Assembly: GCF_000263735.1 (NCBI RefSeq)
Contig: NC_017946.1
Location: 785,348-849,347, forward strand
Source of the DNA: Pyrococcus sp. ST04
GTDB lineage: Archaea > Methanobacteriota_B > Thermococci > Thermococcales > Thermococcaceae
Reading direction: 5' to 3'
Length of the DNA: 64,000 nt
Shown here: in pieces, positions 1 through 64,000 of the stretch
Layout of the letters: every line of letters starts with the position of its first letter
Numbering within the stretch: the first letter of the stretch is position 1
Notes under the pieces: model-generated
Seen by the model: the letters and a program-made list of their open reading frames with translations, nothing else
Database searches by the model: none
Told to the model about the DNA's origin: nothing
Made by a program: the position numbers and the translations under genes

Positions 1-2813
1 TCCATCTCTCCTGCCTCATAGAGATCTTTTCCGTGTTCGTTTATCCAGCCTGCTATTACCTTTGCATCTCCCTTGAATTCGGGTCCTAGTTTTGCGAAGT
101 TGGGCTTTATTATTAGCTCCCTCTCTACTTTGCCAACGACGACTTCTTTGGCGTTTAGCTGGTCTCTAAGTATTCTGTTAAGCCTTTCAACAGCTCTCTT
201 AACGGTTTCATTTTCTGTTTCCACTATAACTCTCCTAACTGGGTATCTCAGTTTTATCTTTGCCCTCTGCCTTGCTGAAGATCCTGCTTCAACTATTTTC
301 CTTACAACCTCCATCTCCTTTTCGAGCTCGCTGTCGATTGCTTTTTCGTCGGGTTTCGGCCAGTCTAACATGTGCACGCTTTCAACGTTTGTGAATGGTC
401 TTATTAGGTTTTGATAAATCTCTTCGGTTATATATGGGGTGAATGGGGCTAGTAGTCTTAAGAGAATGTCGAAGACTTTCCAAAGCGTGTAGTATGCTGC
501 TAATTTGTCTGGATCTTCTCCTTCGACCCACAGCCTCTTTCTTATCAGCCTCACGTACCACCTGCTGAGGTCTTCGACAACGAACTCATACAGAGCTCTG
601 GTTGCCTTTGTCAGGTAGAATGTTTCTATTCCTCTTTCAACTTCTTCTATTAGGCCGTTCACTTTTGAGAGTATCCACCTGTCCTCCTCGCGGAATGGAA
701 GCTCTTCGGGTTTAACCTTTCTCGGGTCGAAATTATCGAGGCTCATGTAGGTGGCACTCAGGACGTAAACGTTCCACAGTATGTTTAGCATCCTTCTTAC
801 CTGCTCAACGCCTTTCCAGCTGAACTTTAAGTTTTCCCAGGGGTTCGTTGCCCAGAGCATGTAGAATCTGAATGTATCTCTTCCTGCCTTCTCCACGACC
901 TCTTCTGGCCTTATTATGTTTCCTAAGCTCTTGCTCATCTTGTCTCCCTTTTCGTCCAGTACATAGCCGTGCATGGCGACTCTCAGGTAAGGAACTGTGT
1001 CAAAGGCTATGACGCTGGCCGCTTGTTGAGAGTAGAACCACTTCGTAACTTGATCTTCACCCTCAACGATGAAGTCCGCAGGCCACAACTTTTCAAATAG
1101 CTCCTTGTTTCTCGGATAGCCTAGGGAGGCCCAACTTGCTATTCCGCTGTCGAACCATACATCAACAACATCTTTCACTCTTCTCATTTCTTTTCCATTT
1201 ACTTTGATTATAAAGGCATCTACGTAGGGTCTGTGCAGATCTTCTGGGCCAAGTTTTTCTTCTATCACTTTGAGTTTTTCTTCAAAGCTTTCTGGAAGGT
1301 TGATCCTCTCTCCATTGACCTCTATCGCTACTGCAAGCTCCACAAGCTCTTTCCATGAGCCGACCACATATATCTCTCCATCATCGGATTGCCATATGGG
1401 GAGGGGTATTCCCCAGTACCTCTGTCTGCTTATCACCCAATCCCCACTGTCCCTGACTCCATTGTCGAATCTTATCTTCACCCAGTCCGGGTACCATGTT
1501 ACCTTTTCGTCGTTTTCCTTGATTATCTTGTCCTTAACCTTACTGACCTTCAAGAACCATTGATCGGTGGCACGGAATATTAATGGGGTCTTACAACGCC
1601 AGCAGTGTGGGTACTTGTGCTCTATTTCGCCTGCCTTGAGTAGATATCCCTTCTCTTTCAAATGCTGTATTATCTGAGGGTCTGCGTCTTTAACGTAGAT
1701 GCCTTTCCACTTTCCTTCAGTGTACTTGCCCTGATCGTCGAGTGGGGAGTAGACGGGCAGCCCATACTTCTGGCCGACCTCAAAGTCTTCCTCACCATGT
1801 CCTGGGGCTGTGTGAACGAGTCCTGTACCCTCTTCAAGCGTCACGAAGTCTGCAAGAATTACTTTGTGGGCCCATTCATATTTTTCTCTGAATTCCTTCT
1901 GTCTTGGATATTCATCCATAAGTATGTGAACGTACCTTAAGCCTTCGAGTTCCTTTCCCTTGAACTCTTCAACAACCTCTCCCTTAACACCGATCTCGCT
2001 GAGCACTTTGTCTACGAGTGCTTTAGCTAAAATCCAGTATTCTTCCTTTCCTTCCCATTTAACCCTTACCTTTACGTAATCATACTCTGGGTGTGCCGAA
2101 ACTGCAAGGTTGGCGGGCAGTGTCCATGGAGTAGTTGTCCAAATTATGAGGTATTCGTTATCCTTGCCCTCAACGGGGAATTTTACGTATATGCTTGGGT
2201 CTTTTCTCAGCTTGTACTCTCCCCTCACCTCGTGCTCTGCCAGGGCGGTTTCACATCTCGGACACCAATGTAGGACTCTTTTATCTTTTTCGAGAAGACC
2301 CTTTTCCCAGGCTTTCTTTAGTGTAAACCATGCCGACTCTATGTACTCGTTCTTTATCGTCATGTATGGGTTGTCCCAGTCCATCCATACTCCAAGCATT
2401 TTGAACTGCTCGGTCATTATTCTTAGATTGTTAAGTGCGAATTCTTTACACTTGGCTATGAAGTTCTCTATTCCTATTTTCTCTTCTATTTCTTTTTTTG
2501 TTTTTAAACCAAGGGCTTGTTCGACTTTAACCTCTATGGGAAGGCCGTGCATATCGTAACCTGGCTGTCTCCAGACGTTGTATCCTTGCATTGTCCTAAA
2601 GCGGATTATCATGTCTTTTATTATCTTGTTCCACGCTGTTCCTAGATGTATTGCCCCACTAACATATGGGGGACCATCTAGGAAGTAGTATTTTGGCCCC
2701 TTCTTTCTAAGCTCCTTTACTTTTTCATAGACCTTGTTTTCTTTCCAGAACTCCTCAATTTTTTCTTCTAGTTGGCTTGGATTGTATTCTCTAACCTCTG
2801 GCTCCTTTATCAT
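1..2813 (-). CDS. ileS: Isoleucyl-tRNA synthetase, 3' end cut by window edge
   Basis: Class Ia aminoacyl-tRNA synthetase that charges tRNA-Ile. The reading frame starts at ATG 2813 and runs without a stop to the left edge, giving about 937 residues; archaeal IleS is usually near 1,060, so the last 120-130 residues lie outside the window. The HIGH-type signature reads HLGT near residue 55 and the KMSKS loop is exact (KMSKS near residue 625). The editing domain lies between them, and anticodon-binding sequence fills the last visible part. A 6-bp inverted repeat (2859-2878) lies just upstream, and taw3 precedes it on the same strand. Identification is firm. A 99-residue copy of the missing C-terminal end type occurs at 20522-20821. 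Confidence 0.97.
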   Translation of the reverse strand, partial: MIKEPEVREYNPSQLEEKIEEFWKENKVYEKVKELRKKGPKYYFLDGPPYVSGAIHLGTAWNKIIKDMIIRFRTMQGYNVWRQPGYDMHGLPIEVKVEQALGLKTKKEIEEKIGIENFIAKCKEFALNNLRIMTEQFKMLGVWMDWDNPYMTIKNEYIESAWFTLKKAWEKGLLEKDKRVLHWCPRCETALAEHEVRGEYKLRKDPSIYVKFPVEGKDNEYLIIWTTTPWTLPANLAVSAHPEYDYVKVRVKWEGKEEYWILAKALVDKVLSEIGVKGEVVEEFKGKELEGLRYVHILMDEYPRQKEFREKYEWAHKVILADFVTLEEGTGLVHTAPGHGEEDFEVGQKYGLPVYSPLDDQGKYTEGKWKGIYVKDADPQIIQHLKEKGYLLKAGEIEHKYPHCWRCKTPLIFRATDQWFLKVSKVKDKIIKENDEKVTWYPDWVKIRFDNGVRDSGDWVISRQRYWGIPLPIWQSDDGEIYVVGSWKELVELAVAIEVNGERINLPESFEEKLKVIEEKLGPEDLHRPYVDAFIIKVNGKEMRRVKDVVDVWFDSGIASWASLGYPRNKELFEKLWPADFIVEGEDQVTKWFYSQQAASVIAFDTVPYLRVAMHGYVLDEKGDKMSKSLGNIIRPEEVVEKAGRDTFRFYMLWATNPWENLKFSWKGVEQVRRMLNILWNVYVLSATYMSLDNFDPRKVKPEELPFREEDRWILSKVNGLIEEVERGIETFYLTKATRALYEFVVEDLSRWYVRLIRKRLWVEGEDPDKLAAYYTLWKVFDILLRLLAPFTPYITEEIYQNLIRPFTNVESVHMLDWPKPDEKAIDSELEKEMEVVRKIVEAGSSARQRAKIKLRYPVRRVIVETENETVKRAVERLNRILRDQLNAKEVVVGKVERELIIKPNFAKLGPEFKGDAKVIAGWINEHGKDLYEAGEM

Positions 2814-2858
2814 TTCAGAACCCTCCTGTGAGTTATAGGAACAGCTAACCTAGAAAAG

Positions 2859-2878
2859 GCTGAACGCATTATTTCAGC
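2859..2878 (-). promoter_or_regulatory. Inverted repeat upstream of ileS
   Basis: GCTGAA, 8 bases, TTCAGC: perfect 6-bp arms. On the minus strand it sits about 10-20 bp downstream of an A/T-rich TATA-like element (about 2888-2900, ATTTATTTATCC read on the minus strand) and 45 bp before the ileS start. It could be an operator over the transcription start or a small 5' UTR hairpin. Neither is proven. Confidence 0.3.
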
Positions 2879-2937
2879 ATGAGTCGAGGATAAATAAATC
2901 CCCCCTCATTAACATCGGGCAAAGTTCTCTCATTAGC

Positions 2938-3537
2938 TTATAAGGTTTTCTGGTGTAATGGCAATGCTTCCTCTAGTCTTCTAAGCTTTTCTTTAAATCT
3001 TCTAAGCTGGGCATTCGCGATCTCAATGACTTTTCTTAGGTACTCTTCGGGGACTAGAAGATTACCATCTTCTCCGAGAAGAACGTCAAGCCTCTCTGTC
3101 GATCTTATCTCAACAATAAGCTTCCTATCGCTTATACTCTTTATATTCGAGTACTTGAAGCCGCATGAGACTGCTAGATTTACTAGCTTAACAGCGTCCT
3201 CTAGCGTCTTTGCACCGACATGGAGAATTGGGCTTCTAACAAGTAGCCATAGCTGTCCTTCTTTATGTTTTTTCACTGCCTCGAGTACCTCATCGAAGGA
3301 AACTTCTCTGTGCCATTTTCCAAGCCATTTTGCATTTACTTTGTCCCCGAAGTTTGGCATCTCCATGATAGATATTCTTCCAGAACATGAGGAAGTCGTG
3401 AAGTAGTTTTCCATAGAGTTTATCTTCTGGAGGAGAGGAATTATATCTTCGTCGACTTCTCCTCTTCTAAGGGCTATTTGAAGACTTGTAAGGGCTTCTT
3501 TTTTAGCTCTCTCGAAGTTTCTTTCAAACTTGAACAT
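2938..3537 (-). CDS. taw3: tRNA-Phe wyosine N4-methyltransferase Taw3 (Tyw3 family)
   Basis: 199-residue SAM-dependent methyltransferase family that methylates N4 of the tricyclic wyosine precursor at G37 of tRNA-Phe. The Tyw3 signature SSCSGR lies at residues 49-54 after an N-terminal helical stretch (EDIIPLLQKINS), and the typical LWLLVRSPILHV strand follows around residue 100. Length matches the family. It ends 125 bp before the ileS start, so the two tRNA-related genes may share a transcript, although an IR and a TATA-like element sit between them. The ZIP transporter gene ends 6 bp upstream on the same strand. Confidence 0.9.
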   Translation of the reverse strand: MFKFERNFERAKKEALTSLQIALRRGEVDEDIIPLLQKINSMENYFTTSSCSGRISIMEMPNFGDKVNAKWLGKWHREVSFDEVLEAVKKHKEGQLWLLVRSPILHVGAKTLEDAVKLVNLAVSCGFKYSNIKSISDRKLIVEIRSTERLDVLLGEDGNLLVPEEYLRKVIEIANAQLRRFKEKLRRLEEALPLHQKTL

Positions 3538-3543
3538 AATTCA

Positions 3544-4323
3544 TCACCCTAGCGTTGAGTCCAAGAACAGCATAACGTAAAAGCCCGTTAAAAATCCCAA
3601 CGTCACTATGGTTTCCTCAGTTTCCTCACGGTATATTTCTGGGATTAGCTCTTTTATGGTAACGTATAGCATGGCGCCTCCAGCTATCCCCATTCCATAT
3701 CCCAACAATCCAGAAAATACAGAGAATAGTGAGTATCCCAGTATCACCATGACCATTTCGGCTATCCCACTTATGATACCGAGGGTTATAGGCCTCAGCA
3801 ACTTTCCCTCAACGGCGGCTAGTGGTAGAGAGACTGCTGTACCCTCTGGGAAATCTTGTATTCCTATTGCGAGTGCAGTTATTATACCATCTTTAGAGCT
3901 GAAGGCTATTGATGTTCCCACTGCAAGACCTTCTGGAAGATTGTGAATTATCATAGCTATGGCCAATAACCATGCTCTTCTCAGCTTTTCTCTTAGTCTT
4001 GCTGGGCCTTCGTATCCCTTAGTGAGGTGCTCATGAGGGAGATATCTGTCAAGGGCGTAAACTAGAATTATCCCGAGTAGTATCCCAATAGAAACCTGTA
4101 CAAAGCCTCCATGCTCTATTCCTGGTAGGATCAAACTCGTGAAGCTTGCAACGAGCATTATTCCAGCAGCAAACGCTAAGCTGAAGTTTATTCCCCAAGA
4201 AGGGACCCTTTTTACAAAAACAGCTAGCAGAGAACCTAAAGATGTCATTAAGGCTACAAACAATCCTCCAACAATGGCTAGACTTAGTCCACTAAGATCT
4301 TGTAGCATGGAACTTGTTTCCAA
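3544..4323 (-). CDS. ZIP family divalent metal transporter
   Basis: 259-residue, eight-helix membrane protein of the ZIP (GufA-like) family, importing zinc or other divalent cations into the cytoplasm. Two hallmark metal-site motifs in adjacent helices are visible: HNLPEG (127-132) and QDFPEG (156-161). A short, fairly polar loop (YLPHEHLTKGYEG, about 95-107) replaces the long His-rich loop of eukaryotic ZIPs. It is only 6 bp upstream of taw3 on the same strand and divergent from the amidase gene across 38 bp. A CDF exporter lies 1 kb away, so import and export genes for divalent metals are close together. Metal specificity cannot be read. Confidence 0.88.
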   Translation of the reverse strand: METSSMLQDLSGLSLAIVGGLFVALMTSLGSLLAVFVKRVPSWGINFSLAFAAGIMLVASFTSLILPGIEHGGFVQVSIGILLGIILVYALDRYLPHEHLTKGYEGPARLREKLRRAWLLAIAMIIHNLPEGLAVGTSIAFSSKDGIITALAIGIQDFPEGTAVSLPLAAVEGKLLRPITLGIISGIAEMVMVILGYSLFSVFSGLLGYGMGIAGGAMLYVTIKELIPEIYREETEETIVTLGFLTGFYVMLFLDSTLG

Positions 4324-4361
4324 ATGAAACTATTATTAAAGTTATCTTATGATTAATATCT

Positions 4362-5255
4362 ATGGTGGGGGAAATGATAGTTGTTCCGAGAGAGAAACAT
4401 GTATACTCTTTCGGCCCAAATATGAAAGAGGTGGCTAGGGCCAAGCCGGGTGATATAATAGTTTTCGAAACTCTGGATGCCCTTGGGGGACAGATAAAGA
4501 GTGAGGAAGATACAATTGAGAAAATTGATTTTTCCAGAGTTAATCCAGCAACGGGCCCAGTTTACATTGAAGGCGCTGAGAAGGGAAAAACATTGGTCGT
4601 TAAGATCCTGGATATAGAGGTTGAGAAAAAGGGAGTCATTGTAACAGCTCCAGGAGCGGGTGTTCTTGGTTCAAAGGTTAAAGAGCCAAAAACAAGGATC
4701 TGTGAAATAAAAGGAAACTTTGTTTACTTTGGTAATTTAAGAATACCATTAAAGCCAATGATCGGCGTTATAGGCGTTGCATATGAAGAGGAAACACCAA
4801 CCGGAACTCCCGGACCTCACGGTGGAAATATGGATACAAACCTGATAACAATTGGTTCGACAGTTTACTTCCCTGTATTCAAAGATGGGGCATACTTGGC
4901 CTTGGGCGATCTACATGCGGTAATGGCGGATGGGGAGGTTTGTGTGTCCGCTTGTGAAGTTGCTGGAAAGGTGATGGTGAAAGTTGATGTCGCCGAGTAT
5001 AAGCTTAAATGGCCGGTGGTTGAAGATAGAGATTCGTACTACCTATTGGTCTCCAACGAGAACCTTGAGAAAGCTATAGAGGAAGCGGTTTCTCTTGGAG
5101 TTGAGATGCTCAAAAAGGCTAACAATATAACCTGGGATGAGGCCTATATGCTGGCCAGTTTGGTCATGGACGTTCAGATAAGCCAATTAGTTGACCCAAG
5201 GAAAACCGTGAGGATTAGGTTGCCCAAGCAGTACCTTCCTCAGCTACAGCCCTAG
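4362..5255 (+). CDS. Acetamidase/formamidase family amidohydrolase
   Basis: 297-residue member of the FmdA/AmdA family, cytoplasmic enzymes that hydrolyse short amides to the acid and ammonia. Family blocks visible are NPATGPVYIEGAE (61-73), the TAPGAGVLG stretch (95-103), GPHGGNMDTN (151-160) and LGDLHAVMADGEVC near 180-193. Start choice is uncertain: ATG 4362 is close enough to upstream A/T-rich sequence for a leaderless start, while ATG 4374 follows a GGTGGGGGA tract. It ends directly against the stop of the convergent CDF gene (5255/5256). The real substrate in Thermococcales is not known to me. Confidence 0.85.
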   Translation: MVGEMIVVPREKHVYSFGPNMKEVARAKPGDIIVFETLDALGGQIKSEEDTIEKIDFSRVNPATGPVYIEGAEKGKTLVVKILDIEVEKKGVIVTAPGAGVLGSKVKEPKTRICEIKGNFVYFGNLRIPLKPMIGVIGVAYEEETPTGTPGPHGGNMDTNLITIGSTVYFPVFKDGAYLALGDLHAVMADGEVCVSACEVAGKVMVKVDVAEYKLKWPVVEDRDSYYLLVSNENLEKAIEEAVSLGVEMLKKANNITWDEAYMLASLVMDVQISQLVDPRKTVRIRLPKQYLPQLQP

Positions 5256-6125
5256 CTATTTTGGGCATATGATCCCTTCTTCCTCACATCTATCCACCTC
5301 AAGCTGAATTGTGACATGCTTAATTCCATGCTTCCTAAGTATTTTCTCTACTTTATCGATTATCTTCTGAGCTTCGCTAAGCATCATATCCCTCGTTGCT
5401 ATGTGGCACTCGAAGTGGATTTCATCCTCTCCAACCCTCCAGACATGGAAGTGGTGGGCGTTTCTAACTCCGGGAATGCTTTCTATCTCCTTCTTTATGC
5501 TCTCAAGGTTTATGTTGGGGGAAGCTTCCATGAGAACTTCGATGCTCTCCTTGAGAATGTAATATGCTTCTCTTAGAATGTATAGAGATACGGCTACTGT
5601 TATTGCTGGGTCTATCCACAAGACCCCATATTTCATTAGCATTAGCCCTCCAACTACAACTGCAATCGATGAGAGCGTATCGCTGAGTAAGTGGAGGTAA
5701 GCTGATCTAACATTCATGCTTTCGTGGGAGTGTTCATGAAGGAGGGCAACGGAGATCAAATTTGCAAAAAGTCCAACAGTTGCCACCGGAAGCATTATTC
5801 TGGCATTGATGGGTTTTAAATTTGAGAATCTTCTGTATGCTTCAACTATGAGAAAAAGCGAAACCCCAACTAAAATAGTGGAGTTTAGAAATGCAACGAG
5901 TATTTCAGCCCTCCTATACCCGAACGTGAACTTTTCATTTTTCTTCATCTTTCCTATCCTGAGGGCTATATAGCTAGCCAAAATCCCCATGGCATCGCTG
6001 AAGTTATGAAGAGAATCACTTAGAAGAGCCAAGCTACCAGAAAGGATTCCTCCAATAATTTCTGCAATCGTTATTCCCACATTTAATACGACTGAAATCA
6101 GCATCTTTCTTTCGAGCATCAACAT
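5256..6125 (-). CDS. Cation diffusion facilitator (zinc/iron/manganese exporter)
   Basis: 289-residue CDF-family antiporter that exports divalent cations in exchange for protons. Six transmembrane segments fill the first 200 residues, followed by a cytoplasmic ferredoxin-like C-terminal domain (SIPGVRNAHHFHVWRVGEDEIHFECHI). Metal-site residues are visible in helix 2 (D37, H40, D44 within SDSLHNFSD) and helix 5 (H145, D149 within HLLSD), the HDxxD-type pattern usually linked to zinc. The protein ends with CEEEGIICPK, which offers two cysteines. It shares the 94-bp upstream gap with the divergent RNase J gene. Confidence 0.9.
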   Translation of the reverse strand: MLMLERKMLISVVLNVGITIAEIIGGILSGSLALLSDSLHNFSDAMGILASYIALRIGKMKKNEKFTFGYRRAEILVAFLNSTILVGVSLFLIVEAYRRFSNLKPINARIMLPVATVGLFANLISVALLHEHSHESMNVRSAYLHLLSDTLSSIAVVVGGLMLMKYGVLWIDPAITVAVSLYILREAYYILKESIEVLMEASPNINLESIKKEIESIPGVRNAHHFHVWRVGEDEIHFECHIATRDMMLSEAQKIIDKVEKILRKHGIKHVTIQLEVDRCEEEGIICPK

Positions 6126-6140
6126 ACACTAAATGCACAC

Positions 6141-6150
6141 CTTTTTAAGC
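6141..6150 (+). promoter_or_regulatory. Probable TATA element for the RNase J gene
   Basis: CTTTTTAAGC lies about 25-30 bp upstream of the start of the hairpin at 6171. Archaeal transcription starts about 25 bp downstream of the TATA box, so the transcript would begin close to 6168-6174. Inferred from spacing only. Confidence 0.4.
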
Positions 6151-6170
6151 TAATTCTTCAACTTAGCATC

Positions 6171-6206
6171 AGCTTTCCCCCGTGCCCATTAGGGCTCGGG
6201 GGAGCT
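6171..6206 (+). promoter_or_regulatory. Very stable 5' UTR hairpin of the RNase J mRNA
   Basis: An almost fully paired 36-nt inverted repeat. AGCT 6171-6174 pairs with 6203-6206, CCCCCG 6177-6182 with CGGGGG 6197-6202, and GCCC 6184-6187 with GGGC 6192-6195, closed by loop ATTA 6188-6191 with a T-T mismatch and a two-base bulge. It is followed at once by the GGGGCAGGAGG ribosome-binding site and the start codon at 6229. With the TATA element at 6141-6150, the predicted mRNA starts at or within a few bases of the hairpin, so the mRNA of a 5'-3' exonuclease would carry a paired 5' end. Confidence 0.7.
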
Positions 6207-6228
6207 AAGGGGCAGGAGGATGACGGGA

Positions 6229-7551
6229 ATGATAAAGATATACACTCTGGGAGGATACGAGGAAGTAGGGAAGAACATGACAGCTGTTGAGTATGATGGG
6301 GAAGTGGTGATAATCGATATGGGGATAAGGCTTGATAGAGTCTTAATTCATGAAGACGTTGAGTTTCAAAAAATGAGTTCAAAGGATCTGAGGAAGCTCG
6401 GGGCGATACCAGATGACAGGCCAATTAGGGACAAGAAAGTCGTTGCAATAGCCCTTTCTCATGGCCATCTTGACCACATAGGGGCCATTGGAAAACTTGC
6501 TCCGCACTATCCAGACGTTCCTATCTATGGGACTCCATACACAATAAGGTTAGCCAAGAGTGAGATAAAGGGAGAGGAGTACTTTGAGGTAACGAATCCC
6601 CTATATGAGACTAACTATGGGGAAATAGTCCAAGTGAGCGAAAATCTCGCGATTGAATTCGTCCAGATAACCCACTCAATACCCCACTCCTCAATAGTTG
6701 TTGTCCACACACCTGAAGGGGCTGTGGTCTATGCCTGTGACTATAAGTTCGACAATAATCATCCTTATGGGGAAAAGCCTGACTATAAGAGGCTCAAAGA
6801 GCTTGGCAGGGAGGGAGTTAAGGTTTTGATAGCTGAATCAACGAGGGTCGCTGAAGAAACCAAAACGCCAAGCGAGGCAGTCGCGAAGATGCTCCTTGAA
6901 GACTTCTTTTTGTATGAGGGGATGGAGGCGGATGGGTTAATAGCGACGACCTTCGCTTCCCATATAGCGAGGCTCCAGGAGCTGATAGAGATAGCAAACA
7001 AAATGGGTCGGCAGGCCATTTTCATTGGAAGATCTCTGGCTAAGTATACTGGAATAGCAAAGCAGCTTGGACTCATAAAGATGAAGGGGTCAAGAGTCCT
7101 AAGAAGCCCAAATGCTGTAAGCAAAGTGCTTAAAGAAGTCTCTCAGGCAAGAGAAAATTACCTTTTAATAGTGACCGGTCACCAAGGAGAGCCAGGGGCA
7201 ATATTAACAAGGATGGCGAACGGTGAGCTTTATGACATAGGTTCTAGGGACACCGTCGTTTTCTCGGCCGGCGTGATCCCGAATCCCCTAAACATTGCCC
7301 AGAGATACGCCTTGGAAACGAAGCTCAAAATGAAAGGTGTTAGGATGATAAAGAACCTTCACGTCTCGGGTCATGCGAGCAGGGAAGATCATAGGTATTT
7401 GATCAGAATGTTGAACCCCGAAAATATTGTTCCAGCTCATGGGGAATTCAGGATGCTCACCCACTATGCAGAGCTGGCAGAGGAGGAGGGGTACATGATT
7501 GGAAAGGATGTCTTCGTGTCGAGGAACGGCTACAAGGTGGAGATTCCGTAG
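6229..7551 (+). CDS. rnj: Archaeal RNase J, beta-CASP 5'-3' exoribonuclease
   Basis: 440-residue metallo-beta-lactamase/beta-CASP ribonuclease that degrades RNA from the 5' end and acts in mRNA turnover. The zinc motif HGHLDH lies at residues 78-83 with downstream partners HSIPHS, ACDYKFD and the C-terminal GHASREDH and PAHGEFR motifs. The small size without the bacterial C-terminal domain matches the aRNase J (not aCPSF) group. ATG 6220 abuts the AGGAGG at 6214-6219, whereas ATG 6229 has a 9-base spacing and begins MIKIYTLGGYEEVGKN, so 6229 is chosen. A strong hairpin precedes it in the leader. Confidence 0.93.
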   Translation: MIKIYTLGGYEEVGKNMTAVEYDGEVVIIDMGIRLDRVLIHEDVEFQKMSSKDLRKLGAIPDDRPIRDKKVVAIALSHGHLDHIGAIGKLAPHYPDVPIYGTPYTIRLAKSEIKGEEYFEVTNPLYETNYGEIVQVSENLAIEFVQITHSIPHSSIVVVHTPEGAVVYACDYKFDNNHPYGEKPDYKRLKELGREGVKVLIAESTRVAEETKTPSEAVAKMLLEDFFLYEGMEADGLIATTFASHIARLQELIEIANKMGRQAIFIGRSLAKYTGIAKQLGLIKMKGSRVLRSPNAVSKVLKEVSQARENYLLIVTGHQGEPGAILTRMANGELYDIGSRDTVVFSAGVIPNPLNIAQRYALETKLKMKGVRMIKNLHVSGHASREDHRYLIRMLNPENIVPAHGEFRMLTHYAELAEEEGYMIGKDVFVSRNGYKVEIP

Positions 7552-7782
7552 AGTCAGGTATGGAGGTTCTTTTCTTTGGTTTTCGTTTTCATCTGTTAAT
7601 ATAATTAGTTACATATTTGTACAACTCTTTTACTCTACTATCTTCTAAGTTAAAGCTAAAATCTTGAAAATAACAATTAAACTATTTTAAAAAAATAAAA
7701 TTACGCAAAATTGATGAAAAAATTTATAAGAATAAGTTTTTTATATGTGAACGCAAAATCCGAGGGAGGTAGTCCTAATAAA
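7552..7782. other. A/T-rich gap without a recognised gene
   Basis: The 231 bases after RNase J start with T-rich tracts (7567-7590) that could act as an oligo-T terminator, then continue as very A/T-rich sequence with A7 tracts around 7690. I see no convincing RNA gene. Confidence 0.5.
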
Positions 7783-7995
7783 GTGGAAGAGCTCAATGTA
7801 GTCCTCTCAGGACTGCTAATATTGGGAGTTAGTGGAACACAAATCGCTGCTGTTTTTGGCCAAGACTCCGAGGCAATGCCAGATATAAACCTGACGAAAA
7901 TACCCTCTTCAGGATACGTTGAGCTCAAAGAAATTTATGATTGCAATGAAACATTTATTGTTAAAGTTGAACATCCTGGCCTAAATGGTCTTTAA
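7783..7995 (+). CDS. Small secreted-type protein of unknown function, possibly truncated
   Basis: A 70-residue reading frame if translation starts at GTG 7783, about 12 bases after a GGGAGGT Shine-Dalgarno at 7764-7770. The N-terminus (VEELNVVLSGLLILGVSGT) has the hydrophobic core of a signal peptide, then polar sequence with one N-glycosylation sequon (NET). The frame also opens further upstream to 7711. It ends abruptly after HPGLNGL, 42 bp before the next lipoprotein gene, and may be the front end of a longer gene that decayed. I do not recognise a family. Confidence 0.4.
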   Translation: MEELNVVLSGLLILGVSGTQIAAVFGQDSEAMPDINLTKIPSSGYVELKEIYDCNETFIVKVEHPGLNGL

Positions 7996-8037
7996 TTCAT
8001 GGCGTTGTACTGGAGAGAATTGAGGGGGTGATGGAGA

Positions 8038-9006
8038 GTGGAGAAAACTTTTGTAGTTTTATTTCTGATCTTTCTAGTTTTTTCATCTGCATGTATTGGA
8101 AGGCAAGGAAATGTTGGCAATACTAAATCCTACGAGGTTCCCTCTAAACCAGAGAATGAATGCAGATTAGAAAAGCTTCCGGGCGAAAACATTGAGTTGA
8201 GTCCAATAGCGAAGTTTGGAAACATTACAATCATAAATGCGACCTACGGATACGTAATTTCAAAGAATGGCACTAAGGTTTTTCTGAACGTATCCAAAGC
8301 CTATTTCTTCCCATGGGGGTTTGTATTCATTGAAAAGACTCCCGAAGTGAGAACCGTTATTTTCGATAAGGTATGGATTGAAGACCATGTTTTCAAGAAA
8401 GACATAAAGAATATCACGACAATTGTAGAAGTTACAAGGATAAAGGCCTGCAGTTATAGAGGAAATGTCTTATGGGAACATGAAGTTCAGCTTCCCTATG
8501 TGTGGGAGTTCTCAAAAAACGATACAAGAGAAAGTTTCTATATGAAAGGTATTGCCTATCCAAAGGTTCTTATATCGAACAATACTGAGTACCTTTTCAT
8601 AGCGGAGCTCCCTCAGAGCATAAAAGGTCTAATATCCCTCCCAACGGCTAAAGGAGTTAATAATTACCTCTACATTTATGGTGGTGAAGGATTAGTTAAA
8701 AAGTTCTCCATCCCGAGCATGTTCAAGCTAAGGAATGTATTCCTGATTTCTGCGTGGAATTATACGGTATTTGGCTATGAAAAACCCCAAGAAGATTGGA
8801 GTCCTGACTATGGGGAGGTGATTATATTCAATGGTTCCCAGGTTATCTTCAGGAGAAAGTTCAAGTGGGCTCCCGGGTGCCTGTGCAACGTAATCCACGG
8901 GTGGGCGGAAATATATCCTGGTGGCTGTGTATACTTTGGGCTCCTTGAGGGGGAGGGATTATACTGCAACGGAACTTTCAGATACATCAAAAGAGAAAAC
9001 GGTTAA
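8038..9006 (+). CDS. Membrane-anchored lipoprotein, unknown function
   Basis: 322 residues from GTG 8038, preceded by GGGGGTGATGG. Residues 4-18 form a hydrophobic signal peptide ending in a lipobox-like SSAC with Cys19, so the mature protein is probably lipid-anchored on the outer face of the membrane. The rest is beta-rich with many N-glycosylation sequons (for example NIT, NAT, NGT, NVS, NDT) and four cysteines near the C-terminus (CLC around 281-283, GGC, YC) that could form disulfides. The gene is not recognised; similar orphan lipoproteins are common in Thermococcales. Confidence 0.6.
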   Translation: MEKTFVVLFLIFLVFSSACIGRQGNVGNTKSYEVPSKPENECRLEKLPGENIELSPIAKFGNITIINATYGYVISKNGTKVFLNVSKAYFFPWGFVFIEKTPEVRTVIFDKVWIEDHVFKKDIKNITTIVEVTRIKACSYRGNVLWEHEVQLPYVWEFSKNDTRESFYMKGIAYPKVLISNNTEYLFIAELPQSIKGLISLPTAKGVNNYLYIYGGEGLVKKFSIPSMFKLRNVFLISAWNYTVFGYEKPQEDWSPDYGEVIIFNGSQVIFRRKFKWAPGCLCNVIHGWAEIYPGGCVYFGLLEGEGLYCNGTFRYIKRENG

Positions 9007-9161
9007 AGTTCGCACAATTGAATCTGCTGAGGAATTTTCCGTGATTCTTCCTTAAAAGCTTCGGAGGTATGCATGGGGTGGAGAGTACTTGATGGCAAAG
9101 CTCATAAAGGTTAGGCCTTTTTTCTTCCTTAGCTACTTATGTTCATCTCGGAGGGATGCCT

Positions 9162-10190
9162 ATGGGAAAGTACGATGAGCTGTTTGCTAGAATTAAAGAG
9201 AAGGCCAAGCACGTTGATGAAAAGATATTTGAGCTCATACCGAAAAAAGAACCAGCAATTCTCTATGATGCGGCGAGGCACTACCCCCTAGCTGGTGGAA
9301 AGAGGGTAAGGCCGTTTGTTGTATTAACGGCTACTGAAGCCGTTGGCGGGGAGTGGGAGAAGGCGATTTATCCAGCGGTTGCTGTGGAGTTAATTCATAA
9401 CTATTCCCTCGTGCACGATGACATAATGGATATGGACGAAACCAGGAGAGGCAGGCCGACTGTTCACAAGCTGTGGGGAATAAACATGGCAATACTAGCT
9501 GGAGACCTGCTATTCAGCAAGGCTTTTGAGGCAATATCTAGGGCAGATATATCTCCTGAGAAAAAAGCCAAGATCCTGGAGACAATTGTTAAGGCATCCA
9601 ACGAACTCTGTGAAGGACAGGCCATGGATTTAGAGTTTGAAAACAGGGATACCGTTACTATTGATGAGTATATGAGAATGATAAGTGGAAAGACAGGAGC
9701 CCTATTTGATGCTTCCGCTAAGGTCGGAGGGATAGTTGGCACAGAAAATGAGGAGTACATTGCAGCACTATCCACATGGGGAAGGAACGTTGGGATAGCA
9801 TTTCAAATATGGGATGACGTGCTTGACCTGATAGCTGACGAGGAAAAGCTTGGAAAGCCTGTGGGAAGTGATATACGGAAAGGAAAGAAAACATTAATAG
9901 TTGCCCATTTCTTTGAGAATGCTGATGAAGAGGCAAAGAAGAGGTTTCTCAAGATATTCGGAAAGTACGCTGGGGATGTTAAGGGACAAGGAATAATTGA
10001 AGAGGATGTTAAGGCAGAAGTTAGAGAAGCCATTGATCTCTTGAAGGATTATGGCAGCATAGACTATGCAGCTAGAATAGCCAGAGAAATGATAGAGAGG
10101 GCTAACAAAGCCCTGGAAATTCTGCCCGAGAGTCCTGCAAGGAAGGATCTGGAACTCTTGGCAAAGTTCATAGTTGAGAGGGAATATTGA
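9162..10190 (+). CDS. idsA: Short-chain isoprenyl diphosphate synthase (FPP/GGPP synthase)
   Basis: 342-residue trans-prenyltransferase that condenses DMAPP with IPP units to farnesyl and geranylgeranyl diphosphate, the precursors of archaeal ether lipids. The first aspartate-rich motif is DDIMDMD (residues 86-92) followed by RRGRPT, and the second is in WDDVLDLIADEEKLGK with GSDIRKGKKT. A Tyr sits five residues before the first motif, a position that controls chain length. ATG 9162 has a 6-base spacing to GGAGGG (9150-9155), better than ATG 9156. The next gene starts on the base after its stop. Confidence 0.92.
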   Translation: MGKYDELFARIKEKAKHVDEKIFELIPKKEPAILYDAARHYPLAGGKRVRPFVVLTATEAVGGEWEKAIYPAVAVELIHNYSLVHDDIMDMDETRRGRPTVHKLWGINMAILAGDLLFSKAFEAISRADISPEKKAKILETIVKASNELCEGQAMDLEFENRDTVTIDEYMRMISGKTGALFDASAKVGGIVGTENEEYIAALSTWGRNVGIAFQIWDDVLDLIADEEKLGKPVGSDIRKGKKTLIVAHFFENADEEAKKRFLKIFGKYAGDVKGQGIIEEDVKAEVREAIDLLKDYGSIDYAARIAREMIERANKALEILPESPARKDLELLAKFIVEREY

Positions 10191-10808
10191 ATGGAAAGGC
10201 TTAACCTCGAGGATTACATGAACGATATAGTAATCCTGTATCTTATGGTTTTTCTTCTCTCCGCCAAGCTCATTTCATATATAGTTGGAGATCTCGTTAT
10301 AAGTGTGAAATCCATTTATGAAGCCTTCTATTATTCTGTCCTTCCGTTACTTGTGGTTGTAATTCTCCATGAAGGAATGCATGCCCTCGTGGTACTCCTA
10401 TATGGAGGAAAAATTAGGGTTGGCACAAAGGTTATTGACAAAATCATCTTAACACCCTACGTTGCCACTGACTCAAAATTACCCGCTAGAAAGTACTTAA
10501 AAGTCGCGTTAGCTCCACTTGCGCTCTCTCTAGTTGCGATAGTCCTAGCAAAGGCATATAATTCTCTGTTCTGGTCCTTAGTTTTCATATATAATACAGC
10601 TGGATTTGTGGGGGATTTACTCGTTGTTACCTCCCTACTTAAAATGCCAAGAGAAGCTTTAGTTTGGGACTCCGGGACTTCCTTGTACTCCACCCATCAA
10701 ATTCCCAGACCCTATTCACGTAGGGTATCCATGATAATAAAATTAGCCTTTGTCCTTATGCTCTTAATATTCTCTCGGGAAATTAGAATTGTCGTAGAGA
10801 CGAGCTAG
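10191..10808 (+). CDS. DUF3267-like integral membrane putative zinc metalloprotease
   Basis: 205 residues with about four to five transmembrane segments. An HExxH motif, HEGMH (residues 60-64), sits at the end of a hydrophobic helix, as in DUF3267 and other intramembrane metallopeptidase-like families. A conserved-looking NTAGFVGDLLVV segment follows at about 135-146, where a third ligand (Asp) would be expected. The start codon directly abuts the idsA stop (TGA ATG), so it is translationally linked to idsA. Whether it is an active protease is inference; the family assignment is from the motif and topology only. Confidence 0.6.
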   Translation: MERLNLEDYMNDIVILYLMVFLLSAKLISYIVGDLVISVKSIYEAFYYSVLPLLVVVILHEGMHALVVLLYGGKIRVGTKVIDKIILTPYVATDSKLPARKYLKVALAPLALSLVAIVLAKAYNSLFWSLVFIYNTAGFVGDLLVVTSLLKMPREALVWDSGTSLYSTHQIPRPYSRRVSMIIKLAFVLMLLIFSREIRIVVETS

Positions 10809-10819
10809 CTAAATAAATG

Positions 10820-10850
10820 TTAATGTGCGTTTGGTCAACTGATACATTAA
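10820..10850. promoter_or_regulatory. Inverted repeat upstream of NAD kinase gene
   Basis: TTAATGT (10820-10826) and ACATTAA (10844-10850), perfect 7-bp arms separated by 17 bases. It lies immediately upstream of the A/T-rich promoter (AGTTAAAAATTC, about 10851-10862) of the NAD kinase gene at 10888. Candidate regulator site; the sequence is A/T-rich, so chance is possible. Confidence 0.3.
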
Positions 10851-10887
10851 AGTTAAAAATTCATTCCCTAGATATAACTCGATTTTT

Positions 10888-11721
10888 ATGAAGTTCGGTA
10901 TAGTCGCTAGAAGAGACAAAGAAGAAGCCCTGAAACTAGCATACAGGGTTTACGACTTTTTGAAGGTTAGTGGATATGACGTAGTTGTTGACAGGGAGAC
11001 TCATGAAAACTTTCCTCACTTTAGAGAAGAAGATGTGATCCCCCTTGAGGAGTTCGACGTTGACTTCATAATAGCAATCGGTGGCGATGGTACAATTCTG
11101 AGGATAGAACACAAAACCAAGAGAGACATCCCAATATTGAGCATAAATATGGGTACACTGGGTTTTCTCACTGAAGTCGAACCTCCAGAGACATTTTTCG
11201 CCATTAACAGGCTTCTTGAGGGAGATTATTATATAGATGAAAGGATAAAGCTCAGGACGTTCATAGATGGCAAGAACAACGTCCCCGATGCCCTTAACGA
11301 GGTAGCGATTCTAACTGGAATTCCTGGAAAGATAATACACATGAGATACTACATCGATGGTGGCTTGGCTGATGAGGTTCGGGCAGATGGTTTGGTAATA
11401 TCAACTCCAACGGGCTCAACCGGTTACGCGATGAGCGCCGGCGGACCGTTCGTTGACCCCAGGCTTGATACCATAGTCATAGTACCCCTCTTGCCCCTAC
11501 CCAAAACTTCCGTTCCAATGGTAGTTCCCGGAAACTCAACAATAGACGTTAGGTTGGTTACCGAAAGGGAAATAATACTGGCCATAGACGGTCAGTACTA
11601 CGAACACCTCCCACCGGAAGTTGAGATAAGGGTCAAAAAAAGCCCAAGAAAAACAAAGTTTGTTCGCTTTACAAAGGAAATATATCCAAAATACACCATG
11701 AGGATAAAAGAGAGACACTAG
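10888..11721 (+). CDS. nadK: NAD kinase
   Basis: 277-residue ATP/polyphosphate-NAD kinase that makes NADP. The family motif GGDGT (65-69) is present, followed by the NMGTLGFL block (about 87-94), the [21 protein letters not shown] substrate-binding block and LAIDGQ near the C-terminus. Length is typical of Pyrococcus PpnK. No strong Shine-Dalgarno is visible; the promoter elements at 10851-10862 would give a short or leaderless transcript. Its stop overlaps the stop of the convergent homoserine dehydrogenase gene by 4 bases. Confidence 0.95.
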
Positions 11722-12680
11722 CGTGGACTTGGAAAGCCCAAAGCAGCTTTTATTATATCACTGTAAACACCGCTCGCAGTTACTTTCCCGCCTCCTCCTG
11801 GGCCTCTGAGAACAATTTCCCCAAGGTTGCTCGTTTCAATAATTGCTGCGTTGTAAACTCCAGAAACAAGGAGAGGACTTCCGTCTTCCAGCTTTACTGG
11901 CTTTACGCTTATCCTTCCTCTCGATACCTCTGCGACTAACCTTACATTTTTGGCCTCCCTTACGTTTCTTATTCCAATTCTCTCCTCTTCTTCCGGCGGA
12001 ATTCCATAAGAAACCCAATGAAGGATCTTTGCCTTATAGAACGCATCGATTCCATCTATGTCCTTTGATGGATCCTCCTCAAGGACACCAAGCCCTTTAG
12101 CCTCTTCAAACGCTTCCTCAAAACTCTTTCCACTCTCCATTCTTGTGAGAATGAACGTCGTGCTTGCATTCACTACAGCCCTTATCCTACTAATGTCCTC
12201 CCCGAGCATATTTTCCCGAAGCAGCCCGATTATTGGTGTTCCAGCCATAACAGTTGACTCAAAAAACAGCCCGGCCTTCCCTTCTCGTGCAACCTCCACA
12301 AGTTTTCCGTATTCTCCTGCTATCGGAGGCTTGTTGCTAGTTACAACGCTCACTCCTTCTTTTAATGCGAATTCATACATCTCATAGGCCTCATCCCAGC
12401 TACTCACATCCACCAGAATGTCTGGTTTTACCTCCTCTATAAGTTCGGTGGGTGAGAAATCAAACACCTCATAGTCCCCAACCGCGTCGATCCTCCCCGC
12501 ATTCTCTTTAACTTCCTTCACTTCGAGTAAGTCAAAATCTCCCCAAACCGTCCCGCTTCTGTCAGTTACCGAAACAACGTTTATTCTAATTCCAAAGTTC
12601 CTCTCTTTCTCTGCAATTATCTCTGCTAGTGCTCTCCCTACCGTTCCAAACCCGAATATGGAAACTTTGACCTCCTTCAT
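11718..12680 (-). CDS. hom: Homoserine dehydrogenase
   Basis: 320-residue NAD(P)-dependent oxidoreductase converting aspartate semialdehyde to homoserine in threonine/methionine synthesis. The Rossmann motif GFGTVG is at residues 10-15, the SNKPP block (VVTSNKPPI) is at about 113-121, and the catalytic Lys-Asp region with [11 protein letters not shown] (about 208-218) follows. It lacks a C-terminal ACT domain, as in Pyrococcus. The frame opens earlier (12734), but ATG 12680 gives the family length and puts the Rossmann strand at the N-terminus. Confidence 0.93.
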
Positions 12681-12793
12681 GCATGGGAGAACACCCTCAG
12701 AATTAATAAAAGTTAATTCTACCCGCATAGTCATACTGCCAAATGCTTAACCGTTTTAACCATAGAGCTCCATTTATAATTTGGTGAGACGGC

Positions 12794-13333
12794 ATGGAGG
12801 CCCTGATAGTTGTTGACATGCAGAGGGATTTCATGCCGGGAGGAGCACTACCTGTTCCCGATGGGGATAAAATTATTCCGAAAGTAAACGAATACATAAA
12901 GAAATTCAAAGAGAAAGGGGCTCTGATAGTTGCTACAAGGGATTGGCATCCTGAAAATCATATAAGCTTCAAAGAAAGGGGAGGCCCGTGGCCAAGGCAC
13001 TGTGTTCAAAATACACAGGGAGCTGAGTTCGTTGTAGACCTGCCGGAAGATGCCATAATAATATCTAAGGCAACAGATCCGGATAAAGAGGCATATTCTG
13101 GCTTTGAAGGTACTAATTTGGCGGAGATACTAAAAGAGAAGGGGGTAAAGAGGGTATACATCTGTGGTGTCGCAACGGAGTACTGCGTTAGAGCCACTGC
13201 ACTCGATGCATTAAAGTACGGCTTTGAGGTTTACCTTCTCAAAGATGCTGTTAAGGGGATAACACCAGAAGGAGAAGAAAAGGCCCTCAAAGAAATGGAG
13301 GAAAAAGGAGTTAAGATTGTTGAGAACTTGTAA
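12794..13333 (+). CDS. pncA: Nicotinamidase / pyrazinamidase
   Basis: 179-residue isochorismatase-fold amidase that hydrolyses nicotinamide to nicotinate in NAD salvage. The catalytic triad is visible as D8 (VVDMQRDF), K92 (ISKATDPD) and C131 (GVATEYCVRA), and the metal ligands as D50, H52 and H69. Numbering is two lower than the structurally known P. horikoshii enzyme (D10, K94, C133). It lies 1.1 kb from NAD kinase, in the opposite direction to the homoserine dehydrogenase gene, so two NAD-metabolism genes are near each other. Its last 23 bases overlap the convergent permease gene. Confidence 0.94.
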   Translation: MEALIVVDMQRDFMPGGALPVPDGDKIIPKVNEYIKKFKEKGALIVATRDWHPENHISFKERGGPWPRHCVQNTQGAEFVVDLPEDAIIISKATDPDKEAYSGFEGTNLAEILKEKGVKRVYICGVATEYCVRATALDALKYGFEVYLLKDAVKGITPEGEEKALKEMEEKGVKIVENL

Positions 13334-14300
13334 TCTTTTTCCACTCTTTTAGCATTTCCAAGGCAACGTTCAGGACTATGGGACCAATTATTAGCCCTTT
13401 CAATCCAAGACCCCAGGTTCCCCCTATCATCCCTATTAACACGATGGTCTCATCGAAGTTTGCCTCCCTCGCAACAAGTTTTGGTCTTATCGTGAAGTCA
13501 GGTAAGGGCGAGACCAGCGTAAACCCGTAAACAGCCAACCCGAGGGCCAAAAGCAGGTGGCCTTCTCTGAGTAGATAGAAGCTCCCGACTACCCATATCA
13601 TCCAGCCTTCGAAGAGGGGAACGAAAGAGAAAAGGATAGTCAATAGCCCGGCCAAAATTGCCGTTGGTACATTTGAAACCCTAAAGATAAGAAACCCTAC
13701 TGTCATTAATACTCCCTTAGCAATATTCAGAAGAAGCCAAGCCCTAATCAAAGCTTGGAGTGTTAAATTTCCCCGAGCAATGATTTTCATTAGCCTTTCA
13801 TCTTCAAAAGTTAGGAGGTCCACGATAGCATCCCTCTTTAATAAGAAGAAGTAGACAAACGCAAGATATACTATCGTCTGGAGAACGTACCTTGGTACAG
13901 AAAAAGTCAAATTAATCAGGTATTCTTTTCCCTTCTCAATTGCTTGGGTTATCATGGATTCAACGGATCCCTCAAGTAAACCTTGAGGAATTGGAAGGCC
14001 CTTTATCCAGCTTTCTATGTCAGAAAGATACATGTATGCCTGTTTAACAACAGGGGTCAATGTATAAATTAAAATCATCGAAAATACAGAGGCCGTAATT
14101 ATCACGGCCAGCGTAAGAAACAGGGCTGAATTTTTGGTTCCAACTCTTTTACTCAGCTTTTTATGGACTGGCTCTAATGCATATGCTGTGACAAACGCAA
14201 AGAACAGGGAGGAGAAGAATGGTAGTACAGTTAGTATTGCCAGATACACGATTGTTATCACAATGACTCCGAGTACAATTTTATTCAGATCCAATCTCAT
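13311..14300 (-). CDS. AI-2E family (UPF0118) transporter
   Basis: 329-residue polytopic membrane protein of the AI-2E/TqsA superfamily, with about seven to eight hydrophobic segments. Family features are the N-terminal pair of helices, a long amphipathic central region (about 100-150), and a C-terminal GGTWGLGLKGLIIGPIVLN block (about 293-311). Characterised relatives export signalling molecules or Na+/H+; the substrate here cannot be told. Its start overlaps the 3' end of the HIT gene by 20 bases, suggesting a two-gene transcription unit. Confidence 0.85.
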   Translation of the reverse strand: MRLDLNKIVLGVIVITIVYLAILTVLPFFSSLFFAFVTAYALEPVHKKLSKRVGTKNSALFLTLAVIITASVFSMILIYTLTPVVKQAYMYLSDIESWIKGLPIPQGLLEGSVESMITQAIEKGKEYLINLTFSVPRYVLQTIVYLAFVYFFLLKRDAIVDLLTFEDERLMKIIARGNLTLQALIRAWLLLNIAKGVLMTVGFLIFRVSNVPTAILAGLLTILFSFVPLFEGWMIWVVGSFYLLREGHLLLALGLAVYGFTLVSPLPDFTIRPKLVAREANFDETIVLIGMIGGTWGLGLKGLIIGPIVLNVALEMLKEWKKITSSQQS

Positions 14301-14742
14301 CAGCTACCACCTTGAGCCTCTCAACTTCCTCTTTGCTGAGCCTGTTTTTGATCCACCTCTCCCTGTTGGACAGGTTTTCATCTTCAATATCAAGGACAGC
14401 CTTCCTAACTCCTCCCCTTGGAAAGTTGCTGTCCCCAAAGTAGCGAGGGATTACGTGGACGTGAAGATGTTTAACGGTTTGGCCTGCGGCTTCTCCTATG
14501 TTTATTCCAACATTAAAACCATCCGGATTGAAGGCCTTTTTCAATATTCTCATTGCAAGCTCAACACCTTTCATCAACTCAAGCTTCTCCTCATCACTCA
14601 GCTTCCAGGGGGAGGTAACGTGTCTCTTTGGAACAACGAGAAGATGTCCCCTGCTCGCGGGATAGTTGTCAATTAGTATCCTTACCAGCTCCCCTTCGTA
14701 TACTATGCTGTCTTTCCTAGGCTCGCAAAAGGGGCATTTCAT
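14281..14742 (-). CDS. HIT family nucleotide hydrolase
   Basis: 153-residue histidine-triad protein. The active-site motif HLHVHVIPR has histidines at 92, 94 and 96, and a Zn-type pair CPFC is at residues 3-6. Family members hydrolyse dinucleoside polyphosphates or adenylylated compounds. Length and motif fit archaeal Hit proteins. It is the first gene of a unit with the AI-2E transporter (20-base overlap) and diverges from the tRNA-Tyr gene across 95 bp. Confidence 0.92.
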   Translation of the reverse strand: MKCPFCEPRKDSIVYEGELVRILIDNYPASRGHLLVVPKRHVTSPWKLSDEEKLELMKGVELAMRILKKAFNPDGFNVGINIGEAAGQTVKHLHVHVIPRYFGDSNFPRGGVRKAVLDIEDENLSNRERWIKNRLSKEEVERLKVVADEIGSE

Positions 14743-14782
14743 GATTTTGAGTTTAAATTATCTGTATTTAAAGCCACCGACA

Positions 14783-14800
14783 CGAAAAGTTTATAAACCA
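14783..14800 (+). promoter_or_regulatory. BRE/TATA box of tRNA-Tyr
   Basis: CGAAAAGTTTATAAACCA is a near-ideal archaeal BRE plus TATA box ending about 38 bp before the mature 5' end, consistent with a short leader removed by RNase P. Confidence 0.75.
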
Positions 14801-14837
14801 CCCTCTTTTGAAATCACATTGGGGCTCACAGTAGGGT

Positions 14838-14915
14838 CCCGCGGTAGCCTAGCCTGGTAGTGGCGGCGGACTGTAGATCCGCAGGTCCCCGGTTCAAATC
14901 CGGGCCGCGGGACCA
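14838..14915 (+). tRNA. tRNA-Tyr (anticodon GTA), CCA encoded, no intron
   Basis: Full cloverleaf by hand: acceptor CCCGCGG (14838-14844) pairs with CCGCGGG (14905-14911); D-stem GCC/GGC; anticodon stem GCGGA/TCCGC with loop CTGTAGA and anticodon GTA at 14873-14875; variable AGGTC; T-stem CCCGG/CCGGG with loop TTCAAAT; discriminator A 14912 and encoded CCA 14913-14915. The C1:G72 first pair is the archaeal/eukaryotic tRNA-Tyr identity element, which confirms the call. The distal end of the CRISPR array starts about 25 bp after it. Confidence 0.98.
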
Positions 14916-14940
14916 CCAGAATTCTATTAACATGCTATCA

Positions 14941-14971
14941 CTTCCCTTCTCTATTATGGTCTTATTAGAAT
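14941..14971 (-). repeat. Decayed terminal CRISPR repeat
   Basis: The stretch from CTTCCCTTCT to TTATTAGAAT aligns with the array repeat with several substitutions and an extra base. The interval to the first clear repeat (14972-15008) is 37 bases, exactly a spacer length, so this is the oldest, leader-distal repeat in decay. It is not counted in the array feature. Confidence 0.7.
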
Positions 14972-15008
14972 GTGCAAATGAATGAGAATATATTGAACAT
15001 AAACATAC

Positions 15009-15985
15009 CTTTCAATTCTCCTATAGTCTTATTTGGAACATGAGGGCCGTCGAGAAGGCCGAGAGGGCCCTGAGCGCTTTCAATTCTTTTTTAGTCTTAT
15101 TGGAACAAAAACTCGGAGTGGACATAAACACGGACAAGCTCGCCTTTCAATTCTTTTTTTAGTCTTATTGGAACTTTACGTCTCGGACATTGACTCAGTT
15201 ATGATGCAGTATTCTTTCAATTCTTTTTTAGTCTTATTGGAACTAGCCGCTGAGGAGAAGTGGGCAAAGAGGATCATGCCTTTCAATTCTTTTTAGTCTT
15301 ATTGGAACTACAAGCCGATAGAAGGAGACAGAACCCCAGCAACCCTCTTTCAATTCTTTTTTAGTCTTATTGGAACTAAGCTTAAATCCCTCTGGAGTTA
15401 TGTCGTAAATGTACTTTCAATTCTTTTTTAGTCTTATTGGAACGTTGGTGCGTTGGGCTTGGTTGTTCTCGATTAGTGTGCTTTCAATTCTCTTATAGTC
15501 TTATTGGAACTTGATGCTCCTTCTAAGCCTGTTGAGATACATAAGAACTTTCAATTCTCTTATAGTCTTATTGGAACTCGAATGGGTCTCTAAAAATCAG
15601 GGGGATGTTGAAATAACTTTCAATTCTCTTATAGTCTTATTGGAACGCCGAGGCCCCACCCGGGGGCCGGGGGAACCCCCAAGCTTTCAATTCTCTTATA
15701 GTCTTATTGGAACAAGATCTACCTCCACAATGTCCCCATCCTTAATTCCCATTTCAATTCTCTTATAGTCTTATTGGAACCAAAAACATCCTTATACGGG
15801 TCGAACACTCCACCGACATTTCAATTCTCTTATAGTCTTATTGGAACGCGAGATCCTAAGGGACAAGTACGGCTTTGACTTTTCGGATTTCAATTCTCTT
15901 ATAGTCTTATTGGAACCTTATGTCAGGTACTATTCTCCTGATTATCATACTGAATATTTCAATTCTCTTATAGTCTTATTGGAAC
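15009..15985 (-). CRISPR. CRISPR array, 15 repeats and 14 spacers, transcribed leftward
   Basis: Fifteen 29-31 base repeats start at 15009, 15077, 15144, 15214, 15280, 15347, 15414, 15481, 15548, 15617, 15684, 15751, 15818, 15887 and 15956; spacers are 36-39 bases. Read on the minus strand each repeat begins GTTCCAATAAGACTA and ends AGAATTGAAA plus G or T, matching the P. furiosus type whose 8-base crRNA tag is AUUGAAAG. Three repeat classes lie in blocks: A-rich middle (15077-15443), ACTATAAGAGAATTG middle ending in G (15481-15713), and the same middle ending in T (15751-15985, nearest the leader). Cas6 at 19411 is the expected processing enzyme. Spacer origins are unknown. Confidence 0.98.
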
Positions 15986-16477
15986 AGGAGGCTTTTTTGG
16001 TGTTTTTTGTTTTCATACTGTTCTTCTGCCTTAATTTTTATAAGATTTTTGGTGGAGGGATTATTTCCGAGGGATTTGGAGTCTTCGATAAGCGATAATA
16101 AAAAAGCTGTGGGAGGAGAATGAGCCCCTAAAGATGCTTAAAAACTGTTGAAATTGAGTTCATGTGATTTGGTTCCAATGCTCTCAGAAGCCTGTATTCT
16201 AATGGAAAAACTCGAAAACTATTAAACCAGGAAAAAGGACAAGTTTACTCTTCAACACACGATATTTCAGTCATGTATTCATTCTTTCTCAGATTTCGAA
16301 AAAATTTCGTAACAATAAAATGACTTAAAAGCCACATAAAGTTATATAATAACAACCAATTACTAAAAGCCTCCAAAATGTTGATTTAGGAGTATGCATC
16401 TGAATAGCATCGTTGGAGGGTTTGTTTCCGAAAATTAGGAATATTATCCTGTTTCGAATATTTTTTGGTGTTTGTAT
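15986..16477 (-). promoter_or_regulatory. CRISPR leader
   Basis: 492 bases without a gene between the last repeat and cas2. Position next to the most uniform repeats and the P. furiosus-like repeat orientation make this the leader, read on the minus strand. A TATA element (CTTATAAAAAT read on minus, plus-strand 16034-16044) lies about 50 bp from the first repeat and would start transcription near 16010. The remainder is A/T-rich and is the expected docking region for adaptation proteins. The outer part must also carry the cas2 promoter in the other direction. Confidence 0.8.
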
Positions 16478-16735
16478 ATGTACATAGTCGTTGTTTATGA
16501 TGTTGGTGTTGAGAGGGTTAACAAAGTTAAGAAATTCCTGAGGCAACATCTTAACTGGGTTCAGAACAGCGTTTTTGAGGGGGAGGTAACTTTGGCAGAA
16601 TATGAAAGGATAAAGGCTGGGCTAAGAAAGCTGATAGACGAGAATTATGATGCCGTTGTCATATACAAATTAAGATCCATGCCTCCCAGGGAAACTCTCG
16701 GGATAGAAAAGAATCCTATAGAAGATATAATTTAG
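16478..16735 (+). CDS. cas2: CRISPR-associated Cas2
   Basis: 85-residue ferredoxin-fold protein that forms the structural core of the Cas1-Cas2 spacer integration complex. It starts MYIVVVYDVGVERVNKV, with the conserved Asp8, and has the FEGEVTLAEYERI and YDAVVIYKLR segments. ATG 16478, 7 bases after GGTG, is preferred to the in-frame TTG 16472. It is transcribed away from the leader and convergent with cas1-cas4, an arrangement different from a single adaptation operon. The frame is intact. Confidence 0.95.
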   Translation: MYIVVVYDVGVERVNKVKKFLRQHLNWVQNSVFEGEVTLAEYERIKAGLRKLIDENYDAVVIYKLRSMPPRETLGIEKNPIEDII

Positions 16736-16740
16736 TTAAA

Positions 16741-16755
16741 GGCGGAGATCCCGCC
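16741..16755 (+). terminator. Small G/C hairpin after cas2
   Basis: GGCGG-AGATC-CCGCC, a perfect 5-bp stem starting 5 bases after the cas2 stop and followed by pyrimidine-rich sequence. Plausible 3' end signal for cas2; archaeal terminators usually rely on T tracts, so the role is tentative. Confidence 0.35.
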
Positions 16756-16964
16756 CTCTTATTCCACCCCCACCCCTGATTTGACCTGTAACTTCTGGCC
16801 TGATTATAACTTTGTCACTTATTATAACATACTCGAAATCTACAAGATACTAAGTGCTTATAAAGTTTTCTGTATATTAGGCCTACCTAATTATTTTCGG
16901 AAGCTGTGAGAAGAATGTTCTCGCTTTTCTTGAAATAAAAAGAAGTTATGTATGTTAGATGCGT

Positions 16965-18967
<2,003 letters not shown>

Positions 18968-19366
18968 ATGGTGGTGGAGATGCCAAGGTCATGTGTTATT
19001 GTAGCTAAAACAAACGCAAAGTTCGATGAGGTTGTTGAGGTTATTAAGAAAATTGAGGAGGCATCGTCGATTCATACTGAATACTTTGAAAGAGCTGTCG
19101 TGTTTATAGGTGAGAAATACTTCTTTAGATCTAATTCGTGGGCCTCAGCAATAACGATAGTTAAAGATCTTGGAAAGGAGGTAATTATAAGGATAATCAC
19201 AACCGGTAGTGGGAGAGGCTTGCTAAATATAGACTACGGCGCGAACAAGTCGTATGCGCGGGACATAATTGATCAGATTAAGAGAAAATTAGCCGTTGAG
19301 ATAATTAAGGAGATAGATAATTATAATATAAGCATGTTGCAGAGTGCATTCTTGCCGGAGGAATAG
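18968..19366 (+). CDS. Unassigned small protein in the cas cluster (DUF6054-like?)
   Basis: 132 residues, or 128 if it starts at ATG 18980 (MPRSCVIVAK). The sequence has an alpha/beta pattern with FIGEKYFFRSNSWASAITIV (about 47-66) and a glycine-rich IITTGSGRGLLNIDYGANKS (about 77-96). From memory this resembles DUF6054-type proteins (EKYxxRxxSxASL..GxGxG.L.I.WG), but I cannot confirm this. No signal peptide or known catalytic motif. It lies alone on the plus strand between cas4 and cas6, both on the minus strand, so a CRISPR role is only suggested by position. Confidence 0.6.
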   Translation: MVVEMPRSCVIVAKTNAKFDEVVEVIKKIEEASSIHTEYFERAVVFIGEKYFFRSNSWASAITIVKDLGKEVIIRIITTGSGRGLLNIDYGANKSYARDIIDQIKRKLAVEIIKEIDNYNISMLQSAFLPEE

Positions 19367-19410
19367 ATTCTTTGTATTTGGGGAGAATATAGGAAACAAA
19401 ACCTTGAGGC

Positions 19411-20440
<1,030 letters not shown>

Positions 20441-20530
20441 TTATTCAAAAGCAAAAGCGAACTTAACTGCTTTTCCGAATGGTGTTTCAAAGAGCCATTT
20501 TGCGATTTCTGGTTCTAGGTCTTCGAAGGC
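20441..20530 (-). pseudogene. C-terminal 29-codon remnant of an unidentified gene
   Basis: On the minus strand a frame reads AFEDLEPEIAKWLFETPFGK and then AVKFAFAFE before a stop at 20441. The amino-acid pattern looks like a genuine protein C-terminus (alternating charged and hydrophobic, ending in a compact strand). Coding sense is lost at about 20525-20530, where plus-strand ileS sequence begins, so the two are joined at a chimeric junction. The parent family is not recognised. Confidence 0.45.
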
Positions 20531-20821
20531 GGAAGGGTCTTCGTGGACAAAACCCTCACAAGGGAGCTTTTGGCTGAGGATCTCGCGAGGGAGTTCGTCA
20601 GGGGGATACAGGAGATACGCAAGAGGCTTGACCTCGACGTAAACGATAGGATAGTGGTTACCATAGAGACTACCGACGAGAACCGTGAGCTCCTCAGCGA
20701 GAACCTCGACTACGTGAAGAAGGAGACCAGAGCTGTGGAAGTTCGCTTCGGGGAAGCCAGGGGTTACGTCGTTGAGTGGCCTGAGGTTCAGGCGAAGATA
20801 GGGATTGAGAAGGTGGAGTGA
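20522..20821 (+). pseudogene. ileS: 3' fragment of an isoleucyl-tRNA synthetase gene
   Basis: About 99 codons beginning FEGGRVFVDKTLTRELLAED and ending EWPEVQAKIGIEKVE, which is the extreme C-terminus of archaeal IleS. It has no start codon or promoter of its own as part of that gene, and the synthetase core is absent. It is visibly richer in G/C than the flanking sequence (for example CTCGCGAGGGAGTTCG). The full ileS at the left edge of the window runs in the opposite direction, so this is either a partial duplication or imported DNA. It marks the left border of a foreign-looking block inside the cas cluster. Confidence 0.8.
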
Positions 20822-20920
20822 GGTTTTTCCTTCCACTTGTCTTCTTTTCCACTTGCAATTTTCTTACCAGAAGGTATAAGAATTTTTGAATATAACTCAT
20901 ATACAGGGGATAACTACTGA

Positions 20921-23050
20921 CATTATCCTCGAATTCAACAGGAAATTAAACGGGAATTTGGATTTACCCTTCACAGGTACCAAGAGGCCGTCGCCACAGA
21001 GCTGATAGAACACCTCAAGCCAACTGGAAGGGGAAAAACGATTCTTGAGATGCTAACCGCAGAATACCTACTCAGTCGGGGATACCACAGGGTGCTCGTC
21101 CTTGAGCCGACACGATTTCTCTGCGACCAGATGTACCCGAAGTGGAAACGCCTAATGCCCACAGGTAAGGAATACGAGGGTAACTGTCTGAGTTTTTTAA
21201 GGGAATACTCAGTTGTTATCTCAACACCCCAGACAGCCCTAAAGTGCGTTCCGAACTTAAAGGATACGTTCGACGCGGTGATAATTGACGAGGTTCATCA
21301 TGCAATCACTGGAAAGTACTACAATGAGCTGATTTCTGCACTCAAGCCAAAGGTCGTTATCGGGTTTACTGCATTACTGCCGAGTAAGAAGGCGTACAAA
21401 GCGAGTGTTAGTAAAATTGGAGAAGTTGTAGGCGAGTTAAGGTTGCTCCACTACGATTTTTTGGACCTTAGCAGAATCGACCCTGAATTTAGCCCGCCAA
21501 AGGCCTTTGTCGATATCTTCGATTCAGAGCTCAACGAGAGTGAAACTGCGATATACGATATGCTGTACTTTGGAACCTTCCCCGGAGATGCGAAGACTAT
21601 ACACTTCCTTGAAAGAACCCTTTCCAGATACGGCAGAAAAGCGTTCTGCGAGAGCTTTCACAGGGCGTTAGAAAAAGGAAGGATACCAAAATCGTCCCAA
21701 GCGAGCAAAGTTTTAGAGTTCTGCAGAAACGTTGATTATTCCCACAAAGCTCGCACGTTGCTTGACGTTTTAAGGGTGTACAACGTAAAAGAGAACCCAA
21801 AGTTGAGGCCAGTAATAGTTTTTACTTCTAGGAAGGCAACGGCGTACGAGTTCAGAGATGCAGTGATTAATAGGCTCAACATCCCACACCAAAGAGTTGA
21901 AGTACTAACAAGTGACCTCTCAAAGGAGATGAGAAAAGAGCTAATATCACGGGCCAAAAATGGAGAAGTACACATAATAATTTCGACCTTGGTCGGTGAA
22001 GAGGGCGTGGACATCCCGGAGGCGGGAGTTCTGATAATGACCGACGTTCCAAAGAGCCCACTGAGGTTTTATCAGCGACTCGGAAGACTAATCCGGATTT
22101 CAAGTCCAATGAGGACAAAAATCTTCATTCTTACAATGACTCCAAAAACCGAGGAATATGGTGATCTGGAAGAAGCAGTCTTGAACCTATACTATGAAGG
22201 AGCTGACGTAAGTTACATCCTGCTCAACCTTGAAGAGAAACTAACCACCCAGAAGCTCCTTGACTACATCAGGGAAACAATAGACATGCTGAACTCAAAA
22301 TGGACATCGTACCTGCTACTAACGCAGAGGGACGAACTGGAGGACCCTGTGGAATACTATTTGAATGCCCTCAAGTCTAGCGAGAAGTTTAGAAAAGTAC
22401 TAAAAGAAAGGCTCGGTGAGTTATCCGAAGAGGAACTCGAAAAATGGGCTTTCATGATCTCCACTACGTTTTTCCTAAGGGCGTGGAGCGACGAATTCAA
22501 GAACGCCATAAAAGACGTCGAGAAAATGTTAAACAGAGGAAAGGTAGTCAAAGACTTTGACAAACTAATACGAGCAGACAAACTGTTCTACTTCTATGAT
22601 CCGGAGAGACTTTCAGACATGGTGTTCATGGAGCTTGAGAGGCTCAGGAAGTACTGCATAGCGAATCATAAATCATTCTGTGAAAATGTCTTTTTCAGGT
22701 TCGATAGAAAAGGCTTTTTGAGGTTGTTCATGAACGTCTTCCCAATAGAAAATCTCGAAGACGTAATTGAAGAAATGAAAAGACGTGTCCAAGAGAAGGA
22801 GAGAGTATCCGGCAGTATTTACATTGAATCCCGCTACAATCCCAGCAGCAAGGCAATAATAGCCAAGGCTCACTTTTCTGTGTCCGGCAAAAATGGAATT
22901 TATCTAAGGCTGGAACCCCAGTTTAACTACTACAACTTTACCAGGGAAAGCGAACTCAGGGAGAAGAAGCTTGAGCTAATTAGACTCAACGTTAAGGACA
23001 TCTGCTACAGGGCCATAGAACAGTACCTCGAACGCTACGTAGAGAGATAA
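20921..23050 (+). CDS. Hef-like SF2 helicase, start region damaged
   Basis: Open frame 20921-23050; the first ATG (21050) lies downstream of the Walker A motif PTGRGKT (21020-21040), so the real protein begins upstream. Helicase motifs follow: a YQ motif (HRYQEAV), DEVHH for Walker B, GFTALLPS for motif III, TLVGEEGVDIPEA and YQRLGRLIR for motifs V-VI, all closest to the helicase half of Hef/Mph1. About 250 further residues have no recognised nuclease motif. No start codon occurs in frame; TDIILEFNR in the neighbouring frame joins smoothly to EIKREFGF if one base is added near 20941. Four or so residues expected before Walker A also seem missing. Possibly a degraded defence or repair helicase. 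Confidence 0.75.
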   Translation, partial: HYPRIQQEIKREFGFTLHRYQEAVATELIEHLKPTGRGKTILEMLTAEYLLSRGYHRVLVLEPTRFLCDQMYPKWKRLMPTGKEYEGNCLSFLREYSVVISTPQTALKCVPNLKDTFDAVIIDEVHHAITGKYYNELISALKPKVVIGFTALLPSKKAYKASVSKIGEVVGELRLLHYDFLDLSRIDPEFSPPKAFVDIFDSELNESETAIYDMLYFGTFPGDAKTIHFLERTLSRYGRKAFCESFHRALEKGRIPKSSQASKVLEFCRNVDYSHKARTLLDVLRVYNVKENPKLRPVIVFTSRKATAYEFRDAVINRLNIPHQRVEVLTSDLSKEMRKELISRAKNGEVHIIISTLVGEEGVDIPEAGVLIMTDVPKSPLRFYQRLGRLIRISSPMRTKIFILTMTPKTEEYGDLEEAVLNLYYEGADVSYILLNLEEKLTTQKLLDYIRETIDMLNSKWTSYLLLTQRDELEDPVEYYLNALKSSEKFRKVLKERLGELSEEELEKWAFMISTTFFLRAWSDEFKNAIKDVEKMLNRGKVVKDFDKLIRADKLFYFYDPERLSDMVFMELERLRKYCIANHKSFCENVFFRFDRKGFLRLFMNVFPIENLEDVIEEMKRRVQEKERVSGSIYIESRYNPSSKAIIAKAHFSVSGKNGIYLRLEPQFNYYNFTRESELREKKLELIRLNVKDICYRAIEQYLERYVER

Positions 23051-23078
23051 AGGCTAAACCCGTTTTCTAAGCTCTCTT

Positions 23079-23300
23079 TCAGGAGTCCACTCCCCTTGTT
23101 CTTTCAACCTCCCCAAGCTCCAGCTTTAGCTCTTCAAGTTCTTCAGGGGTTCTCGTCCCGAAGGCGATCAGGAGCACGTCGAGGTTGCCCTTCTTTTTCT
23201 TGCCTATTAGCTCCCTCAAAAGCTCCGAGAAGTTCTTGTTCTCCTTCATCCTGACCAGCTCGTAGTAAACGTCATCCGCTATGGTTATCGTTTTTCCCAA
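23079..23300 (-). CDS. vapB: VapB-type antitoxin (DUF217 family), orphan
   Basis: 73 residues from TTG 23300, 4 bases after AGGTGGGG, with a TATA-like ATTTATAGG just upstream. The sequence [18 protein letters not shown] followed by FSELLRELI is the ribbon-helix-helix operator-binding fold of DUF217 antitoxins, and the [21 protein letters not shown] tail is the part that blocks the toxin. The expected vapC PIN-domain toxin should follow on the minus strand, but only 28 bases separate the stop from the end of the helicase gene, so no partner is present. Codons are G/C-rich like the ileS fragment. Confidence 0.75.
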
Positions 23301-23561
23301 CGTTCCCCACCTATAAATGCATGCTGCCAGCGCTGTCAGCTTTCCAGCCTTTCTCGGCCCGTAGAGGCCGGTGATGCCGAACAGAAAGTTTAGGCCCGAA
23401 AGCTCAAAGAGAGCAATCACCAACTCCGCGTTCCTTCCAAATACCACCATCTTCTCAATAAAATCATCACTCGCTGGATAGTTTGAATGAAGCGCTATGA
23501 GCCTGACCGCGACGAGGACTGCCGTGCAGAGGAGGTTCTGCTTTATGGGAACCCCAATCAA
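23301..23561 (-). other. Unrecognised frame fused to the antitoxin frame
   Basis: The antitoxin frame stays open upstream to a TTG at 23561 that overlaps the stop of the small frame at 23558-23677. It encodes [20 protein letters not shown] and then hydrophobic segments ([20 protein letters not shown]). It could be a real small membrane protein or part of a decayed gene that was cut by the vapB insertion. No family recognised. Confidence 0.3.
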
Positions 23562-23677
23562 AAGCCCCTGTCCAGTTCCCTCCCGATGAAGAGCCGGTAG
23601 AGGGAATGGGGAAAGATAATAACCCAGATGATAATTGAGACCAAGAGAACGAAGAAGGCAATGATTTCAGCAAACAT
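23558..23677 (-). CDS. Small single-pass membrane peptide, unknown
   Basis: 39 residues from ATG 23677 with one strongly hydrophobic helix ([20 protein letters not shown]) and a basic end ([14 protein letters not shown]). It overlaps the next frame at TGATTG. The pattern of short overlapping frames with membrane helices suggests remnants of an operon of membrane subunits, but I cannot name it. G/C content is raised as in the rest of this block. Confidence 0.35.
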
Positions 23678-23809
23678 TGCAACTCCGCTTAGAAGTCCCG
23701 CATTGGGTCTCCCGTCGCCAGAAGGGCCCACGTAAAGATACCCTAGAAGACAAGGGTGTCACTTACGATATTGAACACCTCTTTCAGAAAGTAGAGCCTC
23801 CCGTGGGTT

Positions 23810-24475
23810 TTAATCTTCAAGACAGATGCCTCCATGGAGTTTTAGGTAAAGAACTCCTGCCCTTGTAAGTGTGTAGCCTAGTGGTCTATTCTTACCAGAG
23901 ATTTCCTCTACAAGCGAGTATCTTTGGATATCCTTTAGCTCCCTGCTTATTGTGGCAGGTGAGACTCCCAGGTCCTCTGCTATTTTTCTTACGCTCTTCC
24001 CTGTTTTTAGTCCACACAGGATATTGATCCATCTAATATTTCTTGGAGCAAGAAATGGACCAAGTTCGAGAGAGATGAAACCAGAGAGGTTTTCGAAATC
24101 ACTCTCTACTTTTACCCTTGTGTTGTCCACAGTTATAGTTGCAAGGAGAATCACGACGTTTAATGGTCTCATGCCGCCAGAAAGGATTGCAATTATTCTC
24201 TTATCCTCGGTAAGGTTATCTTCAATTGCATTTTTTATTTCAAGAACCATGTTTTCTCCATTTGTTGTTAGAAGTTCAATTACCTTAAAGTTTTCTTCAC
24301 CAACAATGGGGACTGTTATGTCTCTAATCGCACGAAGTGCGTTTACCGCCTTTTCTTCTTTCTCATAACCTTTTGGAACAACAGCAAGTAACTTATCTCC
24401 TTTTTTTGTTTGATTTCTCATAAGAGCACGGATTATGAATTTCTCATCAAATCCTACTGGGAATATCGCAAGCAA
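23810..24475 (-). CDS. csa3: Csa3-like CRISPR regulator, CARF plus winged helix
   Basis: 221 residues. The N-terminal 130 residues form a CARF (Rossmann-like) ligand-sensing domain with the SGGMRPLNVVI loop at about 114-124. The C-terminal part is a winged helix-turn-helix (KIAEDLGVSPATISRELKDI, about 164-183) that binds DNA. Csa3 proteins sense cyclic oligoadenylate or similar ligands and control cas or array transcription. The start is TTG 24475, 4 bases after GGAGGTGA; the first 22 bases overlap cas3''. It is the last gene of the type I-A operon, so it may regulate its own operon. Confidence 0.9.
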   Translation of the reverse strand: MLAIFPVGFDEKFIIRALMRNQTKKGDKLLAVVPKGYEKEEKAVNALRAIRDITVPIVGEENFKVIELLTTNGENMVLEIKNAIEDNLTEDKRIIAILSGGMRPLNVVILLATITVDNTRVKVESDFENLSGFISLELGPFLAPRNIRWINILCGLKTGKSVRKIAEDLGVSPATISRELKDIQRYSLVEEISGKNRPLGYTLTRAGVLYLKLHGGICLED

Positions 24476-25113
24476 GCTTTCACCTCCTCATGGGTAGAAA
24501 TTACTTCCATAATCTCTCTTCCTAACATAGTTGGTTCTCCTTCTCTGTTCCTTATTGCTGAGTAGTTATCGGCAAGTGAGATTGGGAGTAGAAGGGCATA
24601 AACTGCGCGGATATTCGAGGCAAAAATGTCTGCCATCCAGTCTTTAAACTCGTTGGGGGCAATCCAAGGTACGTTCATTGGCACTTGTATCTCGGCAAGT
24701 TCTTTAATTATTTCTGCGCAGTCTGGATGTATTTTTAAGTTTTCAGGCTTTCTTGGGGGCTTTTCCCTAATCCAATCATGATGGTGAAGGAAGATGGCAA
24801 CTGTAGCTATACTTCCAGCTTTTCCAAATTGCCTTAGTACTTCCTTTGCAATAAGTGCTGAATAAAATTCGTGGAACTGAAAGCCCTTTTTTGTTTTCTG
24901 AAATTCTTCAAGACACTTTCCAACATCATGAATTGCATAAGCCTTGCGAAGAAGGTCTTCTGCATTCTCCTTTTTCAATCCGAGAACTTGTGAAAGGAAC
25001 TTTCCATAATTCCTTTTGATATATATTTTTTCTATAAATTTGAGCCCTTCTTTTATATGCGCTTCCATGCTTTCAATGCATCTCCCATTTTTAAAATATG
25101 CGCAACATATCAT
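24454..25113 (-). CDS. cas3'': Cas3'' HD nuclease (type I-A)
   Basis: 219-residue stand-alone HD-domain nuclease that cuts target DNA after Cascade recruitment. HD motif: AIHDVGK with His62-Asp63; second metal motif LHHHD at 110-113; further conserved SLADNYSA near 178-185. Split Cas3 (separate HD and helicase genes) is the hallmark of type I-A. Start ATG 25113 overlaps the cas3' stop by 4 bases (ATGA), and its end overlaps csa3, so translation is coupled in both directions. Confidence 0.93.
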   Translation of the reverse strand: MICCAYFKNGRCIESMEAHIKEGLKFIEKIYIKRNYGKFLSQVLGLKKENAEDLLRKAYAIHDVGKCLEEFQKTKKGFQFHEFYSALIAKEVLRQFGKAGSIATVAIFLHHHDWIREKPPRKPENLKIHPDCAEIIKELAEIQVPMNVPWIAPNEFKDWMADIFASNIRAVYALLLPISLADNYSAIRNREGEPTMLGREIMEVISTHEEVKACLRYSQ

Positions 25114-26684
25114 ACTATTCCACGCTCCTTATCGTACTCTCCTGTAAACTTAATTGTTATAGGGTTTCCAAGAGCTATCATCTTAGCAACGTCATATGCA
25201 TCTTTAAAGGAGCATAGAGAGACTTCTCTTTCCCTTGCAACGACTTTGACAAGTCCTTTCTTGGATAGTTCTAACAGCTTTTTCGGTGAAATCAATACAA
25301 TCTCCCCTTCGACTTCAAGAGGAATCAAAAAGCCCCTAAGTAAAGGACCCTCATCTTTTGTTATAAGCTTTATTTCGTTGAGAACATCTTTTGAGCGTTT
25401 TGTTGGATTTTTGAGAAGGGTATGGAGTTTTCTCATTAGACTCCTATTCACACCTCGCATAACTTCAGGCTTTCTTTCTCCATGTACCTCATTTACGATC
25501 TTTTGATATGTCCACGGAACTCGGGGATTGAATCCGGGGGCTTCTTTTATAAGGGTGACTGTCTTTTCAATTTTCTCTTTGCTATAAGGACCGGTGGGAG
25601 CATCTTCCAAGATTATTATCTCGCCTTTTCTCTCCCTGTACCGAGCTACCCTGCCGAAGCGTTGGAGCAGGGAGTTTATTGGGGCCGCATCAGTAATCAT
25701 GATATCAACTGAGAAATCAACGCCGGCTTCTATGGCCTGTGTGCCGATTAATAAAAAGCTCTTTTCATTATTTAATTTTCTCAGCCTTTCTATTAGCTCT
25801 GCCTTGTGGCTTGGCTTCATTCTTCCATGAATCAGGATTATTTTGTCTTCCTCGAAGCCAAGTTCTGGAGCATTTTCTTTTGCTTGGTCAAAAATCTCTA
25901 CAGCTCTCGATACGGAGTTAGCTACTATTGCGACCCTCTTAGTATTATCAACGAAATCTAACGGATTCCCAGTTTGGAATTTTATTTCAAATTCCTTCCT
26001 TAACTCACGTCGGATAAAGGGATCCTCTTCATTAGGGGACAAAATTTCAAGGTTGTTTTTCTTTGTGCACTCTTCAAAAAGTTTTATATAACCTCTCGAT
26101 AGTGTTGCTGTCATGATTACTATCGGCACATTATTCTCAGCTAGGAACTTAAGAACCGAGAAGAAGACAGTTTTCATTCTCGGATCCTCAAGTATGAAGT
26201 GGGCTTCATCAAAGATTATGAGTGATGTGAGAATTGATGCCTGTGTGAGGTAGTCATAGCCAAATTCTCGTCCCCTGTCTATCTGAGGTATTTTCTTTGT
26301 ATTGAGCTTGAGCACATCCCACGTGAACGTATCCACGGTGGTAATGTTAAGGGGAAAAAGGTGTAGAAATTCCTCATTTGAGCTCATCATCTTTGTCCTT
26401 GAAAAACCAAACGCTTCCTTGGCAGTTCGGTCTATGTCCTCTATAATTGACCGCATTGGAAGAACGTGAATGACTCTGTCAAAGAGTGAAGCATCTTGTA
26501 GTGAGTAAAGAGCAAGGGAAAAACTTATGGAAGTCTTGCCATAGCCTGTTGGCGCTTGAACAACCAAAAAGGGAGTATCCGAGGAGAGTATTCTATCTAG
26601 TGCTTCCTCTATTAGAGGTCGTTTTTCTGGCTTAAATCCTTTAATTTGTGAAAGTCTTTGTGCAACCTGCTCGTAGGGATTCAC
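25110..26684 (-). CDS. cas3': Cas3' helicase (type I-A)
   Basis: 524-residue SF2 helicase that unwinds and translocates target DNA with Cas3''. Walker A APTGYGKT at 44-51, DEAH at 159-162, MTATLSRGY for motif III, GTQAIEAGVDFSVDIMITD for motif V and LLQRFGRVARYRERKG for motif VI, so all helicase motifs are intact. No HD domain, consistent with the separate cas3''. ATG 26684 overlaps the end of cas8a by 4 bases. Confidence 0.94.
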   Translation of the reverse strand: MNPYEQVAQRLSQIKGFKPEKRPLIEEALDRILSSDTPFLVVQAPTGYGKTSISFSLALYSLQDASLFDRVIHVLPMRSIIEDIDRTAKEAFGFSRTKMMSSNEEFLHLFPLNITTVDTFTWDVLKLNTKKIPQIDRGREFGYDYLTQASILTSLIIFDEAHFILEDPRMKTVFFSVLKFLAENNVPIVIMTATLSRGYIKLFEECTKKNNLEILSPNEEDPFIRRELRKEFEIKFQTGNPLDFVDNTKRVAIVANSVSRAVEIFDQAKENAPELGFEEDKIILIHGRMKPSHKAELIERLRKLNNEKSFLLIGTQAIEAGVDFSVDIMITDAAPINSLLQRFGRVARYRERKGEIIILEDAPTGPYSKEKIEKTVTLIKEAPGFNPRVPWTYQKIVNEVHGERKPEVMRGVNRSLMRKLHTLLKNPTKRSKDVLNEIKLITKDEGPLLRGFLIPLEVEGEIVLISPKKLLELSKKGLVKVVAREREVSLCSFKDAYDVAKMIALGNPITIKFTGEYDKERGIV

Positions 26685-27877
26685 ATAAGCACCTCCAGAT
26701 GTCCTTCCTGCATAAAAGCTCTGAGTACTTTTCTCAGCTCTCCACTAGCTTTTCCTGTCCCTTCAAGTAACCCTCTACCTTGTCTAAACAGTCTGAATAT
26801 AGAGTCTTCTATTAATTCCCTCCGTCCAGTATTCACAGCTCGGTAAATGTCCTTAACGAGGATGTAGGCTAGCATCTCTCCATCCCCATTTACACCACTT
26901 CTCAGCTCTTTTTCAGCTATATCTACAAGGGCCCAAAGAGGGTACTTTTCTACCTCGATATTATCCTCTTTGAGCTTGACCTTTAGGTCTACTCCCATTG
27001 TCATATAGTTCTCAATTTTTTTGATGTATGTAGCGAGATAGTTTGATAATTCCCCAATGTCAAGTTGAAGAGTCTTCAACTCCGTATAGACTTGGCCCTC
27101 AAGGCTAATTAGATGTAGTGTTACTGGATAAGTTTTTTCTGGCACGTTTCTTCCTTCTTCAGCAAGTTTCATGGCTATTTTAAGCTCATACAACTCTTCT
27201 GCATCAAGTCTGGCTTTACTCTCAATCCCTGCATCCGTTAGGGCAAGTATGCCATCTAGAATTTCTTCAACATCTGGAAAGTAGACTTCAATGCTAGGCT
27301 TCGTCATTAAATAGTACTTTCCGCCAATAAATCCTGCAAATGCTGTAAGGAAACCTAGAGAGAGCAGAGAAAGCCAAAGAGGGTCGAGGTATATTTGAGC
27401 CTTTTGTCCAGCCGTTGGTTTTAGAAAGTCGCTTTGAAACTCGTAGTACTCTGGTTGCTTTACAACCGCTGGACTTATAGCATAATGGCCATTATAGGGC
27501 TGACCAAGGTATGTGCCCTTGTTATCCCACTTAATAGTTCCTAAAGATTTGGTCGGATCAATCTTTTTGGAGCGCAGAAGCTTGACAGCTTCTTTTATCG
27601 CAAGCTCAAAAAGTTCTATGTATGTGTCTGGAGCCTTGACGCCATACCATGCCGAAAGGACTTTATCATATGAGTTTTTGTCGTTTCTACCCATGCGTGA
27701 TGAGTTCATCTTTGCTCGCTTTTTTAGCGTGTTTTCTATGGAGTTTTCAAAGATATCCGCAAAATCTTCAGCACTTGGTGAAAGTCCTGCCTCCATAACA
27801 ATCCACGAAAATCCCAATGTTATTAGTTCTTTTGAGAGACCTTCAAAGGGTAACTTGGCAATAGCCTCAAGTATCAT
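26681..27877 (-). CDS. cas8a2: Cas8a2/Csa4, large subunit of type I-A Cascade
   Basis: 398 residues. Position between cas5 and cas3' and length fit the Cas8a2 (Csa4) large subunit, which reads the PAM and contacts Cas3. The sequence itself is poorly conserved in this family; visible are a mid-protein hydrophobic stretch (LSLLSLGFLTAFAGFIGGKYYL, with the first 18 residues around 167-184) and a helical C-terminus. ATG 27877 overlaps the cas5 stop by 4 bases. The family call is mainly from gene order. Confidence 0.82.
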   Translation of the reverse strand: MILEAIAKLPFEGLSKELITLGFSWIVMEAGLSPSAEDFADIFENSIENTLKKRAKMNSSRMGRNDKNSYDKVLSAWYGVKAPDTYIELFELAIKEAVKLLRSKKIDPTKSLGTIKWDNKGTYLGQPYNGHYAISPAVVKQPEYYEFQSDFLKPTAGQKAQIYLDPLWLSLLSLGFLTAFAGFIGGKYYLMTKPSIEVYFPDVEEILDGILALTDAGIESKARLDAEELYELKIAMKLAEEGRNVPEKTYPVTLHLISLEGQVYTELKTLQLDIGELSNYLATYIKKIENYMTMGVDLKVKLKEDNIEVEKYPLWALVDIAEKELRSGVNGDGEMLAYILVKDIYRAVNTGRRELIEDSIFRLFRQGRGLLEGTGKASGELRKVLRAFMQEGHLEVLM

Positions 27878-28611
27878 AGTACCACCTCCTCGCCGTCTAA
27901 GGTAACGACTTTGAGCTTTCCCCTGACAATAACTTCCTCCTCCGGGTAAAACATAACAATAAGTGGTACATCTGAATAGCTTCCAATTCCTTTTCTCCAG
28001 TCAAAAACGGCCCGAAGTGCTCCCTTACCTTCGACTTCCTTACCGCTAAAGGGGAATGCATAGGATGTTTTTGCTTCTTCCATTTCGTGAACCTCCGCCC
28101 TTCCACTTTCAACGTTTTCAACACTAACCACGGACTCTCGCGAGCCAAGTCTACTTATTCCCCAAGCAGCTCTTTTAAAGTCCTTGAGAGTGTAGGGACT
28201 GTTTGAGATTGCCTCTTCTTTGAGTAGATAAACAATTGATAGTGAATAGTTTATGTTCCCGTACATTACTGCAAAGGGAAATGATGTTACTGCACTCTCA
28301 ACGTTACCTCTGTGAAGCCGGTTTATCTTTAATATTGAACCATATATTTTTGGTTTCCCAGTCATTTTCGTTGTGACCCAAAGAAATAAGTTTCTCAGCT
28401 TATCAGCAGCACTTTTTTGATTCTTTCCTTCTATTAGGGTCTCTCTACGCTCACCCATTAGGTGGAAAAGGGGGTATGCAATGGCCCCTATTAAGGTGCT
28501 TGGTGGAATATAATCAAGGGCATTGCGCATTTTGCTCTGAGGAAGAGCTCTGAGGGCGATGACTCCTGCAGGTTTTACTTCAACTTTTAAAAAGAAAATC
28601 AAGAGAATCAC
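27874..28611 (-). CDS. cas5a: Cas5a, type I-A Cascade subunit
   Basis: 245-residue RAMP protein that holds the 5' tag of the crRNA in Cascade. The N-terminal strand ILLIFFLKVEVKPAGV and the region PPSTLIGAIAYPLF (35-49) are the usual Cas5 signatures. The frame is intact and lies 1 base after the cas7 stop. Overlap of its stop with the cas8a start suggests coupled translation and fixed subunit ratios. Confidence 0.88.
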   Translation of the reverse strand: MILLIFFLKVEVKPAGVIALRALPQSKMRNALDYIPPSTLIGAIAYPLFHLMGERRETLIEGKNQKSAADKLRNLFLWVTTKMTGKPKIYGSILKINRLHRGNVESAVTSFPFAVMYGNINYSLSIVYLLKEEAISNSPYTLKDFKRAAWGISRLGSRESVVSVENVESGRAEVHEMEEAKTSYAFPFSGKEVEGKGALRAVFDWRKGIGSYSDVPLIVMFYPEEEVIVRGKLKVVTLDGEEVVL

Positions 28612-28612
28612 C

Positions 28613-29559
28613 TCAGATATAGCCCTTCTCGCGGATGTAATCGATGGCCTCCTTTAGCACCTCCTCAGGGAGCTTCTCTTCATCACTCTTCGCGTAGAAA
28701 TAACTCTCGCCAAAGGATTCAAGAACTTTTAACCTGTTCTCGGTTTTTTCTGCATATCCTTCATATATTGGTGACGTAACTACGAAGGGATGGTCAGTAA
28801 TTGAGATAATGAGTTCCGTGATTCCCCCAACAGGGAAGAACCTTGAGAGCTTTGCGCCGAACTGAGCCGATGAAAGCATTCTGAAAAGGGCTTTGAGTGC
28901 AACTTCGCGTCTCTCCTTTATCTCGTTCTCATCAAGTACTGGCTTTGATGTTATTGCACTTACTCCTATTGCATCGAGGTCGAGGTTAAATGTGAAACCA
29001 TAGATGGCAGTACCAGTTTCTACGTAATATATCATCTGCTCAGGGGCATTGCCTTTCTTGCTTGATAAGTCAATCTGAGCATGTCTGGCATGGAGTTGGG
29101 GTTCAGAAGTCGCAAAGAGAGCTACTGACTTTATAGGAAGCGCATAGCTAACTTGGAAGACGGAACTTCTTCTAACGGGTGGTTTTTCTGCATAGAGAAA
29201 GCCACCAATGTCTTCAACAATGCATGACTTTAAGATTCCTTCCTCAATTTTTTTAGGGTCGTTTGGAATCGGGTCAATTTTCTTCTTAAGATGTACTTTG
29301 TTCATCGATTTATAGAACTCACCGCGCTGACAATCGTCACAAACTGGAAGTCCCATACCAAGGGCCTCTCTGACGAGATGCTCTTGGTATGCATGGGCAA
29401 GACTTTCTCCGCTAATCGCTGGGACATAAACCGTCTTTAGCTTTCCATTTTCTTCGACAAGATATGGAACGCGTCTGTGTTTGCTATAGTTTCCGGCAGT
29501 TTCCACCATGTTCAGAGCCTCAACGTTGGCTTCAAACCTTACGCCAACACTCAGAAACA

Positions 29560-29560
<1 letters not shown>
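28613..29560 (-). CDS. cas7: Cas7 (Csa2), backbone subunit of type I-A Cascade
   Basis: 315-residue RAMP protein that polymerises along the crRNA. The N-terminus MFLSVGVRFEANVEALNMVE and the following GNYSKHRRVPYLV are characteristic of the Csa2/DevR family. An internal CDDC pair (VCDDCQRG, about 77-84) may bind metal or lie in the thumb insert. The stop of csa5 and its ATG share one base (29560). Confidence 0.93.
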
Positions 29561-29940
<380 letters not shown>

Positions 29941-29954
29941 CTATAAAAAGTTTG
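29941..29954 (-). promoter_or_regulatory. TATA box of the type I-A effector operon
   Basis: CAAACTTTTTATAG on the minus strand, about 35-45 bp before the csa5 start, giving a transcription start near 29918-29920. It would drive csa5 to csa3 as one transcript because all seven genes overlap or abut. Confidence 0.6.
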
Positions 29955-30086
29955 TGTTTTGCAATGTTTAATATAGGAGAGCAACTTGTTTAAAATAAAT
30001 GAAACAGAAGTCCAAGCAGCTACTTCTAACACCGCTCTTTGAGAAACCATGGAGGCTTAATAAAACACCTGCCCATAATGTTCACC

Positions 30087-30502
30087 TCAGAACGACGCCA
30101 CCAGCGACTCATACTCCTCGCCTCCAACGGGGTGCCTTATCAGCTTGTAAGCCTCGAGTCTTTGCTTCATCCCCGTTCTTCTTCAGCTTTGAATATCTCA
30201 TGCTCTTGGCTATTCCCTATTGCATTCCTTGTATAACTGTCTCCTTGCCCTCGTCGCTTAGAAGAACGCCATTAAGTTCCTCCTTAAAGTGCTTCCTCTT
30301 TATTATGCCCTGCTTAACCACAAGCGATTTGTTATTCTATCCGCGATTATCGGCTTAAAGATCTCGCCTATCAACTCACTCGCTTTCTTGCTTCATGGTG
30401 GTACCATTAACAAAGTATCAGGGCTTTGTGGGACAGACAAGGAGGCAGTCAATTTTGATGCCGCAGATTAGGAGTTCATTCTCGATGTATTCATTTACCG
30501 CT
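30087..30502 (-). pseudogene. Fossil cas4::cas1 fusion produced by an internal deletion
   Basis: Minus-strand decayed reading frames. From about 30502 the sequence matches the Cas4 N-terminus: NEYIENELLICGIKIDCLLV, then CPTK-stop-YF, GTTMKQESE-stop-VD; both stops (TGA) replace Trp codons of the intact cas4 (LWYF, SEWVD). Near 30378 it passes into the Cas1 C-terminal half: [34 protein letters not shown], then RLEAYKLIRHPVGGEEYESL and VASF with a stop at 30087, with at least two further frame changes. The join falls where cas4 VDLG and cas1 LDLSEIF would share similar codons. This is a relic of a second adaptation module. Confidence 0.85.
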
Positions 30503-31273
30503 GGTCACCCTCCTTATCCACGGCTCAAAGAGTGGATTCTCGATTATATAACGCCCGTTTTCGCGGATAAGCAACTCCTTCTCCAGTAGCGCCTTCAGTG
30601 CAGCCTGAACTGTTGATGGCTTTTCAAAGCCATATCTCATGAGAAAGTCCCTTGAGTAGAATTCAGACTTCCCCTCAGCCACCGCCTTGATAAAACGTCT
30701 CTGATTCACTGTTAGCGACCCCTATATCTCCTCAAAGAACTCTGAGGTTTCCGAGAGCACTTCCTCAACGGCCATTTTTAGGTCATCGCTATCGAGTTCT
30801 ACTTTTCCTGCAAGTTTTGCGTTCAGCCAGAGGCGATAGCATAGCATTTGGGTGTAGTGAGGATGCCCCTTGGTTATTCCGAGTATCTCATCGACTAAAT
30901 CTTCGGGCACTTTAATTCCACTTTCCTCGAACTTTCTGAGAATAAAGGGCTTGAACTTCTCGGGAGGGATCCTTTTGAGAACCATGTGCATGCCGAAGTT
31001 GTAAAACGGACTCTCAATGGACTGAAAAATATCCCTCATCATGCCGGTCTTGCTCCCTATAAAAACATAAATTGCGTTTCTGTGGTTTTGAAATTCTGAG
31101 CGCATCTTCGCCAGAACTGCCTGTCCAAGATTTGCAACCTCTTGAAACTCGTCGAATACGACAACAACCCTTTTATTTCTTTCACCTCCGATTCTTTCTG
31201 GCAACTTGAGGGACTCCTCTTTTTGTAAGTTAGCTCTAACTGTAATTTTTGTTATATCAACAAGTATAATCAC
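30491..31273 (-). pseudogene. Archaeal AAA ATPase, 5'-truncated and with an in-frame stop
   Basis: Two frames in the same phase separated by one TAG at 30722-30724. The first (31273-30725) has the Walker B VVVVFDEFQEV, sensor VFIGSKTGMMRDIF and the RxPxxxxxPF helix of archaeal STAND-type ATPases, but lacks the N-terminal Walker A. The second (to 30491) is the winged-helix end, FIKAVAEGKSEFYSRDFLMR and so on. The missing Walker A and the amber codon make an active protein unlikely. Its first codons overlap the end of the cas3 remnant by 4 bases. Related ATPases are frequent in Thermococcales islands. Confidence 0.75.
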
Positions 31274-33199
31274 AGCACCTCTCCTTCGTTTAGTGGCTCC
31301 CTTAATAGGCCGAATTCCTCGCTGTATTTAAGTTCGGCAACTAGCAGTCGCCTGCCTAATCCCTTGTCAGAGAGCCTGTGAAAGGAATCCTGCTCGGCGA
31401 AGAAGAGCCAGTAAGGTACCGGTACGAGGTAGCGGTAGACTTCAATCGATTTACCGGCATCGAGTAGCTTGCTGACCTTTCCAGCATACTTTGCCGGAAC
31501 GGCTTCAAGTCCCTGAAACATTTCGTAGAACTTTCTTTCATCCTCTCCCTTTTTCAGAGGCTTGAGATTGTTGAAGATTTTGAGGGCTGTTTCCATGTAC
31601 TCAATAGCTTTCTCTCTTAGCTCGTTGGCAACTGGCTCATAGGCCTCGTTCACGAGATCTGGGACTATGGACTCTCTTAGGGGTTTTCCATCAAGTTCCT
31701 TTAGGATTCTCAAGCTCTTCTTAACAATTTTCGGGGGGGTATACCCTCTCATCGCCCTTGGAGCCTTCTGTAAGTACGTAGACATCCTTCAGCCTTCCAA
31801 AGCCCCGCCTGTTAACTCTGCCAAATCTCTGAATTAATGCGTCAAGAGGAGCTGGCTCCGTTAATATTGACTCGAAATTCAAATCAAGCGAAACCTCAAC
31901 AACCTGAGTTGCAACCACGAAGTCATATTTCCTAAGGTTTTGGAGGAGTTTCCTTTCCTTTTCTTCCCTGTCCCCGTATGGGAAGCGGCTGTGAAGAAGC
32001 ACGACCTTATAGCCCATGTCTTTAAGCTTGGAATAAACCTCGATGGCTCTGTCTACAGTATTGCAGGCCACGAGAGATGGTTTAGGAAGTTCTCCTACCA
32101 GACCCTCAATGTTGTCCATACTACCGTTTATGAGGTTCACCCTATGCCTAGTGAATTTGTCCGCTTCATCTGCGGACACTTTAAGCTCTCTTGGGTTGAT
32201 AATCTTCTTTATTAGCTCCTCCATAAAGGTTGGAAGTGTCGCCGTCATGATTAGCGTCTTTGCCATATAGTCCTTTAGGAGCTTTAGTATGGCAAGGATG
32301 ATTCCCAAGATATTGGGCTCGTAGGCATGTATCTCATCAAATATCAGAAGGGAGTTTGTTAGCTCACTTAGGCTCATCTCGAAGAATCCTACCCCAAAAA
32401 AGGCTTTCATTATTTGGAATAGAGTTGTGACTTTGAGGGGTGTGTATATCTTGCGATAGAGTGACGACAGGCGCTGGTATTCAAGATGAGATGAGTAAAG
32501 ATAAAATGTTGAAGAGCTGTGAAGGACGCCAACAAGGGCGGGATCACCGAAAACATCGAGTAATCGCTGGTGCATCGCGTTTATGCTGACCTTGTATGGA
32601 AGAATGTAGAATATCCTACTCGTTATTCCCTTCTTTGTCCGTTGTGCGTTTCTATCTGCCCACAGAAGGGCTGCCTCTGTCTTTCCGTAGCCCGTGGGAG
32701 CTCTCAAAAGAAGGTTGCCATAAGTTTCGTAGGCCTGCCTTTGGAGAGGTCTCCACTTCTCTCTTGGAATTTTCTCATCTATGCTATCTGCTATGCTGGG
32801 AAGTAGCCTTATCTTTACTTCTCCAGCTGATGCTAGATGATCAGTAGCGTTTAGAAGACCCTTCAAGAATGTAAGCTCTTTCCAGTTGTCCTTAAAGTTA
32901 GTCTCATACCATTTTAGCAGGGCTTCAAAGTCGAAAGACGGAATTTGTTTAGTCCAATCTGCTGGTAATTTGAACCTGTTCAGGGGTTCTCCAAATACGT
33001 ACTTTTCCCATAGGAGAACCTTGGGCATAAAGAACTTCTCTATGTACTCAGCGTTTTCCAGAAGCTCTTTGATTCTATCTTCGAACTCAAGTGGTATTCC
33101 ACGAATCCTTCTCGGAATCATTTGATCAAGCTCATCAAGGGTTTTGTGATGGGTGAGGACGGCAGCAATGATGTTCCGGGCGTCCTCGAGGGAATCACT
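31270..33199 (-). pseudogene. cas3: Second cas3 gene, HD domain lost and frameshifted at C7
   Basis: Helicase part of a Cas3 unlike the type I-A pair. The frame opens at a stop near 33199 and reads SLEDARNIIAAVLTHHKTLDELDQ, the last helices of an HD domain, then Walker A APTGYGKT, FDEIHAYEP for motif II, MTATLP and QRFGRVNRRG. The HD motif half is absent. At plus-strand G7 (31733-31739) the frame is lost; with six bases it would read VYPPKIVKKSL and continue to 31270. DEIH is typical of Cas3 outside type I-A (I-B-like). Remnant of a second effector system. Confidence 0.85.
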
Positions 33200-33271
33200 A
33201 TGGAATAACTATGAGCATTTGAATTTTAAGGTTTATGGGAAGAACTTGAAATAGAGGCTGAGTAATTCTTT

Positions 33272-34882
33272 TTACTCTCCATAGACCGCAAATCCTTCAA
33301 TCACGAGGATGTCCAAATTAGCCTCCTTGAAGGTTTTCAGGGCATCAGTTGGAGAGCAGACTATAGGTTCGCCATGCATGTTGAAGCTCGTGTTTAGTAT
33401 AGCTCCAACCCCACTCCTTCTCTCAAAGGTCTTTATTAGATCATAATAAGTAGGATTTACTTCTTTCACAACGCTCTGGGGTCTGGTAGTGCCATCTACA
33501 TGCACAACTGCTGGAGCAAGCTTCCTGAATTCTTCGCTTGCAATGTAGCTCATAGTCATAAACCTGTTTGGTGGTCCGTTGAGATCTGCTAGATATTCTC
33601 CGGCTCTCTCCTCAAGAATGGAAGGGGCAAAAGGCTGAAAGACATCCCTCTTTAAGGCAACGTTGAGCTTTTCCCTTACGATATCTTCCCTGGGATCGGC
33701 TAAGATCGATCTATTTCCTAGGGCCCTTGGCCCAAATTCCATCCTTCCCTGGAAGAAGCCAACAAGTTTTCCCTCAAGAAGGGCATCTGCGACGAAGGAT
33801 GGAACGTCAGTGATTTCTTCGTATTCCACTTTTTTCTCCTTAAGAAGCTTTTCTACATGTTCTTTTTGATAGCTAGGCCCTAAATAGACGTGTTCTAACT
33901 TGAAGGGTTTCCATTTCCCGTCAAGTCTCTCAAACTGGGCCTTTACAAATGTAGCCGCCCCAAATGCAAGGCCTGCATCGTCCATAGCCGGGAACACCCA
34001 GAGGGTTGGGAAGATTCTCCTCAGGATAGCGTTGGCCTTTACGTTCTGGGCAACTCCTCCAGCATAGGCCAGGGGAAGAGCATATTTTTTTAATTGAAGG
34101 CCAATTTCTTCCACTAGCTTCTCAAGATGAGCTTGAGCACTTGCGGCTATTTCTATTGCCTTTTTCTGTAGCTCCCCATCCAACTTCCCCCGTTTCATTT
34201 CTTTCGCTATTTCCTTTGCCCTTTCGAGTGGGTAAGAGAAAAGCTCTGCTAATCTCTTTGTCGCTTCAGCTCCTATAACTTTTAGGTGGTTTTCAAATGT
34301 AAGACCATTCAGTTCAATGATGTTGCTCAAGTCGTAGCTTGGCCTCCCGTAGGCTGCTAGGCTCATAACTTTCCCCTCATGTCTCATGGGCTTAAATCCG
34401 AGAAGCTCTGTGATAGATGCATAGAAGTCTCCCAGACTGTCTATATATGTGCTCTGGGCAATTCTGATTATTTCACCATCCCTTCCTATGTTGATAGTGG
34501 AACTTAGGCCATCTCCGGCCGCGTCTATTGTTAAAACAATTGCATTTCTCCAACCAGACGTGTAGTATGCAGAAGCGGCATGGGCCAGGTGGTGTTCAAC
34601 AAAGATAACTTTCCGCTTGAAATCAGGGCCGAAAACAGCCTTCAAATGAGCTTCAAGCTCGAGAAGTCTTTTTTGCCTTCTAAACACGCCGGCAACCGCT
34701 ATTGCATCTACCTCTTCGGGATAAACTTTTGACATTTCGAGAACTTTTTCTAGGCTTAATTTGGGGAATCCTCTATATTTCTTTATTCTGTTAAGCCTTT
34801 CCTCATTGACGGCGAATATTTCATTGTCCTTTATTAAAACGGCTCCCGCGTCGTGTCCATCGTGGATGCCGACTATTATCAT
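33272..34882 (-). CDS. Carbamoyltransferase (NodU/TobZ/CmcH family)
   Basis: 536 residues. N-terminal Kae1-like ASKHA domain: GIHDGHDAGAVLI at 5-17, FVEHHLAHAASAYYTSGW with the metal-binding histidines near 95-113, and LTIDAAGDG. C-terminal carbamoyltransferase domain: GFFQGRMEFGPRALGNRSIL (about 381-400), then DPR and LNTSFNMHGEPIVCSPTDAL. Relatives transfer carbamoyl groups from carbamoyl phosphate to sugars or small metabolites. The archaeal substrate is not known to me. It is the first intact gene to the right of the CRISPR island and reads toward it. Confidence 0.9.
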   Translation of the reverse strand: MIIVGIHDGHDAGAVLIKDNEIFAVNEERLNRIKKYRGFPKLSLEKVLEMSKVYPEEVDAIAVAGVFRRQKRLLELEAHLKAVFGPDFKRKVIFVEHHLAHAASAYYTSGWRNAIVLTIDAAGDGLSSTINIGRDGEIIRIAQSTYIDSLGDFYASITELLGFKPMRHEGKVMSLAAYGRPSYDLSNIIELNGLTFENHLKVIGAEATKRLAELFSYPLERAKEIAKEMKRGKLDGELQKKAIEIAASAQAHLEKLVEEIGLQLKKYALPLAYAGGVAQNVKANAILRRIFPTLWVFPAMDDAGLAFGAATFVKAQFERLDGKWKPFKLEHVYLGPSYQKEHVEKLLKEKKVEYEEITDVPSFVADALLEGKLVGFFQGRMEFGPRALGNRSILADPREDIVREKLNVALKRDVFQPFAPSILEERAGEYLADLNGPPNRFMTMSYIASEEFRKLAPAVVHVDGTTRPQSVVKEVNPTYYDLIKTFERRSGVGAILNTSFNMHGEPIVCSPTDALKTFKEANLDILVIEGFAVYGE

Positions 34883-34928
34883 CGGAAGAAAGAGTAGGTG
34901 GGAAGTTAAAAGGATTGCGTCTAGCGTC

Positions 34929-35144
34929 TCATGCCCTAGACTGCTTGAGGAATCTAACTATCTTTGCCTCTTCCCTCATTATCATTTCCTTCTCCCTTTT
35001 TACAATTTGGATTATCTTTGTGTTCTTGAGCTTTCTCTGCTTCATCATCCTAGCTAACCTTGCTTCTTCCAACAGTATTGCCTCCTTCCTCCTTCTAACG
35101 ACGTTGAGTCTCTTAATCAAGAGTTGCATCTCCATGTCCTTCAC
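34929..35144 (-). CDS. Small basic coiled-coil protein
   Basis: 71 residues, almost entirely helical and highly basic (for example RRRKEAILLEEARLARMMKQ, then RKLKNTKIIQIVKREKEM). The heptad-like spacing of Leu, Ile and Met suggests a coiled coil that may bind nucleic acid. It has its own promoter (ACTTTTATAT on the minus strand at 35171-35180), divergent from the Fap7-like kinase with an inverted repeat between. No family recognised, but the codon use and promoter support a real gene. Confidence 0.65.
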   Translation of the reverse strand: MKDMEMQLLIKRLNVVRRRKEAILLEEARLARMMKQRKLKNTKIIQIVKREKEMIMREEAKIVRFLKQSRA

Positions 35145-35200
35145 CTTAATTTAGTATAGATCATTTGAGAATATAAAAGTATTTCGCTGAACGCTGAAAT

Positions 35201-35224
35201 TAATATCGTCAATAGTCGATATTA
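35201..35224. promoter_or_regulatory. Perfect 8-bp inverted repeat between divergent promoters
   Basis: TAATATCG (35201-35208), 8 bases, CGATATTA (35217-35224). It lies between two TATA-like elements facing away from each other: 35171-35180 for the coiled-coil gene and about 35231-35240 (ATATTTAAAA) for the kinase gene. Shape, symmetry and position are those of an operator for a dimeric repressor controlling both genes. Confidence 0.55.
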
Positions 35225-35272
35225 AACCATATATTTAAAAGCTGGCATTAGGCTTTATTATATGGTGAGGCC

Positions 35273-35827
35273 ATGTTAATTGCCATAACTGGAACTCCAG
35301 GCGTGGGGAAGACTACTATAGCGAAGTTGTTGGCTGAAAGGCTTGGTTATGAGTACGTTAACCTCAGGGAGTTTGCAATGAGTTTGGGTATTGGAGAAGC
35401 TAAAGGGGATGAGTTAGAAGTTGAAGTCGATGAGCTTGCATACTTCGTTGAAAAGAAACTCAAAGGAAAAAACGTCGTTCTTGATGGCCACTTAAGCCAT
35501 TTAATGCCTGTCGACCTTGTTGTAGTGTTGAGGGCTCATCCAAGGATTATAGGAGAGAGGCTGAAGGAGAGAGGGTACTCAAGGGAAAAAATTGGTGAGA
35601 ACGTTGAGGCCGAGTTGGTAGATGTTATACTGATTGAAGCACTGGACAACAACGAGAACGTCATTGAGATCGACACAACTAACAAGACTCCGGAAGAGGT
35701 TGTTAATGAAATACTTGAGCTAATGAAGTCTGGTGTGAAGAAGAGGGTTGGAATAGTGGACTGGAGCGAAGTTTATGATGAGGTAATCCCCTACTTGAGA
35801 TTGGGGGGTGAGGGTTATGGGTCTTGA
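35273..35827 (+). CDS. Adenylate-kinase-like NTPase (Fap7/AK6 family)
   Basis: 184 residues. P-loop GTPGVGKT at 7-14, [21 protein letters not shown] (last 20 residues of that block around 82-103) as the kinase lid region. The eukaryotic relative Fap7/AK6 is a ribosome biogenesis factor that works with uS11 in late 18S processing, and archaeal members have adenylate kinase/ATPase activity. GAGG lies 5 bases before ATG 35273. Its last 11 bases overlap the htpX start. Confidence 0.88.
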
Positions 35828-36686
35828 TATGTGGATAAGAACTGGAGTTTTAATGGCCTTCCTAACGGCGCTGTTTGTGGGCATAGGTTACTTAATCGGC
35901 GGAGAGGCGGGGATGATAATAGCGTTTACCTTTGCGCTCTTCATGAACCTGATAAGTTACTGGTTCAGCGACTCTATAGTGCTTGGTTGGTACAATGCAA
36001 GAATAGTTAGTGAGGAGGAGGCCCCAGAGTTGCACAGGATAGTTGAGGATCTTGCCAGGAGGGCAGGTATTCCAAAGCCTAGGGTAGCCATAGTTCCAAC
36101 GATGACTCCAAATGCATTTGCAACTGGGAGAAGCCCTAAGAATGCTGTGGTTGCTGTTACTGAAGGGTTGTTGCAGATTCTAAATAGGGACGAGCTCGAG
36201 GGGGTTATAGCTCATGAGATAAGTCATATAAAGAATAGGGACACACTGATTCAAACCCTTGCAGCGGTTATGGCTGGTGCGATCATGGTTCTTGTTGATT
36301 TTGCAAGATGGTCCCTTTGGTTCGGTGCTTATGATGAAGACAGAGACGCTGGGAACATCATAGGGCTTATACTCGCAATAATACTCGCCCCAATAGCGGC
36401 CATGCTCATTCAGCTGGCCATAAGCAGGTCGAGGGAGTATCTTGCCGATGAAACTGGGGCAAGGATTAGTGGAAAGCCACACGCATTGGCGAGTGCCCTT
36501 CTTAAGATAGAGCAGGCAATTCGGTACAGACCAATGCGTGAAGGGAATCCTGCCACTGCTCACATGTTCATAGTTAACCCATTCAGGGGAGTTGACTTTG
36601 CGGAGTTGTTCTCAACTCACCCGCCTACTGAAAAGAGAATAGAAAGGCTCAGGAAGATAGCCTTAGAGATGGGAATAATATTCTGA
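35817..36686 (+). CDS. htpX: HtpX, M48 membrane metalloprotease
   Basis: 289-residue integral membrane zinc protease for membrane protein quality control. HEISH (133-137) is the zinc motif, with third ligand Glu in [11 protein letters not shown] (about 205-215), two N-terminal and two central hydrophobic segments, and an N-terminal NGR-like [15 protein letters not shown] block. ATG 35817 is chosen over the GTG at 35808 because GGGGGGTGAGG lies just upstream. It overlaps the upstream kinase gene and ends 31 bp before the convergent infB stop. Confidence 0.94.
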
Positions 36687-36717
36687 GCCTCCTCAAAATA
36701 TCTTTTAAAGAGGGTCG

Positions 36718-39700
36718 TTAAACCGCCCTCCAGAATGGGTCTTCTTTTGCCTTTATTTGTGCTATCATCTTAAGGGCCTTTATGTCAGTGTCTTCGAGCT
36801 CGTCTCTTAAGTACTTCAATAGGGTTATTGCGTCATCCCTACTTATGTCTACGTAAAGCATTTCTCCCGGATGTATGTGTCTCCCAACTATTGCCCCTTC
36901 TATTGCTATGGCAACTGCCTGTCCCTTTCTAGCCTCTTGGAGGAATTCATCCCTGCTCTTGATAGACCTTATTGTACCGACCTTTTGGCCGTTCTGCTTA
37001 ATCAAAGTGACTCCTGGTTTTATTCTCCCCTCGACGACCTCAATCCCTACTATTGCCGGATTGCTTCTCCTAAATACGTATCTTTCATCGGGATACAGCC
37101 TTATTACTCCAGGGAACGTTACTTTTGCCAACAGTTCTCTCTTTCTCTTTTCTTCTTCTTGCTTAATCCAAGCTTCGTAGTCCTCTATGAGCTTATAGAT
37201 TATATTTCCAACAAAGATAGGAACTCCCTTTGCCTTTGCAACTTCCTCAGCGTCTTCATTAACTTTCACATTGAATCCCAAAACAACGCCGTACTTTGGA
37301 TTCTCTTCTCTTACGCTTAGGGCCTCCATAACGTCTGTTTTACTTATGTTGCCGACATCGGCCTTTCTAATTGGTATTTTCTTCTCCTGGAGCTCTTTGC
37401 TTAATGCTTCTAAGCTTCCCAGCGTGTCGGCTTTGACTATGACCCCCATCTTGTCGGTGCTTATAACTACACTTTCAATTTGTTTCAAAATTTCTTGTTT
37501 AGCCCTTTCAACATCCTCGGGGGTTGGAGCTGCTATAACTGGAGAGCCTGCTAGGGCTTCTTCGAGACCTGGGGCGGCTATCTTGACACCAGCGGCTGCA
37601 GTAACTTCCTCAACGTAGTCGAACCTGAATCTTGGATCTCTAATTTCGTCTAAGGGTTTTGGTTTTAGGAGGGCCCTTATCTTGGTTACTATCGCCTTAT
37701 CCTTTCCTCCAACGACTATCGTATCGTCTTTATGCAATGTTCCATCGTATATTATAACGTCTATCGTGTGTCCGAGTCCGGGTTCTTCTCTAACTTCTAG
37801 TATCGTTCCCCTTGCAGGCCCTTCAACCTCTATCTTTAGCCTCTCTTCAAGGTACTTCTGGCTCAGACCGGCTATGAGAACTAGGAGCTCTGCAATGCCA
37901 ATTCCGTACTTTGCTGAAATCGGAACTATGGCTAGCTCCCTTGTGAAGTTCTGAACCCTATCAAATCTGTTAGCTTGGAAGCCCATCTCATAGAACTTTC
38001 CTATAAGTTCCCAAATCTTTGTTTCAAGCTCCTGGACGGCCCTTTGATCCTGCCTCTTTATGTTCATCAGGAAGGGCTCATCCTCTTTTATGACCCATCC
38101 TTTTATTCTGTCTATCTTGTTTGCGGCGACTATGAAGGGGGTCTTGTATCTCCTTAGTATTTCGATGCTCTCTATTGTCTGAGGCTGGAAGCCCTCATTA
38201 ACATCGACCACGAGAACTGCAAGATCTGCCAGGCTTCCTCCTCTAGCCCTCAGACTTGTAAATGCTTCATGGCCTGGAGTATCTATGAACAACAGCCCAG
38301 GTAACTTTATCTCGGCCTTCCAGAGCTTTATAAGTGGACCCGCTATCTTCTTGACAACGTCTATTGGAACCTCTGTAGCTCCTATGTGTTGGGTTATTCC
38401 TCCCGCTTCCTTTGCCGCAACGTTAGTTTTTCTTATCCTATCGAGAAGGGTGGTGTTGTGAACAAGTATTCCGTTAGCAACGAAGTTATGGGTTTCGGTT
38501 GTTATGTCATAAACATATCCATCGTACTCTACTTTCTCTACCCTCTCTACTGGTAAGAATACAAGATTATCCAGAATGTTCCTAAGGTATAATATATCTT
38601 TCGAGTCAAACTCTCTGTTTCTCCACACTTCTAACAATTCCCTTCCGAGCTTGGTTAGCCTTCCGTTTTCAATCAGTCCTTCTTTTTCTAGGACTTTTAG
38701 GAGTTCTTTATCTTCGGCTTTCCCCTCTAAGATTGCTAGTTTTCTTTCAAGTGTTGGAGATCCTCTTTCTATCCTCTCCAGGGCTCTCATGAGGGCTTCA
38801 TAAGTGGGTGCATTCTTGCCAAATCCAGGAATTAGAGATTTCAGCTCATTTTCGGTAAACCCAAAAAGCAGCCCAATTCTTCTTATTTCTTCAAATATTG
38901 GATAGACCTCGCTTTCTCTACTTGCTTCTTTGGCTTTTTCTAATAGCTTAGCTTTTTCATAATTCTTAAAGCCTATCTGCATAGAAAATGCTGTTATGTT
39001 CCTTCTTCCCTTAATAATAAGCGTTCTTCCCTCTTTTATCTGGGAAACAATTCCGAACCTTAGGAGGGCTAGAGAAAGAGCTTCAAGAGTTTTTTCTGAA
39101 TCAACTTGTAGGGATATCTCCCCAGCTTCTGTATTTATTTCGGCTTTTTCATCAAATAGCCCTCTGAAGAATTCAATCAGGTATTTTTTAGGCGCAAGAA
39201 AGAGAATGTTTAACTCTTTGTCTATTATAGGGGAGTGTTCTTTACCGAACCTTACCCCTGCCTGATAAAACTCTTCTTCGAGATTTTTTGGCAGATCTCT
39301 TACCTTTTCCTTAATGAACTTCATGAACACCTCGCAACTTTCATTACCGTGTATGTACCTCGGAACTGCGATATAATCTCCTGGTTTTATGCTGTCAGCC
39401 CTTTTCCATCCCAAGGGTGTGAGGAATGGGTGTTCTGGTGTGACACTTACGGAATGCCATCCTTTTAGCTTAACTCTAATTATCTCTCCCTTATGTTTGA
39501 TCCTCCAAATATACATTCCCTTCCTTGCGGATATTCTGCCTTCTCCATCAGCGGAGGTTATTGGGAGTGAGAGCTCTCTTATCTCCAAACCCTCCCTGTG
39601 CTCGACGATCTTCCCTCCCATGTTAAACAGCTTCTCGAGGGTTATCCTACCAAGTGTGGGAACTATGACGCTTTCTGTGGGAAGTAGACACTTCCCATGG

Positions 39701-39747
39701 TCAACGTGACCAAGAACGGCAATTATTGGTTGTCTAATTCTTTTCAT
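36718..39747 (-). CDS. infB: Translation initiation factor aIF5B/IF2 precursor with intein
   Basis: 1,009-residue precursor. The G1 motif GHVDHGK (13-19) is split from its following Thr by a 412-residue intein (residues 20-431); after splicing the factor is 597 residues, the usual size. G3 DTPGHEAF, G4 NKID and a C-terminal domain with HPGEMLYVDISR follow. The factor joins ribosomal subunits and positions initiator tRNA. Function depends on splicing because the intein interrupts the nucleotide-binding loop. About 195 bp separate it from the divergent PDCD5 gene. Confidence 0.96.
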   Translation of the reverse strand: MKRIRQPIIAVLGHVDHGKCLLPTESVIVPTLGRITLEKLFNMGGKIVEHREGLEIRELSLPITSADGEGRISARKGMYIWRIKHKGEIIRVKLKGWHSVSVTPEHPFLTPLGWKRADSIKPGDYIAVPRYIHGNESCEVFMKFIKEKVRDLPKNLEEEFYQAGVRFGKEHSPIIDKELNILFLAPKKYLIEFFRGLFDEKAEINTEAGEISLQVDSEKTLEALSLALLRFGIVSQIKEGRTLIIKGRRNITAFSMQIGFKNYEKAKLLEKAKEASRESEVYPIFEEIRRIGLLFGFTENELKSLIPGFGKNAPTYEALMRALERIERGSPTLERKLAILEGKAEDKELLKVLEKEGLIENGRLTKLGRELLEVWRNREFDSKDILYLRNILDNLVFLPVERVEKVEYDGYVYDITTETHNFVANGILVHNTTLLDRIRKTNVAAKEAGGITQHIGATEVPIDVVKKIAGPLIKLWKAEIKLPGLLFIDTPGHEAFTSLRARGGSLADLAVLVVDVNEGFQPQTIESIEILRRYKTPFIVAANKIDRIKGWVIKEDEPFLMNIKRQDQRAVQELETKIWELIGKFYEMGFQANRFDRVQNFTRELAIVPISAKYGIGIAELLVLIAGLSQKYLEERLKIEVEGPARGTILEVREEPGLGHTIDVIIYDGTLHKDDTIVVGGKDKAIVTKIRALLKPKPLDEIRDPRFRFDYVEEVTAAAGVKIAAPGLEEALAGSPVIAAPTPEDVERAKQEILKQIESVVISTDKMGVIVKADTLGSLEALSKELQEKKIPIRKADVGNISKTDVMEALSVREENPKYGVVLGFNVKVNEDAEEVAKAKGVPIFVGNIIYKLIEDYEAWIKQEEEKRKRELLAKVTFPGVIRLYPDERYVFRRSNPAIVGIEVVEGRIKPGVTLIKQNGQKVGTIRSIKSRDEFLQEARKGQAVAIAIEGAIVGRHIHPGEMLYVDISRDDAITLLKYLRDELEDTDIKALKMIAQIKAKEDPFWRAV
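38455..39690 (-). mobile_element. Intein in the IF2 P-loop, homing endonuclease degenerate
   Basis: 412 codons from Cys (TGT 39690) to the final His-Asn (VHN, 38455), followed by Thr as the +1 nucleophile. Block A CLLPTESVI, block B GWHSVSVTPEHPFLT, block F VYDITTETHNFVANGILVHN with its first residues around 393 are all intact, so splicing should work. The expected two LAGLIDADG helices are recognisable but changed: FYQAGVRFGKE lacks the catalytic acid, and FFRGLFDEKAE keeps one Asp. It is therefore probably a splicing-competent intein that no longer cuts DNA. Confidence 0.93.
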
Positions 39748-39942
39748 GCTGATCCCCCCAGGATTATCGTGATCAAAACTTCACGGCTTGAAAGAGAATA
39801 TAAACCTTTGTATCTTTCTTGGACTCTTTATATATAGGTGTTTCTTCTGTTAGCTGGTTTTGGATAATTGTTAGTACTTTATTCCTAGAGTGCCAATATG
39901 TTTTTAATAACCACTAGGTATCTTTGAGTTAGGTGAGAATTT

Positions 39943-40281
39943 ATGGCTGAGGACATTGAAGAGATAAGGAGAAGAAAGCTCCTGGAGCTTCAAAAGAAGT
40001 ATTTGGAGCAGCAGAAAGCTCAAGAAGAGGAAGCTAAGCAACAAGCATTAATCGAGGCTCAAATTCAGGCTATCCTTAGGAGAATATTAACCCCAGAGGC
40101 AAGGGAGAGGCTTGCAAGGGTTAAGCTTGTGAGACCTGAACTGGCCAGACAAGTTGAGCTGATATTGGTTCAGCTCTACCAAGCTGGTCAGATAACGGAC
40201 AAGATAGATGATGCCAAACTTAAGAAAATCCTCGCTCAGATAGAGGCAAGAACTAGGAAGGAGTTTAGGATTAAGTGGTAG
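39943..40281 (+). CDS. PDCD5-family DNA-binding protein
   Basis: 112 residues, all helical. The N-terminus is a Glu/Lys/Gln-rich charged helix (EIRRRKLLELQKKYLEQQKA), followed by the compact three-helix core with LTPEARERLARVKLVRPELA (about 49-68) and the C-terminal RKEFRIKW. The family is conserved in archaea and eukaryotes and may bind DNA or ribosomal partners. Start ATG 39943 follows GGTGAG at 7-8 bases. The 3' side has T-rich terminator sequence. Confidence 0.92.
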   Translation: MAEDIEEIRRRKLLELQKKYLEQQKAQEEEAKQQALIEAQIQAILRRILTPEARERLARVKLVRPELARQVELILVQLYQAGQITDKIDDAKLKKILAQIEARTRKEFRIKW

Positions 40282-40302
40282 TTTTTGTTTTTATATTTTC
40301 CC
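40282..40302 (+). terminator. T-rich transcription end after PDCD5
   Basis: TTTTTGTTTTTATATTTTCCC begins right after the stop codon; tandem oligo-T runs are the usual archaeal termination signal. Confidence 0.5.
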
Positions 40303-40426
40303 TTGAAAACCTATCCTTTAGGGCGGGAATGCAGTGAATTGCAACTCTTTGCTAAAAAGCAAGGATTGATTTTAGATAGAAACTTTTAATTATATTATCA
40401 CATTTTTACTACTCTGGTGGTTTAGG

Positions 40427-41314
40427 GTGAAATATAAACTGGTAATAGTATTTTTAACCGGGATTCTAGTTGGAGTTGCTGTCTCCCAAATGATAGAATC
40501 TGCCTATAGGGGACAAGAAAATGAGAAAATTCTTGTAACACCAATTAAGAGCCTGATTTCCAAAGAAGAGGCTCTTCAATCTATATACGAAATGATGGAA
40601 GGATGTTTTGGGGTATCTAGAAACTACAAGGAAATTCCTTCTCTAGAAAAGCCGGATATGAGTTTAATAGTGAACACTACAGATGTCTATCTTTATGTTT
40701 ATGAGAACGCGAGTGAAATTTTAAACGCCAAGGAGGAGATTGTCAAAAAGCTTTCCCTTGTTAGGTCAAGTGGGTTCATCTTTAGAAGCGGAGACAAATA
40801 CTACCTGCTCCTTCCCTTGTACATCCATTACTACTACGTTCTAGTTTTAGCAAGTGGACCAAGGGAGGAGCTTCATAATTTAAGCACATGCTTGTTTATG
40901 GTGGGGCCATCGCCTGGAAAGGTTCTTACGATGTTTACCCCACTTGCCAAAGACCTCGAGGAAAGAAGATGGCTGGAGAAAGAAGGAGTGGTAGTGCAGG
41001 GTTACTTGGAAGGCATTGAGGGCCTGTATAGAGGTAGCAGAGTTGCCCTGTTTATCTACAGACCCGATGAAGGAATTGATGCTTATTGGAAGATATTCTT
41101 TGAATTAAGAAAAAGGCATAGACAGCTCTCCATATCAATTCTACGGGAGATCAGTAAAAATCCAGCCGGCAGAGTTGAGTATTATGCAGTGTTTGATAGG
41201 GGAAATGGGGAAGTGATCTATATAGAACTTGCAAGGTTCTTGGGGATGTGGAGGGTGAGTATAGTGGAAACAACTAAGGAGAAGCTCCCTTCCGTAGTGG
41301 ATGATCTTTACTGA
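40427..41314 (+). CDS. Membrane-anchored protein of unknown function
   Basis: 295 residues from GTG 40427. Residues 4-21 form a single hydrophobic segment (LVIVFLTGILVGVAVSQM), probably an uncleaved anchor or signal peptide. The rest is a mixed alpha/beta extracytoplasmic domain with two cysteines (CFG near 64, CLFM near 156) that could pair. A second TATA-like tract (TTTTAATTATATTAT, around 40384-40398) lies about 30-40 bp upstream. No known family seen. Confidence 0.6.
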   Translation: MKYKLVIVFLTGILVGVAVSQMIESAYRGQENEKILVTPIKSLISKEEALQSIYEMMEGCFGVSRNYKEIPSLEKPDMSLIVNTTDVYLYVYENASEILNAKEEIVKKLSLVRSSGFIFRSGDKYYLLLPLYIHYYYVLVLASGPREELHNLSTCLFMVGPSPGKVLTMFTPLAKDLEERRWLEKEGVVVQGYLEGIEGLYRGSRVALFIYRPDEGIDAYWKIFFELRKRHRQLSISILREISKNPAGRVEYYAVFDRGNGEVIYIELARFLGMWRVSIVETTKEKLPSVVDDLY

Positions 41315-41349
41315 AAAGCTTTTATTTTCTCTTATAATCTTCCACATTG

Positions 41350-41772
41350 ATGAAAGAAGTAATTAGGTGTAGGGGACATGAAAACGTTAGGGCAACTCAT
41401 AGATCTACCCTTGAGATAACGAAGGAAGACTATTTAACCCCAAGAGGGGACTGTATAATATGCGTATCTGCTAATAAGGCATTGAAAGATTTCTCTGAGG
41501 AAGTTAAAAACGCTTTAAGGAAAGGTAAGAAGGTAAGGATAAGGATAACCGTTGGTGAATTGGTGGATGAAGTTGTTGCCTATGGGAGTCCCGAACTTAA
41601 GTTCGAGAGTGATATATCAATTGTGATTAGGAAGAGCACCTATATTGATGGCAGAACTCTAGCTATAAGGGCAAATAAAGCTGCTAGAGACATTAGGAGG
41701 GAGATTGTGGAGAGACTGAAAAACCCCGACATCGAAGCCGTGATAGAAGTTATAATAGTTGATGATGAGTAG
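41350..41772 (+). CDS. DUF371 family protein
   Basis: 140 residues beginning MKEVIRCRGHENVRATHRST, the DUF371 signature: a beta-rich small archaeal protein of unknown function. ATG 41350 is preferred to the overlapping TTG 41347. Conserved-looking blocks include the RGHENVRATHRST start and TPRGDCIICVSANKAL (about 30-45). The final codons (GTT GAT GAT GAG TAG) double as the C box of a putative C/D sRNA on the same strand. Confidence 0.85.
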   Translation: MKEVIRCRGHENVRATHRSTLEITKEDYLTPRGDCIICVSANKALKDFSEEVKNALRKGKKVRIRITVGELVDEVVAYGSPELKFESDISIVIRKSTYIDGRTLAIRANKAARDIRREIVERLKNPDIEAVIEVIIVDDE

Positions 41773-41813
41773 TCGGAAGGCTGAGTCGGTGATGAAAGAC
41801 GCCCACGCTGATT
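41760..41813 (+). ncRNA. C/D-box sRNA guiding 2'-O-methylation
   Basis: Complete archaeal C/D architecture: C box ATGATGA (41762-41768), 12-nt guide GTAGTCGGAAGG, D' box CTGA (41781-41784), 4-nt linker, C' box GTGATGA (41789-41795), 12-nt guide AAGACGCCCACG, D box CTGA (41808-41811). Guide lengths and the short D'-C' linker match Pyrococcus sR RNAs. By the N+5 rule each guide would methylate the rRNA or tRNA base paired to the fifth guide base before its D/D' box; the target is not identified. The 5' end overlaps the DUF371 stop codon. Confidence 0.85.
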
Positions 41814-43072
41814 CATATGTTAACTTTCTCAAACTCTTCTTTTCTAGATAGTGGCTTCGTTGCATCTATTCCCCACTTCGCAGTTAACCCATCCTTTCCA
41901 GAGGGATCGAGTGAGCTGCCTCTCGCATTCGTTATTACAACTAGATCTCTATCGGGTTGGAACCTTGTCGCAACGGCCCATTCAACCTCTCTATCGTCAT
42001 ATATATTCACATCTTCATCGACGACTATTACCCTTTTAAGGCTTGGATGGCCGGCGAATGCAGCTAATATGGCATTTTTACCGTCTCCTTCATGTTGCTT
42101 GGTTATAGAAACAACGGCATGCAACCACATGCATCCACCCTCAGTGAGCCTAACTCCATGAACTTTTGGAACAACCCTCTTCACGCTGGCATATATCTGG
42201 GGCTCCTTTGGAAGGCCCATCAGCATATAATGTTCATATCCCCCCGGCAAGAGCACGTGGAATATGGGGTTGTCAACGTGATACATCTTCTCAAAAACGA
42301 CCACGGGCTGTTTCCTAACTATGTCATATGTTCCAGTTATGTCAACGAAGGGGCCCTCATCTGTAAGTTCATCCGTTATCTTGGCTTCAAACACGAACTC
42401 GCTATCAACTGGAACTGGAATTCCTCCCATGTCAACTACTTCAACTGGCTTTCCAAAGGCTTTCATGCTTATTGACGATGCTATCTTCAACTCGCTTACC
42501 CCGTAGGCAACGCTCGTAGCTCCTGCTAGGAGAAGGTGCACCGGGTTGCCTACGACTATCCTGACATCGAGATCCTCCCCATGGTCAACAGAGTCTTTCC
42601 ACATTGAGTATAGGTGTCTTGGAACCAGCCTTATTGCCGCTCTCTCTTCATCTAAAACCATCATCCTGTGGAAGGAAACGTTAACAAAGTCATCTTTCTT
42701 CGCTATGACCATCGCTGATGTGAAATACCTCCCACCGTCCCTAGGATAGAATTTTGGGATTGGTAGCTCTTTAAGATTGGGGATTTCTCTATTTTTCAGA
42801 AAGTTAGCGCTTTTTGAAGTTCTATAATCCTTTGGATTTTCTATTGCATAGGCTAGAAGCTCGAGTAGGCCTTTGTTATCAGTTCTTAAGAATCGAGCTA
42901 TTCTCTCCCTTTTTGACCATATATTACCGACAACCTCCCACCCATCAACGTCTTTGAAGAGAACTGGCCTGTCTCTATATTTGAGTAAGTACTTTGTTAT
43001 CTCTAGCTCTTTGCTTACGGGCTTCTCTACAACGACCGTTTCCTCAAACCCTTCAACTATTTCCCTTAGCAT
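41813..43072 (-). CDS. UbiD-family decarboxylase
   Basis: 419-residue prenylated-FMN-dependent decarboxylase family. Visible blocks are [21 protein letters not shown] (central part), [32 protein letters not shown] and [12 protein letters not shown]. In archaea a UbiD homologue decarboxylates trans-anhydromevalonate phosphate in the modified mevalonate pathway, so this gene is a candidate for lipid precursor synthesis, as is idsA at 9162. That role is inference. ATG 43072 follows GGAGGAG with a spacing of 6 bases and overlaps the pus10 end by 20 bases. Confidence 0.88.
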
Positions 43073-44222
43073 CCTCATCCTCCTCCAAAACATCCAGAAC
43101 ATCTAAAATTTCACACCATGCTTCTTTTCCTAGGATTTCAGATACAGATGGAGTTGTTCTTCCTTTATCTCCAGATATGAGCTCCTTTATATATAACCCC
43201 CCATCCGTTAGTAGTCTCAGTTTGAAGTGGTTATCGTCAATAAGCTCACCCTCAACCTTGTATACCCTTCTTATTCTGACTTTATCTGCCCTACTGTTTA
43301 GAACCCTTCTTGGTGTTCTCTGTCTAATTTCAGCGTTTGTGAGTGATTTTACAACTTTCTCAACATCTTCCCTGCTTACCCCCTCCTTAACATATACGAG
43401 TGCCTCGTAAATCTTCTTGTGCCGGGTAGTTAGTATTTTTTCAGCTTCTTCCCTGTCGATGAATCTTAGTTCAATGACCTCAACTTTTCCTGAGGAGTTT
43501 ATTTCCCTTGCGACTTCGTTTAGATCTATATTCCTTCTTACTGGCCTCTTCACTTCAACCACGAACGGTCTTCCCCTTCCGAGGGTTCTTACATCAACGT
43601 CCTCTCTTCCAGCTCCTTTAAATATGCACTTCCCTCCAAAGTGCTTTTTGAAGGTTCTGCATACAATCGTTGCAACACTTTCCTTGAATCCTGGTGCGGG
43701 GGTTTGGGGAATTCCTCTCACGAGTTTCCTATATCTTCCGGCTATGAATATCGGGTTCACTTGAAGCTCGACTTTCTGTGAGAAAGGCTCTACTATAAAC
43801 ACTACATCAGCATTCTCTCTGCTTGGTAGCTTCCCGATTTTTTTGGCTAGAACTTTCCCCAGCTCCCTATTGAACTCTCTATTTATTGGTTCTCCAGTTG
43901 TTATGTTAAACTTCTCCCAGATCTCTCGCTCCCTCTCAAGTACATCCCCCGGGAACCTTGAGCCTACCCAGAATGTATCAAATTCAATTCCCTCAGAAAC
44001 TTTTACACAGAGGTTCGCAAACTCTTCAAGCTTTTCAAAAATTCCTCCACAAATGTAGCACTCTCCTTCCTTTATTTCCTCTCCTTCCATTTGGAGAATT
44101 AACTTTATTGCTTTTCCTCTCTCTTCGTTTGTTGCTTTTCCGAGCTTTCCAAAAAGTCTTCCAAGGCAGTTGTTACAGAGGCTGTACTCCCTTAGAACAT
44201 CTTTGGCCTTCTCTACTATCAT
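43053..44222 (-). CDS. pus10: tRNA pseudouridine 54/55 synthase Pus10
   Basis: 389-residue archaeal Pus10, which makes pseudouridine at positions 54 and 55 of tRNA. The N-terminal THUMP-containing region has a zinc site from CNNC (16-19) and CYIC (55-58). The catalytic domain has [20 protein letters not shown] with the expected Asp and basic residues. The end is acidic ([10 protein letters not shown]). It overlaps the UbiD gene, so the two are co-transcribed on the minus strand, and it diverges from the aIF2-alpha gene. Confidence 0.93.
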
Positions 44223-44312
44223 CGCTTTTACAACCCCAATCCTAAATTTATATTTTTGCTCGGAGGAGAACTTTTAAATGGGCTTGATAAAACCACCATA
44301 GGAGGTGAAAAC

Positions 44313-45140
44313 ATGCCGAGGAGAGCAAGGGAGTTTCCCGAAGAGGGTGAGTTTGTAGTTGCAACGGTCAAAAGGGTTCACAATTACGGTGCATTCCTTG
44401 AGCTTGATGAGTATCCAGGAAAAGAGGGCTTTATGCACATAAGTGAGGTTGCTTCAACATGGGTAAAGAACATTAGGGACTACCTTAGAGAGGGGCAGAA
44501 GGTAGTTGCAAAGGTGATAAGGGTTGATCCCAAGAAGGGTCATATAGACCTGAGTCTGAGGAGGGTCACTCAGCAGCAGAGAAAAGCAAAGTTGCAGGAG
44601 TTTAAGAGGGCCCAGAAGGCCGAAAACTTGCTTAAAATGGCTGCTGAAAAGCTAGGAAAGGACTTTGAGACAGCATGGAGGGAGGTTTGGGTTCCACTCG
44701 AAGAGGAGTGGGGAGAGGTTTATGCTGCATTCGAGGATGCGGCTAAGGATGGCATAGAAGTTCTTAAAGGCTATGTTCCAGACGAGTGGTTGCCAGTTCT
44801 TAAGGAGATTATAGACAACTACGTTGAAGTTCCAACAGTAACCATAGATGCCGAGTTTGAAATAACAGTTCCAAAGCCTAATGGAATAGAGATTATCAAG
44901 GAAGCCTTGATAAGGGCAAGGGATAGGGCCAACAAGGAGAAGGATATAGAGGTCAAGTTCACATACCAAGGTGCCCCAAGGTATAGGATTGACATCACGG
45001 CTCCTGACTACTATAAAGCTGAAGAGGTTCTTGAGGATATAGCAGAGGAAATACTCAGGGTAATTAAGCAGGCTGGAGGAGAGGCCACTTTACTGAGGAA
45101 AGAGAAGAGGATAAGGAAGGTTAAGAAGAGGAAGAAGTGA
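44313..45140 (+). CDS. eif2a: Translation initiation factor aIF2 subunit alpha
   Basis: 275 residues from ATG 44313, preceded by GGAGGTG (44301-44307); the open frame extends upstream but has no better start. The N-terminal S1/OB domain is clear (VKRVHNYGAFLELDEYPGKE, then GFMHISEVA), then a helical domain and an alpha/beta C-terminal domain ending in a Lys/Arg-rich tail. The trimer aIF2 brings initiator Met-tRNA to the ribosome. It heads an operon with nop10 and a PAC2 gene (4-base overlaps), a conserved archaeal grouping. Confidence 0.97.
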   Translation: MPRRAREFPEEGEFVVATVKRVHNYGAFLELDEYPGKEGFMHISEVASTWVKNIRDYLREGQKVVAKVIRVDPKKGHIDLSLRRVTQQQRKAKLQEFKRAQKAENLLKMAAEKLGKDFETAWREVWVPLEEEWGEVYAAFEDAAKDGIEVLKGYVPDEWLPVLKEIIDNYVEVPTVTIDAEFEITVPKPNGIEIIKEALIRARDRANKEKDIEVKFTYQGAPRYRIDITAPDYYKAEEVLEDIAEEILRVIKQAGGEATLLRKEKRIRKVKKRKK

Positions 45141-45145
45141 GGAGT

Positions 45146-45328
45146 ATGAGGTTCAGAATTAGAAAGTGTCCGAGGTGTGGTAGGTACACACTTAAGGAGA
45201 TATGCCCGGTCTGTGGGGAAAAGACTAAAGTAGCTCATCCACCAAGATTCTCTCCTGAGGACCCGTATGGGGAATATAGAAGGAGGTTGAAGAGAGAGCT
45301 CTTGGGGATAGGGAGGAAGGAGAAATGA
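45146..45328 (+). CDS. nop10: Nop10, H/ACA ribonucleoprotein subunit
   Basis: 60-residue protein of the H/ACA pseudouridylation RNP. CPRCGRYTLKEICPVCG contains the two CxxC knuckles of the zinc ribbon, followed by the PPRFSPEDPYGEYRR helix that contacts Cbf5. ATG 45146 is chosen; the earlier GTG (45137) would add three residues with no clear ribosome-binding site. It overlaps the next gene by 4 bases. Confidence 0.96.
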   Translation: MRFRIRKCPRCGRYTLKEICPVCGEKTKVAHPPRFSPEDPYGEYRRRLKRELLGIGRKEK

Positions 45329-46128
45329 AGGAAACAATTATAGTTGTCCACGAGAGACCTGACATTTACGATCCAATATTCATAGAAGGCCTCCCTGGGA
45401 TAGGGCTAGTAGGAAAACTTGCAGCTGAACACTTAATTCAAGAGCTGAAGGCAAAAAAGTTTGCTGAGCTATATTCGCCGCATTTTATGCATCAAGTTCT
45501 CATAAGGAAAGGCTCAATAGTTGAGTTAATGAAGAATGAATTCTATTACTGGAAGAGCCCAGACGATGAGCATCGGGATCTTATAATAATTACTGGAGAC
45601 ACCCAAGTCCCTCCAACAGACAGCTATGGACACTTTGAAGTCGTTGGAAAGATGCTGGACTTCGTCCAAGAGTTCGGTACCAGGGAAATAATAACCATGG
45701 GAGGTTATCAAGTCCCTGAGATTCAAGGTGAGCCCAAGGTTCTTGCCGCTGTAACTCATCCAGATCTCGTTCCATACTATCAGGAAAAGCTCAAGGACTG
45801 CAACGTTCAGGTAATCTGGAGGGAAGACGAGGGTGGGGCCATAGTAGGTGCCGCTGGGCTTTTGCTCGGAATAGGGAAGCTAAGAGGGATGTTTGGAATA
45901 AGCCTCCTCGGAGAAAGCCTTGGTTACATAGTGGATGCGAAAGCGGCAAAAGCTGTACTCTCGGCGGTTGCCAAGATATTGAACCTCGAGATAGATATGA
46001 CAGCCCTTGAAGAGAGAGCAAAGGAAACCGAGGAAATTCTGAGGAAAGTTGAAGAAATGCAGAGGGCAATGATGGAACAACAAATTCCAAAGCCTCCCCA
46101 GGAGGAGGAAGACAGGGGATATCTCTGA
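45325..46128 (+). CDS. Proteasome assembly chaperone family (PAC2) protein
   Basis: 267 residues. The IFIEGLPGIGLVGKLAAEHL block (about 19-38) and MGGYQVP (about 130-136) define the PAC2/PbaB family, chaperones that help assemble the 20S proteasome alpha ring; a long C-terminal coiled coil with KPPQEEEDRGYL follows. The C-terminus is not a canonical HbYX (ends G-Y-L), so the proteasome link is by family only. It is the third gene of the aIF2-alpha operon. Confidence 0.85.
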   Translation: MKETIIVVHERPDIYDPIFIEGLPGIGLVGKLAAEHLIQELKAKKFAELYSPHFMHQVLIRKGSIVELMKNEFYYWKSPDDEHRDLIIITGDTQVPPTDSYGHFEVVGKMLDFVQEFGTREIITMGGYQVPEIQGEPKVLAAVTHPDLVPYYQEKLKDCNVQVIWREDEGGAIVGAAGLLLGIGKLRGMFGISLLGESLGYIVDAKAAKAVLSAVAKILNLEIDMTALEERAKETEEILRKVEEMQRAMMEQQIPKPPQEEEDRGYL

Positions 46129-46132
46129 CTCT

Positions 46133-48013
46133 TCAGGAAAACGATGTAAATCCGACCTCGTACAGCTGTCTAAGCATGCGAAGAACTTTCTTAGCTGTAT
46201 GTTTAAATCTGAACATCTCTTTCTTCTTTTCCCAATTTTTAAGGAGCTCTTTAACTTTACTAAAGTCTAGTTCATCAATTGTTGCCTTCTCCTTCAAGCA
46301 TAAGTTCAGCAAGTCCTTCAGAGGTTCTTCCAGCCTTCTTCTATTCCCATGAAACTTTGGAAGAACCTTCATAAGAATGGCCAAATCAAGGATCTCATCC
46401 TCGCTAATGTTTATTATTCCCTTTTCCCTGCTTTCGATGGCATTTTTGAAGAACAAGGAAATCTCATCAACTACCCTATAGCCAAAGTGCAGGTCATAAG
46501 GTTCGAGGACTTTGTTAAGTTGAAGTAGAATTTTCCAGTAACCTTTTTCCTTCACCAACTTTAAAGCTTCTAATACTTCCTTCTTGTCTATGGCGGTAAA
46601 CTTTCCTCCTCTTCTCAGATCCTCGAGGATCTTGGCTCTTAAGTTAGTGATGTGCCCTTTAGTAGTGCTGATGCTCTCTGGAGGATAATTTTCAAGTTTG
46701 ACATCCCTCAACTCTATTGTAAATGCTCTGTCAAGCACCTTTGGGCTGAACATATACGTTGTTTCGTCTATGTTAACGGTTCCAATTATGTATAAGTTAG
46801 GGGGTAGCTTGATCTCTTTGGGTATTCCTTGCTTGTCCTCTACCTTATCTATGTTGTGAAGCTTTATACTCTCTCTAGTAAATCCTTTCTCGTCTCTCCC
46901 GCTCTCTAGAACGCTAAGGAAGTCTGCGAAATAGTATTCCACGTGGGCTAAGTTCATTTCGTCGAGAATTATAAAGTGAGGCATTGCATCTTTTCCATTT
47001 TCTTCGTAATCCTTAATTGCCCTTAGGATGAACTCAAGAAGTGGTGTTTTATGATATTCTTCTTTCATTGGATTGTAGAACCCGAGCAATGGTTTTGGAT
47101 CTCTCCAGTCTGGACGAACTGAGAGAAATATGTGATATCTCTCCCCTTCTTCTGGATAAAGAAGATCAACGAACTTTAGAGCTAGCTTCGTTTTTCCAGT
47201 TCCTGTTAGTCCAGAAAGGATAACAAACCCCTTAGTCTTCAAGGCAACATAAAACTGTGCTATTAGATCTTTGGGGTATAGATAATTGAATTTCCTAAAG
47301 TAAAATTCTATAAGTGGCTGATTAATGATAGTATTGACAGTAATGTGGAAAGATTTGTTATCTTTATTGTTAATGTTGTTCGTAGATATCTTCTTTAGAT
47401 AAAATGCTACTTCAAATGCTGTTTTTGCGTTGATATGATCTTTTACATAGTTAACAAGCTCTACAAACCTTAAATAATTGTGCACGTATTTTCTCCACTG
47501 ATGTCCCCACAAGATTTCTATTCCTGTTAGTCTTTTAATCAAATCTTGAGAAACTGTTTTTTTATGAATGGGAATAAAATAATTAGGGTTTACGATAGAC
47601 AGCCACGTGCTTATAATTGAAATTCCTACGTATATTTCAGGTATTGATACATTTTTGAGCTCTTGTAAGAGATCTTGATAGAGCTCATCTAGGCTTGTGA
47701 GTGACGCTCCAATTGTTAGTACCTTTCTGAAATTACTGTCTTCTAGGATCAATTTTATAGCTTTCATTTGTTCTGATTTTGAGTATTTTGGGTGTGTGTA
47801 GTATAGCATTTCCTTTATTTCTCTAGGAAGTCTATTTAGGATGTTTAGGATTTCCTCGGGGTTTACTCTGTTCTTGTCATAATTTTTCATTATAATGCTC
47901 GTTATTTCTTCGAATGTTGATAGAACTAGGTCTTCATACCTATGCCATTCTGGATAGTAATATTCCCTGGCATTCCTTAGTATTACTACAAAGTCTCTGA
48001 TATCTCCTCCCAT
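46133..48013 (-). CDS. mcrB: McrB-like AAA+ restriction motor
   Basis: 626 residues. The first ~230 residues are an unrecognised helical target-recognition region. The AAA+ domain follows: Walker A GLTGTGKTKLAL around residue 263, Walker B ILDEMNLAHVEYYFADF, with the MNxxxxExYF signature peculiar to McrB, and sensor GTVNIDETTYMFSPKVLDRA. McrB motors are GTPases that drive cleavage of modified DNA. The gene starts inside the end of the McrC-like gene (28-base overlap), so it is the downstream partner of a two-gene operon. Confidence 0.88.
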   Translation of the reverse strand: MGGDIRDFVVILRNAREYYYPEWHRYEDLVLSTFEEITSIIMKNYDKNRVNPEEILNILNRLPREIKEMLYYTHPKYSKSEQMKAIKLILEDSNFRKVLTIGASLTSLDELYQDLLQELKNVSIPEIYVGISIISTWLSIVNPNYFIPIHKKTVSQDLIKRLTGIEILWGHQWRKYVHNYLRFVELVNYVKDHINAKTAFEVAFYLKKISTNNINNKDNKSFHITVNTIINQPLIEFYFRKFNYLYPKDLIAQFYVALKTKGFVILSGLTGTGKTKLALKFVDLLYPEEGERYHIFLSVRPDWRDPKPLLGFYNPMKEEYHKTPLLEFILRAIKDYEENGKDAMPHFIILDEMNLAHVEYYFADFLSVLESGRDEKGFTRESIKLHNIDKVEDKQGIPKEIKLPPNLYIIGTVNIDETTYMFSPKVLDRAFTIELRDVKLENYPPESISTTKGHITNLRAKILEDLRRGGKFTAIDKKEVLEALKLVKEKGYWKILLQLNKVLEPYDLHFGYRVVDEISLFFKNAIESREKGIINISEDEILDLAILMKVLPKFHGNRRRLEEPLKDLLNLCLKEKATIDELDFSKVKELLKNWEKKKEMFRFKHTAKKVLRMLRQLYEVGFTSFS

Positions 48014-49536
48014 TCCAAATCCCCCCGAGGAATATACCTAATGTACCCAACCCCACTAATGGTAACATCCCCCAAAAGCTTGGATATTTCAAAATCCTCA
48101 TATTTTACATCCTTTCCGACTTCAAAGAACATGTTCTTATTTCCCGGATACAAAACAACTGCAAACCTGCACTGGAGAGCATCTCTGTATGTGTGCATCT
48201 TGAGAATGTCCTCAAGTTTTGCCCATGTTTCCAAACTTTTGGGATTCTCACTTTCTTCGGCAAACTCTTCCATATTTATCTCTTCAACCTTGAACTTTGC
48301 ATCAAATACTCCAATAATTTTGCTCTCCTTTTTTCCAGGATCTCCTGTAAACAGGGAAAAATCCGGTCTTAGGGAGACAGAATAGCTCCATTTTTTTGGC
48401 ATTAACTTTTTGTTATAATAAAGCCTCCACCCATTCCCAAACTCTGCATATACATCTCCAGACTCTGAAATTTCTCCAGTTGGTTCAATTACGAGGTTAA
48501 TCTCTTTCACATTTAATGCCTTTCCAATGTCATGTATCAACCGGAAAAATGCCCAGTACTCATAGAGTTTCGCAATGTCCTTGTTCTTGATAGCTCTATT
48601 TAGTTCCGAAAAGAAAGGAGAATATGCTGTGAATTCTTGCCAAAGCTCGAGTATTTCTCTGTATCCCTCCTTTTTTAGAATGACTTGTGATGAGTATGGA
48701 ACAAGCGTTGTGTCCCCGACTTCTAGGAAGATATCATTAGAGAGATAAAAATCAAGAGTATCAAGGGCATTTGTAAGCTTCTCCTTTGCACTCTCATCCC
48801 TTATAACTTTTAGTGTCCTCTCCCCCCAATATATTAATTCTTTCAGAAAGTGCTTTATGAACCTGTTTTCGGGCGTATCTAGTGTTTCGTAGTTTTCTCG
48901 ACTTTGAACCTTGTCGAGCCCGATTCTTGTAAGAGGGTTGAGAGAGATCGTGAGAAGAACATCCTCATCAACCTCGCTGATTTCCCAGGGATAGACTCCC
49001 ACTACCTCTTCAGTAAGCTTTTTATGTGGCCTTTTCACGATTTCTTCAATTGCCTGGGAGATTCTTTCTAAGTTGTTGGTCAAAAAGTGGTAAGCGAATA
49101 GTTCATTAATTTCTTCACCCTCACTTCTCGCAGGAAATGTTGTGGGTGAACTTATCGAGAATGGCAGGGAAAGAGAGTAATTTGTTATTTCCTCGACGAG
49201 ATTTCTGTAAAACTCTTCATTGGCTCTTATTAGGTTTTCAATATCATTTTCTTTTATTCCGTAAATTTTTCCAATTTTCTTTGAGATTACCTCAACTTCA
49301 ATTTTCTTCTCTTTTTCGTTCTTCACTATCTCTATTGTCGCTTTTCCCACGTAATTTTTGAATTTTAATGTCACTATAAAATCTTTATTAAGTTTTTCCG
49401 CTTTTATCTCTTCTCCATTGACAATTATTGAAAACCGTTCATCGCTAATGAATTTATATTCGACGAATTCAAGTAGATACATCTTTTCATCGTGCCTTAG
49501 GGGTTCTGGCTTAATTATGACTTTCTCTGTGATCAT
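47986..49536 (-). CDS. mcrC: McrC-like DUF2357 nuclease partner
   Basis: 516 residues. The middle and C-terminus match DUF2357/McrC proteins: EYWAFFRLIHDIGKALN region (about 337), a beta-rich section, then the PD-(D/E)xK core RPDFSLFT and VFDAKFKVE (D and K of the nuclease). The N-terminal 150 residues are an extra beta-rich domain not usual in E. coli McrC and may recruit McrB or bind DNA. First gene of the pair, with a T/A-rich promoter in 49537-49590. Likely target is modified foreign DNA; specificity is not readable. Confidence 0.85.
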   Translation of the reverse strand: MITEKVIIKPEPLRHDEKMYLLEFVEYKFISDERFSIIVNGEEIKAEKLNKDFIVTLKFKNYVGKATIEIVKNEKEKKIEVEVISKKIGKIYGIKENDIENLIRANEEFYRNLVEEITNYSLSLPFSISSPTTFPARSEGEEINELFAYHFLTNNLERISQAIEEIVKRPHKKLTEEVVGVYPWEISEVDEDVLLTISLNPLTRIGLDKVQSRENYETLDTPENRFIKHFLKELIYWGERTLKVIRDESAKEKLTNALDTLDFYLSNDIFLEVGDTTLVPYSSQVILKKEGYREILELWQEFTAYSPFFSELNRAIKNKDIAKLYEYWAFFRLIHDIGKALNVKEINLVIEPTGEISESGDVYAEFGNGWRLYYNKKLMPKKWSYSVSLRPDFSLFTGDPGKKESKIIGVFDAKFKVEEINMEEFAEESENPKSLETWAKLEDILKMHTYRDALQCRFAVVLYPGNKNMFFEVGKDVKYEDFEISKLLGDVTISGVGYIRYIPRGDLEWEEISETL

Positions 49537-49646
49537 CCTTTACCTATTCCAGAATCAAAAATTAAAAATATTATCGCTGACATCTTAAATAGCAGGTCTC
49601 AGAAGTCTTTTAGGAGAAAATCGTGAGAACAAAAGGAGGTGAAAGC

Positions 49647-50495
49647 ATGATAATCTTGGATAATCACTTCCACGTTGATCCAAAGAATGGTATCTTCCTG
49701 GAAGCTGTTAAGCAGTTTTACAGAGCTGGTGGGACTCATCTCGTCGTTGTTTATAAGAGTGCCCATGACTACGGCTTTTCAAGTGCTAAAGCTGAGGACT
49801 TCATGAAAGCTATGGATTTCCACATTAAACTCGTTGAAAAGATAAACGAAGAAACTAAGGTGAGGGCTTTTGCAGTAGTTGGTGTTCATCCTGCAGAGTT
49901 TGACTACTTGGCTAGAAGAAGGGGTCTTGAATATGCGAGAGATGAAGTTATGCAGGCACTCGAGTACGCTCAGAAGCTCTGCTTAGAGGGTAAAGCCATT
50001 GGAATAGGCGAGGTTGGCAGGCCCCACTATGATGTTCCAAAGGAAATTTGGGATGCGAGTATAGAGCTTATGAAGTATGCAATGGCTCTCGCCAAGGATG
50101 CCGATTGTGCTGTTCAGCTTCATACCGAGAGTTTTACGGAGGAAAAATTCCGAGAGTTGGGTGAATACATAGAAGAAGTTGGGATAAAGCCATACAGGGT
50201 TGTTAAGCACTTTTCGCCTCCTCTTGTGAAGGTTGCAGAGGAAGTGGGTGTATTTCCGAGCATAATAGCAAGTAGGAAGAACATTGAGGAGGCAATAAGA
50301 CAGGGAAACAGATTCCTTATGGAGACAGACTACATAGATGATAAAAAGAGGCCCGGAGCCGTTCTTGGGCCAAAGACAGTTCCCAGAAGAACAAAGGAGT
50401 TCCTTCAGAAGGGCTTGTTTACCGAAGAAGACGTTTACAGGATTCATGTAGAAAACCCAAGAAAAGTTTATGGTGTGGATCTTGAGGAGATCTAA
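49647..50495 (+). CDS. TatD-family metal-dependent hydrolase
   Basis: 282 residues from ATG 49647, 4 bases after GGAGGTGA. Metal ligands of the amidohydrolase TIM barrel are seen in order: NHFHVD (HxH), IGEVGRPH, QLHTES, KHFSPP and METDYIDD. Relatives are DNases or deoxyribonucleotide/peptide-modifying hydrolases, and archaeal members are of unclear substrate. Its stop is followed by a T-rich gap. No operon partner. Confidence 0.87.
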   Translation: MIILDNHFHVDPKNGIFLEAVKQFYRAGGTHLVVVYKSAHDYGFSSAKAEDFMKAMDFHIKLVEKINEETKVRAFAVVGVHPAEFDYLARRRGLEYARDEVMQALEYAQKLCLEGKAIGIGEVGRPHYDVPKEIWDASIELMKYAMALAKDADCAVQLHTESFTEEKFRELGEYIEEVGIKPYRVVKHFSPPLVKVAEEVGVFPSIIASRKNIEEAIRQGNRFLMETDYIDDKKRPGAVLGPKTVPRRTKEFLQKGLFTEEDVYRIHVENPRKVYGVDLEEI

Positions 50496-50696
50496 CTCTC
50501 TCAATGTCCTTTGCGGGCTAATCACTTGTTCTTGTTGTTAATTCCGGCTTAATTCGTTTAATTTTTGGGCTTGTTGGTAGTTTTAGTGTTTTTGAATCTC
50601 TGCTGTTAGGTGCGAGGTATCCAAAAGAAAACAAAGTAATTCATTTAACTCTCCACCAAAAACCTTATTTTTATGAACATATATTATCATCAACGT

Positions 50697-51008
50697 ATGG
50701 TTATGGGGATAGTTAGATCCCTTAGAAAAATGCTCAGGGCTAAAAAGAGAAGGGTTATTGGAGTTGTGAAAATTGAGAAAGTAATAAGGATGAAGGATAG
50801 GGAGGCAATTCTTGGGAGAGTTGAAAAGGGAGTTGTTAGGGTTGGTGCTATCCTTGGAAGGGGGAGGGTTATTTTAATAAAGAAATACCGAGAAGAGATA
50901 GAATTTGCAATGGCTGGAGAAGATGTTTTTCTCGTGGTTGAGGGAACTGTGGGGAAGCTTAAGGGAGATAAGGTAGAAGTAATAAGGCCGAGAAGCCCGA
51001 TTTTATGA
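50697..51008 (+). CDS. Stand-alone EF-Tu domain-2-like small protein
   Basis: 103 residues from ATG 50697 (or ATG 50703). A basic N-terminus (RSLRKMLRAKKRR) precedes a beta-barrel pattern: VIGVVKIEKVIRMKDREAIL, GRVEKGVVRVGAIL and EIEFAMAGEDVFLVVEG, which match the spacing of EF-Tu/SelB domain 2 (GRV..G.I..G and AG..V.L...G). No GTPase domain is attached. A TATA-like tract (CTTATTTTTATG, about 50664-50675) would give a leaderless start. It may be an RNA/ribosome-binding barrel; the function is unknown. Confidence 0.65.
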   Translation: MVMGIVRSLRKMLRAKKRRVIGVVKIEKVIRMKDREAILGRVEKGVVRVGAILGRGRVILIKKYREEIEFAMAGEDVFLVVEGTVGKLKGDKVEVIRPRSPIL

Positions 51009-51013
51009 GAGAA

Positions 51014-51763
51014 TCACAAGTGGAAGTTGCAGAGAAGAGATCCATTCGTCGCTTTAATGAATTCAACGTTTAGGTCAAAAGTTGATTTGAATATTTCTTC
51101 ATTTAGCTCGCCCTTTGGAAGCACACCCACAACCTTTCCATCCCTAATGAAAACGAATCTTTCAGCAAATCTTAAAGCAAGGTTTATATCATGCATTACA
51201 GCTACAACTGTTCTGTTCTCTCTTGCTAGCTCTTTTAGAAGTTCCATTACTTGAATTTGGCTTTTTGGATCCAAGTTGTTAGTAGGCTCATCGAGCAAAA
51301 TTATTGGCGTGTCTTGGGCTAAAGCCCTTGCTATCGCGACCTTTTGAAGTTCACCACCACTAAGGCTTTTGGTTGGTCTTGTTGATAAATGTTTTATTCC
51401 CATTATTCTTAGGACATTGTTTACAATCTCAAGATCTCTTTTTGAAGGCGTTAGGCCCATGTAGGGTCGTCTTCCAAGGAGAACCATGTCAAATACTCTA
51501 AGAAAAGTTGGCATTACCTTCTGGGGAACGTAAGAGATTATTTTGGCGAGTTCGTTTCTAGTGTAGCTTGAAATTTCTTTTCCCATGACCTCAATATCCC
51601 CCTCACACTTTAGTATTCCGGCCATGCATTTAAGTAGTGTAGACTTTCCGGCACCATTTGGACCGAGGATCGCAAGAAATTCTCCTTCTTCAACTTTTAG
51701 GTTTATGTTATCTAAGATTTTCTTCCCATTGTAGGAGAACGAGACTTCTCTAAGCTCGATCAT
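51014..51763 (-). CDS. ABC transporter ATPase (FecE/BtuD type)
   Basis: 249-residue cytoplasmic ATPase. Walker A GPNGAGKST at 34-42, signature LSGGELQKVAIARAL near 138, Walker B PIILLDEPTNNLDPKSQ, and the H-loop MHDINLAL. It powers the permease and solute-binding protein encoded just upstream (the start overlaps the permease end by 4 bases). FecCDE-type transporters import siderophore-iron, cobalamin, haem or similar chelates. Confidence 0.94.
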   Translation of the reverse strand: MIELREVSFSYNGKKILDNINLKVEEGEFLAILGPNGAGKSTLLKCMAGILKCEGDIEVMGKEISSYTRNELAKIISYVPQKVMPTFLRVFDMVLLGRRPYMGLTPSKRDLEIVNNVLRIMGIKHLSTRPTKSLSGGELQKVAIARALAQDTPIILLDEPTNNLDPKSQIQVMELLKELARENRTVVAVMHDINLALRFAERFVFIRDGKVVGVLPKGELNEEIFKSTFDLNVEFIKATNGSLLCNFHL

Positions 51764-52791
51764 GTAGATCCCTCCATCTTCACCAGTAAGTATAGGAACA
51801 TTGGAGCTCCAAGGAATGACGTTATGACACCTACGGGTAGTATTAGTGGAGAGAGAAGGAGTCTAGCGACGGTGTCGGCGGCTAAGAGAATTAATGCCCC
51901 CAGTAGGGATGACAAGGGAATTAAAAATCTGTAATCTCCTCCAAATATTAGCCTGATCATGTGTGGGGCTATTAAACCTATGAATCCTATAACTCCCACG
52001 AATGCTACTGTAACAGCAGTTAGAAAGGCGGATAAAATTGCAGATACAAGTCTCGTTTTCTCAACTTCAACTCCAACTGAAAGTGCAATTTCATCCCCAA
52101 CGGATGTTGCATTCAAATCCCATCTCTTGAAAAGGAAGTACACGAAGATGGGAGTGAATGATAGTATCATGATAATGTTTTCTTTCCAGTACGGTCTACC
52201 AAGATCTCCAAAGCTCCAATAAACCATGGCGGCTAGCTGAAGTTCATTCGCGAAATATTGTATCAGGGTTGTTAGGGCCGTAAAGAGTGAACTCATGGCA
52301 ACTCCAGCCAGTATCATAGCCTGTGGGCTTAGCCCCTTCATCTTTGCTAAAACAACTATGACTAAGGTAGATGCCATTGCACCTGCAAACGCTAGGAGGA
52401 TTATTGAGTAGGGATTTACTATACTTACTCTGCCCGTGCTCTCAGCGTATCCTGCCCCCAAAATTATAGCAAGAGAAGCCCCAAACATGGCCCCATGGGA
52501 AACTCCCATCGTGAATGGAGTAGCGAGAGGGTTTCTAAGTATCCCCTGTAGAACGGCCCCACTTAATGCTAATGAAGCTCCAACTATAATTCCAGCAATT
52601 ATCCTGGGGAGCCTTATATTCCAGATCGTGTAAGTAATAGGTCTCGGCTCCTTACCGGCTATGGCAAGCACAACCTGTTTTGGTGTTAGGGGATAGGAGC
52701 CTTTCATAAGGGACAGTACTGAAACTAAGAAAATTAGAAGTAGGAGAATGAAAATAGCCATGACTCTTTTTCTTTCGTAGTCTCTGTACAT
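51760..52791 (-). CDS. FecCD-type ABC transporter permease
   Basis: 343-residue polytopic inner permease with about ten transmembrane helices. Family block ALSGAVLQGILRNPLATPFT (about 77-96) and FVGVIGFIGLIAPHMIRLIF (about 258-277) are intact. It would form a homodimer with the ATPase for chelate import. The gene starts 6 bp after the binding-protein stop. Confidence 0.94.
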   Translation of the reverse strand: MYRDYERKRVMAIFILLLLIFLVSVLSLMKGSYPLTPKQVVLAIAGKEPRPITYTIWNIRLPRIIAGIIVGASLALSGAVLQGILRNPLATPFTMGVSHGAMFGASLAIILGAGYAESTGRVSIVNPYSIILLAFAGAMASTLVIVVLAKMKGLSPQAMILAGVAMSSLFTALTTLIQYFANELQLAAMVYWSFGDLGRPYWKENIIMILSFTPIFVYFLFKRWDLNATSVGDEIALSVGVEVEKTRLVSAILSAFLTAVTVAFVGVIGFIGLIAPHMIRLIFGGDYRFLIPLSSLLGALILLAADTVARLLLSPLILPVGVITSFLGAPMFLYLLVKMEGST

Positions 52792-52797
52792 TTTCCA

Positions 52798-53919
52798 TCA
52801 CGGATTTTTCGGTAATGAGTACTTGACACTTCCATTTTCTAGGTTTATCTTTCCAAATCCTCCAAACTGTTTTGCCAGCTCTTCATAAACGGGTTTTCCA
52901 ACGAGGAATTGATAAATCTCATTGGCTTTTTCTTTTGGATCGATGTCTCTGAATTTGTCCGGGTACAGTACCTTTCCTATGAAGTATGCATCGGCTATTG
53001 CTGTCCCTATGTTCGTTGCATAGAAATTATAGGGCAACAGTCCATAGACTTTTCCTTCCCTAACAGCCTTGAGAGAATTGTAGAATTCTGGATTTTTCTT
53101 ATAATCTTCGAGTACTATACTAAGCCCGCCCTCGTCAATGAAGATGTATTCGGGTTGCCACTCAAGTAGCTTCTCCTTGTCTATGAATTTGTGTCCTTCT
53201 CCAAGAGCGCTTGCAACATTGTAGGCATTTACGGCCTTGAAAGGAGGATAGCTTGCATCCGTACTTTCTATTCCATGGGCACCTTTATATCCGATTCCAC
53301 CCACATAGGCCGTTTTTGGTGTTACGTCTTTGGTTCTTTCCTCGAGATCCTTCTGAACAGATTTTATGAACTCTATAATCTCTTTGGCCCGCTTCTCTTT
53401 GTGAAGTATTTTTCCTGCAATTTCTAAGGACTTAAAAAGCTCTTCATCTGTGAACGTCCCAAGTTTTCCATAGCTAAGCACAACGACTGGGATTCCAGTC
53501 TTTGCTTGGATATCATCAGCTGTTTTTGCATCTACATATGTCATAAATATAACATCTGGCTTAAGCTTCATTATCTCTTCAAGGTCTGGCAATTTTCCTG
53601 GTCCTCCTGGGCCTATGGTGGGTAGGTTCCTGAGTTCTGGATGTGCCAAGATGTAAGGCCTTCCAAAGTTGAATCTCTTCTCGAAGTCCTCTACCCCAAC
53701 GACAAAGTTAGTTGCGTTTAGGTAAACTATAAGTCTTAAGCAACCAGGTCCTGCGGCGACGATTCTGCTAACTTTGGTTGGGACATCTACTTCTCTCCCC
53801 AGCATATCTTTTATTTTTACAGTATTGGCTTGGGTTTGGGTTTCAGTAGATACACACCCAAGTGATAGGAAGAGGATGAGAATGATAGGAAAAGCCATAA
53901 CAATGACCTTACGCTTCAT
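52798..53919 (-). CDS. Periplasmic-type metallophore-binding lipoprotein
   Basis: 373 residues. A hydrophobic leader ends in the lipobox LSLGC (Cys22), so the protein is anchored outside the membrane. The remaining cluster of class III binding-protein features is clear: [38 protein letters not shown] and [11 protein letters not shown]. These proteins capture iron, haem, cobalamin or molybdate/tungstate complexes. The last codon of fmdE overlaps its start by 4 bases. Confidence 0.93.
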
Positions 53920-54611
53920 TCAAAAACCCTCCTAACTTTTGTTATTCCTCTTCCGACGACTGCTAATATCTCTTCTCCTGCACAGATTTTGCAGTAAGGC
54001 TTTTCATTAATGTAAATCACCTTAGAACTCATAACAAGCTCGTTGCATTTGGAGCAACGGATACTTTCAAAGATAGGTGCTTGTTCTATTGGCACGACTT
54101 TTATTCTCTTAATCTCAAATACGTCTTCTGGAAGGTAAAGGAACTTCCTACCGATTTCCTCCCAAAGTTTCCATAGCTCCTTTCTCTCCTCATATGTTCC
54201 TTTTCTTTCCTTGACGACTTTGTTGAAAAGTTCAGTTGCTCTATCGGGAAGGAACTTCTTGAGTCTATCTGCATCGACATATACTCTTATCCCTTCCCAG
54301 TTTCCTCTCTTCACTAGTGTTAGAGCTGTTTTTCCGGTGTCTATGTAAATAAGGGAATTATTCCCGAGAGTGCATCCCGTTGTCACTTGAACGCCATCAG
54401 CAAAGCAACTGTTTGTTTCAACTATTGCCAATATGCTCTCATCAACGCTTCCAGAATAGTCGAGCCTTTCAACATTGAGTTCTTCCATTGCTATGATCGA
54501 AGCCTTTATCCCAAGGGCAAGGTAGGGACATATGTGGCCGTGAAATTCCCTGGCGTATTCTAATATACCTTCTAAATCCTTTTTTGCCACGAGCTCATTT
54601 ATCTTCAGCAC
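53916..54611 (-). CDS. FmdE-like protein with C-terminal zinc ribbon
   Basis: 231 residues from GTG 54611. The FmdE domain shows [17 protein letters not shown] (about 22-38) and [20 protein letters not shown] with the Cys/His metal ligands, and the C-terminal 45 residues form a zinc ribbon ([11 protein letters not shown], then KPYCKIC). The family is named for formylmethanofuran dehydrogenase accessory subunits, though Pyrococcus lacks that pathway, so the actual role is open. As first gene of an ABC transporter operon it may handle the imported metal or cofactor. Confidence 0.85.
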
Positions 54612-54690
54612 TCTTCACACCAATTTTAGATTTGGTGCTACTCTTTTAACGCTTTTTTAAATTTGGTGTTACCAACTGGAGGTTTGAAAC
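54612..54690 (-). promoter_or_regulatory. Promoter of the FmdE-ABC operon with SurR-like and TTGGTG motifs
   Basis: On the minus strand a TATA element (CCAAATTTAAAAAAGCG, about 54650-54665) lies about 40 bp before the GTG start. Directly upstream is GTTACCAAC-N5-GTTTGAAAC (54668-54690, written on the plus strand), matching the SurR consensus GTTN3AACN5GTT, the redox-sensing sulfur-response regulator. A second element, CACCAA-N8-TTGGTG (54618-54637), sits at the probable start of transcription. TTGGTG half-sites recur at 54663-54668. Confidence 0.6.
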
Positions 54691-55403
54691 TATCTGAGAA
54701 CCCATACTCCTATTCCTATTAGCAAGATTCCAGCTATAATTGAGAGTTCTCTTGAATGCTTTACCATGGCTCGTGAAAATTTCTTGCTTTCACTTAAACT
54801 GCCCATTGCGAATAGGATTATGAAAAGTGGGAGAACAAATATTAGGTTGTAGAGGGCTAGTAGTAAGTATGCAAGGGCTCTCATCTTAGATACTATCGTT
54901 GCATATACGACATAAGGTCCCATTGAGCATGGTAAGAGAGTTGTTGAAACTGCAAAGCCCAGGATTAATCCCCCAACTATTGTGGCCTCGGTAGAGAATG
55001 CCAGCTTCCTTAGCTTTCCTTTGCCAACTGTTCTGGGCTTTTCTAGGGCACCAGTTACTATTTCATATATCCCAAAAGTTATTGCTAGATAACCCGCCCA
55101 ACTTACTGGAATTTTTCCCGTTATTATCATCAACCCGACTCCGAGAGTGTAATAAGAAACGTAAACAGCTAAGATAAACGCCAGACCTACTACGTAAAGA
55201 GCCCTTTTTGGTAGCCCTTTTACAGAGAGGGCTATCAAGAATATCGTGTAAACAACAAATGTGCACGGATTTACGGAGTCTACTATTGCTAGTGTGAAGA
55301 ATTGGGGTATGAAGTTTGTTAGATTGATAAGGCTCAAGGTTATTGAGCTAAGCCCGAAGGATATTATGATTATTAAGAGAAGGTATTTTAGCTCACTTTT
55401 CAT
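54690..55403 (-). CDS. CcdA-like transmembrane thiol-disulfide carrier
   Basis: 237 residues from ATG 55403; the open frame extends 61 codons upstream but without hydrophobic or conserved sequence. Six or more helices, with the CcdA cysteine motifs AIVDSVNPCTFVVYTIF and TTLLPCSMGPYVVYATIV, each one Cys next to Pro. CcdA proteins pass electrons from cytoplasmic thioredoxin to extracytoplasmic thiols. It lies immediately upstream of the fmdE promoter on the same strand, and its 3' end overlaps the SurR-like motif. Confidence 0.86.
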   Translation of the reverse strand: MKSELKYLLLIIIISFGLSSITLSLINLTNFIPQFFTLAIVDSVNPCTFVVYTIFLIALSVKGLPKRALYVVGLAFILAVYVSYYTLGVGLMIITGKIPVSWAGYLAITFGIYEIVTGALEKPRTVGKGKLRKLAFSTEATIVGGLILGFAVSTTLLPCSMGPYVVYATIVSKMRALAYLLLALYNLIFVLPLFIILFAMGSLSESKKFSRAMVKHSRELSIIAGILLIGIGVWVLR

Positions 55404-55483
55404 TCTTGACACAGGATTTTGAAGCGTTTCAAAGTTTTTAGGGCTTTCTAAAATTATTGGTTGAAAACTAAAAGTTCTAGTGT

Positions 55484-55876
55484 TCAAACGTTCAGTCTTC
55501 TCTCTTTGGGCACATAGTTCTTTATAACTCCGTTGATTAGCTTTCCCCCTCCTAGCCAGAAGCTTCTCCACTTCACAATAACCCATCTATTCCCTTCCTC
55601 ATTGACCTCTATGTCCTCTCCCCTCATCCATCTCCTAGCTCTCTCATCATCGACCTCTACGACGTTCTTAGTGGCCTTTGGTCCAACTATAAATGCTCCC
55701 TCTATTGTTAGCCTTATTCCATCTGCTTCGATTTTTCCAAAGTAAATGCCTTCATGCCCCTTTTCTGGAAAGTTGCAGGACTTGTAGGCGTAGATCTTTT
55801 TTCCCCTAACTTCTAAAATCAAGTCTCTGGGAGCGTACCCATACTGTTCTTCGAGCTTTTTTAAGATCTCTTCCAT
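55484..55876 (-). CDS. Protein with RsmF/NOP2-type C-terminal PUA-like domain
   Basis: 130 residues from ATG 55876, preceded by GGAGGTGAGGG. The second half, WVIVKWRSFWLGGGKLINGV and then IKNYVPKERRLNV, resembles the short PUA-like domain found at the C-terminus of NOL1/NOP2/RsmF m5C RNA methyltransferases, but the methyltransferase core is absent. Likely an RNA-binding protein. The upstream gap (55877-55935) contains a putative IS605-type end. Confidence 0.65.
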   Translation of the reverse strand: MEEILKKLEEQYGYAPRDLILEVRGKKIYAYKSCNFPEKGHEGIYFGKIEADGIRLTIEGAFIVGPKATKNVVEVDDERARRWMRGEDIEVNEEGNRWVIVKWRSFWLGGGKLINGVIKNYVPKERRLNV

Positions 55877-55888
55877 TTTTATCCCTCA

Positions 55889-55927
55889 CCTCCTTTGCGG
55901 GCTGGAAGCCTTCGCCCTTTAGGGCGG
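55889..55927 (+). repeat. IS200/IS605-type right-end (omega-RNA-like) remnant
   Basis: GAAGCCTTCGCCCTTTAGGG followed by CGGGGAGGATG (55901-55931) contains the GCCCTTTAGGGC hairpin plus GGGGAGG that ends TnpB/IS605 elements in many archaea and bacteria. No tnpA or tnpB is nearby. It sits in a 59-bp gap, directly next to the ribosome-binding site of the 55484-55876 gene. Assignment is from recalled motif similarity. Confidence 0.45.
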
Positions 55928-55935
55928 GGAGGATG

Positions 55936-56439
55936 TTAGACATACTTCATTAGAGTATTTAAAGCCCACTCGAATGCTTCTCTGTCTTCAACGTCTATAA
56001 CATTGTCTAAATATTGCAAAGCCCTCAGGTTTATGACTATGTAAGCTTCACCTCTTTTCAGTCCAAGGTCATAGGCATCATAGTAAACTCTTTCCTCTCC
56101 GAGTGCCTCGTTCATTAGATCCACAAAGTACTTTATGTCCTCAACGCTCAGTTCATCCCACTTGTTTTCCATTTCATCAAAGAATCTCTCTAGTGTGAAT
56201 ATCTTCTCAACTGGCAGGTTCAAGGTTCCTTTAATAAACTGGAACTCTCCAACCCTGAATATTTTCACATCATCGTTATCCTTAATTCCTATGGTGTCCC
56301 ACAGTATTACCCCTTCTATGACATTTCCTCCGCCATATCTATTCGCTAACTCGCTGAACACGTCAAATACTGCTTGCATCTCCTCTATAAATTCCTCCTC
56401 ATCCTCAAATCTCACGACCTTACTCACACTTCCTCTCAT
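55936..56439 (-). CDS. Conserved hypothetical acidic protein
   Basis: 167 residues, start ATG 56439, with strongly acidic stretches (RFEDEEEFIEEMQ, MENKWDELSVEDIKYF). The alpha/beta pattern and the lack of signal peptide suggest a cytoplasmic enzyme or binding protein. No family recognised. It shares a 47-bp gap with the divergent truA, in which a single TATA-like element (CTTTATAAAC, plus 56456-56465 as GTTTATAAAG) could serve both directions. Confidence 0.65.
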   Translation of the reverse strand: MRGSVSKVVRFEDEEEFIEEMQAVFDVFSELANRYGGGNVIEGVILWDTIGIKDNDDVKIFRVGEFQFIKGTLNLPVEKIFTLERFFDEMENKWDELSVEDIKYFVDLMNEALGEERVYYDAYDLGLKRGEAYIVINLRALQYLDNVIDVEDREAFEWALNTLMKYV

Positions 56440-56486
56440 CTCGCGACCTCCGTGGGTTTATAAAGAGTCTTTCCCGATTTTTAAAT

Positions 56487-57287
56487 ATGAGGGTGGCCCT
56501 TAAAATAGCCTATGATGGCACTAGATTTCACGGCTTTCAGAGACAACCCGATGTGAGAACTGTCGAAGGAGAAATAATTAGAGCGCTGAATGATGCTGGC
56601 ATTGAGTTTAGCGACTTTAAAGGAGCCTCTAGGACAGATAGGGGCGTAAGCGCGAGAGGGAACGTCATTGCAATAACAACGGATGATGAGAGAATTTTAA
56701 ATCCCATGGTTCTCAATTCTAGGATGGAGGACGTTTGGATATGGGGTGTAGCAGTCGTTTCGGATGATTTTCATCCGAGATTCAGGGCAACCTCTAAGGT
56801 TTATCGATACTACTTACCTTGCATTGGGTGCAATGTTGAGAAAATAGAGAGGTGTGCAGAAGTATTTATCGGAACTCATGACTTTTCAGCGTTTTCTAGG
56901 GTTGATGGGAGGGATACAATCAGGAGCATTGAAAATGTAAGAGTTGAGAGGAGAGGCAGGATAGTGGTTATAGAGGTGGAGGGAAGAAGCTTCCTTTGGG
57001 AGATGGTTAGAAGAATAGTCTCGGCCATTAAATTGTGCTCATTGGGGATGTTAGATAGGGAGGAGATAAAGGAAATGCTCGCTGGTAAATTTAGGAGGCA
57101 TAGAAAAGTTCCTCCAGCCCCTCCAGAGGGACTAATTCTATGGGACATTAAGTATGAGAGTGTGAAGTTCAAAGTGGATAGGAAGTCTTTAGAGTACTTC
57201 CAAAAGAAAATTGTTGAAAGATTTGAGCTCTTTGCATCTTTGGGGGAGCTTTATTATGACCTCTTAAGCTTTCCCAAAAGCATTTAA
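56487..57287 (+). CDS. truA: tRNA pseudouridine synthase A (TruA)
   Basis: 266-residue enzyme making pseudouridine at positions 38-40 of tRNA. Catalytic Asp51 lies in GASRTDRGVSA, with AYDGTRFHGFQRQP at the N-terminus and FLWEMVRRIVSAIK later. The ATG is about 22-30 bp from the TATA element GTTTATAAAG (56456-56465), so the transcript is probably leaderless. A second pseudouridine synthase, Pus10, is 12 kb away. Confidence 0.94.
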   Translation: MRVALKIAYDGTRFHGFQRQPDVRTVEGEIIRALNDAGIEFSDFKGASRTDRGVSARGNVIAITTDDERILNPMVLNSRMEDVWIWGVAVVSDDFHPRFRATSKVYRYYLPCIGCNVEKIERCAEVFIGTHDFSAFSRVDGRDTIRSIENVRVERRGRIVVIEVEGRSFLWEMVRRIVSAIKLCSLGMLDREEIKEMLAGKFRRHRKVPPAPPEGLILWDIKYESVKFKVDRKSLEYFQKKIVERFELFASLGELYYDLLSFPKSI

Positions 57288-57319
57288 ATGTTTCTGATTA
57301 GTCGGGTGGGGTGAGTAAA

Positions 57320-57790
57320 ATGAAGGTTGAGGGCTTACTTTCAAGTCTCAGGAATGCGGAAACAATCGAGGATTTGTTCTCGATACTAAAAAAGAAGGGT
57401 GCTCCCATTATAGAGCTTGAGGAGATTAAAAAGCTTGTAATAGTTGAAGGGGATTTTGAAGGGAAGCAGTTCTGGTCTGAGGTTAATGGAATTAAGGCCA
57501 ATATGGCCCTTGGAGATGCTATGCTCAACGCTGCGAGCGTTCCATTTAAGTGCAAAAGGCCCTTTACAGGTGGGAACTTAATTCTCGTTGACCTTGATTC
57601 TATTGAATCAAGTGAGTTCGTCATTGGATACATAACGGAGGGATCGGGGGTTTACTTCCACGTTAAGGGCGAGGAGGTTAGAGAAATTACAAGGGAAGAA
57701 TATGATGAACTCAAGAATAAAATGCCCGAGTTCAAGGTTAGGAGTTATAGTGACGAGGAAATAGAGGGGATAGGCGCGTTCTTTGGATAG
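57320..57790 (+). CDS. Conserved hypothetical protein, Thermococcales
   Basis: 156 residues from ATG 57320, preceded by GGGGTGA. Alpha/beta protein with the block GNLILVDLDSIESSEFVIGY (about 96-115). It has no signal peptide or known motif. The stop is followed at once by the terminal stem of a C/D-box sRNA on the minus strand. I do not recognise the family. Confidence 0.65.
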   Translation: MKVEGLLSSLRNAETIEDLFSILKKKGAPIIELEEIKKLVIVEGDFEGKQFWSEVNGIKANMALGDAMLNAASVPFKCKRPFTGGNLILVDLDSIESSEFVIGYITEGSGVYFHVKGEEVREITREEYDELKNKMPEFKVRSYSDEEIEGIGAFFG

Positions 57791-57846
57791 CCTCAGAAGT
57801 GGTAGCTTTCATCACTCTTCAGGGCCGGGCTCGCTCTTCATCGGCT
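57789..57846 (-). ncRNA. C/D-box sRNA with a 4-bp terminal stem
   Basis: Minus strand: terminal stem AGCC (57846-57843) pairs with GGCT (57792-57789). C box GATGA (57842-57838), 15-nt guide region AGAGCGAGCCCGGCC, D' box CTGA, 3-nt linker, C' box GTGATGA, 12-nt guide AAGCTACCACTT, D box CTGA (57796-57793). The stem, both CTGA boxes and 12-nt second guide define the RNA well; the C box has a non-consensus first two bases. It lies antisense between the 57320 gene and mptE. Target not identified. Confidence 0.8.
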
Positions 57847-57892
57847 TTTCTTTTCGAAAAATTATTATCCCTTGAAAGTTTAAACCGTTATT

Positions 57893-58582
57893 GTGAAGTG
57901 GGAAGAGTGGAAACCATTTTATGAAAGGATCGTACAGGTTATGGGGTATTCCGTTGAGGAGGATAGGAAGGCTGCTGAGTTGTTAAGGGATATTCTTATT
58001 GAAAACGATAATTACATAATTAAAGAGGAGCTTGCATCGATCATCATGAAGAGGGTTTATGTGTTTGGGGCTGGGCCAAATTTAGAAGAAGCTTTGGAGC
58101 GTTATGAGTTTTCAGATGGGACAAAAATAGCTGCTGATGGTGCAACTACAGCCCTTTTGGAGAGGGGCATTATCCCGGATATCGTGGTTACTGACCTAGA
58201 TGGAAGGATAAGAGATTTAATCAGGGCGTCAGGAAGGTCTGTAATGGTTGTTCATGCTCATGGAGATAATATGGACAAATTGCCATTAGTCACGAACTTT
58301 CCGGTGGTTCTTGGAACATGCCAAACTGAGCCTCTGGACATTGTATACAACTTTGGGGGCTTTACCGATGGAGATAGAGCAGCTTTTTTGGCTGAAGAGC
58401 TTGGGGCAAGGGAGATAATCCTAGTTGGATTTGACTTTTCAGATATGGTTGGAAAATGGAGCAAACCATGGTTGAGGGATCATACTACTGCGTGGGAAGA
58501 AAAAAGAAAAAAGTTGGAGTTTGCAAAGGAACTTTTACAATGGCTTAAAAGTCACGGAAAAGCAAAACTTACCTTTTTATAA
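57893..58582 (+). CDS. mptE: 6-hydroxymethyl-7,8-dihydropterin pyrophosphokinase MptE
   Basis: 229-residue enzyme of the DUF115 family that activates 6-hydroxymethyl-dihydropterin in archaeal pterin synthesis. It shows the nucleotide-site block VYVFGAGPNLEEAL (about 52-65), GATTALLERGIIPDIVVTDLDG and HAHGDN, with GFTDGDRAAF later. GTG 57893 is about 30 bp from A/T-rich promoter sequence, so the mRNA may be leaderless. The C/D sRNA lies just upstream on the opposite strand. Confidence 0.9.
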   Translation: MKWEEWKPFYERIVQVMGYSVEEDRKAAELLRDILIENDNYIIKEELASIIMKRVYVFGAGPNLEEALERYEFSDGTKIAADGATTALLERGIIPDIVVTDLDGRIRDLIRASGRSVMVVHAHGDNMDKLPLVTNFPVVLGTCQTEPLDIVYNFGGFTDGDRAAFLAEELGAREIILVGFDFSDMVGKWSKPWLRDHTTAWEEKRKKLEFAKELLQWLKSHGKAKLTFL

Positions 58583-58655
58583 TGATAAAAAGTTCAAGTT
58601 TTTGTCCAAAAATGCTTTATACATGATAGGTGCTTTCTAAAGCTGAGGTGATCCA

Positions 58656-60365
58656 ATGAACTCCGCGGTAGTGATATTTCTAGCCGGTCTTATATATGTA
58701 GTTCTCTATCAGACCTATGGAAAAGCTCTCCAAAACAAAGTCGTTAAGGCCGATCCGAACAGGCCAACTCCAGCACACAGGCTTTATGACGGTGTTGATT
58801 ATGTTCCTGCACATCCACTAGTTCTCTATGGCCACCACTTTGCATCGATAGCAGGGGCTGGGCCAATCGTAGGTCCGGCAGTAGCAATGGCCTGGGGATG
58901 GTTGCCAGGATTGATATGGGTGTGGTTTGGGAACGTGTTCATCGGTGCCGTTCATGACTACCTTGCACTGATGTCATCTGTAAGATATGATGGTAAATCA
59001 ATACAATGGATCGCCGGAAAGTTGATGAGTAGAAGAACAAGCATGGCATTTGAGCTTTATGTATGGTTTGCATTGATACTCGTTATAGCTGCATTTGCCG
59101 CCGTTATAGCAGGAATCTTCGTTAAGACGCCAGGGGCAGCAACTGCATCAATACTGTTCTTGCTAATAGCTGTTCTCCTGGGATGGCTACTGTACAAGGT
59201 CAAGATAGACTTCAAGCTTGGAACGATAATAGGGATAATTCTCTTGATCCTAGCAATATATATAGGCTTCAAATTCCCACTCGTTGCAAGTAAGGAAGCA
59301 TGGTATGTATTCCTGGGTATCTACATTATAGTAGCTTCATCACTTCCAGTCTGGATCCTCTTACAGCCAAGAGATTATTTGAACGCATACATTCTGTGGT
59401 TTGGACTGGCTCTAGGTGGTATAGCGTTCTTGGTGGTAGGACTTAAGGGTCTGGGAACATTCACCGCACCAGCATACACAACGTGGAGTGCAAATGTTGT
59501 TGGTGGGAAGCCTTCGCCCTTCTGGCCAACAATACCCCTTGTGATAGCATGTGGTGCCCTAAGTGGATTCCACTCCCTAGTAGGTTCTGGAACAACAAGT
59601 AAACAGCTTGACAATGAGCTTCACGGTCTGCTAGTTGGATATGGTGGAATGTTCACTGAGGGGTTCCTCTCAACTATTGTTATCTCGTCGATAGCGATTT
59701 ATGGTGTTAAGGTCTTCCAGGATTCCGGTATTGCAATAACCGCCGCAAACTGGGCAAAGATCTATGCCCCAAAGGTGGCAGGAGAGATCGGTAAGGTAAC
59801 AATATTCGCAAAAAGTTACGCATATGGACTTCAAGATGCCTTTGGAGTGGATGTTAAGCTAGGAACACTGTTTGCAAGCTTGTGGGTTTCTGCCTTTGCT
59901 CTAACAACACTTGACACGGCAACGAGGCTTGGAAGGTTTGCATGGCAGGAGATCATTGAGATGGTCAACGGACCCAAGCTCCTAAAGAACAAGTGGGTGG
60001 CCTCATTCATTATAGTCGTGCTTGGAATAGCCTTAGCATGGAAAGGGAAGTGGCTGGTTATATGGCCGGCGTTTAGTGGTATGAACCAGATGTTGGCTAG
60101 TATAGCAATGATGACTGCTTCCCTATGGGTTGCGAAGATACAAAGGCCTGCTGGGGCTTGGAAATGGGCAGTTCTCATACCAGCTCTCTTCCTTTGGGTT
60201 ACTGTAACCTCGGCACTTATATGGTTCCTAGTGTACGTAGGAAAGAGCAATGCTTGGGTTAGCCTAATAACAATAGTCGGTCTAGCACTCAACTTCCTCC
60301 TAGTGATTGACTGGTACAACGCTTGGAAGAAACCAGTAGAAGAGTACGAAGCCGCTAAGGCCTGA
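58656..60365 (+). CDS. cstA: CstA-type pyruvate/peptide transporter
   Basis: 569-residue polytopic protein of the CstA family. The N-terminal signature ADPNRPTPAHRLYDGVDYVP (about 31-50) and then HHFASIAGAGPIVGPA are intact, with about 16 helices. CstA and its relative BtsT import pyruvate or peptides, here probably fermentable substrates. It starts 4 bases after GAGGTGATCC and has a TATA-like element (GCTTTATAC, about 58613-58621), so it heads its own transcript. Confidence 0.92.
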   Translation: MNSAVVIFLAGLIYVVLYQTYGKALQNKVVKADPNRPTPAHRLYDGVDYVPAHPLVLYGHHFASIAGAGPIVGPAVAMAWGWLPGLIWVWFGNVFIGAVHDYLALMSSVRYDGKSIQWIAGKLMSRRTSMAFELYVWFALILVIAAFAAVIAGIFVKTPGAATASILFLLIAVLLGWLLYKVKIDFKLGTIIGIILLILAIYIGFKFPLVASKEAWYVFLGIYIIVASSLPVWILLQPRDYLNAYILWFGLALGGIAFLVVGLKGLGTFTAPAYTTWSANVVGGKPSPFWPTIPLVIACGALSGFHSLVGSGTTSKQLDNELHGLLVGYGGMFTEGFLSTIVISSIAIYGVKVFQDSGIAITAANWAKIYAPKVAGEIGKVTIFAKSYAYGLQDAFGVDVKLGTLFASLWVSAFALTTLDTATRLGRFAWQEIIEMVNGPKLLKNKWVASFIIVVLGIALAWKGKWLVIWPAFSGMNQMLASIAMMTASLWVAKIQRPAGAWKWAVLIPALFLWVTVTSALIWFLVYVGKSNAWVSLITIVGLALNFLLVIDWYNAWKKPVEEYEAAKA

Positions 60366-60399
60366 TTCTCTTTCTCATTTTCTTTTTGGAGGTGTTGAA

Positions 60400-60666
60400 A
60401 TGGAACCAATAAAGCAGTTCCTGAAGGGATTCTTTGGGTATTTTAAGCAAAGTTCAACTGAGTACATAGAGTTCGAGCTTAGAGAGCTTGAAAACATGTT
60501 CGCCCTTGTTTTAATGGGCTCTTTCATTGGAATACCTTCTCCTCCAACGACACTTGTGATGAGGATAATGCCCTATATGGTTAGGGAAATCAAGGTAATG
60601 CAACAGAGGGCAGTTGAGCTTGACGACATCTTTGGGGAAATAGCTGGAATGTTTGATATAGACTGA
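60400..60666 (+). CDS. Small conserved protein in front of ArsA/Get3
   Basis: 88 residues beginning MEPIKQFLKGFFGYFKQSST, with a hydrophobic middle (MFALVLMGSFIGIPSPPTTL, about 31-50) and a helical acidic C-terminus. It ends 9 bp before the ArsA-like ATPase, and the pair appears co-transcribed. GGAGGTG precedes ATG 60400 with a spacing of 6 bases. It could be a membrane-interacting partner of the ATPase; no family is recognised. Confidence 0.6.
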   Translation: MEPIKQFLKGFFGYFKQSSTEYIEFELRELENMFALVLMGSFIGIPSPPTTLVMRIMPYMVREIKVMQQRAVELDDIFGEIAGMFDID

Positions 60667-60675
60667 GGTGATTGT

Positions 60676-61668
60676 ATGAGAGACTATTTAATACCTCAGG
60701 ATGGGTTTAGGGTCATATTTGTCATTGGGAAAGGGGGAGTTGGAAAAACTACAATAAGTGGTGCCCTCGGTATAAAGCTTGCCGAGGAAGGATACAAAAC
60801 TCTCCTGATATCTCTTGATCCAGCTCACAACCTTGGAGACGTTCTCATGGAAAAGCTCAATGATAAACCAAGGAAAATAATTGAGAACTTATATGCGAGT
60901 GAGCTTGACATGGAGAAACTGATAAGGGCATATCTGAAGCACCTTGAAGAAAACCTAAAGAACATGTACAAGTATCTAACAGTTATAAATCTGGAGAAGT
61001 ACTTTGAGGTCTTAAGCTATTCTCCGGGAATTGAAGAGTATGCAACTTTGGAGGCAATTAGGGAGATACTCCTTGAGGGGGATAAATGGGATGTTATTCT
61101 TTTTGATACCCCACCAACGGGATTGACACTCAGAGTTTTAGCATTGCCAAAGATATCGTTGATTTGGGCTGATAAGCTGATTGATATAAGAAGAAAAATC
61201 CTCGAGAGGAGGCAGGTAATAGAGAAGATACATGGGGAGCAAAAGTTCGTTGTAGATGGGGAGGAAATTAAGCTCCCAACAAAAGAGGAAGAAGACGCGG
61301 TAATGAAGGAGTTAAAATCCTATAGAGAAGAGATAAAATTCGTCGAGAGCGTTATAACAAACCCAAGAAAGGCAACTGTCGTTGGCGTCATTAATCCTGA
61401 AATGCTTCCTTTATATGAGATGGAAAGGGCCTACAATAGTCTAAAGAAGTTCAAAATTCCAATGAGAATGGTTGTCGTAAATAAGGTGATAGAGCTTGAA
61501 AGAGAGGTTCCTGAAATTAGGGTTAAAATAGAAGCTCAAAGGAGGGTTCTTGAGGAAGCAGAGAAAATTTTCAGGGGATTAGATTTTGTTAAAATCCCAA
61601 TGTTCCAAGAGGAGCCAAGAGGACTTGAATGGCTGAGAAAGGTGGGAGAAATAGTTGTTGGGGGTTAA
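60676..61668 (+). CDS. ArsA/Get3-family P-loop ATPase
   Basis: 330 residues. Deviant Walker A GKGGVGKT at 18-25, switch I region SLDPAHNLGDV (about 46-56), switch II DTPPTGLTLRVLALP (about 155-169), and a C-terminal helical substrate domain. Archaeal homologues insert tail-anchored membrane proteins (Get3) or act in arsenite export; no arsB is present here, so the Get3-type role is more likely. The next gene starts inside its end (TTG at 61655/61658). Confidence 0.88.
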   Translation: MRDYLIPQDGFRVIFVIGKGGVGKTTISGALGIKLAEEGYKTLLISLDPAHNLGDVLMEKLNDKPRKIIENLYASELDMEKLIRAYLKHLEENLKNMYKYLTVINLEKYFEVLSYSPGIEEYATLEAIREILLEGDKWDVILFDTPPTGLTLRVLALPKISLIWADKLIDIRRKILERRQVIEKIHGEQKFVVDGEEIKLPTKEEEDAVMKELKSYREEIKFVESVITNPRKATVVGVINPEMLPLYEMERAYNSLKKFKIPMRMVVVNKVIELEREVPEIRVKIEAQRRVLEEAEKIFRGLDFVKIPMFQEEPRGLEWLRKVGEIVVGG

Positions 61669-61951
61669 AGAGGTCATTGATAAACTTAGGAATGTCGTAA
61701 ATCCTTTTACTGGAATTGACATAGTAAGTGAGGGCTTGGTAACGAAAGTTATAGTGGAGGATAGGAAGGTTGTAATTTACGTTGCGTTTGCCAGGTATAC
61801 TCCCCCAGGACCATTTGCAATGGCGATAACTTGGCCGGTTCAAGCAAAGATAGCAAGAGAAATTGGAAGGATACTTGAGGAGGAGTTTGAAGAAGTTGAG
61901 GTTATAGATGATACAACGCTTCAAAGATACTACCCTCTGGAGGAGGTATAG
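61655..61951 (+). CDS. DUF59/MIP18-like small protein
   Basis: 98 residues (start TTG 61655 or 61658, both overlapping the ATPase stop), following GGTGGGAG. The pattern DPVTGIDIVSEGLV-like (here NPFTGIDIVSEGLVTKVIVE), hydrophobic beta strand and ITWPVQAKIAREIGRIL is that of DUF59/MIP18-like Fe-S assembly proteins. The usual Cys is absent. The ending is helical. It is coupled to the ATPase by overlap, which argues for a shared function. Family assignment is moderate. Confidence 0.65.
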   Translation: MLGVKEVIDKLRNVVNPFTGIDIVSEGLVTKVIVEDRKVVIYVAFARYTPPGPFAMAITWPVQAKIAREIGRILEEEFEEVEVIDDTTLQRYYPLEEV

Positions 61952-62599
61952 ATGGAGTTTTCGAGCGTGATATTGATCCTTATGTTGCTTGCAGGTATTA
62001 CATCACTCCAGTTCTATAAGGGAAGAAGGTTGAACCTAATGCTAATGCAACACTATCTTAGGGCAATAGAAGATGTTGTGAAGCCAAAAGACAAGGACTA
62101 CGTTTGGCTTGGAGGATATGTTGGATTCAGAGGGCTTTATAAACTTGATGACAAGGATATACTAAAGTTTGAGTACACCTTAACCTTACTACCGAGGCAC
62201 AGTATCCTATACTTCCCAATCTCTCTCCTAATAAGCAGGCATGACAAGCTTTACATAGTCGTGAGGCCAACCTTTGAAATACTCAGAGAGGTTCATCTGT
62301 TGCAAAAGGGGTACTTTAGGATGAAACCGAAGATAGAGAGAGAAATTGAGCTGATTAGGGAAACATTTGAAGTTAATGGAATAAAATATGAAGCACTCTA
62401 TGAGAATAGAGAAGATGTGGAAGAAGTTATGAAGTTCCTTCAGAGCTTTTCGAACACTAAGAATGTGAAGCATGTCGCAATAGTTCCAAAAACAAACGTG
62501 ATTTATGTTTTCATGAAACCTGAACCTGAAACAATAGAAGAAGATGTGAAAAATGTGCTTAGATTTGTCAGGAACTTTCCAAGGAATATGAAGAGATAG
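61952..62599 (+). CDS. Membrane-anchored hypothetical protein
   Basis: 215 residues. Starts on the base after the DUF59 stop. The N-terminal hydrophobic segment (VILILMLLAGITSLQF, about 6-21) is followed by a basic stop (KGRR), which suggests a single anchor with a soluble alpha/beta domain in the cytoplasm. The domain contains YVWLGGYVGFRGLYKLDDKD and a C-terminal ferredoxin-like pattern. Last gene of the ArsA cluster. No family seen. Confidence 0.6.
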   Translation: MEFSSVILILMLLAGITSLQFYKGRRLNLMLMQHYLRAIEDVVKPKDKDYVWLGGYVGFRGLYKLDDKDILKFEYTLTLLPRHSILYFPISLLISRHDKLYIVVRPTFEILREVHLLQKGYFRMKPKIEREIELIRETFEVNGIKYEALYENREDVEEVMKFLQSFSNTKNVKHVAIVPKTNVIYVFMKPEPETIEEDVKNVLRFVRNFPRNMKR

Positions 62600-63085
62600 T
62601 TAACACTCCGCTCTTTTCTTCTCCTTATAAAACCAATCTGCAGCTTTGCAGTACTCGAAGAGCTCTTCTGGCTTAAAGTACAGGTTTATTTCTCTCTCAG
62701 CACTTTCTTTTGAATCGCTCGCATGAACTACATTGTATATTGCATCACCAATGTCAAGGCCGTAGTCTCCTCGAATGGTTCCAGGGGCGGCATCTTTTGG
62801 ATCAGTGGCTCCTGCCATCTTCCTAACAACGTCAATTGCATATCTTCCTTCAACGACCATAACAACAACTGGAGCCTTGGTTATGTACTCTATTAAGGCA
62901 TTAAAGAATGGTTTTCCCTTGTGCTCTTCGTAGTGCTTCTCTGCAAGTTCCCTATCTATCCATATCATCTTCATTCCGACTATTTTGAGCCCTCTTTTTT
63001 CGAATCTGCTTATTATCTCCCCTATGAGTCCCCTTACAACGGCATCAGGCTTGATTATCACTAGTGTCCTCTCTACTTCCTCCAT
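62600..63085 (-). CDS. ndk: Nucleoside diphosphate kinase
   Basis: 161-residue enzyme that equalises nucleoside triphosphate pools. The catalytic histidine is in [10 protein letters not shown]; the nucleotide-binding block TIRGDYG and the N-terminal [13 protein letters not shown] are also clear. ATG 63085 is used; the frame opens 4 codons upstream. It overlaps the 3' end of a small membrane protein gene (63045) by 41 bases. Confidence 0.97.
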
Positions 63086-63353
63086 CAGCAACACCAATCT
63101 TATTTTCTCTGCTTGCTTTAATTAAATTATCCATCCTGTAAAGGAAGAATGCTAGCCCTCCTGATATTCCAACTACAAGGAAAGGGAACTTTGAGGGAAG
63201 GGGTAGGCCTCTGTGCCATTTGTAAAGCAGGTAATTTTGATACAAGAAGGCAGTCGTGAACCACATTATAAATAGTGTTTCCAAAATTATAATCACTATC
63301 TCAACGGCCTTATTTTTATCATTTAATACTTTCCATGCCTCCTTAATGCTCAT
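63045..63353 (-). CDS. Small two-helix membrane protein, unknown
   Basis: 102 residues from ATG 63353, with helices at about 18-38 ([20 protein letters not shown]) and 57-72 and a basic loop between them. The C-terminus is polar and overlaps ndk in another frame. It starts inside the end of the upstream helicase gene (63343), so it is in the same operon. No family recognised. Confidence 0.6.
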
Positions 63354-64000
63354 TTCCAAGCCTCCAAAATCTTTTAAGCTTTATCTTCATTAGGGGTAAC
63401 GTTACTGGTTGCATCGTTTCAACAATCCAATCGGGAAGGTCTTTTTTAACATTATTCCATAGAGCTCTGTAATCGAGGATTACTATGCTTCCTCTCTCCT
63501 CGGCGGATCTATGAACTCTTCCAGCGGCTTGAGCAAGCTTTCTATGAGCTGGGAGTATATATCCGTAATATCTTCCTTTCCCCGGGAATTTCTTTTCAAA
63601 GTATCTAATTTGGGCCTGGACCCTTGGAGTTGGCCTAGCATAGGGTATGCCAACTAAGACAACCCCGTTCATTTCATCTCCCGAGTAATCCTGTCCTTCG
63701 CTGTTCCTTCCACCCATGACTCCAAAAAGAACTGCTCCTTCTTTTTTAGCCTCTTTTTTAAACTCTGCAATCATTGCATCATTTTCTCTTGATGTTGCAT
63801 CTTTCTTTTCAATGAACACCTTCTTTCCAATATCTTCCTCGATTTTAATGTGAACGTTGGTGCTCAAAATCCCCTCAAGGACTTCATATGATGCCGTAAA
63901 TACCCCAACGTTCTTTGGAATTATGCTTACGGCTTCGAGGATATACTCGGCAATTTTCTTATATAATGAGGGGCTTCTTTCCTCTCCTCTCGTTGAAACG
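63343..64000 (-). CDS. XPD/Rad3-like helicase, 5' end cut by window edge
   Basis: C-terminal part of an SF2 Fe-S-type helicase. The helicase domain 2 block QAAGRVHRSAEERGSIVILD (motif VI), VMGGRNSEGQDYSGDEM, and VGIPYARPTPR are characteristic of XPD/Rad3 and related DNA repair helicases. The frame is open to position 64000, so the N-terminal portion, including Walker A and the Fe-S cysteines, is outside. Which of the archaeal XPD-like families (XPD or Bax-type) cannot be settled. Confidence 0.85.
   Translation of the reverse strand, partial: VSTRGEERSPSLYKKIAEYILEAVSIIPKNVGVFTASYEVLEGILSTNVHIKIEEDIGKKVFIEKKDATSRENDAMIAEFKKEAKKEGAVLFGVMGGRNSEGQDYSGDEMNGVVLVGIPYARPTPRVQAQIRYFEKKFPGKGRYYGYILPAHRKLAQAAGRVHRSAEERGSIVILDYRALWNNVKKDLPDWIVETMQPVTLPLMKIKLKRFWRLGNEH

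Follow-up and report, generated by a model that had tools for sequence, protein, structure and literature searches.

A conserved hairpin at the predicted 5' end of the RNase J mRNA in Thermococcaceae: a possible autoregulatory leader

The window analysed in this work is a stretch of 64,000 nucleotides from the genome of Pyrococcus sp. ST04, and the features discussed below are collected in Table 1. The gene located downstream of the hairpin had been taken in a preliminary description for an RNase J, an identification confirmed by the TIGR00649 model, which it matches with 569 bits (curated cut-off, 400); the nearest solved structures to its product are those of the RNase J of Methanolobus psychrophilus. 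The leader/gene alignment revealed that the rnj genes of relatives align from ATG 6229 and not from 6220, and the latter start codon was rejected, since it is not conserved among them; with translation starting at ATG 6229, the Shine-Dalgarno sequence has a normal spacing of 9 nt. The genes upstream of rnj vary by species while the leader remains with rnj. In the window, the upstream neighbour is a divergent cation diffusion facilitator gene (5256-6125, minus strand), whose start lies 46 nt from the predicted start of the rnj transcript; a gene of this type is also found upstream of rnj in L003, but not in most relatives. Downstream, idsA usually lies within a few dozen bases of rnj in the relatives examined, and two reading frames (7711-9006) separate both genes in the window, unlike in most of these relatives.

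Table 1. Coordinates, strand and supporting evidence of the features at the rnj locus of the window.
Feature	Position	Strand	Evidence
Conserved box TGCACACC, abutting the TATA box on its 5' side	6134-6141	+	TGC[AG]CA[CT] in 70/86 rnj promoters
TATA box TTTTTAAG	6142-6149	+	Sequence; spacing to the hairpin shared by relatives
A at -10 (promoter proximal element)	6161	+	A in 60/64 distinct leaders
Initiator CAGC, predicted start A6171	6170-6173	+	[CT]A[AG]C in 63/64 distinct leaders, its A 21-23 nt after the TATA box
Predicted 58-nt 5' leader of the rnj mRNA	6171-6228	+	Promoter signals, folding
Hairpin as first drawn, with outer AGCT/AGCT helix	6171-6206	+	Sequence; outer helix not conserved
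Conserved type A hairpin: 6-bp lower helix, U-U mismatch (6183/6196), 4-bp upper helix, AUUA loop	6177-6202	+	Covariation; model R3 match in G000
Shine-Dalgarno GGAGG, 12 nt 3' of the hairpin core and outside the conserved helix	6215-6219	+	Sequence; relatives have a GGAGG-like motif ahead of their start codon
rnj, RNase J family beta-CASP ribonuclease, start codon ATG 6229	6229-7551	+	TIGR00649, E 7e-171; PDB 5haa, E 1e-135
IdsA-like isoprenyl diphosphate synthase (idsA)	9156-10190	+	Directly after rnj in most relatives examined, displaced here

When read directly from the sequence, every base pairing that the preliminary description had listed was found in its place. An outer helix (AGCT 6171-6174 with AGCT 6203-6206) is separated by a bulge (T6175-T6176) from the lower helix (CCCCCG 6177-6182 with CGGGGG 6197-6202), with which the core of the hairpin begins at pair C6177-G6202; U6183 then faces U6196 as an unpaired 1x1 mismatch, and the upper helix (GCCC 6184-6187 with GGGC 6192-6195) closes the loop ATTA (6188-6191). 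An 89-nt stretch folds with an energy of -35.1 kcal/mol (z -2.6; 4 of 200 shuffles equally good), and the predicted 58-nt leader folded alone reaches a z of -1.45 (19 of 200 shuffles), a weak value that results from its extreme GC content. Taking as control the ORF leaders of the window itself (n=62; mean -8.1, sd 4.1), the energy of the 58-nt leader, -26.5, is the lowest. This single sequence modestly beats its shuffles, which by itself is no proof of selection, and the decisive evidence for a selected hairpin is, in our judgement, comparative rather than energetic.

For this comparison, rnj leaders were taken from 86 Thermococcaceae genomes, window included. A hairpin with the same core, here called type A, occurs in 69 of these 86 leaders, and altered forms were found in two more (L010, L106). 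In this core, the lower helix is followed by an A-U or G-C pair and by two opposed pyrimidines that do not pair, and the upper helix then begins with G-C and C-G. Conservation of the pairing in other Thermococcales, with compensatory changes, had been set beforehand as a test capable of refuting the earlier proposal, and such conservation was indeed observed: in 34 distinct hairpins, 93% of the cells are paired and 6 of 10 scored pairs have changed on both sides. Cells changed on both sides amount to 35 against 10.5 in shuffles, none of 500 shuffles scoring as high, and no slid register leaves more than 66% of the cells paired. These values were obtained with the hairpins realigned by themselves before pair scoring; applied to 62 type A leaders as first aligned, RNAalifold returned 3 pairs only, because MAFFT had misplaced the upper helices of 4 and 5 bp. 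The outer AGCT helix, which the preliminary description had drawn as part of the structure, was discarded as a conserved part, since relatives do not keep its pairing.

The remaining leaders are mostly of a different kind. In 14 of the 86 genomes we found a type B leader, in which CCC/GGG surrounds a hairpin of 7-8 bp with a 7-nt bulge; a second hairpin comes after it, and there too a C-C mismatch is present. The 11 distinct type B sequences have 97% of their cells paired, versus at most 49% in a slid register, and 8 of their pairs have changed on both sides. When the A or B label is placed on the rnj gene tree, at least five changes are required, on well supported branches, and five were again obtained with 83 rows. 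Two leaders, L017 (G080) and L020 (G073), are of type A in a genus whose other leaders are of type B. In L017, the stretch from promoter to hairpin is like that of genus g5, while the Shine-Dalgarno sequence and coding start are like those of g4, a pattern that looks like the exchange of a leader module; for other A/B cases, whole genes may instead have moved horizontally.

The element is restricted to one gene. Searches with structure models gave one strong match per genome, always upstream of rnj, with model R1 in 49 genomes and with model R2 in 14 genomes. As R1 was built from Thermococcus-type hairpins and missed that of the window, model R3 was built to test uniqueness in G000, where its single match is the window hairpin (E 0.014, modest alone). 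Two traits expected of a cis-acting RNA element are both observed, namely pairing maintained through compensatory change among homologous leaders and a fixed association with rnj. No U-tract was found directly 3' of the type A hairpin, as an intrinsic terminator or attenuator would have, and among outgroup rnj genes of the same class no similar leader was detected, several of these genes sitting close behind an upstream reading frame. Overall, selection has very probably maintained this structure as an RNA element of the rnj leader.

The promoter signals place this element at the beginning of the predicted transcript. The TATA element described earlier ahead of the hairpin is present in the window (TTTTTAAG), with its centre about 26 nt before A6171, and TATA box, initiator and -10 A all point to A6171 as the predicted start. 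Promoters of T. onnurineus likewise have an A at -10 and the TATA centre about 27 nt upstream of starts (PMC5316973), and the TATA spacing reported for T. kodakarensis agrees with that of the rnj promoters (PMC4247193). The start predicted from these three signals agrees with the earlier placement of the hairpin at the mRNA's 5' end: judged by the -10 A and the YA initiator, the helix begins 1-7 nt into the predicted transcript. In 60 distinct type A leaders the distance from TATA box to helix is 26.8 +/- 0.45 nt, compared with 22.2 +/- 2.5 nt from helix to ATG in type A leaders, and in all 11 type B sequences the helix starts 23 nt downstream of the TATA box. The structure is thus anchored to the predicted transcription start and not to the start codon. 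The TGC[AG]CA[CT] box occurs with both leader types and is missing in most of genus g5 and in a few other genomes. The string GCACACCTTTTTAA is present once in G000, at rnj, and exact matches were found in six other genomes, at rnj in five of them and elsewhere in G092. The TGCACAC box beside the TATA element suggests that rnj is also under transcriptional control, and TGCACACC is possibly the site of a dedicated transcription factor.

A feature of the type A hairpin that deserves attention is its mismatch, which is C-C in 41, U-U in 27 and U-C in 1 of the 69 hairpins of the tree set, found with a search pattern that itself demanded pyrimidines at this place and that 3 of the 72 non-type-B leaders failed (L004, L010 and L106). 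Mapped on the rnj tree, the mismatch has altered its identity in six events, with six changes counted on the 5' side and five on the 3' side, most of which coincide; these events are too few for significance in a paired-change test. A structure kept for stability alone would not be expected to hold an unpaired position, so we read the conserved pyrimidine mismatch as a probable recognition feature, which suggests that something recognises the helix. The predicted stability of the hairpin at 90 C is about 0 kcal/mol in L011, L020 and L030. One genome of the window's genus, G008, has lost the type A hairpin; in the 120 nt before its rnj start (L004) the Shine-Dalgarno sequence is retained and the region resembles a deletion relative to L008. 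The longest ORF just downstream of rnj in G008 lies on the opposite strand.

The Rfam search of 11 rnj loci of both types, with E up to 5, gave no match at the leaders, and no such rnj leader is described in the part of the literature that was searched. In Escherichia coli, RNase E autoregulates through the 5' leader of rne. The rnj leader would be comparable in that, here too, a major mRNA-decay ribonuclease has a structured 5' leader on its mRNA, with a proposed coupling of enzyme level to that mRNA; the two leaders have no homology, and the bacterial one is long and belongs to an endonuclease, whereas the archaeal one is short (about 50-90 nt), has its helix at the very 5' end of the predicted transcript and belongs to a 5'-3' exonuclease. 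Structured leaders on ribonuclease mRNAs are already known in bacteria, and the rnj leader is a new archaeal case. It also resembles the stabilising 5' stem-loops of bacterial mRNAs of the ompA type, in that a helix at or near the 5' end could hinder 5'-end-dependent decay; these stem-loops are judged by stability, whereas the rnj hairpin retains a mismatch and belongs to the very gene that encodes the 5'-end-dependent nuclease. The leader of L7Ae is another short archaeal 5' element on one gene for which autogenous control is proposed or shown (PMC5539422), but it uses a k-turn, while the rnj leader has a 1x1 pyrimidine mismatch in a helix. By inspection, no k-turn (3-nt bulge and tandem sheared G-A pairs) was recognised in type A, which has no G-A/A-G tandem. 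Archaeal ribosomal leaders, found by comparison as well, are equally lineage-restricted, structured and covarying (PMC7247131), but they precede ribosomal protein genes, and RNase J is unmentioned in that paper.

We hypothesize that RNase J regulates its own synthesis through the leader at the 5' end of its mRNA, which we consider the best explanation of these data, with a probability of about 0.45. According to this model, a selected RNA structure acting in cis, its position fixed by the transcription start, would open the rnj mRNA; its helix, beginning no more than about 7 nt from the 5' end, would keep RNase J from readily entering this mRNA through a single-stranded end; the pyrimidine mismatch would be the recognition site for RNase J itself or for a partner; and the level of the enzyme would in this way feed back on decay or translation of the rnj mRNA. 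Pairing with compensatory change, the predicted 5'-end position, the restriction to rnj and the change between two architectures come directly from the sequences compared; RNase J as the reader of the leader and the direction of the feedback are inferred. The existence of two unlike architectures with the same 5' anchoring, changing at least five times, is consistent with such a gate. On the other side, G008 lives without the hairpin, which is thus not indispensable; the small stability predicted at growth temperature in some lineages weakens a pure stability block; and the leader may serve idsA expression as well, since idsA directly follows rnj in most genomes examined. More tentatively, archaeal RNase J may control its own mRNA via a dedicated 5'-terminal element for which two unrelated architectures have been swapped, doing the same job at the same position.

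Some of these observations would also suit another reader. Since the Shine-Dalgarno sequence follows the hairpin by only a few to about 20 nt, another RNA-binding protein, for example a translation or ribosomal factor, could bind the leader and repress or time the translation of rnj and often of idsA. The conserved mismatch with its invariant adjacent G-C pairs resembles a recognition site, and L7Ae represses its own mRNA in archaea via a motif in the 5' leader (PMC5539422). This is nevertheless rather unlikely, as the structure is anchored to the transcription start instead of the ribosome site, contains no k-turn recognisable by eye, and occurs as one site per genome, only at rnj, which fits autogenous control better. 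It is improbable, too, that the hairpin is a passive stabiliser, lengthening the half-life of the rnj mRNA with no feedback at all. 5'-terminal stem-loops stabilise bacterial mRNAs, and a helix starting no further than about 7 nt from the predicted 5' end, as in both leader types, would suit this effect; a simple clamp, on the other hand, would not be expected to retain unpaired pyrimidines in 69 of 69 scored hairpins, nor to be of weak predicted stability in some hyperthermophile lineages. A purely passive block is therefore an incomplete reading, because the conserved mismatch suggests that the helix is recognised.

The inverted repeat of the hairpin, just 3' of the start and at a fixed distance from the promoter, could in principle be a DNA operator bound in double-stranded form by a transcription factor, and the TGCACAC box beside the TATA element would agree with transcriptional control of some kind. 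We give this little credit: the mismatch interrupts the palindrome at a fixed place, the non-Watson-Crick departures, few as they are, favour G-U over A-C by 3 to 0, and type B, nested and with a 7-nt bulge, is unlike an operator. The least probable proposal, for which we see hardly any chance, is an RNA thermometer that frees the Shine-Dalgarno sequence at high temperature. In the predicted folds of L003 and L007, from the window's genus, the GGAG of the Shine-Dalgarno sequence has a possible pairing partner in a CUCC close to the 5' end, unlike in the window; the Shine-Dalgarno sequence lies outside the conserved helix, however, and its predicted accessibility gives no consistent melting switch.

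Autoregulation by RNase J, if correct, would bear on the question of how archaea set the levels of their mRNA-decay enzymes, about which little is known. With an rnj-specific leader predicted to lie at the very end that RNase J attacks, the autoregulation of an archaeal RNase becomes directly testable in the genetically tractable Thermococcus kodakarensis, and the two exchangeable architectures, together with the naturally hairpin-less G008, offer ready-made comparisons. The rnj leader would thereby join the few archaeal cis-regulatory RNAs that can be approached experimentally.

Follow-up and report, generated by a model that had tools for sequence, protein, structure and literature searches.

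Blocks of variant repeats in a Pyrococcus sp. ST04 CRISPR array probably record successive changes of its leader-proximal repeat

How do repeats of differing sequence come to lie side by side in tidy blocks within a single CRISPR array, and what does a change in the last repeat base, which is also the last base of the crRNA tag, mean for function? We addressed both questions at a CRISPR array of Pyrococcus sp. ST04 that lies in a window of 64,000 nucleotides (the whole stretch of DNA analysed, positions 785348-849347 of the 1,736,885-base, one-contig genome). The array, here called array B, spans 15009-15985, exactly the bounds proposed by an earlier sequence-only reading of this DNA, and holds 15 repeats and 14 spacers on the minus strand with its leader at higher coordinates; repeats are numbered R1 to R15 starting at the leader (Table 1). 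We found it to be of the Thermococcales kind: every repeat but R15 matches the Rfam model CRISPR-DR6 above gathering score on the minus strand (14 of 15), the 14 spacers are unique and measure about 37 nt (36-39 nt), and a leader and cas genes lie nearby. The last 30 nt of the leader are common to three other arrays of the genome with 1-3 differences per pair, and for the candidate promoter listed in Table 1 there is a precedent in the promoters mapped in P. abyssi CRISPR leaders (PMC3124441).

Table 1. Positions in the window of the parts of array B and of the cas genes beside it.
Feature	Position	Strand	Basis
Leader, like that of array D; distal edge approximate	15986-16380	-	
Candidate promoter: TATA-like element in leader, about 50 nt upstream of R1	16037-16044	-	sequence match only
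R1-R4, newest block, T-ended; crRNAs of spacers 1-4 predicted to carry AUUGAAAU tags	15751-15985	-	
R1 (leader-proximal; middle ATAAGAG, T-ended)	15956-15985	-	repeat parse and CRISPR-DR6
R2	15887-15916	-	
R3	15818-15847	-	
R4	15751-15780	-	
R5-R8, second block, ATAAGAG middle, last base G	15481-15713	-	
R9-R14, third block, A-run middle	15077-15443	-	
R15, degenerate terminal repeat, leader-distal end	15009-15039	-	missed by CRISPR-DR6
cas2	16472-16735	+	
cas1, split into two frames by a break in or close to the 7-base run at 17417	16965-17949	-	
cas4	17937-18449	-	
cas6	19411-20238	-	
Type I-A operon, complete: csa3-like regulator, cas3 HD, cas3 helicase, cas8a, cas5a, cas7a, cas11a (csa5)	23810-29916	-	

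The three side-by-side blocks with different repeat middles described by the sequence-only reading are present, and to them we add R15 as a single degenerate terminal repeat. The four leader-proximal repeats do end in T instead of G, with R1-R4 ending GAAAT and R5-R8, which share the ATAAGAG middle, ending GAAAG. The variation in A-run length reported for the older block, at 5, 6 or 7 (29, 30 or 31 nt), is found in R9-R14, whose runs of A6, A6, A5, A6, A7 and A6 give repeats of 30, 30, 29, 30, 31 and 30 nt. R15 reaches 31 nt through an extra A in its 5' half, has the middle ATAGGAG, and is closer to the newest repeat form than to the middle (A-run) one. This arrangement is non-random, the chance of the four T repeats landing exactly at the leader end of 15 being 1/1365 and that of 8 and 6 repeats falling as two clean blocks being 2/3003.

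Spacer acquisition duplicates the leader-proximal repeat, a mechanism established for CRISPR in general on which the age order of the blocks rests, and a change in that repeat would be inherited by every later repeat. The history that we propose for array B would begin with replacement of the A-run form by the ATAAGAG form, most likely through recombination (gene conversion) with an ATAAGAG repeat, whether within array B or in a different array, followed by at least 7 acquisitions; the last base of the leader-proximal repeat would next have mutated from G to T, with at least 3 acquisitions afterwards. The differences in A-run length would most likely stem from homopolymer slippage, with some perhaps owed to sequencing error. 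The sequence-only reading had proposed at least two replacements of the leader-proximal repeat, each subsequently copied, and the order of the blocks from the leader bears this out (A-run to ATAAGAG, then G to T); the events probably number three once R15 is counted. We put at roughly 85% the probability that this is an ordinary Pyrococcus-type array whose repeat blocks record the past of its leader-proximal repeat, on the basis of the blocks themselves, a second mosaic array in the genome, two repeat forms without intermediates, a chimeric leader, and blocks of last bases across the family. On that reading, array B provides a clear, ordered record of first-repeat turnover.

The pattern is real, tidy and of a known kind, namely repeat turnover at the leader end, and it indicates no new mechanism. 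In Pyrobaculum, repeat types are mixed in clusters within arrays, for which recombination or copying from another array has been proposed (PMC3396285). Array B is like the P. neutrophilum crispr5 and P. oguniense crispr1 arrays described in that work, in which clustered repeats with different cores occupy one array; the same source reports that each of the two P. neutrophilum cores heads unmixed arrays elsewhere in that genome. Two features set the present genome apart from the Pyrobaculum arrays as described there: in array B the handle too is altered, at its last base, and another array, array A, is composed of five alternating blocks. Array B also resembles P. abyssi CRISPR 1 and 4 (PMC3124441; CRISPR-DR6) in its 30-nt repeat, spacers of about 37 nt, degenerate leader-distal repeat and AT-rich leader with a TATA-like element, but differs from them in having two repeat forms and two last bases.

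Both repeat forms occur in the other arrays of the genome (A, C and D). The four arrays together contain 55 repeats, comprising 21 ATAAGAG repeats, 33 A-run repeats and one degenerate terminal repeat (R15 of array B), a count that leaves out two hits of a looser pattern, namely a degenerate 11th repeat in array C and a chance match at a distance from array A. The 21 repeats of array A run as 9 ATAAGAG, 6 A-run, 3 ATAAGAG, 2 A-run and 1 ATAAGAG, while arrays C (10 repeats) and D (9 repeats) consist of the A-run form only. The last base is T in 4 of the 55 repeats, all in array B, and G in 51. Two base differences separate the ATAAGAG and A-run forms, and a single-change intermediate is found in 0 of the 55 repeats except the degenerate R15. 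The five blocks of array A, the two-base difference and the lack of intermediates favour recombination between repeats over recurrent point mutation; repeated double point mutation without an intermediate is an unlikely origin for the five blocks, which exchange between repeats of the two forms explains more simply.

Leader likeness is 89% between arrays A and C and 77% between arrays B and D, whereas the newest repeat form is shared by A and B on one side and by C and D on the other. Leader kinship does not track repeat form, as expected if short stretches had been exchanged, and segments of leader and repeat appear to have moved within this genome. The array D leader (locus L034) looks chimeric, its far part resembling the leaders of A and C and its near part that of array B.

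Mis-assembly may also generate such blocks, an explanation against which array A speaks, since both repeat forms again lie in blocks there. Alternatively, recombination might have moved multi-unit segments between arrays and so built the blocks, rather than a change in the first repeat followed by copying. The five alternating blocks of array A and the chimeric leader of array D speak for such movement, but the arrays have no spacers in common (no 12-mer is shared by any two of the 51 spacers in the genome's arrays, and hence there is no trace of duplicated units), and the T variant is confined to array B within the genome, indicating that at least that step was probably a local mutation; we consider segment movement a rather unlikely origin of the blocks. 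Less probable again, and in our judgement distinctly doubtful, is a broader reading in which, throughout the family, one array regularly overwrites the leader-proximal repeat of another, with repeat forms exchanged and spacers kept separate. That low estimate covers jointly the two routes by which overwriting might proceed, leader-linked gene conversion and adaptation that copies a repeat in trans; were the reading true, it would have left its traces in the alternating blocks of array A and in the chimeric leader of array D.

We then considered the last repeat base across the family, where the T of array B proves to be one case of a common drift. A non-G last base is present in 60 of 94 family genomes, in many cases forming blocks on the leader side, and 41 of the 94 have at least 4 non-G repeats (counted from the survey table). 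Among the 94 genomes, 29 have a non-G repeat immediately on the leader (newer) side of a G repeat and 26 have the reverse order, many of these latter cases lying at the terminal repeat only. The survey patterns fix GAATTGAAA, so variation elsewhere in the handle lies outside these counts. Arrays within one genome differ in their last base, with T in 1 of 5 parsed arrays of one genome (G002) and C in 1 of 3 of another (G003), suggesting that the last base is copied per array. Blocks can be long, as in the 40 C followed by 7 G at locus L111 and the 23 T followed by 7 G at locus L147.

A tally of last bases in 65 parsed arrays, leaving out terminal repeats, gave 642 G, 272 C, 58 T and 19 A; this set is enriched for boundaries. 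The bias arises from loci L118-L177, which were taken by boundary patterns, and the unbiased figures are the 60, 29 and 26 of 94 genomes given above; the array parser used for this set also misses R15 of array B, so that R14 was dropped as its last repeat. The 30 mixed arrays of this boundary-enriched set contain 74 last-base runs, compared to a shuffled mean of 147.5 and a minimum of 130 in 2000 shuffles. A random order of last bases is rejected by this shuffle test together with the block probabilities. We likewise reject a last base supplied by the incoming spacer, in which the T block would reflect the PAM-derived base that was captured. Bases at -1 are PAM-derived in type I-E (the last G of the repeats) and this has been suggested for type I-C (PMC8482600), but the same work reports a match between PAM and repeat at -1 as frequent only in types I-C and I-E, and the uniform yet different last bases among arrays of one genome and the long blocks at L111 and L147 leave this origin extremely improbable.

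The effectors found in the genome are of types I-A and III-A (Csm). Besides the type I-A operon in the window, a second cas locus at about 97-110 kb of the genome contains an intact cas1 (genome 108993-109913), cas4, a cas3, cas6 and a III-A csm set; III-B was not found in the genome, where the sole match to the Cmr2 family scored below cut-off and lies inside the csm1/cas10 gene. A further, I-B-like cas3 at 31270-33121 of the window is in two frames, split at a 7-base G run (31733). The frame breaks in this gene and in the cas1 of Table 1 may reflect either true decay by slippage or sequencing error.

The sequence-only reading went on to claim that the changed tag base alters target discrimination, a claim for which we find no support: the rules published for P. 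furiosus set no requirement at this position, and every crRNA keeps a tag identical to the repeat flanking its spacer. We apply to array B, by analogy, the 8-nt crRNA tag length of Pyrobaculum (PMC3396285). The acquisition PAM of P. furiosus is NGG, and activation of its Cmr DNase requires NGN, NNG or NAA in the target flank with no demand on the first position (PMC7192623). A CUU flank, which faces a G-ended tag, is reported as inactive, and AUU, the flank opposite a U-ended tag, fits none of NGN, NNG and NAA and is absent from the table examined (PMC7192623). For type I systems, the -1 PAM base is described as not predictable from the repeat (PMC8482600). Self-pairing with antisense array RNA should be unchanged because each crRNA takes its tag from the repeat that adjoins its spacer in the array. 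Given the P. furiosus rules and the fact that A, C and T are common in the family, our best guess is that a T at the tag end is functionally neutral, a conclusion by analogy since the discrimination rules are those of P. furiosus III-B and the effectors here are of other types; the repeat changes as a whole probably have little effect on function.

An adaptive role for the T-ended tag would have AUUGAAAU in place of AUUGAAAG shift self/non-self discrimination or load the newest spacers onto a different effector. The confinement of T to the newest spacers and the peak of crRNA abundance near the leader in Pyrobaculum (PMC3396285) are consistent with such a role, which we nonetheless regard as very improbable, as each of the four possible last bases is common in the family and the published rules make no use of the last tag position (PMC7192623, PMC8482600). 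The drift of this base in many species puts to a natural test the rule under which local PAM and flank checks disregard the position.

The 33 A-run repeats of the genome comprise 26 with A6, 6 with A7 and 1 with A5. Sequencing or assembly errors at homopolymers offer a tentative explanation for the variants, one that we hold to be somewhat less probable than an even chance, and two cas genes of the window are indeed frame-broken at 7-base runs (17417 and 31733), of which the 53 long ORFs kept contain 11 distinct ones; if those breaks are sequencing error, some of the A-run variants may be error too. However, 7 of the 33 A-run repeats deviate from A6 versus 2 breaks at 56 runs of at least 6 bases in long ORFs (Fisher P 0.012), a comparison in which the 2 breaks are a minimum, being those noticed rather than the yield of a full check of genes. 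Repeat lengths of 29-31 nt are, moreover, described as general in Thermococcales (PMC12934983). The comparison of deviation rates thus favours real slippage.

Spacer matches of 20 nt among the fetched loci all fell inside the window's own genome, with none shared with other species. Phage searches with the array, in near mode with flanks and in distant mode, returned no protospacers, and IMG/VR gave 22-23-nt pieces of spacers 1-4 with no exact match. The plasmid search returned short pieces only, including a repeat-like match of 30 bases in Thermococcus nautili; this is a single 30-base CRISPR-repeat-like stretch of plasmid KF527230.1 (16359-16388) with no annotation beneath it. One spacer of array A (locus L031, about 2001-2049) is 49 nt long and starts with TTGGAAC, the reverse complement of the repeat start, and is possibly the remnant of an aberrant integration.
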